Below are positions 1 to 64,000 of a stretch of 64,000 bases of DNA, in pieces; the stretch's first letter is position 1; every line of letters begins with the position of its first letter. This stretch comes from Branchiostoma floridae (Eukaryota > Chordata > Leptocardii > Amphioxiformes > Branchiostomatidae), in the NCBI RefSeq assembly GCF_000003815.2, contig NC_049990.1, positions 15,133,277 to 15,197,276 on the forward strand, read 5' to 3'. The notes under the pieces were generated by a model, which searched no databases, was not told the DNA's origin, and saw only the letters and a list, made by a program, of their open reading frames with translations. The position numbers and the translations under genes are program-made.

Positions 1-127
1 TGACATTCGCATATTCAGACACCAATGGAGATAGACAGACAAAATCGGGGATGAAGACCTAAATTACTGTTATCCTACGCATGCCAGTACCAAACATCGG
101 AATTGATACAGAGCACGAATAAGGTAC

Positions 128-249
128 CTGTAAGAAGATTCATCCTTCTTGACAGGATCCGCCAAATTCTTGTTCCTTCTCTCCTTCTTTTTCATTCTCT
201 TTCTCTTGCTTCTTGACATCGTTGGTTGACTTTCATTGCCCTCGGGATT
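128..249 (-). CDS. Basic exon 3 of the repeat-containing (RNF213-like?) gene
   Basis: Exon-like open stretch bounded by a good acceptor (CTTTCAG before AATCCC) and a donor (ACAG/GTACCT) on the minus strand. It reads NPEGNESQPTMSRSKRKRMK and continues with a Lys/Arg-rich run (KKKERRNKN). It starts in phase 0, matching the phase-0 end of the exon at 435-1718, and leaves two bases for a next exon outside the window. The lysine-rich run after a low-complexity segment resembles the N-terminal region of RNF213-type giant E3 ligases, but basic runs are common and this is only suggestive. No domain is visible. Confidence 0.5.
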
Positions 250-434
250 CTGAAAGACCACAAAGAAGGCTGACATCGTAATGCTGTACATGCTGGCACG
301 ATATTTGGTAATATCAGGGTGCTTCTGAGTGAATCAGAGTGAATGCAGTTGCAGAAATAATACTGAATGCATAATCAAATTGACTTATATCGCACTAGAA
401 ACAACGACATCTGGTGTTGCATGTTGGTACTAAC

Positions 435-1718
435 CTCATTGCTTTGTTGGTTGGGTCTACGTTCCATGTGTTCCACGTGCGCACCTTTTTCTGCTTCGCT
501 AGTATCCTTTCGATTATCATTGTGATTTGAAGACCTTGCCTGTGTGGTATCATGCTCCTCTTTCTCCACTACTGCATCTGCTTGTCCACCGTCAGATGCA
601 GAATCTTGCGTTGGAGTGACTATTCCTGACTTCGATATCTTCTTAATCTCAACATCTTCTCCTTGACCTTCGGTAGGACGACATCCGGATTGCTTCTGGT
701 CTTCATCTGGCTCCTTGTTCTGTTTAAGGTCTTCAGGTGGCAAATGTGCTGACGTGCTGTTTTCACCATCAGTCCCGATGTTTCCCTTCGTTGCTGATTG
801 GTTCACAGATGATGCTTCATCCACTGACGTACTGTTTTCACCACCAGTCCCGATGTTTCCCTTCGTTGCTGATTGGTTCACAGATGATGCTACATCTGAC
901 GTGCTGTTTTCACCACCAGTCCCGATGTTTCCCTTCGTTGCTGATTGGTCCACAGATGATGCTTCATCCTGACGTGCTGTTTTGACCATCAGTCCCGATG
1001 TTTCCCTTCGTTGCTGATTGGTCCACAGATGATGCTTCATCTGACGTGCTGTTTTCACCATCAGTCCCGATGTTTCCCTTCGTTGCTGATTGGTCCACAG
1101 ATGATGCTACATCTGACGTGCTGTTTTCACCATCAGTCCCGATGTTTCCCTTCGTTGCTGATTGGTCCACAGATGATGCTTCATCTGACGTGTTGTTTTC
1201 ACCATCAGTCCCGATGTTTCCCTTCGTTGCTGATTGGTCCACAGATGATGCTACATCTGACGTGCTGTTTTCACCATCAGTCCCGATGTTTCCCTTCGTT
1301 GCTGATTGGTCCACAGATGATGCTACATCTGACGTGCTGTTTTCACCATCAGTCCCGATGTTTCCCTTCGTTGCTGATTGGTCCACAGATGCTGCTTCAT
1401 CTACTGATGACGTACTCTCTAGCTCGCGCGTTGGCGAATCGTTTTGAAGATTGTTATTTGTGCTTTCGCCTTTGAAAACTTGAGGGTATGGCCGAGCCTC
1501 CTTTTCAGGTTCTGTCATTCCAATGGTCACATTTGCCGATGCGCCGTCAGTTTTTGCAGACGATTCTTCGTAAGCTCCAGGTGAAGCATTTGTTCTGGTG
1601 GATGGCTTAACAGTGAGGTGTTGGTCTACCGTGGAGCTGGCCCCATCAACAGAGCTCTCGTCTGAAGAAAGACCTAGATCTGTGGTACTGGTTTCCGTCA
1701 CTGTTGTTTTGCAGTCGC
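435..1718 (-). CDS. Repeat-rich exon 2: nine 24-residue repeats, contains a frameshift
   Basis: Large minus-strand exon. The acceptor is pyrimidine-rich and ends GTAG/GC; the donor is GAG/GTTAGT. It opens with a Ser/Thr-rich acidic stretch, then about nine copies of a 24-residue unit with core SATKGNIGTDGENS, then a hydrophilic tail. No hydrophobic core or known domain is seen, so it is probably an unstructured linker. Entry phase 1 fits the donor of the zinc-ribbon exon at 5803. The reading frame is broken near 969, where one repeat carries CATCCTGACG instead of CATCTGACG or CATCCACTGACG. Upstream repeats read in one frame and downstream repeats in another. The break could be a real null allele, a two-base loss, or an assembly error in near-identical repeats. 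Function unknown; an RNF213-like N-terminal linker is the best guess. Confidence 0.55.
751..1405. repeat. 72-bp tandem repeat, about nine units
   Basis: The core TGACGTGCTGTTTTCACC recurs every 72 or 73-75 bases from 751 to about 1405. Units differ by a few substitutions and by in-frame ACT/CCA additions. The period is a multiple of three and encodes the 24-residue protein repeat on the minus strand. One unit (near 969) has a length that is not a multiple of three. Confidence 0.95.
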
Positions 1719-2584
1719 CTACCGTAAAGGAAAAAGGATATACTACATGTCTGTATACATACATATATATCAACTCGGCACAAAATGTGGAATATGGAAT
1801 ATCAACTCTCACATCACTGTTAAATCACATTTCCGTTGTTTCTGCATTACATTGATTTCAATGTATTATATATCAATAGAAAACATGTGTGATTTCCTTT
1901 CCAGTTGTATCAAATACATTATCGTTGTAAACTCATGGAACGAGCACTAGGCCTGTTTGCTTACGTGAGTGGGTCACACAAAAAATGCCCAAATTTCCCT
2001 GTTTGTGTCAATAATGTATCCTCCGGTTAGTATGGCCGCGGTCAATGATTCATTCAATCCTTTTTTCACGTAACTTTTGACATACAGAACATCGAAGTTT
2101 ATTTTTAAAACATTTGAGTAGATTATACATGTATTTGTCCTTTTAGCTGTTGGGTGACGAAATCAAAGCATGGATGCGCCAAGGAGAACGCCACACTGAC
2201 TGTTGCACCGATAGAGTAATAGTGCTTAGTGGTGGAGGCACAGTATAGTGGGATCGGTATAATCGCAGGGAAAACAGGTTCGTCATCATGAACGCCGATT
2301 TACACAATGCAAGGATCATTATATTGCAAACTACCTCCAGGATGCAGGATTATTGAGTTTTGGGCTCCTGCAGTTCCAAAACTCCACTAGAGGCCCAAAT
2401 TCACACCACGTACTCTCTGTCCAAGGAGCTGCTAGTATCTACCACTAAAAGATCACGATCATATTATGTCCGACGATTTGCGGTGGGAGTCCGACGATTT
2501 GCGATGGAACACCCATGTCAGCCACGCCGCAAGCAACGCTGGTAAGGTTCCAGGGGTAATTCGGCGCAACTTGACCCATTGTCC

Positions 2585-3092
2585 ATCTAGGCCACCTGTT
2601 ACAAAGCGCTGGTACGGCCCACTTGGAATATAGTGCCATCGTCTGGGACCCGCACACCAACAAAGGGATACAGGCGGTGGAGGCCGTCCAGCGCAGGGCC
2701 GCCCGAGTGACCCTTAATGACTTCCTGCAGACTAGCAGCGTGACACAAATGCTCAATGACCTGCAGTGGCGCCCTCTCTCCGAAAGGAGGAGGAACGCCC
2801 GCCTCACCTTCTTCGTTAATAACAGGATTAACATAGATGCAGGGAGCTTGCTCACCAATTCAAGTACCAGCCAGTTTTCGTCCGCACAGACACATACAGA
2901 TTCTCATACTTTTCCAGAACAATTCCGGAGTGGAATTCCCTGCCTGGCGCGGTAGTAAGTGCTCCCACCGTTGAGTGCTTCCGTGCCAGGCAGGAAGGCT
3001 ACCCGCCCTAACCCGGGACCTCAAACCACCCCCCTACTTTTCCCCCTCGCGGTATTATCTGGGGGTATCTATGATGATGATGATAATGATGT
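2585..3092 (+). mobile_element. CR1/L2-like LINE, 3' end of reverse transcriptase ORF, decayed
   Basis: Reads PTLEYSAIVWDPHTN, then VQRRAARVTLNDF, then LQWRPLSERRRNARL. This is the typical C-terminal tail of CR1/L2-type non-LTR reverse transcriptases after the catalytic domain. The frame shifts near 2865; the continuation in another frame reads RFSYFSRTIPEWNSLPGAV, the usual end of this ORF. The element stops in an ATG-type microsatellite (3069-3092), a common LINE 3' end. The catalytic domain is absent, so this is a 5'-truncated dead copy. Confidence 0.85.
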
Positions 3093-3943
3093 TTAGAAAG
3101 CGAGATGTCAAAACCGGAAATTCCATTGCAGCAATCAATGTAACAGGTCACTACCAAGACCATCTCGGACAACATCGAAATGATTGACCTAGAAGCACGC
3201 AAGTCCCATAGAAAGATTAAGGAGGCCATCCACACCCAGCAAGAGGGGGCAAAGCTGAACCGAAATGACTGTTGGAAGCTGCCCAAGTCCTACCTACCCC
3301 TATTCCACAAGTAGGCGGGGGGAGGGGGCAGATGATTTACGAAAGCCTGACCTAGTCTCGTGTACTCTCGCGAGATCAAGGTTATTCTCCATGATCAAGA
3401 TGTGCTGTCAGACAACGAAAAATTTGAGGTATGTACCTTACCCTTAAAAACAGCCATTGCTTGAAGAAAATTTTTCTAGTAATTCACACGCTATATACAT
3501 TGTACGCGTGACGTATAATTAAATTCGCTCGGAAAAATTCCAAATTTGCAGGTGCGTATTGACAGAATTCCATACAGACCTCATATGCACTTAAAATCAT
3601 ACGCATGTGTGAACCCTCTTTAGGGTGCAGTCACACGGGCGTGCATAGCCATAGCAGTTTGAGGTCCGTATTGATATTTTTAATACACAGTCGAACACGC
3701 AACACCAAGGACATTATTGTATATAACGTCCTTAACAATACACACCTCTCACACATCTCGATCGTTTTGCGTCAATTTTAGGTAGGACTACGCAAGCATG
3801 CAAGCAAAGACAGACCACGCAAAACGTATCTACATCAACTTTGTGAAGATACTGGCTGCACTGCTGAAGATCTGCCGAAGGCTATGGAGGATAGGAAAGA
3901 TTGACGAAGAGAGTCATGGCCATCCGTGCAACCAGCACGCCCA

Positions 3944-3975
<32 letters not shown>

Positions 3976-3976
3976 C
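3944..3976. repeat. (ATG)n microsatellite
   Basis: About eleven ATG units ending in ACG, inside the 1.58-kb element. Confidence 0.95.
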
Positions 3977-4610
3977 GCAGGCATACGCGCAGTGCACCTG
4001 GTAGTTTACATGCATACGCGCGTATATTTCATACGTTTATTTGACATTTCTTGCTGAATTCTTTCATACGCAGCTTTGCGCACAGTGAGTATGTCATACG
4101 CATCTGAATCGTTTTGTGTTATATTAGGCACACAGGCATACGCACAATACGTCTGACAGTTTTGGATATTTACAAAACTATCGCGGTGCCATGGTGCTCC
4201 AACGACCCACCAGAAGGTCAAGGAATAGGTGAGGGGAAAACTATCGTATGCGTACGTACGCTGTTGCGAATCTCATACATCATACGCGGTGATACGCTGA
4301 TCTTGCGAAACGAGCTCTGAAAAGCGTTAATATAGCGTGTGTGCAGCAGAGATACAACACACGATGCCGACATGTTGCACGAATTAGTTCGTTTTGTGTT
4401 CGTTCGTTCTGCGATCGGGCATCACATTGTACTTAATAGTAACGTATGACAAGCGCACAAAAAGCGTAGGGATAGCGTACTTGACCAACGCCCGGGATGC
4501 AAGCGAGATTTTGTATCAATATGACGGTTGATTCACATTTCATGCGGCCTATGGTGACAAAAGTCACGCTATGAGATCTGCACAAGCAATAGAAACAGTG
4601 TGATGGAGTA

Positions 4611-4774
4611 GCCTCTATAGCAGGCTCTCTAGGGCCTTTTAGGGCTCATAATACACTTTTGCTGCCCATTTCTTTTTGTAATTGGTCGCTAATTGCTGGC
4701 CTTTTCTGACTGCCGACCCTGCAGGTCATGTATTATGAGCCAAAAAAAGGCCTTAGAGAGCCTGCTATGAAGGC
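4611..4774. mobile_element. Nested palindromic MITE
   Basis: The arms AGCAGGCTCTCTAGGGCC and GGCCTTAGAGAGCCTGCT are inverted repeats that extend to about 45 bases each (GGCTCATAATACA against TGTATTATGAGCC) around a loop of about 70 bases. There is no coding capacity. Confidence 0.75.
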
Positions 4775-5386
4775 TAGTGATGGAACGGGTTTTCTTAATC
4801 AATCAAAAGAAAGCTTTGAATACGCTTGGCATTCGTCAGAAAGGCGTTCAGCATGCGATCGGCATAAGTTGGGTGCGTCCTTAATGCGGTTCGAAGGCGC
4901 CATACATACGCACCTAGTACCTATTCGCAGCAAGAAAAATAGTGCTGCGCACTGAATATACACCTCATACGGAAAATGGATATGATAAAGTCGTAATTCA
5001 TACGCGAGGTGCACGTGACGTATAATAAGATTTATTCCGTATTTCATACGGACCTTATTTTCACTTAAAAATACACACATGTGTAAACCCACCTATACGT
5101 TATATAATTTATAAATTCACAGTGTATTGGTCTACGACTTCTTATTGACAAAATGTAATACAGACCTCATACGGACTTGGATATAGACGCTCGTGTGACT
5201 GCACCCTTAAGTTGACCAAAGCGCGCAGGGATTGGAATGGTCGTCATCACCTCTGCGACTTTATAACTGAACAAGTCGCCGAGCGAGCGCCTAAGATGTC
5301 AAACCAAGAGCGCCAAAAATCTCACAACGGTCGCAGTGGGCGTCAAAAGAGCGCAAAATGGTTGCCGTGAGCACCCAAGGAATGCT

Positions 5387-5414
5387 CAAGGGTCGCAGCT
5401 CGCTGCGACCCTTG
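5387..5414. repeat. Perfect 12-bp stem hairpin
   Basis: CAAGGGTCGCAG, a four-base loop CTCG, then CTGCGACCCTTG. It lies in a stretch (5215-5430) rich in GCGC and TCGCAG words. No tRNA or other RNA family is recognised. Confidence 0.8.
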
Positions 5415-5802
5415 ACAAGCGCTCATAAATTGTCTAAACTGAAGGTCATACAAACTTTATTCTGCAAGAAGTGTATTTGGAATTTTGTTGTCAAATCATT
5501 TTTGTGAATTTTGTTGCCAAATCATTAATTAATTCCAATTGTAATCATCAATAAAATTGAATATCTACACATGCATGAATATGCGTCGTAAGTCAGTGTG
5601 ACTGCAAGGGAATTTTTAAAAAATTGCAAAGTTGTCCCCGTGATGAGTTGCCTACGGGTACAGAGTCTTTCATTCTTATCTTTGATTTTCATGTAATTTG
5701 CATGATTGACATTCTGTGCTATGTTTTGTCACGCACAACAGTACATGCAGATATATGAATATAACGTAGTAGCTAGATTGTTTAAGTTTCACATTCGCTT
5801 AC

Positions 5803-5965
5803 CTTGTCTTGATGAGACACCAGGAGATTTCTGATGTTCCGTTCTGTCTGGGGGTCCTGGTCCTTCTTCTCCCGCGCTGCTCTCCTCCGCATCAACAAGA
5901 GGAACTCCACAGAAAGGACAGAACTTGAACACTTCATGCGTGAGGCTGCACTTGGGGCACTTCAT
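5803..5965 (-). CDS. Zinc-ribbon first coding exon, RNF213-like N-terminus
   Basis: The start ATG at 5965 sits in a strong context (GCCACCATGA). The exon encodes 54 residues and one base before the donor CAAG/GTAAGC. The protein starts MKCPKCSLTHEVFKFCPFCG, a Cys4 zinc ribbon (Cys 3, 6, 16, 19), then an acidic, Pro-rich linker. From family knowledge, RNF213-type AAA+ E3 ligases begin with the same kind of CPxC/FCxxCG ribbon, then long low-complexity and Lys-rich segments, as in the exons to the left. Splice phase 1 here matches exon 2. Many other proteins also begin with such ribbons, so the family is a hypothesis and the exon itself is more certain. Confidence 0.6.
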
Positions 5966-6312
5966 GGTGGCGTGGCAATCCAACTGCGCATTCACGGGCA
6001 AAAACGGAAAGAACTTAATGCAACAAGTGATCAGGACAATCACATCACGAAAACAAAGATTAATCTTAAGCAAGCTGTGGAAAAAAGACTTAATGGCGGG
6101 GAAATATTTCATGAGAGTCTTCAGTTGGAAAGGCCAGTGTAGCAAAGATTTGACCTTTCCGTCACATTTCCGTATTCTGTAAAGTGAATTAAATACAACC
6201 TATATCCTGACATAACTTTTAAGCATCCTTATACACGTCGTGCAGATGAACCCGGTATTGCTGATATACCCAAAATATGTACAGGCTTTGACAGTGATTA
6301 TGCGTTCATAAG
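5966..6312. other. 5' flank of the zinc-ribbon gene
   Basis: AT-rich upstream sequence for the minus-strand gene starting at 5965. I see no clear TATA or CCAAT arrangement, so the 5' UTR and promoter are not resolved. Confidence 0.3.
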
Positions 6313-6788
6313 TATGGATGGGTACCGGTACAGAAAATTCATGTCCAGTTTTTGTTTTATGTATTTCAATTACGGTCCAGGTCCAGAGGATTAGGTCCAG
6401 GTCCGGACCTGAACCTGGATTTAATTCAGTATGCGGGAACTTGTGAATGGACAATACTCAGAACATGGACCATTCTGCTACAAAGAAATCTGTTTGGTGT
6501 AGTACTTGAGTCCCACTGGCGCCTTAAAGCCCTTACTACAAGGCTAACTGCCACTATACGATTGGCTGTAAAACTTGGTGGAAATTACAATAAACTCTAC
6601 TCTACTTGGCTCTTGTTATTTTCTTCAATTTGTCATCCGAAATGTGTGGATTTCTCCTCATATAACCTTTTCATTTTCCAATAGGTCCAACATCCGGTCA
6701 ATTGAATTTTTACCGTCTATTTTTTCCGGACCGGTCCAATAAGGAAAACCCATTTTGTACCGATACGATATACCGGTACCCACCCTAA
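6313..6788. mobile_element. hAT-like MITE, copy A
   Basis: 476-bp element with inverted ends ATGGGTACCGG and CCGGTACCCACC, and internal GGTCCAGGTCCGGACC words. It aligns along its length with the element at 19518-19962, including TACAAAGAAATCTGTTT. No intact ORF. No clear target duplication at this copy. Confidence 0.8.
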
Positions 6789-7119
6789 CAATATTCCTCA
6801 AAAACTATAACATCATTAATAAGTGCATTTCTGCAAAGCAAGAGACCCAGTAGAAGTCTTTTGTGGCATATGCATATTTATCGTATATACCTATATTTGT
6901 TGGAGTTGTCTTTCCTAATATATGTCCATGTATCTTCTAAAAGCTACCCGAACAACAGCCTTTTCTCAAAAGCCTATTTAACATGGCTAAAGGTCCTCTC
7001 TTTTTATGTAAGGTGAAACTTAAATAGAACAGGTACTATCTTTCCAATATCTATTCTTTACCTTCGAACTCACTGAACATAAAAACGCGAGCCCGACGTC
7101 TTAATGTATAGATCAATAA
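6789..7119. other. Non-coding, no recognised feature
   Basis: AT-rich sequence without an ORF or repeat that I recognise. Confidence 0.5.
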
Positions 7120-7672
7120 ATGTCAGAAAATCAAATGTAGTGTTTGTTATTGTGCCCGCATACCTCACATACCCACTTGCCGCTATTCGCGAACATTCCT
7201 GTACGCGCGTTTTAAACATTGTCAATCTGCAGTGGTTTCAACTATGAGAAAACTAAAGTCACTTGATGGCTTATTCCTACCCTGAAGACATAAAAAGACG
7301 TTATCAGAAGTTGACGTCGATGGCGCTGTTTGCCCAAGACTTCGGAGTTATCATAAGTAAACACTGATCTTTGAAGCTTGCATTGCGTTATGCTTGCATA
7401 TAACCCGTGTGTGTTTGTTCGAAAGTTCGCGAACTCCATATACACACACATGGTGTATACATTACTCACTGTCAGCAGATTTCTCGCGCTCAATATCATG
7501 ATAAAATGCCCCAGAAAAAAAAAAAGTCTGGTTCCTAACGACCCCTTACAAAAATGACCCGTTCAAACTAATCAAATAAAAAGATGCCGTGTAAAAATGG
7601 ACTGTTCTCAAAAAGTACCCACTTGCAGAAACGGATGATTCCAACATAAGGGCGAAAAGGGGGCCGTGACAC
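7120..7672. repeat. Left arm of a large imperfect inverted repeat
   Basis: Reverse complement of about 9125-9600. Shared words include ATTTGATTTTCTG, TTCGCGAATA followed by GGCAAGTGGG, GCAAGCTTCAAAGATCAGT, GTTCGCGAACTTTCGAACA and CCCGTTTCTGCAAG. The arms are diverged. The spacer is about 1.45 kb. Confidence 0.75.
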
Positions 7673-9124
7673 AAGAAAATTTTTCGTGCAGGAAACGTTT
7701 CCAAAGTACTAACAAAAACATGAGTGAATGATAGTTTCTCATCATAAACACTACGCGCAAGTTGATATGCCTGTTGCTAAATGCTACTTTAGAAACACAT
7801 AGATAAACACACCTGTTCCCAAATACTAGTACTAAAAAACCCAGTCATATTGGAGGTGAAGGTCCTCTGGACCAGGTGCATATAACAGAATATGCCTTAT
7901 TCTAATAAATACCTTTCTCATGATTGATACAGCGCTAGCAGACACTTCATAATTCATTTGCGGTCAATGGTCTCTCTCATATTGAAATATATAGGTTGCT
8001 TGAGGACATGTGAACACAAAGACAAATATCTGATGTCGAGACTCAAGTATATGCAACAAGACCCAACCCAACCCTTCCAGTCCGAAACAAGTCCAGCTAT
8101 CTTGTTACCACATAATTATGTTAATATCACTGCAGTTTATGATTTGTACCAAACAACGTCTAAAATGTCCATGTAAACCCGTTTTTTCAGGGGGGGGGGG
8201 GCATCGCTAGATGGGGACGAGATCGTTAGTGATTTCGCCACCTGGAGTTTCAAACAACTAGTAATCTCGCGCACACGAGATTTCCCCCCTTCCACCCTCC
8301 ACCCACCCACAATTTAGTGCTAGTGACTTCGCCGCAACCTCTTATTGGTTAGCCCTATTCTGTATACAGTTGTATTAATAAGAAAGTAAGTGACATACTC
8401 TGTATATTCTTCCTTTAATTGCTCCATTTCCGATATAATTCACAGCTGCGGCTGGTCAACCGGCAAGCATATACGTAGTTTTCCTCTAATGTATTAAAAG
8501 AAAAGAAGGGGAGGGGGAGCCTTGTTTTGATGTATATTATGATATATCTTCATTCATTTATGGATTTTCTTGCGCTCTCTGGAGCGTTTGGTTTAGGGAT
8601 GGTGCGTACTTAATACGTTTGCCATGTCCCTCTTGTGCTAAATATAAGCACCAGAAGTTCATGAACACTATCAACAAACACACGGAAGTAACTGTCTTTC
8701 CAACTACAGGCAAAGACACCAGGTACTGTTCTTGAACACTATGAGGAACATTTATGGCCGAAGACATAAATTAATTTTGGCCAAATTTGGTGAACGCGAA
8801 AATTCAAAGCAAAAACAGAGCATCTAGCTATATTTGGACCGTGAAAATCTACCTGTCACATACACACATACATACATATTCATACTTGTTAATACGTTGA
8901 AGCATTCACATAGTTTTGCTTCCACTGTTTTCTGTCTTTCATCAGTTCAATGAGGTCATTATCACATAGACCAGTCTCTGTCTCGGTCTAAGGTAAGGTC
9001 TGTCACATTATATTGGATAGGACTCTGGAACCTAGGAACATTGGCAGGTCTGTGAAAATCGCGAAGCGGTCGCGAGAATATAGGTGGGAAACTCGTAGGA
9101 CGAAATATTTCCTGATGTCTCGGC
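7673..9124. other. Spacer between large inverted arms
   Basis: No coding region recognised. It contains a G-run near 8190 and a C-rich stretch near 8285. Possibly the interior of a dead DNA transposon, but no transposase similarity is visible. Confidence 0.4.
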
Positions 9125-9600
9125 CCCCCTAAAACCTTTATTTTGGAATCACCCGTTTCTGCAAGAGGTTATTTTTACACGGCATTAGTTTGAAGGGGTA
9201 ATTTTTCCTAGGGGTCATTTGGATCCAAGTTATTTTGTTGGGGCATTTTATCATGATTGAGCGCGAGAAATCTGCTGACAGTGAGACATGTATGCACACT
9301 GTGTGCAAATGGAGTTCGCGAACTTTCGAACAAACACGCACTGGTCATATGTAAACACTAACGCAATGCAAGCTTCAAAGATCAGTATTTTGATAACTCC
9401 AAAGACAAACAGAGCTATCGAACCCAATTTTTGAGAACGTCTTTCAGCATTGGAATTGAGCCATCAAGTAGCTTTAGTTTTGTCATGGTTGAGACCACTG
9501 CTTTACATTTTCGCGAATAGGGGCAAGTGGGGATAGGATGTGTGACGTATGCAGGTACCACAACAAGCAATACATTTGATTTTCTGTGTAACTGAAAAAC
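9125..9600. repeat. Right arm of the large inverted repeat
   Basis: Pairs with 7120-7672 in opposite orientation. See that entry for the shared words. Confidence 0.75.
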
Positions 9601-9967
9601 ATAAGACACTACGATTTTGGAACATAAGTGACGTTCGAACGTTCGCCATAGAGTGGCAGGACGTGACCAATAGACACAATGTCATGTAAAATGAATTCAA
9701 GCCTTATTGCCATGATCAATGAACGAAACTTAGCTCCGACATTAGGAGAAAAATCTGAATATTTCAAGATATTGATATTCGTCCTGGCCAAGCAATGTTT
9801 GCTTCTTGAAAATACTTTTTTTTCGTGAACCACGGTTTGAGATTAGAGCTGGTCACTGTGGCGACAGCGACAACCATAGCCGGCTTATAATGCTATTAAA
9901 TATTGTCTAAAAAGCCTGCTATATTTTCATAGTCGTGCAATGTTCAATAATAAAGCGAGTAAGCCTA

Positions 9968-10308
9968 AAGCCCCGGTTACACATAGTCGAACATGGCTCC
10001 CGACTAACAGCCAACCAAGGTTGGCGGTAGGTAGGGAGGAGTCTGGCCAGTTTTAGATTAAAAGTAAAATTTAGCTACCATACTCTCAACATCGTACCAC
10101 TACTGCCTTACTCCCAATCACCAGCCCACCCTATCTAGACCCCCTGTTTGCGGACGAATGTTTTGAAAAATTTCAAAAGATTCGGCTCGCGAAGTCGAAC
10201 ACAAGCCAACCGCATTGACCCACAGCCGACCTAGCTCCCGAACCAATCCCAACCATGGCAGGGGAGAGGTCGTGACGCCATGTTCGGCCATGTGTAACCG
10301 GAGATTAA
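9968..10308. mobile_element. MITE with CCGGTTACACAT ends
   Basis: The left end CCGGTTACACATAGTCGAAC and right end GTTCGGCCATGTGTAACCGG are inverted repeats, continuing into ATGG/CCAT. About 340 bp, no ORF, TAA/TTAA-like flanks. Confidence 0.7.
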
Positions 10309-12232
<1,924 letters not shown>

Positions 12233-12434
12233 TCTATCGTATAGTGGAATTCGTTGTCACCAAGCATAGTAGGGGCATCTTCTCTGGACAGTTTTAAAGA
12301 GCGCTCTCAGATAGATGTGCAAAAGTTAGGTGTGACCGATCGTTCAGTGTAATATAACCAGCTGCTGCTGCACCGCGTGCCTGCAAAGCTGGTGTGTTAC
12401 GCCGAAGGGTGGTTATACCGGCTATATAAAATTA

Positions 12435-12603
12435 ATACAGATACAGATACAGATACGCACACACACACACACATGCACACAGACACACTCACGCTCACAC
12501 TCACGCACACAGACACACACAGACGCACTCACACAGACACCCATAGACACAGATACAAACACACACACACACACACACACTCACACAGACAGACACACAC
12601 AGG

Positions 12604-12654
<51 letters not shown>

Positions 12655-12717
12655 GCACACACACACACTCACACATGCAGACATGCACACAGACACACAT
12701 GCACACACACACACATT
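12435..12717. repeat. Compound CA/CT/GATACA microsatellite
   Basis: (ACAGAT)n, then (CA)n mixed with CACTCA and GACACA words, a long (TC)n tract near 12605-12642, then (CA)n again. Confidence 0.95.
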
Positions 12718-15700
12718 ATCTGGCGGCGTAAACACAATGTCTTCATTGAAGTTTCGGTGGCACACCTTTGTGTGCAATCCAATTAGGTCATAGTTTCAGT
12801 TCCTCATAGGTAAACACTATTTCAAAATGGCCATGAGTAAATCTCATTGTGAAGGTGGGCGCGGCGTCAAGCCAAGTTAGGAAACAACAGCAGCATGTAC
12901 GGAATGAGTCGACTTTTTAAAACATCTCTGAAGTTACAGTACATGTAGTAGCAATGATTAATGACCATCCACCATAAAGCAAAGAATGAATAAGTCATCA
13001 ATTCACTTCACTATCCAGTTTATCGTCTATTGTTCCCTGTCATACGAGGGTTAGCCGTGCTTGCACATAGATGTTAGGCTTGATGGCAGACTGCAAGGAG
13101 TCTTTTGGATAGACGCTGCGTAAGTTCATAAGTAAGGTGAAAGTCATTTCTCTTCTGTTAATCTATCTATCGGACGGTCGTTCCACTAGATATTCCCTTC
13201 TATAGTCATAATCACTCCTAATCCAACCTTTGTCTGTACACCAAATGTTGAGAAAAGATCACAGATAAAACCATGCGTGTTTTACCGAGATACAAGAATA
13301 GCCAATTCTTCTATATCTGAACTTATTCAAGTCCCCCCCCCCAAAAAAAACCCAGTAACACACCTTTGCGGTATTCAATGGTTGACTGCACCATTTCTTG
13401 TGTTATTCAGTTTTTCAGGACTACTTCTATGTTAAACATCATCTAAGGTCAGTTGGTATAAGGGTGTACGAAACTTCAAATAAAAACAGATAAGCTAGAT
13501 CCTGTTTCTGTAAAGGCAGGTAAAATTTTGCCCGACGCTATTGTCAACATCAAAGCCCACACATACGACATGCATAAGCCATCCCTAAATAGGACATTGG
13601 ACGTTTCGGCACCTGCATAACGGTTCAACCCGCAACAGGTCAGGACGATTCCCCGCCATGCCTAGGACTGTTATTAGACGTTTCGAAACAGTTGCATCTT
13701 TCGAACCACCTATAACGTTACGCGTCTGCAGTATGGTTTCTGTCCGATAACTTCGGTGGTGGTTTCGGAGTGAGAAACGCCATGTTGGAATTAATGTTAA
13801 CGTCACTAGTATCAGCTTACTTGTGATAGAATAGAGTTGCAATCAGCCTCAACTAGTGAAATTTGTTCCATGCATTCATGTAACGTTGTATGTATCATAA
13901 TCATAAGGCTTTAAAATCTCACAACATTGACTGTGACTACATTTGGTAGTTTTTTCACAAGATAGGTCACTGCAACTCTCAGTCAAATGTCCGACTACTA
14001 TATATACATATACACATTATTACACTTTGTGGACAACAACGAATCGAATATCTTACCTTTAACTGTTTTGAAAACAAGTCAAAACAGGTTCGTTGGACAG
14101 CCTGCTGTGAACTCTTGTGTGTGTCACCAGCAAGCGTCGCTGCTTCTTTTATATGCGCAAACAAGTGCTGAAGGCCACCTAGTGGAAAGGCCCCGTCAAC
14201 TCAAGGGGTCAAAGGGCAAATAAGTGAGGGGAGTGTTTCAGAATGGGCAGAGTGAACAACACATATCGTTCACGCTGACACTGGTAATGGAGACAACGAG
14301 ACAAATGCTGAGAGGGTCGCCACAGAGGGGTTTGGTTTTCTTAGAGCTGTAATCGTACATGTAGAAAAGGCCACTTTTTTATACACTTATCTGACAATAT
14401 GGTGAAGTAACAAATTGATGAACAAATCGATATCGGCTTGCATATTTGTTTTAGTCGTGATACTTTTTGTATGGTGCTACAGTTATGCACGATGCTGGGA
14501 AAGATTTGAGTACATATTTTTGTGATATGCCAAGTGGATCAAGCCAAAACTGCCCTGTTTGAACTCATAAAAAGTCATTTTTGGGCCCATTTTCCCACAA
14601 AAGCCAAAGGGAAGAAAACATTAACATAAGAAAGTACATGCCTGCAAACTAGCATGCCATACTGGATCTCCTAAAAAATGCTAGAGTTGTAAAAGTTATG
14701 AAATACAATATTAATTGTCTCAATTATACATCTCTTGATGATACACTTTTGTCTCTAATGCCCTTTCTGCAAATTTGGATGAAATTTTGCCAATTTTACT
14801 GTTATTTATCATCTACATGGTCTGCACATCTCTTACTATGGGACTGCTGAGGAGTAGTGTTCATGTATCACTATCAGTATGTACAATGGAGAGTATTAAA
14901 AAGTGGTTCGGTTTATTACTCTTTTCCTTGACTCTATATTTCATTCATTTATTTATTTAGCCAGGGACAGTGTTAAAAATGCAAGTGGGACTGTTTTCAA
15001 AGCATATACACAAACTTAACCTAGCCATATGAGGCAACAAGCCAAAAAACAAAGGCACAAATCCTTGCACAAATCAACTCAATTACATCAAAAATGAAAC
15101 GTTGTCACATTGCGCCAAAATGGCAACGCACCTGAAGATGACAGTACATTGTACATTGCAAACCTTGGATTTATGAACGACTTACCATATGGACCATAGT
15201 AATTTTTTCGCCCAAAGTAAGTCCAATGGTCTGAAAATGGACTTACTCGAGGAAGAACTGAAGATGCACTTACTACTTAAAAGTCTACATTCATCCTCTT
15301 TGAAGTCCAAGGTTTACGTGGGAAATTTAACAAATGAAAAAATGAATAATACAATGAATTGAATTTCTTTATTTCATGTACATCGACCAATAGCATGTCT
15401 ACATAATACACTACGTTCCATGATGCAAATGCAAATGCACATTTCTATATCTCTCTTTATATATTTCTATATTCAAATATGTTTTCAAGGAACACAGTGT
15501 CACCATGAAAGATTTAATGCGTTTAAAATCCACGCATTCTGCTATATGGCTGGTTGATAGACTTTATTTTCTAATATACTAGACTATTCATCCGCCGCCG
15601 CCTTATCTCTGCAAATACCCATCATTCACCCGTACAGACGGAACCATTTTCTACAAAGGGAAATTTTGCACTTGACTTTTTCTCTCGTGGTCAGGTGGTT

Positions 15701-16195
15701 CCTGGTCAATAAAAATGGAGAATTTCCGGTCCAAATGTCTGCCTATCGAAGCGTCTCATCAATGAACACGGAATCTACAAAATGTAGTAGATTGACATGG
15801 CATACAATTCTGAAACGAATGAATGAATCACATATATAAAATAACTTGAGCCACCATGCAAAAGTGAGTTTTAGGCCATCTTTCATTTCACTAGATTTGA
15901 TTCTCGCTACACTGTACATGACGTGTATAAGTCCCATTGCAGTTACGCTCTTTGGTTGTCTACGGGTGGGGTAACTCCCCCTGGGACACGTGGTGTGCCC
16001 ACACTGTCCAGCTGCGCCATCAGTTGATTAAAGGTGGTACTACAGTCATGGTGTCCATTCAGAATGTGTTATACCCAGTATACGTGTAAGAAAGGAGTTC
16101 TTTGCGCTGTCACTGCCAATTTGCAAGGCCCAGGTTTGATTACCGGTGTGGCAACCTGAATGTAAAAAAGGAGTAGAAACGGAAAGAAACAACTA
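12718..16195. other. Non-coding, unassigned
   Basis: No exon with convincing similarity. A short ATTT-rich run near 14945-14960 followed by AGCCAGGGACAG looks like a worn LINE 3' end. Upstream exons of the vWA gene were looked for here and not seen. Confidence 0.4.
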
Positions 16196-16267
16196 GCCGA
16201 CACCCGGGATCGAACCCGGGCTGGCAGATCACAAACCAAGCAGCGTAACCATTACACTACAAAAGGC
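16196..16267 (-). tRNA. tRNA-like sequence, probable pseudogene or SINE head
   Basis: On the minus strand, TAGTGTAATGG fits an A box (D-arm) and GGTTCGATCCC is a perfect B box (T-arm loop), with the T stem CCCGGGTTCGATCCCGGG. The middle has a GTG in a suitable place for a His anticodon, but the anticodon stem pairs badly. Only about three acceptor pairs (GCC/GGC) form. This is a degenerate tRNA or a tRNA-derived repeat rather than a working tRNA gene. Confidence 0.45.
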
Positions 16268-17084
16268 CGATCAGCCAATTGAGATAGTTGTTTGGCGCTA
16301 CTTACAGACTGTTAACTTAGTCTAGTAATAATTACACCAGTGCCATATATTATACATGTACATGTACTGATTAAGTTGTACATGAAGTGCACATCAAACA
16401 GGATAAGACTAGTCCAGAATCCATATTATGCCCAGGGTTATTATATAAAGGGTTAATGACATGCCCTGAAGTGTATATGGTGTCATAACGCCTGATCCTT
16501 TGCTATAACTACCGAATACAACGTTTAATGAGGTTATAGGAGACTGCGGTGACTCGGTCGTTTGTTCAGTGGTACTTGTAGGAACCGGCCATGAATTATG
16601 ACACCGTGTACACATAAGAAAATTGGGTCATTAACCCTAATTTGTACCCAGGAATACACTGGGCAGGGGTAGATTCTACCCTGCTAAATCGGTACAGAAG
16701 GTGAAAACTCAGGGTGAATGAGCTCAAAAGGTTCCTAGTGATTTTACTTTGCTAGAAAGAAAAGCTTGTTTGTTACACAAAAGTGTTTACTCTCCAGACA
16801 TATTAGATGGATTGGTTGGTTGGCCTGAAATCAATTTGCACAAGATAAATGCACCTTTTAGTTCATTGGAAATGATCTGCAAGAGACGTGCACAGTTTAT
16901 AAACTTCATATTGTGATGTATTAGTAAATTTCAATAGATCATTGTTTAAAACTTAGAACCATGTTTTTCTGCCCAAAAGTCAAATGTGGTCTGTTGGTAG
17001 GTTGTCTGTTCCTATAACCTATATGGTTAACACCAAAAAAAGTGTACTGGGCTCGGGTATGATGGTAGATTAGCAGATGGGTTG
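16268..17084. other. Non-coding, unassigned
   Basis: Includes a diffuse inverted pair (CCAGGGTTATTATATAAAGGGTTAATGA near 16430 against GGGTCATTAACCC near 16624). No gene seen. Confidence 0.4.
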
Positions 17085-17089
17085 GAATT

Positions 17090-17739
17090 CAGTTGTGCCT
17101 ATGCATTTGCACGGACCCTAAGAAATTGGTACGAATATTATGTGATACACACGAATCACTATGCGAAAACACACGAATATTATGAAAATCGTACGAATAA
17201 CTATGCGAAAACGCACAAGTCTTATGAAAATCGCATGAATCACTATGTGATACACATGAACCTTATGAGACCCTTATGAGATTTGCACGAACCTTATGCG
17301 AAATTGAGGCAGTGCCGGGGTCACGTGACAGAAGGAGAGGGATTTTCAAGATGGCGGCTTCGATCTTCGGCGACGAAAAATACGATCTTACTTCTTAGAC
17401 GCCGAAATGAAGCAAAACAGTAGCTCACAGGCTATCAAATACGTCTTCGTGGCGGTATATGCCCATTCCATGCCTTGAAATATAAATATCACGGGTAGAA
17501 ATGCTCAAAATCATGTCTTTTGCCGCCGTTTGCATTAAAGGTTCGTGCAAAATTATGGCATAAGGTTCGTGTGTATCACATAGTGAATTGTGCGATTTTC
17601 ATAAGATTTGTGCGTTTTTGCATAATGATTCGTGCGATTTTCATAAGATTCGTGCGTTTTCGCATAGTGATTTGTGTGTATCACATAACTGAGTTGGCAC
17701 GAATTTCATTGGGTTTGTGCAAATGCTTAGGCACCCCTG
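17090..17739. mobile_element. 650-bp MITE with long inverted arms and 5-bp TSD
   Basis: The left end CAGTTGTGCCTATGCATTTG and right end CAAATGCTTAGGCACCCCTG are inverted. Both are flanked directly by GAATT (17085-17089 and 17740-17744), a clean target duplication. Each arm (about 220 bp) is built from short words such as CACTATGCGAAAAC, CACGAATATTATGAAAATCG and TATGTGATACACA. The centre (about 17300-17510) is unlike the arms and contains GTCACGTGAC and AAGATGGCGGC. Confidence 0.85.
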
Positions 17740-17930
17740 GAATTATGATGTGACTAAACTGGTGGTGGTTGACTGCACCAGGTTGGCCCATTTTGACTGT
17801 AGTATGAATATTATTGAATACAACTAGTAGGTAAAAATCTGTCGGATCAAGTTAGTAATTCATTAAGAATAATAACTGAACTATTGTAACATCCTTGCTG
17901 CTCGTTAACATGTATATTGTCTCCTGTCAG

Positions 17931-18179
17931 GTCATTGCCATTCTGGGTGAAACTCTTTCCCACTTTGACGACGATGGTCTCATCCCTGCGTTTGGATTTG
18001 GCGATGCCTCGACTTCTGACAAGCGAGTGTTTCCCTTCAAGGAGTTCGGCTGTTGTGATGGTTTCACTGATGTGTTACAGTGTTATAACCTGATCACGCC
18101 CAGAGTCAAGCTCAGTGGGCCCACAAACTTCGCTCCACTGATATATCAGGCAATAGACATAGTCAAGCAAACTAAAGCG
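17931..18179 (+). CDS. vWA domain exon, copine/RGLG-type protein
   Basis: Exon of 249 bp, phase 0 at both ends, with acceptor TCCTGTCAG/GTC and donor GCG/GTAAGT. It encodes VIAILGETLSHFDDDGLIPA, then FGFGDASTSDKRVFPF, then ITPRVKLSGPTNFAPLIYQA. This is the middle of the copine-type von Willebrand A domain (the GFGD and GPT-F-AP metal-site loop region), very close to plant RGLG and metazoan copine-like proteins that bind Ca2+ or substrates through a MIDAS fold. The exon with the first MIDAS motif (DxSxS) should lie upstream and was not found in the window. Confidence 0.85.
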
Positions 18180-18478
18180 GTAAGTTCATGTTGAGATGCT
18201 ATCTTGTTGTATTGTAGAGTAAAGTCATGTAGTAATGGGATAGTGGGACCTACTAAGATAATTCACACGTGAGTGATAATTTGAGTTATAGGGCCTACTA
18301 AGATAATGTGATAACGTGTGTTAATGTGGTGAGTTATACTGCAGGGCATACAAATATAATGTGAGTAATGATGTGTTGAGTTTATTGGGCATACCAAAAT
18401 AATGCGAGTGATAATGTGTGAAGCCGTTCATTTTCTGAATCTTATATATACATATATTTCATACATGAATAGCTAGGA

Positions 18479-18914
18479 GGAGAGAGAATTCTTATTACAC
18501 AACCGGTAGGTACTTACATTGCTTACGTTTTGATACGTCTATGTAGGTTAAACATCCAGGTAATAAGATATACCAAAAAGTAGTTACTCAAGCAACTGGA
18601 TATGGTTTTGGAAACGGTCAGACGTTTCGGATAGAATCCACTATCCTTCGTCAGTGACACTAAAGTGATCTGGAAGAAACAGGTCTTTAATACTAACTGG
18701 AGTTCTGCTTCTCACCGCTGTATGTAGCCGATGTAGGTGGCGCTTTTGCGGTGAGAAAACAGTCCCAAACGTGGCTAATCTTGTATCCCCCTACATCGGC
18801 TACCTATAGCGGTGAGAAGCAGAACTCCAGTTAGAAGCTCTGACGAAGGTGTCTGAGAGACATCGAAACGTAAGCAATGTAAGTACCTACTGGTTGTGTA
18901 ATACGAATTCTCCC
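18479..18914. mobile_element. Palindromic MITE in the vWA intron
   Basis: The outer arms GAATTCTTATTACACAACCG ... GGTTGTGTAATACGAATTC, extended by TACTTACATTGCTTACGTTT and its near-inverse, enclose a second inverted pair (18693-18736 against 18789-18834, core GGAGTTCTGCTTCTCACCGC). No coding region. Confidence 0.85.
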
Positions 18915-18995
18915 TCAGCCTATATTCTACCAACCTAATGAAAATATTTTCGGATGAATAGCTAGCATTTCTTTTTTTTTCTGTCCTGGTTAGTA

Positions 18996-19187
18996 CTGTA
19001 AATGCATTTAATTTCGCGGGAGCGGGAAAAGGGTTCTTTTCGCGGTGGTTTCAATTTCGCGGTAGCACCATGTACTGTAGTCTCTTACTGCCATGGAAAA
19101 ATGTTCGCGGTGGTTTTAATTTCGCGGTGAAGTGTCCACCGTAAAACCGCGAACATAAATCCATCGCGAATATTTCTGCATTTACAG
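18996..19187. mobile_element. 192-bp TA-flanked MITE that ends at a splice acceptor
   Basis: The ends CTGTAAATGCA and TGCATTTACAG are perfect 11-bp inverted repeats flanked by TA on both sides (18994-18995, 19188-19189). The interior has repeated TTTCGCGG words. The flanking TA duplication suggests a Tc1/mariner-type origin. The last two bases, AG, are the acceptor of the following exon. Confidence 0.85.
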
Positions 19188-19496
19188 TATCACATCCTGG
19201 TGATTGTTGCTGACGGCCAAGTCACCAGCGAGCACGCCACCCGTAATGCCATCGCCGAGGCGTCCAAGTACGCCCTGTCCATCCTCCTGGTGGGGGTGGG
19301 GGATGGACCATGGGACACCATGCAGGACTTTGATGACAAACTTCCCAGCAGGCTGTTTGATAACTTCCAGTTCGTTGATTTTCACCAAGCCCGTGCGACC
19401 GCTAAGAACCCCGACACGGCGTTCGCTGTCCAGGCACTGATGGAGATCCCTGATCAGTTCAAGGCAATCAGGCAGCTGGGATATCTGGACAGCTAG
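19188..19496 (+). CDS. Last exon of the copine/RGLG-type vWA protein
   Basis: 309 bp ending in TAG. It continues in phase 0 from 18179 and encodes [40 protein letters not shown], then [11 protein letters not shown] and [18 protein letters not shown]. These are the C-terminal copine/RGLG vWA signatures ([27 protein letters not shown]). The protein ends about five residues after the vWA domain, so no RING domain follows as it does in plant RGLG. Only 137 and 21 bp separate the exon from neighbouring transposons. The single-residue joint KA/YH agrees with the family. Confidence 0.88.
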
Positions 19497-19517
19497 AGAT
19501 GGGCCTTAGCTCAGCAC

Positions 19518-19962
19518 TAGGGGTGGGTACCGCTTCAGAATATTCAGGTCCAGGTCCGGTTCAGGTCTAGAGGATCAGGTCCGGACCTGAACCTGGACCT
19601 GATTCAGTATGTGAAAACTTGTGAACGGACAGTACTCAAAACAATGGTCCATTTCGCTACAAAGAAATCTGTTTTACGGAGAATTTGACTACCACTGGCG
19701 TTTAAAATCCTACAAGGCCTCTGTTCGATTGACTGCAAAAATTGGTAGAAATGGCTACAAACTACGTATACTATACTTCACTCTTGTTATTTTCTTCGAC
19801 AGGTAATGCCTCAAAACGCGTGAATGCCTGATCATATAATCTGTTCATTTTCCAATCGGACCAACATCCGGTCCACCAAATGTTTTCAGGTCCGGTTTTT
19901 CAAGACCGGTCCGATACGAAAACTGGTTTTGTACCGGTACACCGTACCGATACCCACCCCTA
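19518..19962. mobile_element. hAT-like MITE, copy B, with 8-bp TSD
   Basis: 445-bp element with ends TAGGGGTGGGTACCG and CGATACCCACCCCTA. It is flanked by CTCAGCAC (19510-19517) and CTCAACAC (19963-19970), an 8-bp target duplication with one change, as made by hAT transposases. It is homologous to 6313-6788. It starts 21 bases after the vWA stop codon and so probably forms part of that 3' UTR. Confidence 0.88.
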
Positions 19963-20034
19963 CTCAACACTGCTGCTGGCAAACATGCATGTACTTCAGT
20001 ACATTCTACCCATCAATACATTTCAAAAATATAA

Positions 20035-20690
20035 TGACAATGACAATGACAATGAAGTTTATTGCATACTCATGCCCCGTTGGGGCTAAATGCAGTCAGT
20101 TTGGTACAAAAGGTAGTAAACGCAAAGTTATACAATTTCACATACTATAGTTTATATGCATCTTCTCTCTTCCTAAAACATTTGTAGATGAACTTACAGA
20201 GATTTTCTAGTATATCGTGGTCAGATGATGACATGAGATATTTGAACATATCTTCCTTCGTCATGTGTGCATATTTCTGATCTACATGTGTAGCATTAAG
20301 AAATGTATTGCGCAGATCATTGTACAGTGAACACTCTAGGACAAAGTGTATTTCGTTTTCTACATACATGTGATTCTTATCGCAAAATATACATAGTCTA
20401 TCATTAGGAGGAGTTTGGTTGTATCTACCGGCTTCAATTTCCAATGGGTGATCGCTGATCCTTAGTTTAGTCATGGCTGGGCGATAGCTAAAATTTGTTA
20501 TGTCCAGGTATTTTTCTCTTTCATACAATTGCTTAAATTTTCTGTAGGTTCTTAGCTTATTTCCTTGGTTTTCCTTCGTGCCAGGAGAGTTAAGATCTGA
20601 GTAAAAGTTTTGAAGAAAGGTGTCTTTTAGTCTTTGTTTTACTTCAGACTGAGCGAATGAAGTGTTGTGATCACTGTTTAGCAAAAGGTA
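20035..20690 (-). mobile_element. LINE 3' fragment (RT C-terminal region)
   Basis: The ORF at 20145-20684 reads KLRTYRKFKQLYEREKYLDI, FSYRPAMTKLRISDHPLEIE, RLCIFCDKNHMYVENEIHFV and LECSLYNDLRN. This is the Cys-rich C-terminal segment of endonuclease/reverse-transcriptase LINEs. The 3' end is TTTATTGCATACTCATGCCC followed by (TGACAA)n. The catalytic RT domain is missing; a 5'-truncated copy. Confidence 0.85.
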
Positions 20691-20972
20691 GGCAAAACCA
20701 GACTCCTCCAGGATTTTACTAACATTGGATAATGTTATAATAATGTGCTCTCAACTTTGTGACAAAGTAAAATAAAATTATGGTGTTCTGTATTGTACAA
20801 CTCAGATTGAAACAATTTTTATTCAAATTTGAAAATGTTGTGACAATTTCGTACAATACAGAATATTTGAATAATTTTGTGCATATTTGCAAAAATAAAA
20901 AGAAGACAGCTCTGAAGTTATGAACAAACTTTGATGAATTGAACAGAACTGGCCTTGATGTTATAAATATAG

Positions 20973-21106
20973 AATACAACACGGTGTATTCCGTATCACC
21001 CGAGGTACAAGCCCGACCGCGGGAAGAATCACCCGAAGGCCGTCGGTCGATCCTTTCCGCGGTCGGGCTGGTACCTTGGGTGATACGGAATACACCGTGT
21101 TGTATT
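20973..21106. mobile_element. 134-bp palindromic MITE
   Basis: AATACAACACGGTGTATTCC ... GGAATACACCGTGTTGTATT with near-perfect pairing for about 50 bases on each side (ends CCGACCGCGG / CCGCGGTCGG). It interrupts or borders the LINE fragment to its right. Confidence 0.9.
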
Positions 21107-21324
21107 ATATTCTGTATGTACAGAGAACACTCTATAACAAAGCGCATTTCATTTTCTATACATCTGTAATTCGTATTACAAAACATACATATTCTATCGT
21201 CAGGAGGAGTTCGGGTGTATCTGTCCGCTTTAATTTGCAGTGGGTGATCGCTGATCCTTCGTTTAGTCATGGCTCGGCGATAGCTCAACTTTGTTAGATA
21301 TATATATGTATTTTTCACTTTCAT
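21107..21324 (-). mobile_element. Second LINE C-terminal fragment, cut by a MITE
   Basis: Reads LSYRRAMTKRRISDHPLQIK, then RICMFCNTNYRCIENEMRFV, homologous to the fragment at 20035-20690. It stops at the palindrome 20973-21106. No LINE similarity resumes on the far side. Confidence 0.75.
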
Positions 21325-21903
21325 ACGTAAGCTTGAATTTTCTGTACTAGATTTTTAACTTATTACCTTGGGTTTCCTTTATGACAGGAGAGTTAATTTC
21401 GGTGTAAAAATTTTGAACAAAGTTGTACGCAATAACTAGATTTCCTTGCCTGTACATATATACATCTACCAGTAGTATAATTATTTTGCTGCAGGTAGGA
21501 AATCGGTGGTCTTTTTATCTCTTACGTGCCTCAAGCTCTCCCTAATCAAAGTTAAGAGGCAGAAAAAAGATTGAAAGCATTGCCTTGCATCTTCGTGAAC
21601 AGTATCTATATATACATAGTTGTATACTTACAAGTAACAGATCAAGGCCTTCCGGTCCATCGTGCTGTTAATCATTAATAATGTTGTCATGGGAACAGCC
21701 TGCGCAAGGCTCGTTCACTGTAGCAACCCCCCAGGAAGCTCATTAAACAAGCCCCCTCTTCACAAATATATCATATTCTCTATTACCACGCAAAGGTCAT
21801 TTCGCCGCATGCATTCAGTTCACACCCGGCTTTTAAGCTTCAACATCGGGTCCTCCAGCTGCTTCATGAATTGGGTACATCTTCCACGACCGCTCTCTTC
21901 AAC

Positions 21904-22592
21904 GTGAGTGTTCGTTATCTTATCCTGACGGCTTCTGCCCATTCTGTCTCTTCTTTTCAACGCCATCCGCGTCAGACAAGTCCTCTGTACAAACAAGCGG
22001 ATTTCCCTGGCTGTACAATCGGCTCAGACACGGTCAACGACAGCTTTGTCGAACTGTTGGACAACAACCAGTGAGTGTTCGTTATCTTATATCCTGACGG
22101 CTTCGGCCCAGTCTGTATCTTCGTATTAACGACATCCGCGTCAGACAAGTCTTCAATACAAACTAAAGGATTTTGATTCGTTTCCTTGGCTGTACAATCG
22201 GCTCAGACATGGTCAACGGTAGCTTTGGCGAACTGTTGGACAACAATCAGTGAGTGTTCATTATCTTATATTCTGGCGGCTTCGGCCCAGTTTGTACCTT
22301 TTTATCAACGCCATCCGCGTCAGACAAGTCCTTTGTACAAACAAATGGATTTCCCTGGCTTTACAATCGGCTCAGACATGGTCAACGACAGCTTTGGCGA
22401 ATTGTTGGACAAAAATCAGTGAGTGTTCGTTATCTTATGTCCTGACGGCTTCTGCCCAGTCTGTATCTTCTTATCATCCGCGTCCGACAAGTTTTCGGTA
22501 CAAACAAGAGGATTCTGAGTCGTTTTCTTGGCTGTAAAATCGACTTAGACATGGTCAACGACAGCTTTGGCAAACTGTTGGACAAAAATCAG
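21904..22592 (+). repeat. Tandem array of about 172-bp units repeating the GPCR start region
   Basis: Four units start at 21904, 22071, 22250 and 22419 with GTGAGTG(T)TC. Each ends in a copy of GTCAACGACAGCTTTGG followed by GAACTGTTGGACA. Copies ending near 22249 and 22418 have ATG at the position of the GPCR start and are followed by GTGAGT, a splice-donor match. The first copy has ACG instead. The last copy lacks the GTGAGT and runs on into the GPCR ORF. Confidence 0.9.
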
Positions 22593-23729
22593 TCATCTGT
22601 TCCCGAATTTGACGGGTTGATTCCCTGCTATCGGTGGTACGTACAGAACCAAACTGTGCCGTACGAACAAGCTCACGAAGCCTGTTCTGTGTATGATTTT
22701 GTTGAGATGGGGACAGGGATAGACATAATCTTTTGGCTGACAGGGATCTTCATAATCACCAGTAATCTTATGGTCCTCTTGGGAATGATCGCAACACGGA
22801 AGCGCCTAAAACCAATTTGCTTCTTCTTAGCAAATCTGGCAATGTCGGACCTGTTGAGTGGGGTTGCACTTCTGTATCGCACCGAAGGCGATGTGTTTCA
22901 CAGTGTGAAGTACGGCTTTATGATGACTTTTGTTGATTTAATGACATTCACGCAGATGATTTCGGCATCAGCTCTATCCATATTGTCTGTGAACGGTTGC
23001 CTCGCAGTATGCCATCCCATATTCTTCCGCGCCCATGCCGGCAGTATCAAACGCCTAACGTACTTTGCTATGGGTTTTTCGTGGATTGGTTTTGCCCTCC
23101 TTGCCTTTTCTCCCAGTATGGGTTGGAACTGTTTAGACATGCAAACTTTGATCACTGGAAAGTGCATCAAATATTACCCCATGGTATTCTTTATCATGAC
23201 AATATCCATAATGTTTGTCCTTGGTAGCATCATGCTGTTCACAAACATCGTTGTGTACATAGTTATCAAACGGAAACAGAAAAACAGACCTGATCAGTCA
23301 AACACACCCCAAATCCCCAAGAGGAATGATCCTAGACAGAACAGTAAGAGTGTTGATCAGGAAACGAGTAGGAAATTTGAAGAAAGTGTACAGAGGGCAA
23401 AAACAACAATGCTACATATTGTGGTAGTGTTCATCTTCTGGCTGATAACATTTATGGTCATCCCCATATGTAATGCCTATAGAGACATGTGCCCTCGTAT
23501 GAATGTTGTAGTCGCAGCAGTATGTTTGAGCTCAGCTTTCAACCCGATTGCAACTGTCATGCGTACACCTCCATTGAGAAGGGCACTCCGGCAAAAACTG
23601 AGCGATGTCTACCGGATGTTTGCAACCGTGGTACGGGAAAATCCACAAGACGAGCAACTGGAACTTGAAAATGTTGCACGCCTTCAAGATGGCACCACCA
23701 CACAAGCACAAGAAGTCTCGCACCTTTGA
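22551..23729 (+). CDS. Class A GPCR, lysophospholipid/cannabinoid-like (MECA group)
   Basis: Single-exon receptor of 392 residues with seven hydrophobic segments at about 57-82, 88-110, 122-152, 168-192, 210-240, 286-308 and 316-338. TM1 has N72 (TSN). TM2 has LANLAMSD with D100. There is no Cys at the start of TM3, and extracellular loop 2 has GWNC with a second Cys (C205), the arrangement of S1P/LPA/cannabinoid-type receptors. TM6 has FWLITFMVIP. N-terminal N-Q-S and N-Q-T are possible glycosylation sites. The DRY position reads NGC (148-150) and NPxxY reads NPIAT, so both activation motifs are altered. The ATG at 22551 is the first in frame but lies in the tandem-repeat unit, so a longer spliced N-terminus is possible. 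Confidence 0.85.
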   Translation: MVNDSFGKLLDKNQSSVPEFDGLIPCYRWYVQNQTVPYEQAHEACSVYDFVEMGTGIDIIFWLTGIFIITSNLMVLLGMIATRKRLKPICFFLANLAMSDLLSGVALLYRTEGDVFHSVKYGFMMTFVDLMTFTQMISASALSILSVNGCLAVCHPIFFRAHAGSIKRLTYFAMGFSWIGFALLAFSPSMGWNCLDMQTLITGKCIKYYPMVFFIMTISIMFVLGSIMLFTNIVVYIVIKRKQKNRPDQSNTPQIPKRNDPRQNSKSVDQETSRKFEESVQRAKTTMLHIVVVFIFWLITFMVIPICNAYRDMCPRMNVVVAAVCLSSAFNPIATVMRTPPLRRALRQKLSDVYRMFATVVRENPQDEQLELENVARLQDGTTTQAQEVSHL

Positions 23730-24180
23730 GAAGAATATATTCAATGCTTTATTGCAAATTCAAGTCCATGGGGCTAATTGCAAGTGAAGAAAGACTAGAT
23801 ACATGAAATGAATGAATGTGGTCTAAATACATGTAGATAATCTAAATTCTAACATACAAATATTAAGTGCTGAATGTACATACGATACAGAATAGGGTAC
23901 TAAATCTACGTTACGATTACGAAGTTTGACTTCTTGAAGACAGTTGAAAATGAAATGCTCCATGTATTCTATGATAGATTGATTCGATGATCTTAGTTGG
24001 AAGAGAATCTTTTGTGGCGTTTTCAACAACGTAAATGTTCGTGTGATTTCGGTCACTCTTTCAAATAGTCTTTCAGCATCGAATTGGGGACATTCACAAA
24101 TAAAATGTGTTTCATTTTCCACTGCATTCGTTGTTCACTGATTACAAATTCTTTCTTGAACAGGTAGCTTTATCTAATTT
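23730..24180 (-). mobile_element. LINE 3' fragment directly behind the GPCR stop
   Basis: On the minus strand it reads MENETHFICECPQFDAERLF, then YMEHFIFNCLQEVKLRNR, the end of a LINE ORF with the Cys/His segment. Its 3' end is the CTTTATTGCAAATTC type tail at about 23745-23760, within 20-30 bases of the receptor stop codon. Confidence 0.75.
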
Positions 24181-25679
24181 TTGTATAGTCTGTTGTGACA
24201 GAGAACTGGTGTTTAGTCCATGACGACCCAAAGATGTTCTTCTTAGAAGACGGGTGAGTCTATTTTGCATTTATAGATATGCATTCAAAAGCACGGATAA
24301 ACTTTTCACACAATGTCAACGTGTATTATCAACCGTTGTAATGCATCTTTGGTAGTCTCAAATCAGTGTAATGTATATAAAGCTGTCTGTACTTTTGACG
24401 TATTAAAACATTTCAAGTCTGTAAAAAACTTTGTCAGCTTTTTGTGCAGCTCAGATTACGAAATATAGGCAACGACTTGAGAATTTCTGACAATTTCCTG
24501 ACAATCAAAGGTTAAGAATATGCTGTGTATTACTCATAAAATCCTATACTACTGTTAGACTTTACTATTAGCCAACTTCATATTAAGAAACTGGAAAAAA
24601 AATGCAACATCGCTAATTAGAAAAAAACAGTTGAGAATATGGAGTCACTAACTCATAATGGTTGTATGGAAATGTCACCGATATGTAAATCAGTGACATT
24701 TACATAAGACCAATATAAGTTAGTGACTCCGTACATAAAAGCTCCTTTCCCTCTCACAAGCCAGTTACAAATTTGAAGAAATTGAATGCATAAAGTATTG
24801 TTACATTGTAGCAAGTTACATACCAAAATGTACAGTCTAAAATATGGCATAATTCACCTAGAATAGCTTGTAATGTAGGCTTCCCCTATGGTAGAATTGA
24901 TTAAAAGTTGTGAATTCCTTCAGTCTATTTTACCAATCAATTTCACCTAATCTGTATTTTCCCTGGTAGAATAAAAGATTGTCTTAGTAGAATTTCAACC
25001 TCCGTAGGGGAGATTGGAATTCAAATATCTTCTAGGAGAATTCCAGATTCCGCTAGGAGAGATTGGAACTCCAGTTATCTTTATCTAGGGAAGATGGGAA
25101 TTGCAATCTTCCCTCGGGGAATTCCGAATTCAAACAAAACTTGTACTAGAACATGCATGCCGCAGAGAAATAGCAACTCTCTTCTCAATCAATCGATAAT
25201 TGGCACATTTCTTATTCACATAGCCATGTTGACACGTACAGGTTCATATCTTTGTGGACCCATGACAGGTGAGGATCGTCTTGTCAGGTCTTTTGATGAT
25301 CGGTCATTTCTCTGTACCCACACGTATAACCAACAAAACAACTGCGGAAAATATCAACATGTGTAGCGTATAAGTTAGCTTTCATGGTAAGCAGATGGTA
25401 AATGTGTCGATTGGAAATTTTTAGTTACTGCCTTGAACTATCTAGTGCAGAAAAACAAATCTAAACATAAGAGCAAGAGATTTCACGGATCAGCGACTTT
25501 GCTAAATTTGATAGCCATCAATCTCATAAATGGCACTATTCAATCATCATTATCTTTGGTACTGCTGAGCCCACAGAAAAGCGGATTATTAGTAGCTGCG
25601 CAAAGTGTTAGGACTAGTGCAAACAGAGGGTAAGAACGGGGAAAGACGTAGACATGTGCAAAAGGACGGGACAGGTGAA
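24181..25679. other. Non-coding with a small hairpin MITE
   Basis: No gene recognised. It contains the MITE at 24641-24730. At 24880-25130 there is a loose repetition of TAGGAGAATTCC and GGGGAGATTGGAATTC type words. Confidence 0.45.
24641..24730. mobile_element. 90-bp hairpin MITE
   Basis: GGAGTCACTAACT ... AGTTAGTGACTCC, perfect 13-bp ends. An inner pair AAATGTCACCGA / TCAGTGACATTT closes a hairpin. Confidence 0.85.
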
Positions 25680-25684
25680 GTTTA

Positions 25685-25990
25685 TTAGAGTATCATACAC
25701 CTATTTACATATGTACAAAGGACAGGGGACAACTCAATACAGCGGAGCCCGTCCCAGCTCAGCTTTGAATTGTGAGAGGAACTCCGCCACACAAGGCTCA
25801 CGTTCATTCCACTCTCTCGTTTTCCTACGAGGGAAGAACGAGAGCCTGTAATGGTCTGTAATAGTTGTTCTTACTCGCGATGGTCTGCAGCTTAAAAGCA
25901 TGATTTGTGCGGTGGGAGCATCGAGCTGCTGGGACAAGACAAGAGGTGTGGGGAACAGAGATGGTATTATGCACGATTTTGAACATGGCA
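25685..25990 (-). mobile_element. LINE ORF C-terminal fragment
   Basis: Reads RVRTTITDHYRLSFFPRRKT, then REWNEREPCVAEFLSQFKAE, the usual SFFPRT-x-WN-LP ... F+ end of CR1-like ORFs, decayed. The tail is near 25685. Confidence 0.65.
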
Positions 25991-26056
25991 TTCAGCCTGG
26001 TCGCAGAGTACTGTAATACATTGTTTGTAAAATGTAGAATCTATCAGCGACTTACC

Positions 26057-26094
26057 TTTGCAGTTAGCATGTTACTCCCTTTCTCCTTGTTGTT
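26057..26094 (-). CDS. Probable terminal coding exon of the ANK-ZU5-UPA-death gene
   Basis: Acceptor TGATACCAG/AACAAC. With the single base carried from the death-domain exon it reads EQQGERE then TAA (26072-26074). A donor match CAAAG/GTAAGT follows at 26056, so a further 3' UTR exon is implied. With this exon the whole model totals 2490 coding bases, exactly 830 codons. The exon is short, so support is only from splice sites and phase. Confidence 0.45.
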
Positions 26095-26264
26095 CTGGTA
26101 TCAGATAGGGGTGAGAAAATAAATGGTAAATTTCTCAAAGGTAATTGTACTTCAGTGCAAACGATATGACAGTGAATTGGTGAATACAGAGGAAAAAGGA
26201 TGATTTTTTTACTTATCTCTTTTAATGTATAGTTGTGTGTTTTCAGCTTCTTAATGTAACCTAC

Positions 26265-26528
26265 CGACATCTGGGAATTTGGTCCTAAAACCATCCACGA
26301 CGCTCTGTAGCTCAGCCTCTGACAGAGCCTCCATCAGTACCTCCATGGTAGCGGCGTCTCCTTCCCGCTTCTGCCACTCACACAGCAGGTCAAAGCAACA
26401 GGACTTGTCGTCGGGGTTTCGGCGGGCGATGTTTCTGATGTCAGCCCACTTAAACCCAAGGTGAATAGCCAGATCTCCCCAGTCCGTGCTCACTTCTTCC
26501 TTGACGAAGTAGAAGTACTTCTCTAAAC
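26265..26528 (-). CDS. Death-domain exon (ANK-ZU5-UPA-death protein)
   Basis: 264-bp exon with acceptor CTGCTAG/GTTTAG and donor GTCG/GTAGGT. It encodes LEKYFYFVKEEVSTDWGDLA, then LGFKWADIRNIARRNPDDKS, CCFDLLCEWQKREGDAATME and VLMEALSEAELQSVVDGF. This is a six-helix death domain of the type at the C-terminus of ankyrins, UNC5 and PIDD (WxxLA, ADIxxIxxxNP, WQ+REGxxAT, LxxALxxxxLxxVV). It should mediate homotypic assembly in the cytoplasm. Confidence 0.9.
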
Positions 26529-27046
26529 CTAGCAGATATTAGGAGAAAGGTGGACTGTGTAAAATGCATTTACTAAGTAACTCTTTTGTGCATTTATTCC
26601 AATAGAAGAATAAGGTGATATAGCGTTATCAAATCAAGTTTTTTTTTTACATTCTACATAGCAACTGAACTTTAAATTGCGCCTTTTAAGTCTCTTTCTC
26701 ACTGGGCTGAGGTTCTGTTGAGGTACGTCTGAGTTTGGTCACCTTTGTGCATTTTTTTGTTGTTGCCAATTTCCCCTTTCCCCTTTCTCCAGGACACCTG
26801 TTGAATGTACAGTTAAAACACGTTTGCGCTGTCAAACTCTAGCATACCTCAACAGTACCTTAGCCCAGTGAGATAGGGGATTAAGGTATACTTAGTAGAG
26901 CCTAAACGTAAGGGAAAGACGACAGCAAAATGATATAGTCTGAAAGAAGTGAAAACAGGATGTGATACTTTCACGATCAAGACTTTTCAAGGCGTTGCTT
27001 TGATAACCATTATATATAACTTTTACATCGTTAGATTGTTCCTCAC

Positions 27047-27077
27047 CTTTTGAGGCAGCTGCTCCATGCTCTGACGC
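27047..27077 (-). CDS. 31-bp linker microexon (ANK-ZU5-UPA-death protein)
   Basis: Acceptor TTTACAG/GCGTC and donor AAAAG/GTGAGG. It encodes ASEHGAAASK plus one base. Entry phase 0 and exit phase 1 agree with both neighbours. It joins the UPA and death domains. Confidence 0.7.
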
Positions 27078-27406
27078 CTGTAAACAAAACAAAACAAAAC
27101 AAAACGTACGTTTTTATTTCCAGTGATATTTCAAATTTTATCAGGAACAGACATGGCGCTAGCTATATAGCGTCAATGAAGCATTACGTTGTGGTATCAA
27201 ACAATAGCTTTGCGCTGAGATACATTTTAGAGGAACAGAGCATTTTTGCCAACCAAATAGGTGTACTAGTGTTATAATACGTCCTTTGTCATTAATTGTG
27301 GAAGCATGTCATTTTATTAACATTTGGTGTAACTTTCAACGACATTGACTTAAGCGCTGATTTGTTATTAACAAACCAAAGCAGACAATACAAAAAACTG
27401 ACTTAC

Positions 27407-27968
27407 CACTTTTGGGGTCTCATACGACACATGGATAGGGATCTGGCACAGCAGTTCTGGCTTCGGACACTCAACGGCTTTGTTGCCCTTCTTTGCGATA
27501 GCTGCCCTTACGTGCTGCTCTTTCTCTCGCGGGACTTCAATGCGTGGCAAGGCAAAGAATGAAGTGTCCCCTTTACCGTCTAAACCCGGATGGTCCTTAG
27601 CCTTCAAAGCAATGACCTGCATCTGAAGTCGGTTGCTCCTCTGACTGTGGAAGGTGATCTGTGGTTTGGGGCTGAATGGAGCGATCGACACGTTACCCAG
27701 CAGGCCGATTTCTACTTTTTGTCCTTCAAATAGCTTTACTGAGCCGGTGGGTACCGGGCCCTTGTACCCCTTCCGAAGCAAAGCTGCGTGTTTCCTTTCT
27801 GCGTCTTCTTCTAGAGTGCATTCTATGACGAATTCATTTGCGTTGAGCTTCCGCTGCAGTAGTATGAACTGTACGTCACGACTTTGGAGCCATCGGCAGA
27901 GCTTTAATGGGATTGGTCCGAATTCTTTTGGATCATCAAAGTCGTCTGTCACAATGATTACAATCCAC
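27407..27968 (-). CDS. UPA-domain exon (ANK-ZU5-UPA-death protein)
   Basis: 562 bp, acceptor ATCTAG/GTGG, donor AAAGTG/GTAAGT. It encodes WIVIIVTDDFDDPKEFGPIP, LCRWLQSRDVQFILLQRKLN, then the YKGP, SVKLFEGQKVEIGLLGNVSI and FHSQRSNRLQMQVIALKAKD segments. This is the beta-rich UPA domain shared by UNC5, PIDD and ankyrins, which packs against tandem ZU5 domains and may keep the death domain in check. The exon ends with a linker rich in Lys and Pro. Confidence 0.85.
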
Positions 27969-28234
27969 CTAGATATGAAATGTACATTGGTTTGTTTAGT
28001 TGAGAGACTATTATACGCATACCGATAAATGTTTATTTCTAACAAATTAAGGAATACGACTATACACGTCAAGTGATATGACAATGAGATATGTTTTTGT
28101 CATCGCTGTATTCAATCAGCGACATGAGAACCGCCCTAGTATATGACGTGTAATATACTAGGTTACACTAGTAATTCTCGTAATCTATCATGTTCGCCGT
28201 CTTTAGTTTCTGAGATAAGAAATTATGAAATTAC

Positions 28235-28545
28235 CTGGTACAATGGCTGACTTCAAACTCCACCAACTCTTCGGACTCCCGGGGGTTACTGGTATCGGTT
28301 TCATCTATCCAGTCTTCTGTTCCTTTCTCATATGACATCACTTTTAATCTTTTGTTGGGCAGCTCATGTTGGATGTCCATGTAGCGTTTGGGATGTGGGA
28401 CTCGCACTGTGACTGGTTTGAGGAACTGGACTGCAGAGTCCGAGTCAGTTTCCACACTGACTATCGGGCTGGTGCTGACAAGGCCGCAAGAAGACTGGTC
28501 TTTTGCTTTCATGTCCTCGACCGCTCTTTTGGGAACTTCTTGCAC
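28235..28545 (-). CDS. Second ZU5 domain, C-terminal part
   Basis: 311-bp exon, acceptor AATCTCAG/GTGCAAG, donor CCAG/GTAATT. It encodes a polar leader, then FLKPVTVRVPHPKRYMDI, LPNKRLKVMSYEKGTEDWID and a final segment ELVEFEVSHCTR. The L-KPVTVR-PHP and LKVM...EDW patterns are those of the end of the ankyrin/UNC5-type ZU5 domain. Confidence 0.85.
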
Positions 28546-29053
28546 CTGAGATTGAAATGAAGCAATATGTTATAGCATACTATCAATATTTTAGAATGCT
28601 ATCCATTATCAATCACGACAGATAAGGTCGCACCAATGTTGACCTGGTCGTTTTGAGGTGCACTATGGAACTTTATGTTCACCACTTTTTATAGACCATA
28701 CATCGTCGCCATGGCAATGACATTTTTTGTTGCCAGGCTTGTTAAACATGTTTGTATGGTGCAAAGATGCTGTAACATCACTCACTCAATATTGGTATGC
28801 AATGCTATAGGGTTGATTTGACTTACTATGTAAAGAAAAGGTAGGGAAATTTGCTTTTTGTGTTGACCCAAAACGCTGTATTTTTTTTATCTAAATTCAT
28901 GATTATGATCGATTATCATTACATATCTAGGGATTTTTTCTAACTATCATCAACTCTGCTGTGATCAAACCTGAAGCAGATATAGCTGCAAACATTCAGA
29001 AAAAAAGACCTCATTAAACACCTCTGCACTTGGGTAAAGAATGCAATCCTGAC

Positions 29054-29236
29054 CTGTACAGTGACTTGTGTTGGTGTGGTTACAGACTGTTTTGGGAAGC
29101 TGATTTGTACCGCAGGCTGCGTTGATGACGTCAGAGTGTGCTCCTCAGTAGACACAGGAAACGTGTCCTGTTTTGGCCGACTTATGACGGCAAAGGTGGA
29201 GAAATGGTCTACGGACACTGCCAGCTTGTTCTCGCT
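29054..29236 (-). CDS. ZU5-1 end / ZU5-2 start exon
   Basis: 183 bp, phase 0 on both sides, acceptor TTATAG/AGCGAG, donor TACAG/GTCAGG. It encodes SVDHFSTFAVISRPKQDTF (the closing strand of a ZU5 domain), a Thr/Ser linker and then AVQISFPKQSVTTPTQVTVQ (the opening strands of the next ZU5). Confidence 0.85.
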
Positions 29237-29402
29237 CTATAATGAAATAAAAAAAGAAATACATAAGCCAATATAAAGGATAGCATCTCAAGTGCTGGCA
29301 GTCTTTCCAATACCAGAGTTCGTCAACGCATTGCCAAATTATATTGGGTATATTAAAATGGTATTTCTCTAAATTGAATAGTTTGAATGTTTATTCACAT
29401 AC

Positions 29403-29724
29403 TAGGTCAGTCGTCTTAAGTTCCGACCATTGCGATCTGTCTTCAGTGACCAACACGACAGCTTCCATGGCGCCACCTGACGACGTGCTGCTGTACTGCA
29501 TCTGTACAGTGACAGGTTTGTTGAAGGATGTCCCGTGCGGACCCAGCTCTATGACGTCACTCAAGAGCATCGCTCCGTCCTTCAGGGGCAGGGTGATGTC
29601 GTTGGGTTTGATGACCTGGCAGTTGATTTCTGTTAACATGGTAACGGCTCCGGGAAGAACGGTGACTGTACAGGACGAGGTTTGTAGTTCACCTCCTTCT
29701 GGACCCACTTTGCGCACCATGCGT
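29403..29724 (-). CDS. First ZU5 domain exon
   Basis: 322 bp, acceptor CTTACAG/ACGC, donor CCTA/GTATGT. It encodes VRKVGPEGGELQTSSCTVTV, LPGAVTMLTEINCQVI, MLLSDVIELGPHGTSFNKPV and TVQMQYSS. GPEGG, LPPGAV-like LPGAV, SDVIELGPHG and F-KPVTV are diagnostic of ZU5. Confidence 0.92.
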
Positions 29725-29974
29725 CTGTAAGGTTTTGGACAAAATTGAATACTGAAGCTAAATATTTCACTTAAAAGTACAATGAAAAGTAGGATAGCCA
29801 TTATAGGATTATTATATATATACATATAGATGATACATAGATATCTGGTGGTTCAATGCAGTGAGTAAAGCTGTCCTGAAACAGTATATTATTGACTTTT
29901 CATTGTCTTTGGTAAGTGTCTTGCTGATAACACCACCATGTATAGCACGTGCATCTTACCATATTTCAACCTAC

Positions 29975-30081
29975 CCTGTCATCTTTGCTGCTGCAAGAAG
30001 ATCAAGAATTCTCTTCCTTCCCTCCAGTTTGCGTTTTGGAACGTCTTCTCTTGCGGCTATGTCCTCAGGAGTTTCACCCTT
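29975..30081 (-). CDS. Linker exon after ankyrin repeats
   Basis: 107 bp, acceptor TTGTATAG/AAGGGT, donor ACAGG/GTAGGT. It encodes KGETPEDIAAREDVPKRKLE, then GRKRILDLLAAAKMT. GETPEDIA is the first helix of a final, capped ankyrin repeat. Exit phase 2 matches the ZU5 exon. Confidence 0.8.
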
Positions 30082-30177
30082 CTATACAAAAATAGCAGAC
30101 ATTAAGACAATGCTTCTAAAAATTATTCAAGACAACATCCAGGCATGAATAATAGACTGAAGTAGAAAGTTTTACAC

Positions 30178-30252
30178 GTATGCCTTCAGAAGGAGTTCAG
30201 CAACACCAACATGTCCCAAAAAAGTTGCTTTGTGAAGTGGTGTGGCTCCAAA
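30178..30252 (-). CDS. Short (truncated) ankyrin repeat exon
   Basis: Acceptor CTGTAACAG/TTTGGAG. It encodes FGATPLHKATFLGHVGVAEL then LLKA. Sister exons continue with GAxVDxR and a GTAAGG donor; here a stop follows six bases later. The donor is probably GTGTAA after TAC (as given) or a GC donor after AAG. Both keep phase 0. Confidence 0.55.
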
Positions 30253-30467
30253 CTGTTACAGCAGGGAAAGAGACGACTTAACATGGCAAGATCTAGTGAG
30301 ACCTCTTCTTGAATTCTTATAATTGATATTATCTCAAATGATCAGACCTTGTATCATTTTATACTATCTTATAGTTAGCCTATCCAAACCAAAGGGATAA
30401 ACCGTTAATGTACGTGACGTCAAACACTCAAACAAGTCAATCACATGTAGTAAGCATCAATCCTTAC

Positions 30468-30566
30468 CATATTCCTCCTGTCAACCTGTGCACCATTCTT
30501 CAGGAGGAGTTCAGCAACACCAACATGTCCTCCTCTAGCTGCCTCGTGAAGTGGTGTGGCTCCAAT
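30468..30566 (-). CDS. Ankyrin repeat exon (33 residues)
   Basis: 99-bp exon, phase 0 on both sides, acceptor CTGTAACAG/ATTGG, donor ATATG/GTAAGG. It encodes IGATPLHEAARGGHVGVAEL, then LLKNGAQVDRRNM: one complete ankyrin repeat (TPLHxAAxxGHxxVxELLLxxGAxVD). The flanking introns are near-copies of those of the neighbouring repeat exons, so exon and intron were duplicated together (about 314-bp unit). Confidence 0.88.
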
Positions 30567-30781
30567 CTGTTACAGCAGGGAAAGAGACGACTTAACATGG
30601 CAAGATCTAGAGAGGCCTCTTCTTGAATTCTTATAATTAATAATATTTCAAATGATCACACCTTGTATCATTATATACTATCTCATAGTTAGTCTATCCA
30701 AACCATAGAAACAAACAGTAAATATACGTGACGTCAAACACTCAAACAAGTCAATCACATGTAGTAAGCATCAATCCTTAC

Positions 30782-30880
30782 CATATTCCTCCTGTCAACC
30801 TGTGCACCATTCTTCAGGAGGAGTTCAGCAACACCAACATGTTCTCCTCTAGCTGCATAGTGAAGTGTTGTGGCTCCAGA
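30782..30880 (-). CDS. Ankyrin repeat exon (33 residues)
   Basis: Phase-0 exon with acceptor ACAG/TCTGG and donor ATATG/GTAAGG. It encodes SGATTLHYAARGEHVGVAEL, then LLKNGAQVDRRNM. TPLH is changed to TTLH, so the repeat's first turn is slightly atypical. Nearly identical to the exon at 30468-30566. Confidence 0.88.
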
Positions 30881-31094
30881 CTGTTACAGCAGGGAAAGAG
30901 ACCACTTAACATGGCAAGATATAGAGAGGCCTCTTCTTGAATTCTTATAATTAATAATATTTCAAATGATCACACCTTGTTGTATCATTTTATACTATCT
31001 TATAGTTAGCCTGTCCAAACCATAGAAACAAACAGTAAATATATGTGACGTCAAACACTCAAGTTAATCACATGTAGTAAGAATCAACCCTTAC

Positions 31095-31196
31095 CAGACC
31101 CTCACTACTGTCCACCCGTGCCCCAGCCTTCAGGAGGAGTTCAGCAACACCAACATGTCCCCTCAAAGCTGCATGGTGAAGTGGTGCGGCTCTAGA
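31095..31196 (-). CDS. Ankyrin repeat exon (34 residues)
   Basis: 102-bp phase-0 exon, one codon longer than its sisters, with donor TCTG/GTAAGG. It encodes SRAAPLHHAALRGHVGVAEL, then LLKAGARVDSSEGL. Confidence 0.85.
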
Positions 31197-31300
31197 CTGT
31201 TACAGCAGGGGAAGAGACGACTTAACATGGCAAGCTCTAGAGAGGCCTCTTCTTGAATTCTTATAATTGATATTATCTCAAATGATCAGACCTTGTATCA

Positions 31301-32095
31301 TTATATTTCAGCCATACCATAGGTATGGTGAAATATATTGTATTCGTAATGTTTCTTTCTCCTGTCAAATCTTCGGAACACGGTATCTCCGTTGTTCCTG
31401 AACCGATTGACTTGAAATTTGGCACAAGGGTAGAGTGGGCCAATACCCCTAGATGTTTTTTTTTTCATTTCTTTCATATCTGCCTTTAAAATGATTTTAT
31501 TGAGGTTTTTGTCAATTTTTATGTATATTTTGGGCTCCTGTACCCTGGTATTACAGCCGAATGACATGAAATTTGGTACAAAGGTGCCCTGATCATATGC
31601 CCACCCAGATTTAATAACACTTTTGGCATATGGTACAACAAAATGCTTAATTTTGCAATTTTTGGCCATTTTTTGACAAAAAAAGCACATTTTTGCCTCC
31701 TGTACCCTCGTTTTATAACCGAATGACCTGAAATTTGGTATAAAAGTGCCCTTCAATTATGTGCACATGAAATCAATAACAGTTTTCTATACAGTACAAC
31801 ATAATGCTCAATATTGCGATTTTATGGCCATTTTTTGACAAAAATTGGACATTTTTGGCTCCTGTTCCCTCGTTTTACAACCAAATGACCCGAAATTTGG
31901 TAAAGGGGTGCTCTAGATATTTATTCAAATGACCCATTTATAATTTTTGGCATGGAACACTTTAAAATGATATATTTGGGAAATTTTTGGGTCATTTTCC
32001 AATGGCCTAAGGGGTCAACGACCTCAAGGCCTATTGTTGCATGAGGGAGATGGCTGATATATGCTATATTTGCTCTCAAGCAAATGTCAGCCTTT
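31301..32095. repeat. Repeat with about 160-bp internal units
   Basis: Words such as CCGAATGACCTGAAATTTGG, CCTGTACCCTCGTTTTA and TTTTTGGCCATTTTTTGACA recur every 160 or so bases (near 31540, 31700 and 31860). The block is inserted between two copies of the ankyrin-intron sequence. Class of element not determined. Confidence 0.75.
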
Positions 32096-32210
32096 CTAGT
32101 TTTATACTATCTTATAGTTAGCCTATCCAAACCAAAGGAATAAACCGTTAATGTACGTGACGTCAAACACTCAAACAAGTCAATCACATGTAGTAAGCAT
32201 CAATCCTTAC

Positions 32211-32309
32211 CATATTCCAACTGTCAACCTGTGCACCATTCTTCAGGAGGAGTTCAGCAACACCAACATGTCCTCCTCTAGCTGCACTGTGAAGTGGTGT
32301 GTCTCCAGA
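32211..32309 (-). CDS. Ankyrin repeat exon (33 residues)
   Basis: Phase-0 99-bp exon, acceptor CTGTAGCAG/TCTGG, donor ATATG/GTAAGG. It encodes SGDTPLHSAARGGHVGVAEL, then LLKNGAQVDSWNM. It lies 20-30 bases from the first A unit of the tandem array to its right. Confidence 0.88.
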
Positions 32310-32331
32310 CTGCTACAGCAGGGAAATAGAC

Positions 32332-35300
32332 CACTTAAGGTCTCATAACACAGTAATTATCCGCGACCCCCGTCCCCAAAAGTAGTTCGGGTTAAAATAG
32401 TGCATCGCGGTACTTGCAAAGGCCGTATTTATTCTTCCGTGCACGACAGCGAGGTGGAATCTGTGGTGAATAGTAGAGGAATACATCAGTGTTCATACTG
32501 TATAAGTTGGATTACGTCGCTTTTTCGGCCGGCGGGAATTTGCGCCTTGATATGTTACCGGCACTTCCTGTTCGCCGCCTGCAGTTCCATGACCTCCGCT
32601 GGGGGTCAAATCAAAGTGTCTGTTATGGAAAAACGAGCCGGCAAATCTATGCTCATCTTCAGATATTTTGTAGCTTGTACCCTCAACTTCAACATACTAA
32701 ATTCTTGTGAATTGTATCTGCACCCTACTATAGGTTTTGAGTCGTCGAACCACCTCACTTTGGGGTCCTTAACCATGTAAATCCCCATACCCGAAAAACT
32801 GTGTTCTGAGACCTTCATGTCTCATAACACAGTAATTATCCGCGACCCCCGTCCCCAAAAGTAGTTCGGGTTAAAATAGTGCATCGCGGTACTTGCAAAG
32901 GCCGTATTTATTCTTCCGTGCACGACAGCGAGGTGGAATCTGTGGTGAATAGTAGAGGAATACATCAGTGTTCATACTGTATAAGTTGGATTACGTCGCT
33001 TTTTCGGCCGGCGGGAATTTGCGCCTTGATATGTTACCGGCACTTCCTGTTCGCCGCCTGCAGTTCCATGACCTCCGCTGGGGGTCAAATCAAAGTGTCT
33101 GTTATGGAAAAACGAGCCGGCAAATCTATGCTCATCTTCAGATATTTTGTAGCTTGTACCCTCAACTTCAACATACTAAATTCTTGTGAATTGTATCTGC
33201 ACCCTACTATAGGTTTTGAGTCGTCGAACCACCTCACTTTGGGGTCCTTAACCATGTAAATCCCCATACCCGAAAAACTGTGTTCTGAGACCTTCATCCA
33301 CAGCGTGAATTCCCCAGGGATGGACAAGCACATTAAATTTGACCGATATGTTAGTAATTGACCTCGGCTGACTTGAACTGTAACATTTTCGTTACCGTCT
33401 GACCCGCCGTTACCATGGCAACGGCCGCCTAGACCTTTCCCTATGCTTAAGTATAGGACTTAGTGCGGTCTAAAGCCCGCTCGACCCCCCCCCCTTTTTC
33501 CGCCCTAAAAAAGACAAACCCCCAACCCCAATCACTCAGAACGGTAGAATGTGGTCTGGCAAGCTCCTTATAACAGAAAAAGTCAACCAGAATATTAAAT
33601 TTGTTGAGATAATGAGACCAATTAGCGGCCCCTCAGATAGTCCTTGTACAGTGCCGACACCTGTGCTAGGCGCCAAAGTGCAAAGTTGGCCATATCTCAG
33701 GAACCATTTGGATTTCTGATCTAAAATTTGGTACGGTTTTGTATCTTGACTAGTTTTATTGTATGAACGTAAAGAAATCCAAGGTCAAGTTGGCTTAAGG
33801 TCTCATAACACAGTAATTATCCGCGACCCCCGTCCCCAAAAGTAGTTCGGGTTAAAATAGTGCATCGCGGTACTTGCAAAGGCCGTATTTATTCTTCCGT
33901 GCACGACAGCGAGGTGGAATCTGTGGTGAATAGTAGAGGAATACATCAGTGTTCATACTGTATAAGTTGGATTACGTCGCTTTTTCGGCCGGCGGGAATT
34001 TGCGCCTTGATATGTTACCGGCACTTCCTGTTCGCCGCCTGCAGTTCCATGACCTCCGCTGGGGGTCAAATCAAAGTGTCTGTTATGGAAAAACGAGCCG
34101 GCAAATCTATGCTCATCTTCAGATATTTTGTAGCTTGTACCCTCAACTTCAACATACTAAATTCTTGTGAATTGTATCTGCACCCTACTATAGGTTTTGA
34201 GTCGTCGAACCACCTCACTTTGGGGTCCTTAACCATGTAAATCCCCATACCCGAAAAACTGTGTTCTGAGACCTTCATCCACAGCGTGAATTCCCCAGGG
34301 ATGGACAAGCACATTAAATTTGACCGATATGTTAGTAATTGACCTCGGCTGACTTGAACTGTAACATTTTCGTTACCGTCTGACCCGCCGTTACCATGGC
34401 AACGGCCGCCTAGACCTTTCCCTATGCTTAAGTATAGGACTTAGTGCGGTCTAAAGCCCGCTCGACCCCCCCCCCTTTTTCCGCCCTAAAAAAGACAAAC
34501 CCCCAACCCCAATCACTCAGAACGGTAGAATGTGGTCTGGCAAGCTCCTTATAACAGAAAAAGTCAACCAGAATATTAAATTTGTTGAGATAATGAGACC
34601 AATTAGCGGCCCCTCAGATAGTCCTTGTACAGTGCCGACACCTGTGCTAGGCGCCAAAGTGCAAAGTTGGCCATATCTCAGGAACCATTTGGATTTCTGA
34701 TCTAAAATTTGGTACGGTTTTGTATCTTGACTAGTTTTATTGTATGAACGTAAAGAAATCCAAGGTCAAGTTGGCTTAATTCATCCACAGCGTGAATTCC
34801 CCAGGGATGGACAAGCACATTAAATTTGACCGATATGTTAGTAATTGACCTCGGCTGACTTGAACTGTAACATTTTCGTTACCGTCTGACCCGCCGTTAC
34901 CATGGCAACGGCCGCCTAGACCTTTCCCTATGCTTAAGTATAGGACTTAGTGCGGTCTAAAGCCCGCTCGACCCCCCCCCCCCTTTTTCCGCCCTAAAAA
35001 AGACAAACCCCCAACCCCAATCACTCAGAACGGTAGAATGTGGTCTGGCAAGCTCCTTATAACAGAAAAAGTCAACCAGAATATTAAATTTGTTGAGATA
35101 ATGAGACCAATTAGCGGCCCCTCAGATAGTCCTTGTACAGTGCCGACACCTGTGCTAGGCGCCAAAGTGCAAAGTTGGCCATATCTCAGGAACCATTTGG
35201 ATTTCTGATCTAAAATTTGGTACGGTTTTGTATCTTGACTAGTTTTATTGTATGAACGTAAAGAAATCCAAGGTCAAGTTGGCTTAAGGTCTCATAACAC

Positions 35301-35767
35301 AGTAATTATCCGCGACCCCCGTCCCCAAAAGTAGTTCGGGTTAAAATAGTGCATCGCGGTACTTGCAAAGGCCGTATTTATTCTTCCGTGCACGACAGCG
35401 AGGTGGAATCTGTGGTGAATAGTAGAGGAATACATCAGTGTTCATACTGTATAAGTTGGATTACGTCGCTTTTTCGGCCGGCGGGAATTTGCGCCTTGAT
35501 ATGTTACCGGCACTTCCTGTTCGCCGCCTGCAGTTCCATGACCTCCGCTGGGGGTCAAATCAAAGTGTCTGTTATGGAAAAACGAGCCGGCAAATCTATG
35601 CTCATCTTCAGATATTTTGTAGCTTGTACCCTCAACTTCAACATACTAAATTCTTGTGAATTGTATCTGCACCCTACTATAGGTTTTGAGTCGTCGAACC
35701 ACCTCACTTTGGGGTCCTTAACCATGTAAATCCCCATACCCGAAAAACTGTGTTCTGAGACCTTCAG
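32332..35767. repeat. Tandem array of two units: A-A-B-A-B-B-A
   Basis: Unit A (about 480 bp) starts at about 32339, 32818, 33798 and 35286. It begins GGTCTCATAACACAGT and ends ACTGTGTTCTGAGACC, which are inverted repeats, so A is a transposon-like unit. Unit B (about 500 bp) starts at about 33296, 34277 and 34782, begins CCACAGCGTGAATTCCCC and ends GGTCAAGTTGGCTTAA. Copies look identical apart from C-run length. The 126-codon ORF in each A copy has no recognisable domain and is probably fortuitous. Confidence 0.92.
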
Positions 35768-36639
35768 AAAGGCGGGCCGAGATTATAAATACAGGCGCTC
35801 CCCATTGGTTGAGGGGGAGACGGTGCGGTAGATTCAAACTAGAGGGTACGGCCTTCCGGGTAGCTCCCGGATTATCGGCAATATCTTATTACTGACTGGT
35901 TGCTTTTGGCCAGTTTTTGGCATATCGATGTCTGAAGTATTCCTCATCACGTTTTGACCAATGTCATACCCTGAATTGCACGCAGTGATATATAATAGCT
36001 GTTTTATGTATATTACAACACTTTCACCGGTTTGGGTTCAAAAATAATTGGTTCCAGGCACATGCAGCAGTGCTGCTCCCGGCACACGGACCCCGCTGTG
36101 TGTAAACATTCTCTGCCAGCGCTTGTCAGCCAGACAGGCCAACTGCTTGTATCATGTTTCGCTTATCCCATCCCGGCTGGAACTTCAGTGGAAGACGTAA
36201 TTTTTGGTTTCCAGGCAAGGCCGACTCACAGTAAACAGTCAACAGGGAAGCAAATGCCACGACATCGGAGACAATTCAAGTGCAACATGCTTTCTTGTTC
36301 AAAATGAACGCGTCCAAATAATATACACGGCCTTGTGTCAGCACAAAACAAACTACTTGTATTACACGTTACACACTAAAAATTATACGCATATCTAGGC
36401 CGGTTACGTATACTAAAAGCATAGTTTGAACAAAGTCTATAAATTTGTGTTTACAAGAACCTTATATCCTGTACATTTTCTACCATTTGCAATTATGTTT
36501 TCATCCTGTCGCTTGCGAGACGGGCGGTTATGCAGAAATTTATAGCCATATGTACACACGGGAACAGTCTGACATCAAAGTTGTCGAAATGGCAAAAGAA
36601 GTACAAGTTCACATGCAGCAAATGTTTTAGTCAATAGAC

Positions 36640-36870
36640 ACGACCTTTTGATAGATACGACGTTCCCAGGAACAAGTGTATGTTCGTCTCGGTCCAAACT
36701 CGTAGTCCGTGTATGTCCATGCTTTGGTCCGGACGTCCGCGCCATCATATCGGGACATCAGGGTAGGGCTGGCCGGAATAATCCGAAGGAAGAGGGATCT
36801 CGATCCAGTCCCATCCATTGACAACAACAAAGCCCTGGAGCATGTCGACTTGGTCTTTTGTCAACCGAAG
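36640..36870 (-). pseudogene. Unidentified coding-like fragment with frameshift
   Basis: The minus strand reads GFVVVNGWDWIEIPLPSDYS then GQPYPDVPI, then shifts frame to YDGADVRTKAWTYTDYEFGP and RRTYTCSWERRIYQKVVSID followed by a stop. The aromatic-rich, protein-like composition suggests a real but broken exon. I do not recognise the family. Confidence 0.3.
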
Positions 36871-38149
36871 ACAAATGTCCCTTGTGGTTACGTCGTCTTC
36901 CTCCATGATGTGATAATGGTGGAGGAAATTTGCAGGAGAAATAAGAAAACACGGGAACTTGAGCAGGAACTGAGAATGCGCGGGAACTTCTCAGGGTGGC
37001 ACAGGAACGTGTGACAACGTTTTAGGCGAAATGCAATCAGGAGGACAAACAGATAAAGCAAATGTGCTGATTTAAAAAGGTATTAATGTGTTGGTTAATG
37101 AAATTATAAAAATCTATTCTAGCTATACTTTGATCCCTTTTAAACATATTATTAAACGCTTGTGCATTGAGTTTGGATGCGATCCCTTGTTTGTTGTTGT
37201 GAGTTGTGACCCATGTGACGGAAATGATTAGCGCTGGTGAGACAATGAGAACTCCATATGCGGCCTCTAAAATGATATTGTAACGTTACATCTTCAACTG
37301 CTTGTTCTTTTCAAGAGATGAAGTGAATGTACTGTACACATGACTATTGTGATATGTTCTGTATAACTTATAAGTGTGATAATGGAATTATCCGTGACCC
37401 ACGTCTAAGACTTTACATCATCAGTTCACGAAAGCCTGGAGCTGAGAGGATATCGCCACTTCATCAAGTTGACGACATCCTTTGGTATAGTTATATTGAA
37501 GAAAATCGAAGGGTTTAAACCACCCTGCTGTCAGGCGATGACATAAATTTCTAAACTTATGCGTTAGAACTAGCCCATTTCGAGAAAAATAAACAGAGAT
37601 GCACACACATGTCTCCAAATGGTTAGAATAGCGTCTGCCAAGCGTCCAAACACAAAAATACACAAGCAATATCTCAAATAACTTGATATGACCCAAGGAA
37701 ACTTTCATTTGTATAAAGATCATGTCACATACTTGTTAGTTTGTGCCTTTATTTTGACTCGAAGAAAGTATATAAGGTGGTAAGAAAATTACGTCAATGC
37801 GCATTCGCCTCACATTCAGTTATTAGATGTAAAACAATTTGTTGGCACGAACATTGTTAAATAAAAAAAATAAAAAATATAGATAGTACCTTCCAAAGAC
37901 GTAACCTGAAGCCTTTGATTTATTTTTTCTCTTTTGCACCACCATTTTTGCCTTGTGCATCGTAGTTGTTGTTTTTTCTGGTCTCTATTTCTATATTCTA
38001 CGTTGCATTGTGACAATAAGTATGATTCAAGTAGCCGGTTTCCTGACTACTTGTAACTTGTGCTAAGAAGCGCAAGAACTGGGCCGTCTGAGGCCATGTA
38101 TGTCAGGTACAAGAGGAGAAATGCTGTATCGGAGCTCGGAGGGCAGGGG

Positions 38150-38442
38150 CCCTACAATCTGATCATCAAGTGGAACGGAGGCAGACGCTTTTCGTCGGAA
38201 GTTGAGAGAGGTCTATCACAAGATGGGAGAACAGGGTGGGAAGAAGGTCACGTACAGGAAGGCCATCTTTGACGGACTTTCTGACTGGTTAGATGCCCAG
38301 GAGAACTCGGATACTGCACGACTGATGGCCGACCGGCAGGGTCTCAGTGGAAGCAGAAGGACGGCGCCGGCCTGCGTGACGTGGACGCTGAATGTGGGAC
38401 TCCTCACCACACTTTTGCCAGCGATTTCTTGTAAACTACAGG
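38150..38442 (+). CDS. Unidentified exon candidate
   Basis: An open frame ends at the donor ACAG/GTACGG. It reads LREVYHKMGEQGGKKVTYRK, then AIFDGLSDWLDAQENSDTA, a helical, charged segment. Phase 0 at the donor could join the candidate at 39083. No family recognised, and the start is unclear because a stop lies at about 38160. Confidence 0.25.
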
Positions 38443-39082
38443 TACGGTTTCACCTTCGTTTTATGATTTTTACTATTTGTATATATGATATTGAAAACTT
38501 GATGATACGATGTGATGCGTGATATTCACTGTCTGAAGCGAGAGCGAAGAGCAGTAGGTCGATCAACGCATTACGGCAACTGACTTACGACTTTGTTTTC
38601 AAAAGTGACGTTGGGATGAAATGAAATAGTGCAAGGTCCTTTCGATTTTTGACATTTGCATTTGTAAAGTCGTTTTGCTATTAACTGTAAAAGCAACAAC
38701 TGTAGGGTAGTCTGTAAACCTGTTATCGTGCATACGTTTCCCGTTTTCTATCAATACGGAAATACCCCCTTCAGTAGTAATCATAATCCACCCAACGACC
38801 CATGACGGGTAGCCACACATTGTATTCCGGTCTCCGGCCGAATAAGAACCAAAAAAACACGGATATTCAGCCTATTTGACTGCACGATGAAAGACGTTTC
38901 AGTCGACTTCTTTTTGTGACTTTTGCACTCCTGTTGGTCGCACTTCATTGATACTGTCTTCATGGACTATGCAGGGATATTCTGTACTGACTTACAGAAT
39001 AAAATAATTGTTCTCAAAGTCCAAATGTAAATTTTATCACTCACCTTGCAGCGAACAATTATTCACTAACTTCTGCTTTTAG

Positions 39083-39181
39083 GATGGCACACTTCTCTGG
39101 TATTCGCCCGTCCATCATATGAGAGATCTGCACCGCAGCAGTGATTGGGGCGCTCGAGGAGAGCAACATGCAACTTCACTG
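39083..39181 (+). CDS. Unidentified exon candidate, ends in a stop
   Basis: After a pyrimidine-rich acceptor (TTTTAG/GATGGC) it reads DGTLLWYSPVHHMRDLHRSS and DWGARGEQHATSL then TAA. It would continue in phase 0 from 38442. Support is weak. Confidence 0.22.
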
Positions 39182-41330
39182 TAAGCTGCTATGCTACATG
39201 CGTACCCTAGTAATCATTGGCCTGGGTACCATCCTCCGCAGCAAGCTCAATCTTTTCGCTGGCTAATCACCGTTGCTAACTTATCATGGCATAGATAAAT
39301 AGATGAGTGTGGGTATGGTCGATATAAGGACCTACCTGATGTCTGTGTACAGGCAGAATGCAAAATTAAACCTTTGTGACGTTGTGTTGCTTTTCTGCCG
39401 CGAGTGTCGGCCCCTGGTTTACCTAAGCAAGTAGTCTTACCACCTCCTGTTGCAATACTTGCATGCTGAATCATTGATAGAGTAGAATGCGGAAATACTT
39501 AAACATGATCAATCCATACCAATGAAGAATAGAAAAAAAGAAAACTGAAGACCTGTCCTCTTCCCAGATGAACCGATGTACTGTGAGGTGGTAGCCAAGT
39601 TGACACAGGAGTCCTGCACATTGGCGTTGCAGCAGCTCCATCAATTTTTTTTTTATACATTGGCAATAGATACGTTTTGAGTGATTTTGTCAACACGTTT
39701 TGAGCATTGTAGTCCATGCAGACAGACAGTAAAAGTGTCATAAAATTGTTTTGAGGATAGGAGCCGGTTACCCGACTGTGAACGCCGGTAATGCTACATG
39801 GCACGATAAGGGACGTTCGAGGTCATTGATTTTAAGTTTACTTTTCCACATAGCGTGATTAGCTCTTTCATGGCTGAATGTACGGATATATATTGAACGC
39901 AAAAGTCGTGAATGCGACAGAATGTACAACGTGAAACATAAGGTACAACATGTCATCAAGAGATCATCGTATCTACATATCCTTTCAGCTACAAAGACTA
40001 TCGTCAAGAGCATTAAAGTACAGCATGTGGCACACACCTAGGAAATATAAAAATTTACTTCATGTCGGAAAGTAAAGCCGGTAAATGACATCTAGAATGA
40101 AAATGATAAATTTATGCGTTCACGTTAATAGTGCAAGAATATCACGTTATTCATATCTTTGTTCTGCAGAATGAGCACATGAACAGGGAGATCACCTGGG
40201 TTCGGTTTGTGGAGAACCCAAGTAAACAACAACCAACTAATTCAACTTTAGCAGGGATTAATGAACAAGACCTGATTTTACGGCTCAGTGGCACCTGTTG
40301 ATGACTCACCTGTCGAAACTGGGCCCGCAGAGAACGGGCACATGAAGGCCCAGGAGGTGAGAACCGGTCAGCCAAGGGGAGGCGAGGACGGGAACGCTGG
40401 AGAACGTGCCCGTAGGAAACTTAGGAGGAGAGAACGGGCTCGAGGTCCTTTCTGCCCGCCGAGTACACAGTCGTGGAGGGTGCAGGGAGGGGCCGTGGAG
40501 AGCGCGGACGCTTGTTTCATCAGTCAATAATTGTTTATTGCTAATTTGTGTATGCATTTTTTTAAATTGCGTTTGTCGCGCAGTATAGAAAACTATAGCT
40601 ACACTAAATGTTGTGTCCATGTAATCACGTTGTACACCTTTGTTTTTCTTCGGAGTAGAGTAAAGCCAAGAGTAGATCTCTTCAGTCAGATCAAGGTTAA
40701 AAAACCTCCTTGGTCAGATATGGAAGCCGTTCTGATCACGTTTGGGTCACTTTTCTTTGTTCAGACCGCCGCCTTGTTGACATCGTAGGTCTCCATGGAC
40801 GATTCAGCACTTTACAGTCGTATTCTACGGTATGCGTACCCACGTGTTTTGTCAAGTCTTGTTTGAATATATAATTATGTTGGGAGAACTAACCATATAC
40901 TCTGGTAAGTTGTTCCACCAATCTGTAATAAAACTTGATCTAAATTTCTTTCTGCTTAGACCGTATTATCTGATTACAGTAAAAGTTGCGCATATGCTAA
41001 TAAAAAATTGGCCGGTACATCCCTGCAAAGAAATGTTTCACCATACCTAAGCTTCCTCTGTCTTTTGGAAAATCTAAATAAATAAATATAAGGCAAAAGG
41101 ATAGATTAGGCAATTGAGGAAAAATTGGTGACCGGTTGTGTGTACAAAAGACGTGACACAGATTTCAACGTGCTGCATGACGAACCTTTTGAAATACATG
41201 TACAACTGATAATTTGGTTCTTTACAGTTCTTATAAATATAGTTCTCAAGCAAATGATGAGGGAAATTGACCTAAAGTCCGTCATACGTGCCTCTCTTGC
41301 CAGGCTAAACATGTCATAACACGTAAGATT

Positions 41331-42010
41331 GTAGTTCCCTTCGTGAAACGAAGGGTTTGTTTTGAGTGCTGTTTTTTTGTGAGAGGGACGTTTGTCAGCC
41401 TGATAACTGGGGAAGGCATGGATGGATTGTTTTGATATTTGGTATGTGGGTAGGGTTAGACATGACGAAGGAATGGTAGGAATTGCGTTACGGCAGGGCG
41501 CTCTAGCGGAGTGTTATTGTACTGCAGCAGAACTTCCGGTTTTGATATTTTTTTTCGGGACATGTTTGGGTGATGATTTTTAAGTGGTAAGTAGCTGTAT
41601 AAACGAATAGTAAGGTGTGTAAGTTTTGGCCACTTAGGGGTTTTGCTGGGGCGGTGAAAGTCATTCTTGTGTTAGGTTTTGAGAAGGAATTATGGAAGCA
41701 GGGGTCGATGGATCGGAATGACTGTAGGTATGCAGATAGCTTAGGTAGTGATGTACATAATTGTATGATTATTATGCAAATTAGGAGGTAATTAGCAGAA
41801 TGCAATAGGTATGTGTGCAAATCGTTGTAGGGTACGTGTCTGTGGACAGAAAATCTCATGAACGGCATGACAGATTGATCTGATATTTGGTATGTGGGTA
41901 GCTCTTGAGACAGTGAAGAAACGTACGAGGCGTTTTATCGTTTAGTGGCTTCTGACGGTTTTGCCGGGGATGTTTGTAGTTGAAAAATAGTGTTTAGTGT
42001 GCTAAGTGTG
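41331..42010. repeat. Degenerate repeat with TGATATTTGGTATGTGGGTAG words
   Basis: GATATTTGGTATGTGGGTAG occurs at about 41434 and 41880 in similar surroundings. Probably two degenerate units of about 450 bp. Class not determined. Confidence 0.5.
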
Positions 42011-42744
42011 GCGATTTCGCAATAGTGGTTTATATTTAGAAATTACGTCATTCTGCATGCAGTTGGGCCCCGTCGCCACAGGAAGTGACCCCAAAGGTCA
42101 TAGTTGCGCAATAGAGGACTGCACGACTTATATATACCAGACGATTACAAGACAATGGTACTATAGGGACAGTACATTATACATGATGGGGTGTAAATGT
42201 TTCCTATAAGATTTGATAATCTGTAGATTAAGGGCAATTAATAAGGGCAATGATGATATTGTTTACAGGGGCCTATATTATACGTTTAAAAAGGGTTGTA
42301 CATGTAACAGTTACTGCCGGTACAATACATTTTTAAATAAAGCAGGGTTTGTTTTTCACAGTAACTTGTAGTCACGGCAGGACTTGGGCCAGCTGAACTG
42401 AATTCACCGGGCGACGCGCGGCTTGTCATGGTCGTCAGTAGGGCTCCCATAACCTGGCTAAATGGTTGGAAATTAACCACTCTACCCGGAAAATTCAATA
42501 CTTGGACAAATACATGCGATGTACATCTCAAAGTTGAAATTTTATCAACTCACCATTTGGTTTTTATGTCCATTTGCAACGTGTTGGTGAACTTTATCTA
42601 GAATTTGTCAAAGTTATGAGACCTCTGAACATTCCTATGTCCAAAGAAATCCGCTGAAAATTCAAAAATTGGCTTTCCTTGCGGTAAATTTTTCCCTTCG
42701 AAGATTGTCGCCTTTCCTGATCATGTGTAAGGGACACGGAATCA

Positions 42745-43316
42745 TCTAAAAAGTTCCATGAGTTGCAAGGCGCAAGACCATATATATTATTTGTACTTTC
42801 ATGTCTGGATTTCCCAGCAATTAATTAAAGGTGGGTCACAAGTGCCAATTAGCATAATCCCGCCAATTGTACTTATATGTGGCGAGAACGTTTGGGCAAG
42901 AGACACGTGGTCATGTCAGAATTTCAATGAGTTCCAAGTCGCAAGCCCAAAATGAAAGTTATACGTTTATGTCTTGTTTTCCCAGCGATGTAATGTAGAG
43001 TATATAGGTCACAAGTGGTAATAAACATAAGCGCGTCATTTGTACTGATATGTCGCGAGAACGATTAGGTGAGAGATACGCACGGGGTCATGTCAAAAGT
43101 TCCATGAGTCACAAGTCGCAAGCCCAGATGGATAGTTATACTTTGATGTCTTGATTTCTCTGCAATTTAATCTAGGGTAGGTCGCAAGTGCTAGTTAGCA
43201 GATTCATGTCAGTTGTACCGATAGGTTATTAAAACGATTGGGTAAGAGACAAGGGGTCATCTGAAAAGTTCCATGAGTTCCAAGTCGCAAGCCCAAAATG
43301 GAAGTTATACTTTTAT
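42745..43316. repeat. Tandem repeat of about 172-bp units, 3.3 copies
   Basis: AAGTTCCATGAGTT (or near variants) at 42751, 42920, 43096 and 43265, each followed by CAAGTCGCAAGCCC and then TTATACTTTTATGTCTTG and GCGAGAACG segments. Diverged units, no ORF. Confidence 0.85.
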
Positions 43317-43337
43317 GTACCTGAGGAGGAGCATTCC

Positions 43338-43455
43338 GTGACGACACCAGCCATCACATTTTGGAGGTGTTCGCTGGGGATCCGGATGTGAAGATCATTT
43401 ATGTGGATCTCACCAATGACGGCGTTGATGTGGTCAACGTTATTGTTTTATGTGT
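43338..43455 (+). CDS. Unidentified exon-like segment
   Basis: Directly behind the 172-bp tandem repeat, one frame reads GAFRDDTSHHILEVFAGDPD and VKIIYVDLTNDGVDVVNV. The amphipathic pattern is protein-like and the GC content is above its surroundings. It has no clear acceptor or donor, and I do not recognise it. Confidence 0.3.
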
Positions 43456-45130
43456 TATCTTATTGATATTTTGATGCAACAGTCGATTTTAGCCCAGTCA
43501 ATATAAGTTTTTATCTTTAACTGAAGACCATGAAAGGTATTTTCTTTGTCCATGGAATGAATGGACAGGGACAGTTTGTGTCATGTGCACAGACAAGAAA
43601 GGATGGATGATAGAATATTTTTAAAATACAGCCTACTGCCTAAAGCCTTTTTTTCGGCGCACCTCACCAAACACATCAAAATCCATGTATAATTCCAACA
43701 ACATAAACACTGTTAAGCTAGCCAATGACACGTCTACAAATAAACCCTGCACCACCGCACCATCACCAATTTCACGAAGGTTGAGTTCTGCGAACGCTTG
43801 TTTCGAAAAGTTTTTCGTTCAGATTCGTTCAGTCATGGGGTAATCATCGATATCCTTATTATTGAATTCAAATAATGTGACCATCAGGCATGTCTAGACA
43901 GGACAGATTTACAGGACGAATTACAGACAACTAAAAACTGCAGCCATTCAGTGAAACAAAGAGAAAAGACAAAAATGGCGCATGTCTAAGCGCGCACTGA
44001 TCCCGACGGTCCGCACTCACGTTACTTAGCCGTTGAAATCATGAAATCCTACATGTCTTTCGATGTCGGGGATTGCAACATGGCAAATAAAAAATATAGA
44101 TTCAACCCACCGCAAAGAAAATTCATTATCTGGGCTGTTTCGGGGAGCAAAACTATTGTTACTCTTTCTCCACCCGCCAAACCCAGTGACTGAAAGGGAA
44201 AACAACAACATGACCCCTGCGTGACCCCACCAACAAAGAATGAGACTGAGGCCCGTAATTTCACCGATCTTCTTACTAACTTACGAAAGGGTGGCTGTAT
44301 ATCAGTGAGTATGTATTGAAAACAAACGAGATTTAGTAATAAATACAGTATTACTTTCCACATTTCCTGTTACGCTACCACGGTAAGAAAACAAATGTGG
44401 TATCGATGCGTTTGCTTGTGATCGCCATTCCTCTTCACAGCTGACGGTAAATATGGCGGTCGGAAGGCAGGCATCGCGAAGTAAATCTTGTGTCAGCACC
44501 CAGCGTTGGACAATGCGCAGTAACCCTAGTCGTTACGCGTACAAGGCATTTTGAATGCTGATAACTAAGGTTCTTCGTCGTACTTTATTCGTTGATTACA
44601 TGAAACACGTCTTGTTTGTAATAAATAGCGTTACATGTAAACTGGACGCAAAATGTGCCTATTTATTCGCCGATAACATTAATTTCTTTGATATTCTTTG
44701 CTAGTCTTGAGTCTGCACGAAAAAGATGGCCAAATGATGTTTTCACCGGGCAGTCGAGCTTCGAACTGGGATCAGACAGCCCCCTGCTTTGCGGCACATT
44801 TGTGGCACCTGTGGTCCTATATGTACCTATCTTACATACCGTACTAGCTTACGTGCAGCGTTACAATTGTAACTAAATTTCTCTATTTTGTACAAACAGT
44901 AGTACGTGTAAGTACACCATAATTTTCTCTTTCCATGTGTCTCCTCCACTCTGGTCCGTGACACTGTTTACACTGGCCCCACAGCACTGGTCCGGTCATT
45001 TCACGCCTGATTAACAACTCAGGCCTGCGCGCCAGGGATGGTCACTCCCTGGGCACTCTGTGGCCAGCTCTAGGCTGGTCACCCTGTTGCCAATTAAAAA
45101 GTCGTTATTGCCGGTCCCTGTAACCGGCAA
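43456..45130. other. Non-coding, unassigned
   Basis: No coding region that I can support. The short stretch 44990-45125 is GC-rich with several TGGTCAC/CCCTGG words. Confidence 0.4.
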
Positions 45131-45327
45131 GCCCGCCTAATGGCAAGATATAGAGAGGCCTCTTCTTGAATTCTTATAATTAATAATATTTCAAATGATC
45201 ACACCTTGTTGTATCATTTTATACTATCTTATAGTTAGCCTATCCAAACCATAGAAACAAACAGTAAATGTACGTGACGTAAAACACTCAAACAAGTCAA
45301 TCGCCTGTAGCAAGCATCAACCCTTAC
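45131..45327 (-). repeat. Duplicated ankyrin-gene intron sequence
   Basis: Near-identical to the introns at about 30600-30780 and 30910-31090 (words GAGGCCTCTTCTTGAATTCT, TATACTATCTTATAGTTAGC). Confirms that the exon at 45328 belongs to the same duplicated family. Confidence 0.9.
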
Positions 45328-45426
45328 CAGTTCCCTACTGTCCACCCGTGCTCCAGCCTTCAGGAGGAGTTCAGCAACACCAACATGTCCTCCTGAAGCT
45401 GCATAGTGAAGTGGTATGGCTCCAAT
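45328..45426 (-). CDS. Ankyrin repeat exon (33 residues)
   Basis: Phase-0 99-bp exon, acceptor TGCAACAG/ATTGG, donor AACTG/GTAAGG. It encodes IGAIPLHYAASGGHVGVAEL, then LLKAGARVDSREL. It is separated from the next ankyrin exon (32309) by a 13-kb intron that carries the A/B array. Confidence 0.88.
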
Positions 45427-45589
45427 CTGTTGCAGCAGGGAAAGGGACAACTTAACATGGCAAGCTCTAGAGAGGCCTCTTCTTGAATGCTTATAATTAA
45501 TAATATTTCAAATGATCACACCTTGTTGTATCATTTTATACTATCTTATAGTTAGCCTGTCCAAACCATAGAAACAAACAGCAAATATA

Positions 45590-45960
45590 CGTGACGTCAA
45601 ACACTCAAGTCAATCACATGTAGTAAGAATCAACCCTTACATCCACATTTAAATTTTCAAAACAATTGAAATAATCACATCGGATCATAACATTCCATAC
45701 ATTAGTTTCTTCCTACGTTTATCCAAACCAACACTTATCAAATGTGGCGTTCTCCGCTCAAATATGCAATCACCTACAGTAAGCATCCAAACCATAGAAA
45801 CAAACAGTAAATATCATAATACGTGACGTCAAACACTCAAACAAGTTAATCTCATGTAGTAAGCATAAACCCTTACCTGATCCCTATGGTCCACCTGTCC
45901 ACAAATGATCACACCTTGCAATTGTATCATTTTATACTATCTTAAGCATGTCAAACACCT
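45590..45960 (-). pseudogene. Broken copies of the ankyrin exon-intron unit
   Basis: At 45590-45641 the intron copy runs up to AACCCTTAC (the donor) and then the exon is missing. At 45790-45903 the intron copy is followed by only the last codons of an ankyrin exon (on the minus strand, GQVDHRDQ before GTAAGG) and then jumps to other intron sequence. Both are deletion remnants. Confidence 0.75.
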
Positions 45961-46856
45961 GTAATAATCATTAGCCCTTTCCCATAACAGTGAATGACTG
46001 AAGACTTCTTACTTCATGGAAATGGTGATAATGTATGATTGTAAGAGAGTAATAATAGTTGGTTTGACAAAACGCAGGAGGAATACACATTTTTCAGGGT
46101 TCATTATTGTCAAAAAGAGGGGAATGCTTTATACAAAATGTATCTATTATCTAAATAGGATATTTCAATCATTAACATATACAAAGTAGAATCTCCTACT
46201 GCGTTTGAGGTACAAAATTGAATAAATAGTTACAAAAACATTGTACAACAAAAACTCGGTTCGTATACACTTGTTTTAAGAAGAGGGAAGAGGCATGTAG
46301 CAATAGATATAGTGACAACATAGCCCCAGATGTTTTGTTTATCTGATTCACTTGTAACGTTAACACTACGTATACAAGTAGCCTTTAGTATTCCATGGAA
46401 CACTATCATGTTACTGCATTTACCCCATGTGGGTAGGAACATGCAAATAAAGATCATTCATACAATTAAAGAAACGTTTTCCTTCCATGTTAACAAGGGG
46501 GCCAATGAATCATGAAAGATATCAACACTGATCGAAATCAAGGGAATTCGAATTTAAACTTAACGAGTTTCCGCCTGACCTCTGCCTTCGTGGGTATGTC
46601 TGATCTAGTTATTGACTCGGTGGCTCATGAAACACAAAGTTCAGTATGTGATATCCTTACCAAGGTAGGAAAATGTGTTATGGGGAATGATGATGAAGAG
46701 GGTTACCTGTGCTCAGATGCGTATGTGAACCGTCTGTGCGTCGATCGTCGAAATTAGCTACGTATACCATGGCCCAGCAGCATGGGGGACGATATGCCCC
46801 CTCCCCAACCTGGCCGGTGCTCAAACAGGTAAAAAAATCGGTCCCTCCCTACTCAC
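45961..46856. other. Intron of the ANK gene, no recognised feature
   Basis: AT-rich sequence. The small ORFs here show no domain. Confidence 0.5.
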
Positions 46857-46940
46857 CCTATCGCTGTTTACATCCACTCCCTGTTGGATAAGCCGTGTCA
46901 CCTTCTGTATATCACCAGTTCTAGCTGCAACCAAGAGTTC
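46857..46940 (-). CDS. First ankyrin helix pair exon
   Basis: 84 bp, phase 0 on both sides, acceptor TTTCCTCAG/GAACTC, donor GATAGG/GTGAGT. It encodes ELLVAARTGDIQKVTRLIQQ, then GVDVNSDR: the N-terminal capping ankyrin repeat (LLxAAxxGD...V..LI..GVDVN). Confidence 0.85.
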
Positions 46941-48025
46941 CTGAGGAAAGTGGCATTTATCATCAGAACAGAGCAGCAATAAAGCAGTAACAGGTATCAA
47001 GAAAAACAATAGGATTAATTGTCCTGACTTGACCATAATTTGTACATTGATTCTAAGAATAATGGGTCACTGATATTTTCTTCTGTAGCCATTTGCTGAA
47101 TGTAATGATAACAAATACTGCATTTTTGCTTTCAAATTAATCAAAATTGCCAAAAAAGTAATGCAGAGGACATCCAATTAAAGCAGTAATGCTGTGTTGT
47201 TTTTTTGTGCCATCAAAGATACACTGTAAAGTTGAAAATTTTTGATTCACATGTAATAAAGTTAGTACATCACATTATTTACATGTCATATTATGACAAA
47301 ACAAAACAAAAAAACTTTGCAATCAATAATACTATATACTATTAGTTAAACAAAGTATATAGGTAAAGATCGTGGGATCAGAAGTTGTAACTAGCCTCAG
47401 TACAGAATTTGTTGTAAAAGATTGGAAGTGGGTTTATATATAGGTCTGGTGTCAACTGCTTGCTTGCTTGGTGGTTATGTTCGAAGAATGTAACCGAATA
47501 TTTCCGTCAGCCTTTTTCACATCAGAGAAGAAACAACGGAATTTGACATTATTGAAAATATGGACTTTCTGATGTGTGACGCGACTCTCCAGGTGTTTCA
47601 ACCCATTATCAAGCCAGTTATTCCAACGTCTTCGTCAATATTTGTCCGTCAAACAGTCCCACAGTCTTTTGAGAGTTATCAGGTGCCATATAATTACCTG
47701 GTAAACATTTAAACAAGCCTCTGCATCAGACGTTCAAAGTCCAGAGACGCTGGGTCACGTAGTCGGTGCATCTAAGGTATTTTTGTAAGACGAATGTTTT
47801 ACAGATGTCTTCAAACTCCGGTTAAGCAGGGGCATAAAAGTCCACATCATTATCTCATTTCCGTCTTTGTAACGTGGCCTGTTATGCCGCCATTCACGCA
47901 GAATTTCTGCCTCTAAAGTGACCACAAACAAGCACAACTAAAGCGACCGGTGCGACCACAACTGACAAATAATTCGAAAAGGTTACACTGAATCGTACTA
48001 CACAAATCAGGTAAAAAGGGCTTAC
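46941..48025 (-). other. First intron of the ANK-ZU5-UPA-death gene
   Basis: Inferred from donor TGG/GTAAGC (48026) and acceptor at 46941. Contents unremarkable, with an AAAAC-rich tract near 47300. Confidence 0.5.
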
Positions 48026-48055
48026 CCATTCATTTTCAAGCTCCACCTTAGACAT
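48026..48055 (-). CDS. Start exon of the ANK-ZU5-UPA-death gene
   Basis: ATG at 48055 in the context AGCAAGATGT, encoding MSKVELENEW, then donor GTAAGC. Phase 0 fits the next exon, giving ENEW/ELLVAARTGD. The start is supported by the good donor and by promoter-like sequence upstream, not by homology. Confidence 0.6.
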
Positions 48056-48149
48056 CTTGCTTGACTTGGTTGTTCTTTCAAAAAAAAAGTTGTGTCTTGC
48101 TTGTCGTGGGTAAATAGGATAGAATTACTTTTGGTAGGGACGTGGAATG

Positions 48150-48245
48150 GTCGGGTAACGTTCCGCCTAGATGTCCGCCATTTTGTTTGATTGGTCAATG
48201 ACCTTCCGCTTGCGACGTAGTTTGGACTGTTCCATTCTCTTTCAG
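48150..48245 (-). promoter_or_regulatory. Promoter-like region of the ANK gene
   Basis: TCCGCCATTTTG (a YY1-type GCCATTTT word) and GATTGGTCAATG (a CCAAT box on the minus strand) lie 95-165 bases upstream of the start codon. No TATA box. Confidence 0.45.
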
Positions 48246-49582
48246 GGCGCGGTCATCACGTGTGCCATGTGATCGTCGTACGATTGACGTTGATGCCATA
48301 GGATTTTAGGCAAGCTGTGACAAAACCTGAACCACGGACAAGACAGCCTTTTATGTAGCGAGACAGGTGAACGACAAATGCATGGCTGACACCACCCCCG
48401 CCCTCCGTAAATGCCCTACGTAAAGCTGGGGGCACAACTCGCCGTACTTGCAAGTGCGTGTTGCCTACGTGCCAAAACGTGGACAATCTTCTTGGATCCG
48501 TAAGTGGTAAGTACCGCCTCCGTATAATCACGTAGGGAATCCAACGGATTTTGGAGCACGCCGTATAATTTTACATGCAGGCAAAACTCTGTGTGCCATC
48601 GGGACACCTTGCGCAACCGTGCGAGTGACGTGCGTTGACGTCCTCCCATCCTGCTCTTGTTCAGGCGAGTTCCGTACACAACCCGACATGTCTGAGTTCC
48701 AGCTCGAGCTGGTGTAAAACGTTTTGCTGCGGCATGGTGGCATCTCTGCCGAACTGTTCTGTAGTTTTGATCCTGACCAGTTCTTGCCAGACAGACCGGC
48801 CGATGTCGCTGCCTCCTCCCCCATTTCATTCGCCCTGCTGGAGCAACCGTTCTGACGAGCTGTCCTGTTCCCAGTTTGACCCGTTCCTGGTAGACCACAT
48901 CATGCATTATCTTCCTGCATTTTTAGTTTGTTTCTCGTTTATGGAAGTATTGATCGTTTTGATCAATTTAACTCGCATGTTTTTATGTAGCATCTCTACT
49001 AGTTTTTCTTTACTATCTTGGAGCCTGTTCCCTAGCTTGATGTAACCAAGGAGGTTATATTTTTCATGTCTTTGAAAGTTTGATGTAACGCTGTTTGTAT
49101 GTATTTTCTTGTTACAAGAAACTCTTTATTATTGTCTTGTTCGTTTTCTGACTTTCTTTCATGATCGTAAGAATTTCCTTTGCTTATGTTATGAATAAAG
49201 ATGTTCAGTAACATACTAGTAGGTTGATTTGCTGTTTCCCTTTTTGTTAATTCTTTAATTGCTTTTATTTGCATGAGAAAGGTGGGCGTCTCCAACTTAG
49301 TCAATTTATTCGTTGGTTGGTACACCCCTACCCCAAGGGAGACCATTCAGTTGAATGGTGGGCGTCTCCAACTTAGTCAATTGTGTTCGAAGTTTATTGC
49401 GTCATAATGATTCCTTTCTGTTGATGTATACATGAGTGGTTGGTGTGACTTCTTTTCTGTGTGTTATTTTACCGGACATTGTGCAATACTAGTAGTACCT
49501 GCGATCACAGGTTAGTGATTTGTGTGCGTGTGTTGGGTCATGGAAAGCGTGACTGGTATAGCTCTTTTGTGAGGATGTGGGT
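48246..49582. other. Spacer between the ANK gene and the histone cluster
   Basis: 48416-48907 is open on the minus strand (163 codons) and 48635-49045 is open on the plus strand, but neither has a domain I can name. GGGGGCACAACTCGCCGTAC near 48427 looks like a DNA-transposon end. A GTGGGCGTCTCCAACTTAGT word occurs twice (about 49280 and 49355). Unassigned. Confidence 0.35.
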
Positions 49583-49598
49583 GGCCTTGAAAAAGGCC
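49583..49598 (-). terminator. Histone 3' stem-loop (H2B type)
   Basis: On the minus strand GGCCTTTTTCAAGGCC, a 6-bp stem with a TTTC loop, 25-40 bases after the H2B stop. A CACAAAAGAGCT purine-rich element (U7 snRNA target) follows. Directs cleavage without polyadenylation. Confidence 0.95.
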
Positions 49599-49622
49599 GG
49601 GGTTATAGCTTGAGCCGTAGGT

Positions 49623-49985
49623 CTACTTGGAGCTGGTGTACTTGGTGACTGCCTTGGTGCCCTCGCTGACGGCGTGCTTGGCCAGCTCGCCCGGTAGCAG
49701 GAGTCGCACGGCGGTCTGGATCTCGCGGCTGCTGATGGTGGAGCGCTTGTTGTAGTGAGCCAGACGAGAAGCCTCGGCGGCGATGCGCTCGAAAATGTCG
49801 TTGACGAAGGAGTTCATGATGCCCATGGCCTTGCTAGAGACACCGGTGTCGGGGTGCACCTGCTTCAGCACCTTGTAGATGTAGACACCGAAGGTTTCCC
49901 TTCTCTTTCTCCTCCTTCCCCGCTTCTTGTCTCCGGCGGGCCTGGCTTTGCCAGCTTTCTTAGCAGCTTTTCCACTTGGCGGCAT
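49623..49985 (-). CDS. H2B: Histone H2B (copy 1)
   Basis: 120 residues. It starts [20 protein letters not shown], then the histone fold [39 protein letters not shown] and the C-terminal helix [20 protein letters not shown] ending KYTSSK. It pairs with H2A in nucleosomes. Intronless, divergent from H2A at 50250 with a shared 264-bp promoter. The pair is inverted relative to the other H2A/H2B pairs in the cluster. Confidence 0.98.
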
Positions 49986-50624
<639 letters not shown>

Positions 50625-50650
50625 GATCCAGACGGAGAGATTTAAACCCC

Positions 50651-50666
50651 GGCCCTTTTCAGGGCC
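50651..50666 (+). terminator. Histone 3' stem-loop (H2A copy 1)
   Basis: GGCCCTTTTCAGGGCC, followed by CTCAAAAGAACTG (U7 element). Confidence 0.97.
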
Positions 50667-50904
50667 ACCCAAATCCTCTCAAAAGAACTGTATCATGATC
50701 ACCAAAATAAGCTTTACATATGAGCCATTGTATAAGAAAACTAAATACAGAAAATACATGCGTGTTTGAAATTAATTAACCCCCCCCCCCCCCGTCAACA
50801 CACACACTTTTTAAACAGAGTGACTTATTACCCGCCTCTCTCAGAATTGAGCTAAATTCAGAAACATAATTCTCAATTTCTGCCGCAGATGTTATGTTGT
50901 TAGA

Positions 50905-51527
50905 GTCCTTTAGAGCAACTAATCGTTTTACAATGTCGGGCTGACTGAGAGAAAGAAGAAATGTCAGCAGAATTCTCGTTCCAGTGAAAATGTTTAGGAA
51001 GAGGCCTGGTGTGTGAGCTTTTATATTTTTCCTGAAAAGTATGTATTGGTGGTTTTGAGCGAATTAATGTAGATATCATACAATGATCAGAGAATACTGT
51101 TAAAGGATTGACACGGAATGATAAAATTTGCTGGAGAAAGGACTTACTACAAATCATTAAATCAACTGTGCTGCTGCCATTTGGTTGGTGACACGTGAAT
51201 TTTCCCTGTAGGTCACCGACAACTCTACCATTTAATATTCTAAGATTTGCTTGAATACACAAGTCTGTGATTAGTCTACCGAATTTGTTGGGAGAAACTT
51301 TGTCCATGTGTTGTCTGTCAGTGAAGTATGGGGAGCTGTCGGAATCGTCGTCAATATGAGAATCGGTTGTGTAATCAGGTAGATTTCCGAGACGGGCATT
51401 AAAATCACCACCTAATAAAACGTACCCGACGGAGCTGAATTTAGAGATTTCATCTTCTAAAGTGTCTATAATATGTTTTTCTGAATGTTTGTGAGCAGTG
51501 GATGCTCCGGGGCTAAAATACAATGTA
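50905..51527 (-). mobile_element. LINE endonuclease-domain fragment
   Basis: The minus strand reads LLGGDFNARLGNLPDYT, FTCHQPNGSSTVDLMICS and VFSDHCMISTLIRS. These are the GDFNAR, S-xx-DxxL and SDH motifs of the apurinic-type endonuclease of CR1/Jockey-type LINEs. The upstream part is cut at a C-run (51528) and the RT domain is absent, so it is an internal fragment rather than a usual 3' end. Confidence 0.85.
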
Positions 51528-51589
51528 AGACCCCCCCCCCCCCGCCCCCTCACACACACGCACACACTTGCCCCCAAGAGTATATAGAA

Positions 51590-51965
51590 AGCGATGAATG
51601 AATGAATGAAGACCTTTAATGTAGATACATAAAACGACAATTGACACATTAGATAAGTGAAATATATTCAATATCTACCAACAAAACAACTAACGAAAGA
51701 ACACACGCTATCATGCTCAGAGTATCGTTACAGAAGACGTCGCCGATATTGACGATATTAATGAATGAATGACCTTTATTGTACATTTGTGCTCAAACAA
51801 GCTAAGTACAGGTCGTAGCGCTAGTGATAAGGTACAATTTTGACAAAAAATGTATCTTAATTTATCAACCCAAAACTTGATTGTGCAGAAATGTATCTCG
51901 TTTAAACTACTACACGTGCACATCACTTGAAATGTCTTCTTGTAGCCAATAGCCATTCTTTAGTA
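51590..51965 (-). repeat. LINE 3' tails (two)
   Basis: GAATGAATGAATGAAGACCT followed by TTAATGTAGATAC (51592) and AATGAATGAATGACCTTTAT followed by TGTACATTTGTGC (51763) are the 3' ends of CR1-like LINEs in minus orientation. Confidence 0.75.
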
Positions 51966-51966
51966 T

Positions 51967-52455
51967 TCAAGGTAGCAGAACACAGTTTTCGGCCTATGAG
52001 GATTTCTATAGTTAAGGGCCTCAAGGTGACTAGCTTCGACGCAATGAAAAATATAGTAGGGTGCACTTTTGGAATACCAAAATCGGATATGTTTGAGTTG
52101 AAGGTACAAGCCACAATATATTAAAAAACAAAAAAATACTGTCGGCGTATCGTCTTCTCACGCCCTCTTTGAAATGCCCCTCTGCGGAGGTCACAGAACT
52201 GCAGCCGGCTCACGCTAGAATGGCAGTTGCGTAATGGAGCGCATTTATACACAAAATAGAAAACTTTCACAATCCAAACCATGCAGTCTCAGAGTCGACA
52301 CCTTCCGTGACCACGTAGCAGAGGTTATATCTGGCTGCCCCTCAAATAAGGCTTTTTACCTCTCCTTCAACAAGTTTATCCGTACTATTTTATGTACCCG
52401 CGTCATACACCCCGGGGTTCGCCCACTAATACTGTGTTCTGCTACCTTGAACGAA
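51967..52455. mobile_element. Divergent copy of array unit A, reversed
   Basis: The ends AAGGTAGCAGAACACAGTTT and ACTGTGTTCTGCTACCTT are inverted repeats. The interior matches unit A of the 32-35 kb array in reverse orientation (ATAGTAGGGTGCA, GTTAAGG, TTGAAG/TGAGGTACAAGC). The sequence continuing to about 52700 (CAAGGTCA-like, GGCACCTGCCACTAGG) is related to unit B. Confidence 0.8.
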
Positions 52456-52849
52456 CTTGACCTTGGATTTTTTTTCGTTCAGACAACAAAACTAGTAAAG
52501 ATGGAAACTTCTGCCAATTAACTTTCCCCACTTTCAAGCGGTTGCTGAGATTTCGGCAACTTTATACTTTGGCACCTGCCACTAGGTAGGCCCCGTACAG
52601 AGCTTATAGAACGGGCCATTTAGTGGTCTCATTATCTGATCAAATTCACTATTCTGGCTGCTCTTTTCATTAAAACGGAGACAATCTGTGTCTGTTGTTA
52701 CGTTAGGAGTGATTTAGGGTCAGATTCAAGGTTAGTTGCCGCAGAAAAAGGGGGGGGGGTGCGGGTTTCGGGCCAAAGGCGCTTTCACACTAAATCCCAT
52801 AGTTAAGCATAAAACGTGCCGAGCTTGCTGCAAAAATCGGATCCTGGAG

Positions 52850-53433
<584 letters not shown>

Positions 53434-53460
53434 GGAGGATCAGAACAAGATCGACAACCC

Positions 53461-53476
53461 GGCCCTTTTCAGGGCC
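53461..53476 (+). terminator. Histone 3' stem-loop (H3 copy 1)
   Basis: GGCCCTTTTCAGGGCC, followed by CCCAGAAAGATC (U7 element). Confidence 0.97.
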
Positions 53477-53683
53477 ACCTACATATCCCAGAAAGATCTA
53501 TATCGTTCACGTTTCTTGCAACTTTTGAATCCCTGGTACACAGTTTACACGTCCCCCCATCCCCCTCATACCAATCAGTCGACAGGGGATTAAATCAGCA
53601 CTTGTGAACAAATAGACTCACAACACCACAACAACCAAGCCATCAAAGAAAACAAAAAATAAACTCGTTTTCCACGATTTAAT

Positions 53684-53741
53684 GAATGAATGAATGAAGA
53701 CCTTTATTGCACATTTTTGCCCCACTGGGCTAAGTACAGGC
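53684..53741 (-). mobile_element. Very short LINE 3'-end insertion behind H3
   Basis: GAATGAATGAATGAAGACCT followed by TTATTGCACATTTTTGCCCC and CTGGGCTAAGTACAGG. The paralogous position behind the other H3 (62578-62582, GATTTAATCATGCG) lacks these 58 bases, so filled and empty sites are both in the window. Confidence 0.85.
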
Positions 53742-54117
53742 CATGCGTTCCTGACCGCGAAAATACAACGTACACTCTCGACGTGTTTTTTTTTTTTCTC
53801 GTGCTCTCCGACTACGCGTACATATAATGTAGAGGTATGTCAGGTAGCAGGAAATGGCACACTTGTAAGAAAGCTATATTGCGGTCATATCTGACGTGAC
53901 CAGTCTTGCTCACAAACGTCATGCTCAAGGTTGTCTGTCAGGAATTATACAATAGATACAGATTTGTTTTTGTTTTGGTGTGTGTGTTGGCGGGGGGAGG
54001 GTATATAAATTTCATACACGCATGTATTTTCTTTCTTAGTTTTCTTATAGAATGGCTCATAATTATGTAAAGCTTATTTTGATGATCATGATACAGTTCT
54101 TTTGAGAGGATGTGGGT

Positions 54118-54133
54118 GGCCCTGAAAAGGGCC
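54118..54133 (-). terminator. Histone 3' stem-loop (H2A copy 2)
   Basis: Minus-strand GGCCCTTTTCAGGGCC, about 30 bases after the H2A stop. Confidence 0.97.
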
Positions 54134-54159
54134 GGGGTTTAAATCTCTTCGTCTGGATC

Positions 54160-54802
<643 letters not shown>

Positions 54803-55165
54803 ATGCCGCCAAGTGGAAAAGCTGCTAAGAAAGCTGGCAAAGCCAGGCCCGCCGGAGACAAGAAGCGCGGAAGGAGGAGAAAGAGAAGGGAAACCTTCGG
54901 TGTCTACATCTACAAGGTGCTGAAGCAGGTGCACCCCGACACCGGTGTCTCTAGCAAGGCCATGGGCATCATGAACTCTTTCGTCAACGACATTTTCGAG
55001 CGCATCGCCGCCGAGGCTTCTCGTCTGGCTCACTACAACAAGCGCTCCACCATCAGCAGCCGCGAGATCCAGACCGCCGTGCGACTCCTGCTACCGGGCG
55101 AGCTGGCCAAGCACGCCGTCAGCGAGGGCACCAAGGCAGTCACCAAGTACACCAGCTCCAAGTAG
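54803..55165 (+). CDS. H2B: Histone H2B (copy 2)
   Basis: Full 120-residue H2B, identical in protein to copy 1. This copy is the likely parent of the truncated H2B at 58066, which matches from its codon 27 onward. Confidence 0.98.
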
Positions 55166-55189
55166 ACCTACGGCTCAAGCTATAACCCC

Positions 55190-55205
55190 GGCCTTTTTCA
55201 AGGCC
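55190..55205 (+). terminator. Histone 3' stem-loop (H2B copy 2)
   Basis: GGCCTTTTTCAAGGCC, the H2B-specific stem variant, followed by CACAAAAGAGCT. Confidence 0.95.
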
Positions 55206-55990
55206 ACCCACATCCTCACAAAAGAGCTATACCAGTCACGCTTTCCATGACCCAACACACGCACACAAATCACTAACCTGTGATCGCAGGTACTACTAGT
55301 ATTGCACAATGTCCGGTAAAATAACACACAGAAAAGACGTCACACCAACCACTCGTGTATACATCAACAGAAAGAAATCATTATGACGCAATAAACTTCG
55401 AACACAATTGCAATGACATATGTACGTCCTTTTTGACGTTCTTTAGAACAATGCCATCGAACGACGTTGTCTTTCTCTGCAACGTAAACACACAATGCCT
55501 CAGGTTTACATGTATTTGGACAAACTTTTGGGTGCAATTTGGGTACCTTTACTTCGTTTTGTCGATGAATGAATCGAAATCCACGATGGCGAACATACAA
55601 AGTATGATTTGGGTCACCAGGTTGCATTACACCAAAAGCGAACATAGAAGGCATGATTTGGGTCATCAGGCGAGAAGGCCATCTCACCATTTTCGCGGAC
55701 TAATTTATAGTCTTCTGCCCAGCCGCAAAATTCAACACAACACAACAAACATCGCCATCCAAGTTAAAACAGACATAATCTTTAAACATTTACAACACTT
55801 GCGCACTCCCTCACATAAAAGCAACAAAAAACAACAAGAACTACTTCGTGCCCGAACTACAATTGTCCATCCAGATAGAACATCACGTTACACAGTTTTA
55901 TGACAAGAAAATGCTCTGTTTTCCCTCGAATTATCATTATTCCTCGTTGTTTGTCTTGTCGGTGGGATACGCTCAGCATGGCATTGTCTT
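55206..55990. other. H2B-H4 spacer (unit 1)
   Basis: No gene. It contains two direct copies of an AACATA-AAGTATGATTTGGGTCA type word (about 55590-55665). The same spacer follows the truncated H2B (58388-59200). Confidence 0.6.
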
Positions 55991-56471
<481 letters not shown>

Positions 56472-56506
56472 AGGACCCGACGGACTCATCATCGCAAGCA
56501 AACCCC

Positions 56507-56522
56507 GGCCCTTTTCAGGGCC
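56507..56522 (+). terminator. Histone 3' stem-loop (H4 copy 1)
   Basis: GGCCCTTTTCAGGGCC followed by CAAAAAAGAGCTG. Confidence 0.97.
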
Positions 56523-56614
56523 ACCCAAATATCCAAAAAAGAGCTGTATCTTCTCACAATACGATCGCACACATGAACACGCCTGACGTTATCAATACAC
56601 AAATGATAGTAAAG

Positions 56615-56700
56615 AATGATTGATTGAATGAATGAGTACCTTTATTGCTGAGCTTAAGAACAGAACAGATCTCAACACATTGTATATGAAAGTATCACGG
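56615..56700 (-). repeat. LINE 3' tail remnant behind H4
   Basis: TGATTGAATGAATGAGTACC followed by TTTATTGCTGAGC. Also present behind H4 copy 2 (59810), so it predates the duplication. Confidence 0.65.
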
Positions 56701-57149
56701 GTCTAGTCTGACATAGTATCGAATAAAGACAAAGTCAAACCCAAGCCGGCCATGTAAGCACTCAGCAACAACCGTGACCCCCTTCTCCGTACTGATATTT
56801 TTGTGCATTGTTAGTTCCCGAGCAATGCGTATGAAGCGTGATACGTTTTCCTTGGCTGACGTTGTTTCCGCGGCTGGTTGTCGGACTACTTTGGGTGTGT
56901 GGAAGGAGGCGTTTGAGTGAGACACAAGCGCACATGTGTGTTCTCTATGAAAGTCGAGTTTGCGTGTTATGCATTCATACAGTCACCCATTCCTTTGCAA
57001 AGTGGATGAGCCGTTGAACGTAGTCGAACGTCCGCGCTCACTTTCTCCGAAGCGTGCTTACCGAAAAGATGTCAAATATCTCAAGATCTAAGGACTACTG
57101 ACCAGCCGCTACCATGAAATTAGTAAGTCGGACGTGTGCTCCTGTACGG

Positions 57150-57355
57150 AAACCGGTCCAATGTTATGTTTGATGGCCGGGAAGTTAGAAATTTCACCGT
57201 AAAGTTAGAAAAGAAACACAAATTTCGCCGGTACGGACAATAGGACACAGACAAGCTGTCGTGTTTCCGATCACGTCCGCACCATGACTACTTGACGCCA
57301 GCCTGACAAGATGTCGGGTTCATTTGCACGTCTATCGTAGACTTGTCACGCCAGC
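57150..57355 (+). promoter_or_regulatory. H1 promoter (copy 1)
   Basis: AAACACA (the H1 box) at 57214-57220 and CCAAT at 57158-57162. No clear TATA. Copy 2 keeps the H1 box (60415-60421) but has CCAAC. Confidence 0.7.
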
Positions 57356-57931
57356 ATGTCCGCCGCAGCATCGTCCCCCAAGAAGGCCAGCAAGCCCAAG
57401 AAGGCCCCTGCAGCTCACCCGCCCACCACCGCCATGATCACGGCGGCTTTGGAATCACTCAAGGACCGCACGGGTTCTTCGTTGCCGGCCATCAAGAAGT
57501 ACATCGCCGCCAACTACAAGTTCGACGTGGAGAAGAAGTCCCACTTCATCAAGCGCGCCCTGAAAGTCTTGGTGGAGAAGGGTACCCTGCTCCAGGTGAA
57601 AGGAACCGGGGCGTCGGGATCCTTCAAAATCAACGTGGCAGCCAAGAAGGCCGCCGAGAAGGCCGCCAAGAAGACTACCAAGAAGCCGGTCAAGAAACCC
57701 GTGGCCAAGAAGGCCGCCAAACCCAAGACCACCAAGCCTAAAAAGCCCAAGGCTAAGAAGGCCACCACCCCCAAGAAGTCTGCCAAGAAGCCAGCGGCCA
57801 AGAAGTCTGCCAAGAAGACTCCGACAAAGAAACCCGCTGCCAAGAGAGCTGCCACTAAAAAGACTCCGGTAAAGAAGGCCGCCAAGAAGACGGCGCCCGC
57901 CAAGAAGGCAGCAAAGCCCAAGAAGAAGTAA
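57356..57931 (+). CDS. H1: Linker histone H1 (copy 1)
   Basis: 191 residues. A short basic N-tail, a winged-helix globular domain at about 20-95 ([58 protein letters not shown]), then a Lys/Ala/Pro tail rich in KKP, TPKK and AAKK. Intronless. Binds linker DNA at the nucleosome entry. Differs from copy 2 at several tail residues (A/T, R/K). Confidence 0.97.
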
Positions 57932-57962
57932 AGACCTGACCGTCACATTTTCTGCAAACCCC

Positions 57963-57978
57963 GGCCCTTTTCAGGGCC
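57963..57978 (+). terminator. Histone 3' stem-loop (H1 copy 1)
   Basis: GGCCCTTTTCAGGGCC followed by CACAAAAGAACTATG. Confidence 0.97.
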
Positions 57979-58026
57979 ACCCACATCCTCACAAAAGAAC
58001 TATGTCAGTCACGTCTCAAAGTTATA

Positions 58027-58065
58027 CTTATTCCACACGAATACACACTATTCGTGTGGAATAAG
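58027..58065. repeat. Perfect 17-bp inverted repeat at a duplication joint
   Basis: CTTATTCCACACGAATA, loop CACAC, then TATTCGTGTGGAATAAG. The left arm and loop exist behind H1 copy 2 (61229-61252) with small changes, without the right arm. The right arm is therefore new and leads straight into H2B codons. Confidence 0.95.
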
Positions 58066-58347
58066 AGAAGGGAAACCTTCGGTGTCTACATCTACAAGGT
58101 GCTGAAGCAGGTGCACCCCGACACCGGTGTCTCTAGCAAGGCCATGGGCATCATGAACTCCTTCGTCAACGACATTTTCGAGCGCATCGCCGCCGAGGCT
58201 TCTCGTCTGGCTCACTACAACAAGCGCTCCACCATCAGCAGCCGCGAGATCCAGACCGCCGTGCGACTCCTGCTACCTGGCGAGCTGGCCAAGCACGCCG
58301 TCAGCGAGGGCACCAAGGCAGTCACCAAGTACACCAGCTCCAAGTAG
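58066..58347 (+). pseudogene. H2B: 5'-truncated H2B
   Basis: Starts inside the H2B N-tail ([20 protein letters not shown]) and runs intact to TSSK and TAG, with its own stem-loop. It lacks promoter, start codon and about the first 27 codons. An ATG in the palindrome (58054) would give MWNK plus the H2B fold, but no promoter is visible. The histone fold itself is undamaged, so it is either a recent pseudogene or a tailless H2B. Confidence 0.92.
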
Positions 58348-58371
58348 ACCTACGGCTCAAGCTATAACCCC

Positions 58372-58387
58372 GGCCTTTTTCAAGGCC
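58372..58387 (+). terminator. Histone 3' stem-loop (truncated H2B)
   Basis: GGCCTTTTTCAAGGCC, the H2B-type stem. Confidence 0.93.
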
Positions 58388-59190
58388 ACCCACATACCCA
58401 CAAAAGAGCTATACCAGTCACGCTTTCCATGACCCAACACACGCACACAAATCACTAACCTGTGATCATCGCGGCAGGTACTACTAGTACTGCACAATGT
58501 CCGGTAAAATAACACACAGAAAAGAAGTCACACCAACCACTCGTGTATACATCAACAGAAAGAAATCATTATGACGCAATAAACTTCGAACACAATTGCA
58601 ATGACATATTTACGTCCCCACGTTCTTTAGAACAATGCGATCGAACGGCGTTGTCTTTCTCTGCAACGTAAACACACAATGCCTCGGGTTTACATGTATT
58701 TGGACAAAGTTTTGGGTGCAATTTGGGTAGCTTTACTTCGTTTTGTCGATGAAGGAATCGAAATCCCCGATGGCGAACATACAAAGTATGATTTGGCTCA
58801 CCAGGTTGCATTACACCAAAAGCGAACATAGAAGGCATGATTTGGGTCATCAGGCGAGAAGGCCATCTTACCATTTTCGCGGACTAATTTATAGTCTTCT
58901 GCCCAGCCGCAAAATTCAACACAACACAACAAACATCGCCATCCAAATAAAACGGACATATTCTTCGTACATTGTAAACACTTGCGCACTCCCTCACCTA
59001 CAACCAACAATCTAGCACACCCCAAAACAACACGAACTACTTCGTGCCCGAACTACGTTTGTCCATCCAGATAGAACATTACGTTACACAGTTTTATTAC
59101 AAGAAAATGCTCTGTTTTCCCTCGAATTATCATTATTCCTCGTTGTTTGTCTTGTCGGTGGGATACGCTCAGCATGGCATTGTCTTGCGC
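58388..59190. other. H2B-H4 spacer (unit 2)
   Basis: Close copy of 55206-55990 with small indels (for example TGATCATCGCGGCAGG against TGATCGCAGG). Confidence 0.7.
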
Positions 59191-59667
<477 letters not shown>

Positions 59668-59702
59668 AGGACCTGACGGACTCATCATCGCAAGCAAACC
59701 CC

Positions 59703-59718
59703 GGCCCTTTTCAGGGCC
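59703..59718 (+). terminator. Histone 3' stem-loop (H4 copy 2)
   Basis: GGCCCTTTTCAGGGCC. Confidence 0.97.
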
Positions 59719-60557
59719 ACCCAAATATCCAAGAAAGAGCTGTATCTTCTCACAATACGATCGCACACATGAACACGCCTGACGTTATCAATACACAAAT
59801 GATAGTAAAGAATGATTGAATGAATCAATACCTTTATTGCTGAGCTTAAGAACAGAACAGATCTCAACACATTGTATATGAATGTATCACGGGTCTAGTC
59901 TGACATAGTATCGAATAAAGACAAAGTTAAACCCAAGCCGGCCATGTAAGCACTCAGCAACAACCGTGACCCCCTTCTCTATACTGATATATTTTTTGTG
60001 AATTGTTAGTTCCTGAGAAATGCGTATGAAGTGCGATACGCTTTCCTTGGCTGACGTTGTTTCCGCAGCTGGTTGTCGGCCTACTTTGGGTGTATGGAAG
60101 CAGAAGGAGGCGTTTGAGTGAGACATAAGCGTACATGTGCTTTCTCTATGAAAGTCGAGTTTGCGTGTTATGAATTCATACAGTCACCCATTCCTTTGCA
60201 AACTGGATGAGCCGTTGAACGTAGTCGAACGCCCCGCTCACTTTTTCCGAAGCGTGCTTACCGAAAAAAATGTCAAATATCTCAAGATCTAGGGACTACT
60301 GACCAGCCGCTACCATGAAATTAGTAAGTCGGACATGTGCTCCTGTACGGAAACCGGTCCAACGTTATGTTTGATGGCCGGGAAAGGAGACATTTCACCG
60401 TAAAGTTAGAAAAGAAACACAAATTTCGCCGGTACGGACAATAGCACACAGACAAGCTGTCGTGTTTCCGATCACGTCCGCACCATGACTACTTGTACGC
60501 CAGCATGACAAGATGTCGGGTTCATTTGCACGTCTATCGCAGATTTGTCACGCCAGC

Positions 60558-61133
60558 ATGTCCGCCGCACCATCGTCCCCCAAGAAGGCCAGCAAGCCCA
60601 AGAAGGCCCCTGCGGCTCACCCGCCCACCACCGCCATGATCACGGCGGCTGTGGAATCACTCAAGGACCGCACGGGTTCTTCGGTGCCGGCCATCAAGAA
60701 GTACATCGCCGCCAACTACAAGTTCGACGTGGAGAAGAAGTCTCACTTCATCAAGCGGGCCCTGAAAGCCTTGGTGGAGAAGGGTACCCTGCTCCAGGTG
60801 AAGGGAACCGGGGCATCGGGATCCTTCAAAATCAACGTGGCAGCCAAGAAGGCGGCCGAGAAGGCCGCCAAGAAGACTACCAAGAAGCCTGTCAAGAAAC
60901 CCGTGGCCAAGAAGGCCGCCAAACCCAAGACCACCAAGCCTAAAAAGCCCAAGGCTAAGAAGGCTTCCACCCCCAAGAAGTCTACCAAGAAGCCAGCGGC
61001 CAAGAAGTCTACCAAGAAGACTCCGACAAAGAAACCTGCTGCCAAGAAAGCTGCCACCAAAAAGACTCCGGTAAAGAAGGCCGCCAAGAAGACGGCGCCC
61101 GCCAAGAAGGCGACCAAGCCCAAGAAGAAGTAG
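60558..61133 (+). CDS. H1: Linker histone H1 (copy 2)
   Basis: 191 residues, starting [16 protein letters not shown]. An in-frame ATG at 60513 would add 15 residues, but copy 1 has a stop (TAG) in that stretch, so the 60558 start is chosen. Same globular domain as copy 1 with A/V, L/V and V/A changes ([25 protein letters not shown]) and Thr-richer tail repeats. Confidence 0.97.
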
Positions 61134-61166
61134 AGACCTGACCGTCACATTGAGTCTGCAAACCCC

Positions 61167-61182
61167 GGCCCTTTTCAGGGCC
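61167..61182 (+). terminator. Histone 3' stem-loop (H1 copy 2)
   Basis: GGCCCTTTTCAGGGCC followed by CACAAAAGAAC. Confidence 0.97.
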
Positions 61183-61294
61183 ACCCACATCCTCACAAAA
61201 GAACTATGTCAATCACGTCTCAAAGTTATACATTTTCCACACGAATACACACTATCCGGCCAAATAATTGATGATAAACGAAATAAGATACAAT

Positions 61295-61470
61295 GTAAGA
61301 CGCCCCCCCCCCCCACACACACACACACAAACACAAGCACACACTCGCCCCCAAGAGTATATAGAAAGCGATGAATGAATGAATGAATGAAGACCTTTAT
61401 TGTAGATACATAAAACGACAATTGACACATTAGATAAGTGAAATATATTCAATATCTACCAACAAAACAA
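61295..61470 (-). repeat. C-run, (CA)n and LINE 3' tail
   Basis: A C-run and (CA)n, then GAATGAATGAATGAATGAAG followed by ACCTTTATTGTAG. The same block sits at 51528-51690 beside the endonuclease fragment. Confidence 0.8.
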
Positions 61471-61689
61471 CTAACGAAAGAACACACGCTATCAGAGTAT
61501 CGTTACAGAAGACGTCGCCGATATTGACGATATTAATTTATCAACCCAAAACTTGATTGTGCAGAAATGTGTCTCGTTTAAACTACTACACGTGCACATC
61601 ACTTGAAATGTCTTCTTGTAGCCAATAGCCATTCTTTAGTATTCAAGTTCAGTGCCCTTGCCACATTCTTCTGTGGGAGCCCAAAACGT

Positions 61690-62305
<616 letters not shown>

Positions 62306-62333
62306 GGAGGATCAGAACAAGATCGACAACCCC

Positions 62334-62349
62334 GGCCCTTTTCAGGGCC
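62334..62349 (+). terminator. Histone 3' stem-loop (H3 copy 2)
   Basis: GGCCCTTTTCAGGGCC followed by CCCAGAAAGATC. Confidence 0.97.
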
Positions 62350-62947
62350 ACCTACATATCCCAGAAAGATCTATATCGTTCACGGTTCTTGCAACATTTG
62401 AATCAGAATCCCTGGTACACAGTTTACACGTTCCCCCATCCCCCTCGTACTTGTTACACACAAACCAATCAGTCGACAGGGGATTAAATCAGCACTTGTG
62501 AACTAATAGACTCACAACACCACAACAACCAAGCCATCAAAGAAAACAAAAAATAAACTTCGTTTTCCACGATTTAATCATGCGTTTCTGACCTCGAAAA
62601 TACAACGTACACTCTCCACGTGTTTTTTTTTTTCTTCGTGCTCTCCGACTACGCGTACATATAATGTAGGGGTATGTCAGGTAGCAGGAAATGGCACACT
62701 TGTAAGAAAGGTATATTGCGGTCATTTCTGACGTGACCAGTCTTGCTCACAAACGTCATGCTCAAGGTTGTCTGTCAGGAATTATACAATAGATACAGAT
62801 TTGTTTTGGTGTGTGTGTTGGCGGGGGGGGGGGCCATATTGATTTCAAACACGCATGTATTTTCTGTATTTAGTTTTCTTATAGAATGGCTCATATGTAA
62901 AGCTTATTTTGGTGATCATGATACAGTTCTTTTGAGAGGATGTGGGT

Positions 62948-62963
62948 GGCCCTGAAAAGGGCC
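62948..62963 (-). terminator. Histone 3' stem-loop (H2A copy 3)
   Basis: Minus-strand GGCCCTTTTCAGGGCC. Confidence 0.97.
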
Positions 62964-62989
62964 GGGGTTTAAATCTCTCCGTCTGGATC

Positions 62990-63634
<645 letters not shown>

Positions 63635-64000
63635 ATGCCGCCAAGTGGAAAAGCTGCTAAGAAAGCTGGCAAAGCCAGGCCCGCCGGAGACAAGAAGCGT
63701 GGAAGGAGGAGAAAGAGAAGGGAAACCTTCGGTGTCTACATCTACAAGGTGCTGAAGCAGGTGCACCCCGACACCGGTGTCTCTAGCAAGGCCATGGGCA
63801 TCATGAACTCCTTCGTCAACGACATTTTCGAGCGCATCGCCGCCGAGGCTTCTCGTCTGGCTCACTACAACAAGCGCTCCACCATCAGCAGCCGCGAGAT
63901 CCAGACCGCCGTGCGACTCCTGCTACCTGGCGAGCTGGCCAAGCACGCCGTCAGCGTGAGATCGCCCGGCGGTTTCATGACATCGCTACCACCTGAGATC
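63635..64000 (+). CDS. H2B: Histone H2B (copy 3) with an altered 3' end, partial
   Basis: Identical to other H2B copies for about 107 residues up to KHAVS, then leaves the family at about 63956: after GTCAGC the sequence is GTGAGATCGCCCGG instead of GAGGGCACC. The frame stays open ([15 protein letters not shown]) to the window edge. The joint GC/GTGAGA looks like a splice donor. It may be an intron-containing H2B, a rearranged copy or an assembly joint. Confidence 0.85.

What the first reader, a model, noticed from the sequence alone, without database searches (positions are those of the whole stretch)
18994..19189. Transposon end serves as the 3' splice site of the vWA gene's last exon
The MITE 18996-19187 has perfect 11-bp inverted ends (CTGTAAATGCA / TGCATTTACAG) and a TA duplication on each side. 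The right-hand TA is the first two bases of the exon codon TAT (Tyr of [10 protein letters not shown]), and the AG acceptor is the last dinucleotide of the MITE. Either the intron boundary was moved onto a transposon or the transposon helped create it, as described for introner-like elements in other eukaryotes. The coding joint is still correct for the family.
Basis: partly seen in the sequence, partly recalled or inferred. Interest (0 to 1): 0.78.

Follow-up and report, generated by a model that had tools for sequence, protein, structure and literature searches.

The report
Transposon landed exactly on splice junction
A short transposon inserted exactly at an existing intron-exon junction of an amphioxus-like gene copy, so that the only splice signal that still gives the right protein is now the transposon's own end; related copies without the transposon show the original junction.

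Summary
In detail: a 192-bp MITE (18996-19187) with perfect 11-bp inverted ends and TA on both sides abuts the exon codon TAT. First, the sequence left of the MITE (18968-18993...CTGTCCTGGTTAG) is itself a strong acceptor. Second, two paralogs of this Copine/RGLG-like gene, on C14 and C15, have the same intron without the MITE, ending ...CTGTCCTGG(T)TAG|TATCACATCC. With MITE and one TA removed, the window is identical to C14 over 40 bases across the junction. So the MITE did not create the intron: it inserted into the TA just after the host AG, and its terminal CAG now stands where the host acceptor stood. Only that CAG gives the family's frame; the old AG gives YCKCI-stop.

Use of the MITE acceptor is inferred, not shown. 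For: exon constraint over the branch, and the paralogs' branch-point-like CTGAC reads CTAGC here. Against: the MITE acceptor scores weaker than the old one, and this copy lost the exon with the DxTxS motif, so it may be dying. The family has at least 3,457 copies; 105 acceptor-like sites were scored or read and showed no second case. A clean example of a known kind, not an introner.

The parts
18996..19187 (+). MITE, 192 bp (short variant of a family with a 208-bp consensus), 11-bp perfect terminal inverted repeats
18994..18995 (.). left TA target-site duplication (originally the first two exon bases)
   Evidence: TA flanks on both sides in 31 of 40 copies
19188..19189 (.). right TA target-site duplication, now the first two bases of exon codon TAT (Tyr)
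18968..18993 (+). ancestral host 3' splice site (polypyrimidine tract and TTAG), kept left of the MITE
   Evidence: the last 17 bases are identical to the intron end of the MITE-free C14 paralog; scores in the top 0.8% of 3,625 window AGs (recalled weights)
18962..18966 (+). CTAGC, at the place of the paralogs' branch-point-like CTGAC
19177..19187 (+). right MITE end TGCATTTACAG, whose AG gives the family reading frame (the old AG does not)
18180..19187 (+). phase-0 intron as it must be spliced for a Copine product (donor GTAAGT at 18180)
17931..18179 (+). exon A, Copine/RGLG-like vWA domain, first half
19188..19496 (+). exon B, last coding exon with stop codon
16742..16743 (.). breakpoint of a deletion of about 330 bp that removed the exon carrying GIDYTKSN (DxTxS motif), present in C14 and C15
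   Evidence: no exon-X match on C12 in a whole-genome search; exon X is 101 nt
18475..18953 (.). second insertion in the same intron, absent from C14 and C15 (ends approximate); its arms are inverted repeats
   Evidence: pair I21; alignment blocks 18428-18474 and 18954-18995 are adjacent in the paralogs

Best explanation
A TA-targeting MITE inserted, in one of three closely related copies of a Copine/RGLG-like gene, into the TA that follows the AG of an existing 3' splice site (TTAG|TATCAC became TTAG-TA-MITE-TATCAC). Target duplication put TA back at the start of the exon, and the MITE's terminal repeat happens to end in TTTACAG, so a new CAG stands directly before it. Splicing from the old donor to the MITE's CAG removes the whole element and gives an unchanged mRNA. 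I infer that this acceptor is used at least part of the time, because the old AG leads to a stop after five codons. Because both ends of the element are the same inverted repeat, either orientation would give the same CAG|TA. Shown: element, empty site, frame, family. Inferred: actual splicing and any benefit or cost to the gene copy. (The DNA-level insertion history alone I hold at about 0.97; the figure below is for the whole statement, lowered from 0.60 to 0.55 after weakened the dating.)
For: Empty site in two paralogs: C14 intron ends CTGTCCTGGTTAG|TATCACATCC and C15 ends CTGTCCTGGTAG|TATCACATCC, both without the MITE. With the MITE and one TA removed, the window is identical to C14 over 40 bases spanning the junction (17 left, 23 right) and to C15 over 26 (3 left, where C15 lacks one T, and 23 right). 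The MITE AG gives [10 protein letters not shown]; the old AG gives YCKCI-stop. Exons are constrained relative to non-coding DNA: nonsynonymous differences 6 of about 236 sites (exon B, versus C14) and 3 of about 191 (exon A, versus C15), against 141 of 968 aligned non-coding bases versus C15. dN/dS is 0.21 for exon B versus C14, 0.32 versus C15, and 0.45 for exon A versus C15. On the window's own branch 2 to 6 of these 9 changes can lie (polarised by eye with C11), against about 31 expected for the whole branch if neutral (P(6 or fewer) 5e-8). The paralogs' CTGAC, 27 nt before the last base of the C14 intron, reads CTAGC here; the only other YTNAY in 18900-18990 (A at 18938) is followed by AGs at 18960 and 18964, before the old AG.
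Against: No transcript data. By recalled consensus weights the MITE acceptor is weak (1.49; 7.5% of window AGs score as high) and the old one strong (5.12; top 0.8%); the presumably working C14 acceptor scores 2.63 and C15's 6.39, so the score is only a rough guide. No YTNAY branch point lies in the usual place in the MITE: the candidates in 19100-19187 are A19119, with an AG 12 nt after it, and A19184, too close. The copy lacks the exon with the DxTxS motif, 101 nt long, so skipping it shifts the frame. Whether constraint outlasted the insertion cannot be told: against five short relatives the MITE has 6 own substitutions in 191, which would give about 13 expected neutral changes (P 0.00016 to 0.02), but against all 39 other copies only 1 is unshared and the other five are each shared with 1 to 4 copies; at the lower bound of the first estimate about 5 are expected and the argument disappears. 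The predicted fold of the MITE pairs the new CAG with its left end CUG, which could hide it.
Confidence: 0.55

Rival explanations
1. The insertion is as described, but the old acceptor is still the one used (or the copy is silent). The MITE then lies in the last exon, the product ends YCKCI-stop, and this copy is a decaying duplicate; the neat fit of the MITE end is a coincidence without use.
For: Old acceptor much stronger by score; DxTxS exon deleted in this copy; two close copies remain on C14 and C15, although C15 carries an in-frame TAG near its end and C14 has assembly Ns in exon A.
Against: Exon A and exon B of this copy remain open and were constrained over most of the branch; the old branch-point-like motif is changed here.
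Confidence: 0.38
2. The MITE created the intron (introner-like gain).
For: The element ends in AG, and GTAAAT stands two bases inside its left end.
Against: The intron exists without the MITE in C14 and C15 with the same donor and position; the window's donor lies about 0.8 kb upstream of the element; splicing at the element's own GT and AG would leave TACT in the mRNA.
Confidence: 0.02
3. The arrangement is a polymorphism or an assembly join rather than a fixed state of the species.
For: One assembly only; no second individual was available.
Against: A clean TA duplication and a junction matching the paralogs are hard to make by misassembly. Polymorphism is compatible with the best explanation.
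Confidence: 0.05

Closest known systems
Introners (Gozashti et al. 2022, PMC9860276; section 7 and passages read)
   Same: Non-autonomous DNA transposon with inverted ends and target duplication; in some families the element carries the 3' splice site; in most families splicing leaves the mRNA length unchanged.
   Different: No intron was gained here, an existing acceptor was replaced; the donor is the old host donor; among 39 open frames next to 183 ends of other copies Pfam recognised no exon that starts at the element.
Transposon-insertion model of intron gain (review PMC3443670, 2012; passages read)
   Same: Target duplication at a splice-like site makes a coding-neutral insertion.
   Different: That model uses duplicated AGGT to make both sites; here TA is duplicated, the AG comes from the element and the intron is old.
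Splicing of Ds and dSpm elements out of maize transcripts (Purugganan and Wessler 1992; seen only as a reference entry in PMC4158355; content recalled)
   Same: An acceptor in or next to a terminal repeat lets the element be removed with RNA.
   Different: As recalled, those insertions are in exons or untranslated regions and often leave extra bases; here the insertion is at a junction and leaves none.
Amphioxus PRHOXNB intron containing MITE LanceletTn-2 (as cited in PMC5802833; passages read)
   Same: Amphioxus MITE linked to a change of gene structure.
   Different: Reported as an intron gain containing a MITE; neither the original nor the paper describing amphioxus MITEs was read (the latter not held), so sequences were not compared.

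Membership tests
MITE (non-autonomous DNA transposon with TA target duplication) | Short, non-coding, terminal inverted repeats, target duplication, many copies | tested here: met
   192 bp; 11-bp perfect ends; TA on both sides in 31 of 40 copies; 3,457 exact left ends genome-wide
MITE (non-autonomous DNA transposon with TA target duplication) | Relation to an autonomous parent (superfamily) | not tested
   No transposase with these ends was sought; Tc1/mariner-like only by TA duplication, recalled
Introner | Element constitutes a gained intron | tested here: not met
   Intron present without element in C14 and C15
Introner | Many copies of the family are introns | tested here: inconclusive
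   Sample without annotation: 183 ends of other copies gave 39 open frames of 45 codons or more; of these one passed its Pfam cut-off, and its exon begins about 60 nt after the element behind its own acceptor. Exons that Pfam does not know would be missed.
Transposon-supplied 3' splice site | Insertion precedes use: empty site known | tested here: met
Transposon-supplied 3' splice site | Transcripts spliced at the element's AG | not testable with these tools
   no transcripts available
Copine/RGLG-like vWA protein | Copine domain | tested here: met
   Pfam Copine E 1.9e-58; best solved relatives RGLG5, RGLG2, RGLG1
Copine/RGLG-like vWA protein | DxTxS metal-binding motif exon (motif name recalled) | tested here: not met
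   of 6 matches three cover that exon, on C11, C14 and C15; none on C12

The most novel reading that the evidence does not exclude
Because both inverted ends read ...TTTACAG|TA on the strand leaving the element, copies of this abundant TA-targeting family with intact ends are portable, orientation-blind 3' splice sites. An insertion at an AG|TA acceptor is then silent in mRNA but replaces the host's acceptor and its surroundings. TA-targeting MITEs with CAG ends would be a steady source of acceptor turnover that leaves protein and intron position unchanged and so escapes intron-gain surveys.
Probability: 0.15. Interest if true: 0.62.

Novelty: new member of a known kind. Interest (0 to 1): 0.42.

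Why it matters
To my knowledge (recalled) acceptor replacement by a transposon is rarely caught with the fossil acceptor, the element and MITE-free copies all in one genome. Here the steps can be read directly, and the two competing acceptors 194 bases apart make a natural test of how the spliceosome chooses between a strong old AG and a weak new CAG behind a predicted RNA hairpin. It also shows that an intron boundary can change its origin without any change in the encoded joint or the intron position.

Tried and rejected
Introner-like intron gain was rejected because C14 and C15 have the intron without the MITE. A three-way MAFFT alignment of window, C14 and C15 put the paralogs' intron end against the RIGHT end of the MITE, which on its face contradicts my reading. 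I take it as a gap-placement artefact: the flanks joined without MITE and one TA are identical to C14 over 40 bases, and blastn places window 18954-18995 and 19186 onward side by side on C14 and C15.

Dating the MITE by its own substitutions was tried and is weak: 6 of 191 against five short relatives (read by eye), but only 1 unshared against all 39 other copies. I no longer lean on it.

Search for a second case. Pattern YYYYYNYYYNNYAG|TA|CTGTAAATGCA gave 1 site, on C18, with 1 in the reversed control; its right end is degenerate and it lies beside MITE-like sequence, not an evident junction. Pattern YYNNYAG|TA|CTGTAAATGCA gave 103 sites (control 1); 100 were fetched and scored, and this pattern does not match the window's own site. 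Three of the 100 outscored the window's old acceptor (L054, L078, L092): L054 and L078 have degenerate right ends, L092 shows no evident coding exon after the element. For 13 of the 100 the three frames were read by eye without finding an obvious exon; the others were only scored. Pattern TTTTN{3,14}YAG|TA|... gave 56 matches (control 3), several overlapping, and recovered the window site; 5 further sites were fetched and read and showed none. The 39 open frames of 45 codons or more at 183 ends of other copies were scanned against Pfam. Apart from the window control the hits were one above its cut-off (L049, own acceptor about 60 nt downstream) and three weak ones (CheR_N 0.03, HGWP 0.056, PI3K_p85B 0.075).

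Paper searches: the terminal sequence letters (19 titles listed, seen as unrelated from the listing); MITE, splice site, amphioxus; introners; amphioxus MITEs; transposon acceptors; LanceleTn (none); splicing of transposons; amphioxus intron gain; MITE at exon-intron boundary. From the listings and the passages named above nothing on this case was seen; the listed papers were not otherwise read. PMC5803294 was looked at in two reference-list passages only. An exact viral-contig scan for the MITE end found nothing. Orthologs in other amphioxus species could not be reached.

Full report
Observation. The MITE at 18996-19187 is as described: CTGTAAATGCA at 18996-19006, TGCATTTACAG at 19177-19187, TA on both sides, and the exon codon TAT beginning with the right-hand TA. 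The joined product of 17931-18179 and 19188-19496 is a Copine domain (Pfam E 1.9e-58). Its nearest solved relatives are the E3 ligases RGLG5, RGLG2 and RGLG1, and the residues YH at the joint are shared with them, which suggests that the exon began with TA before any insertion.

Directly left of the MITE stands TTTCTTTTTTTTTCTGTCCTGGTTAG (18968-18993), an acceptor-like sequence in the top 0.8% of the 3,625 AGs of the window by a recalled consensus. The own genome (G000, 513 Mb, 431 contigs; the window is C12:15133277-15197276) holds 9 matches to the protein: the two window exons, close copies on C14 and C15, a single-exon relative on C11 (61% identity, 302-aa open frame) and one weak match on C6. 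C14 and C15 have the same intron with the same donor and no MITE. Their introns end CTGTCCTGGTTAG|TATCACATCC (C14) and CTGTCCTGGTAG|TATCACATCC (C15). With the MITE and one TA taken out, the window is identical to C14 over 40 bases across the junction, 17 left and 23 right, and to C15 over 26, because C15 lacks one T before its TAG. A three-way alignment without that step placed the gap differently; I judge it an artefact for the reasons given under Tried and rejected.

Order of events. The intron is older than the MITE. The element inserted into the TA that follows the host AG, duplicated TA, and left the host acceptor as a fossil inside the intron. The new CAG is the element's own last three bases. 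Both ends are the same inverted repeat, so either orientation would do the same.

Consequences for splicing. The two acceptors are 194 bases apart, not a multiple of three. Splicing to the old AG gives YCKCI-stop; splicing to the MITE's CAG gives the family sequence. The copies on C14 and C15 have CTGAC near the intron end (27 bases before the last base in C14), a good branch-point match; the window has CTAGC there. The one other YTNAY in 18900-18990 (A at 18938) is followed by AGs at 18960 and 18964, ahead of the old AG at 18992. This may weaken the old site. On the other hand, the MITE site scores poorly (1.49 against 5.12 for the old site, 2.63 for C14's and 6.39 for C15's acceptor) and has no YTNAY at a usual distance. 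The element also folds with its CAG paired to its left end (minimum free energy -73.5 kcal/mol, no shuffled control). Sequence alone therefore does not settle which AG wins.

Is the copy alive? Exon B differs from C14 by 8 synonymous and 6 nonsynonymous changes (dN/dS 0.21) and from C15 by 7 and 8 (0.32); exon A differs from C15 by 2 and 3 (0.45); C14 and C15 differ in exon B by 0 and 2. Aligned non-coding DNA differs from C15 at 141 of 968 positions. With C11 as outgroup, read by eye, two of the three exon A changes fall on the other branch and one is undecided. In exon B two of six fall on the window's branch, one on the other, and three are undecided. So 2 to 6 of 9 are on the window's branch, against about 31 expected under neutrality for the whole branch. 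That shows constraint over most of the branch. It does not show constraint after the MITE arrived: the date of the insertion rests on 6 own substitutions in 191 against five short relatives, of which only 1 is unshared when all 39 other copies are compared. Against function: a deletion of about 330 bp at 16742/16743 removed the 101-nt exon with GIDYTKSN, the DxTxS metal site of the vWA fold (motif name recalled), present on C14 and C15. A genome-wide search gave 6 matches, three of which cover that exon (C11, C14, C15), none on C12. Skipping it shifts the frame, so this copy is N-truncated or dying, perhaps starting at an ATG just before exon A (MYIVSCQ|VIAILG; C14 and C15 have a stop there).

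The family. Of 1,878 first-look candidates 40 were scored, giving 60 match rows; those 40 copies, the window's own among them, were collected. The consensus of the other 39 is 208 bp, the window copy is a 192-bp variant with 11 differences in 191 aligned positions, and TA stands on both sides in 31 of 40. AG precedes the left TA in 4 of the 40. Exact left ends number 3,457, with 0 in the control. With about 32 million TA in the genome (extrapolated from the window), random insertion would strike about 0.1 AG|TA acceptors per 1,000 such acceptors. With several thousand such acceptors in a genome of this kind (recalled guess) something like one hit is expected, so this site needs no special targeting. 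A search for a second case found none: 100 of 103 sites of one pattern were scored and 13 of them read, 5 sites of another were read, and 39 open frames at 183 element ends were scanned. These are samples without gene annotation.

Verdict. The acceptor position has been taken over by a transposon end at DNA level, in a gene copy whose health is doubtful. It works like the acceptor half of an introner but is not one, because no intron was gained. The general idea, that transposon ends can supply splice sites, is known (PMC9860276, section 7 and passages read; PMC3443670, passages read). The exact swap at a junction, with the fossil acceptor and MITE-free paralogs in the same genome, is a clean and testable example.

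Noticed in passing
window 18475-18953: A second insertion in the same intron with inverted-repeat arms (18474-18534 and 18862-18922, 90% complementary), flanked by copies of ATGAATAGCTAG and absent from the C14 and C15 paralogs.
   Followed up: partly
window 16742/16743: Deletion of about 330 bp relative to C14 and C15 that removes the exon with the DxTxS motif of the vWA domain.
   Followed up: yes
L009 (C11:23161018-23161677 and flanks): A single-exon RGLG-like copine open frame of 302 aa, 61% identical over the matched part, perhaps a retrocopy or the intronless relative of the family.
   Followed up: partly
L018-L021 (C14 near its right end, C15 near its left end): The two MITE-free paralogs lie near contig ends and share blocks up to 99% identical, with repeated tandem-like sequence around them; C15 has an in-frame TAG near the C terminus.
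   Followed up: partly
L017 (C6:14694786-14695022): A weak copine match with an acceptor-like CTAG directly before AACTACTATGTCCTG, one codon upstream of the equivalent position here; possible ancient shared intron position.
   Followed up: no
L049, C7 near 14334683: Another copy of this MITE lies about 60 nt upstream of an exon matching the GlcNAc-1 phosphotransferase regulatory domain, behind that exon's own acceptor.
   Followed up: partly
window 49378-63956: Long near-identical direct and inverted duplications with lysine-rich coding-like repeats and repeated GGCCCTTTTCAGGGCCACC hairpins, suggestive of a histone gene cluster (reading recalled).
   Followed up: no
window 22446-23729: Open frame of 427 codons with repeated upstream stretches, looks like a seven-helix receptor by eye.
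   Followed up: no
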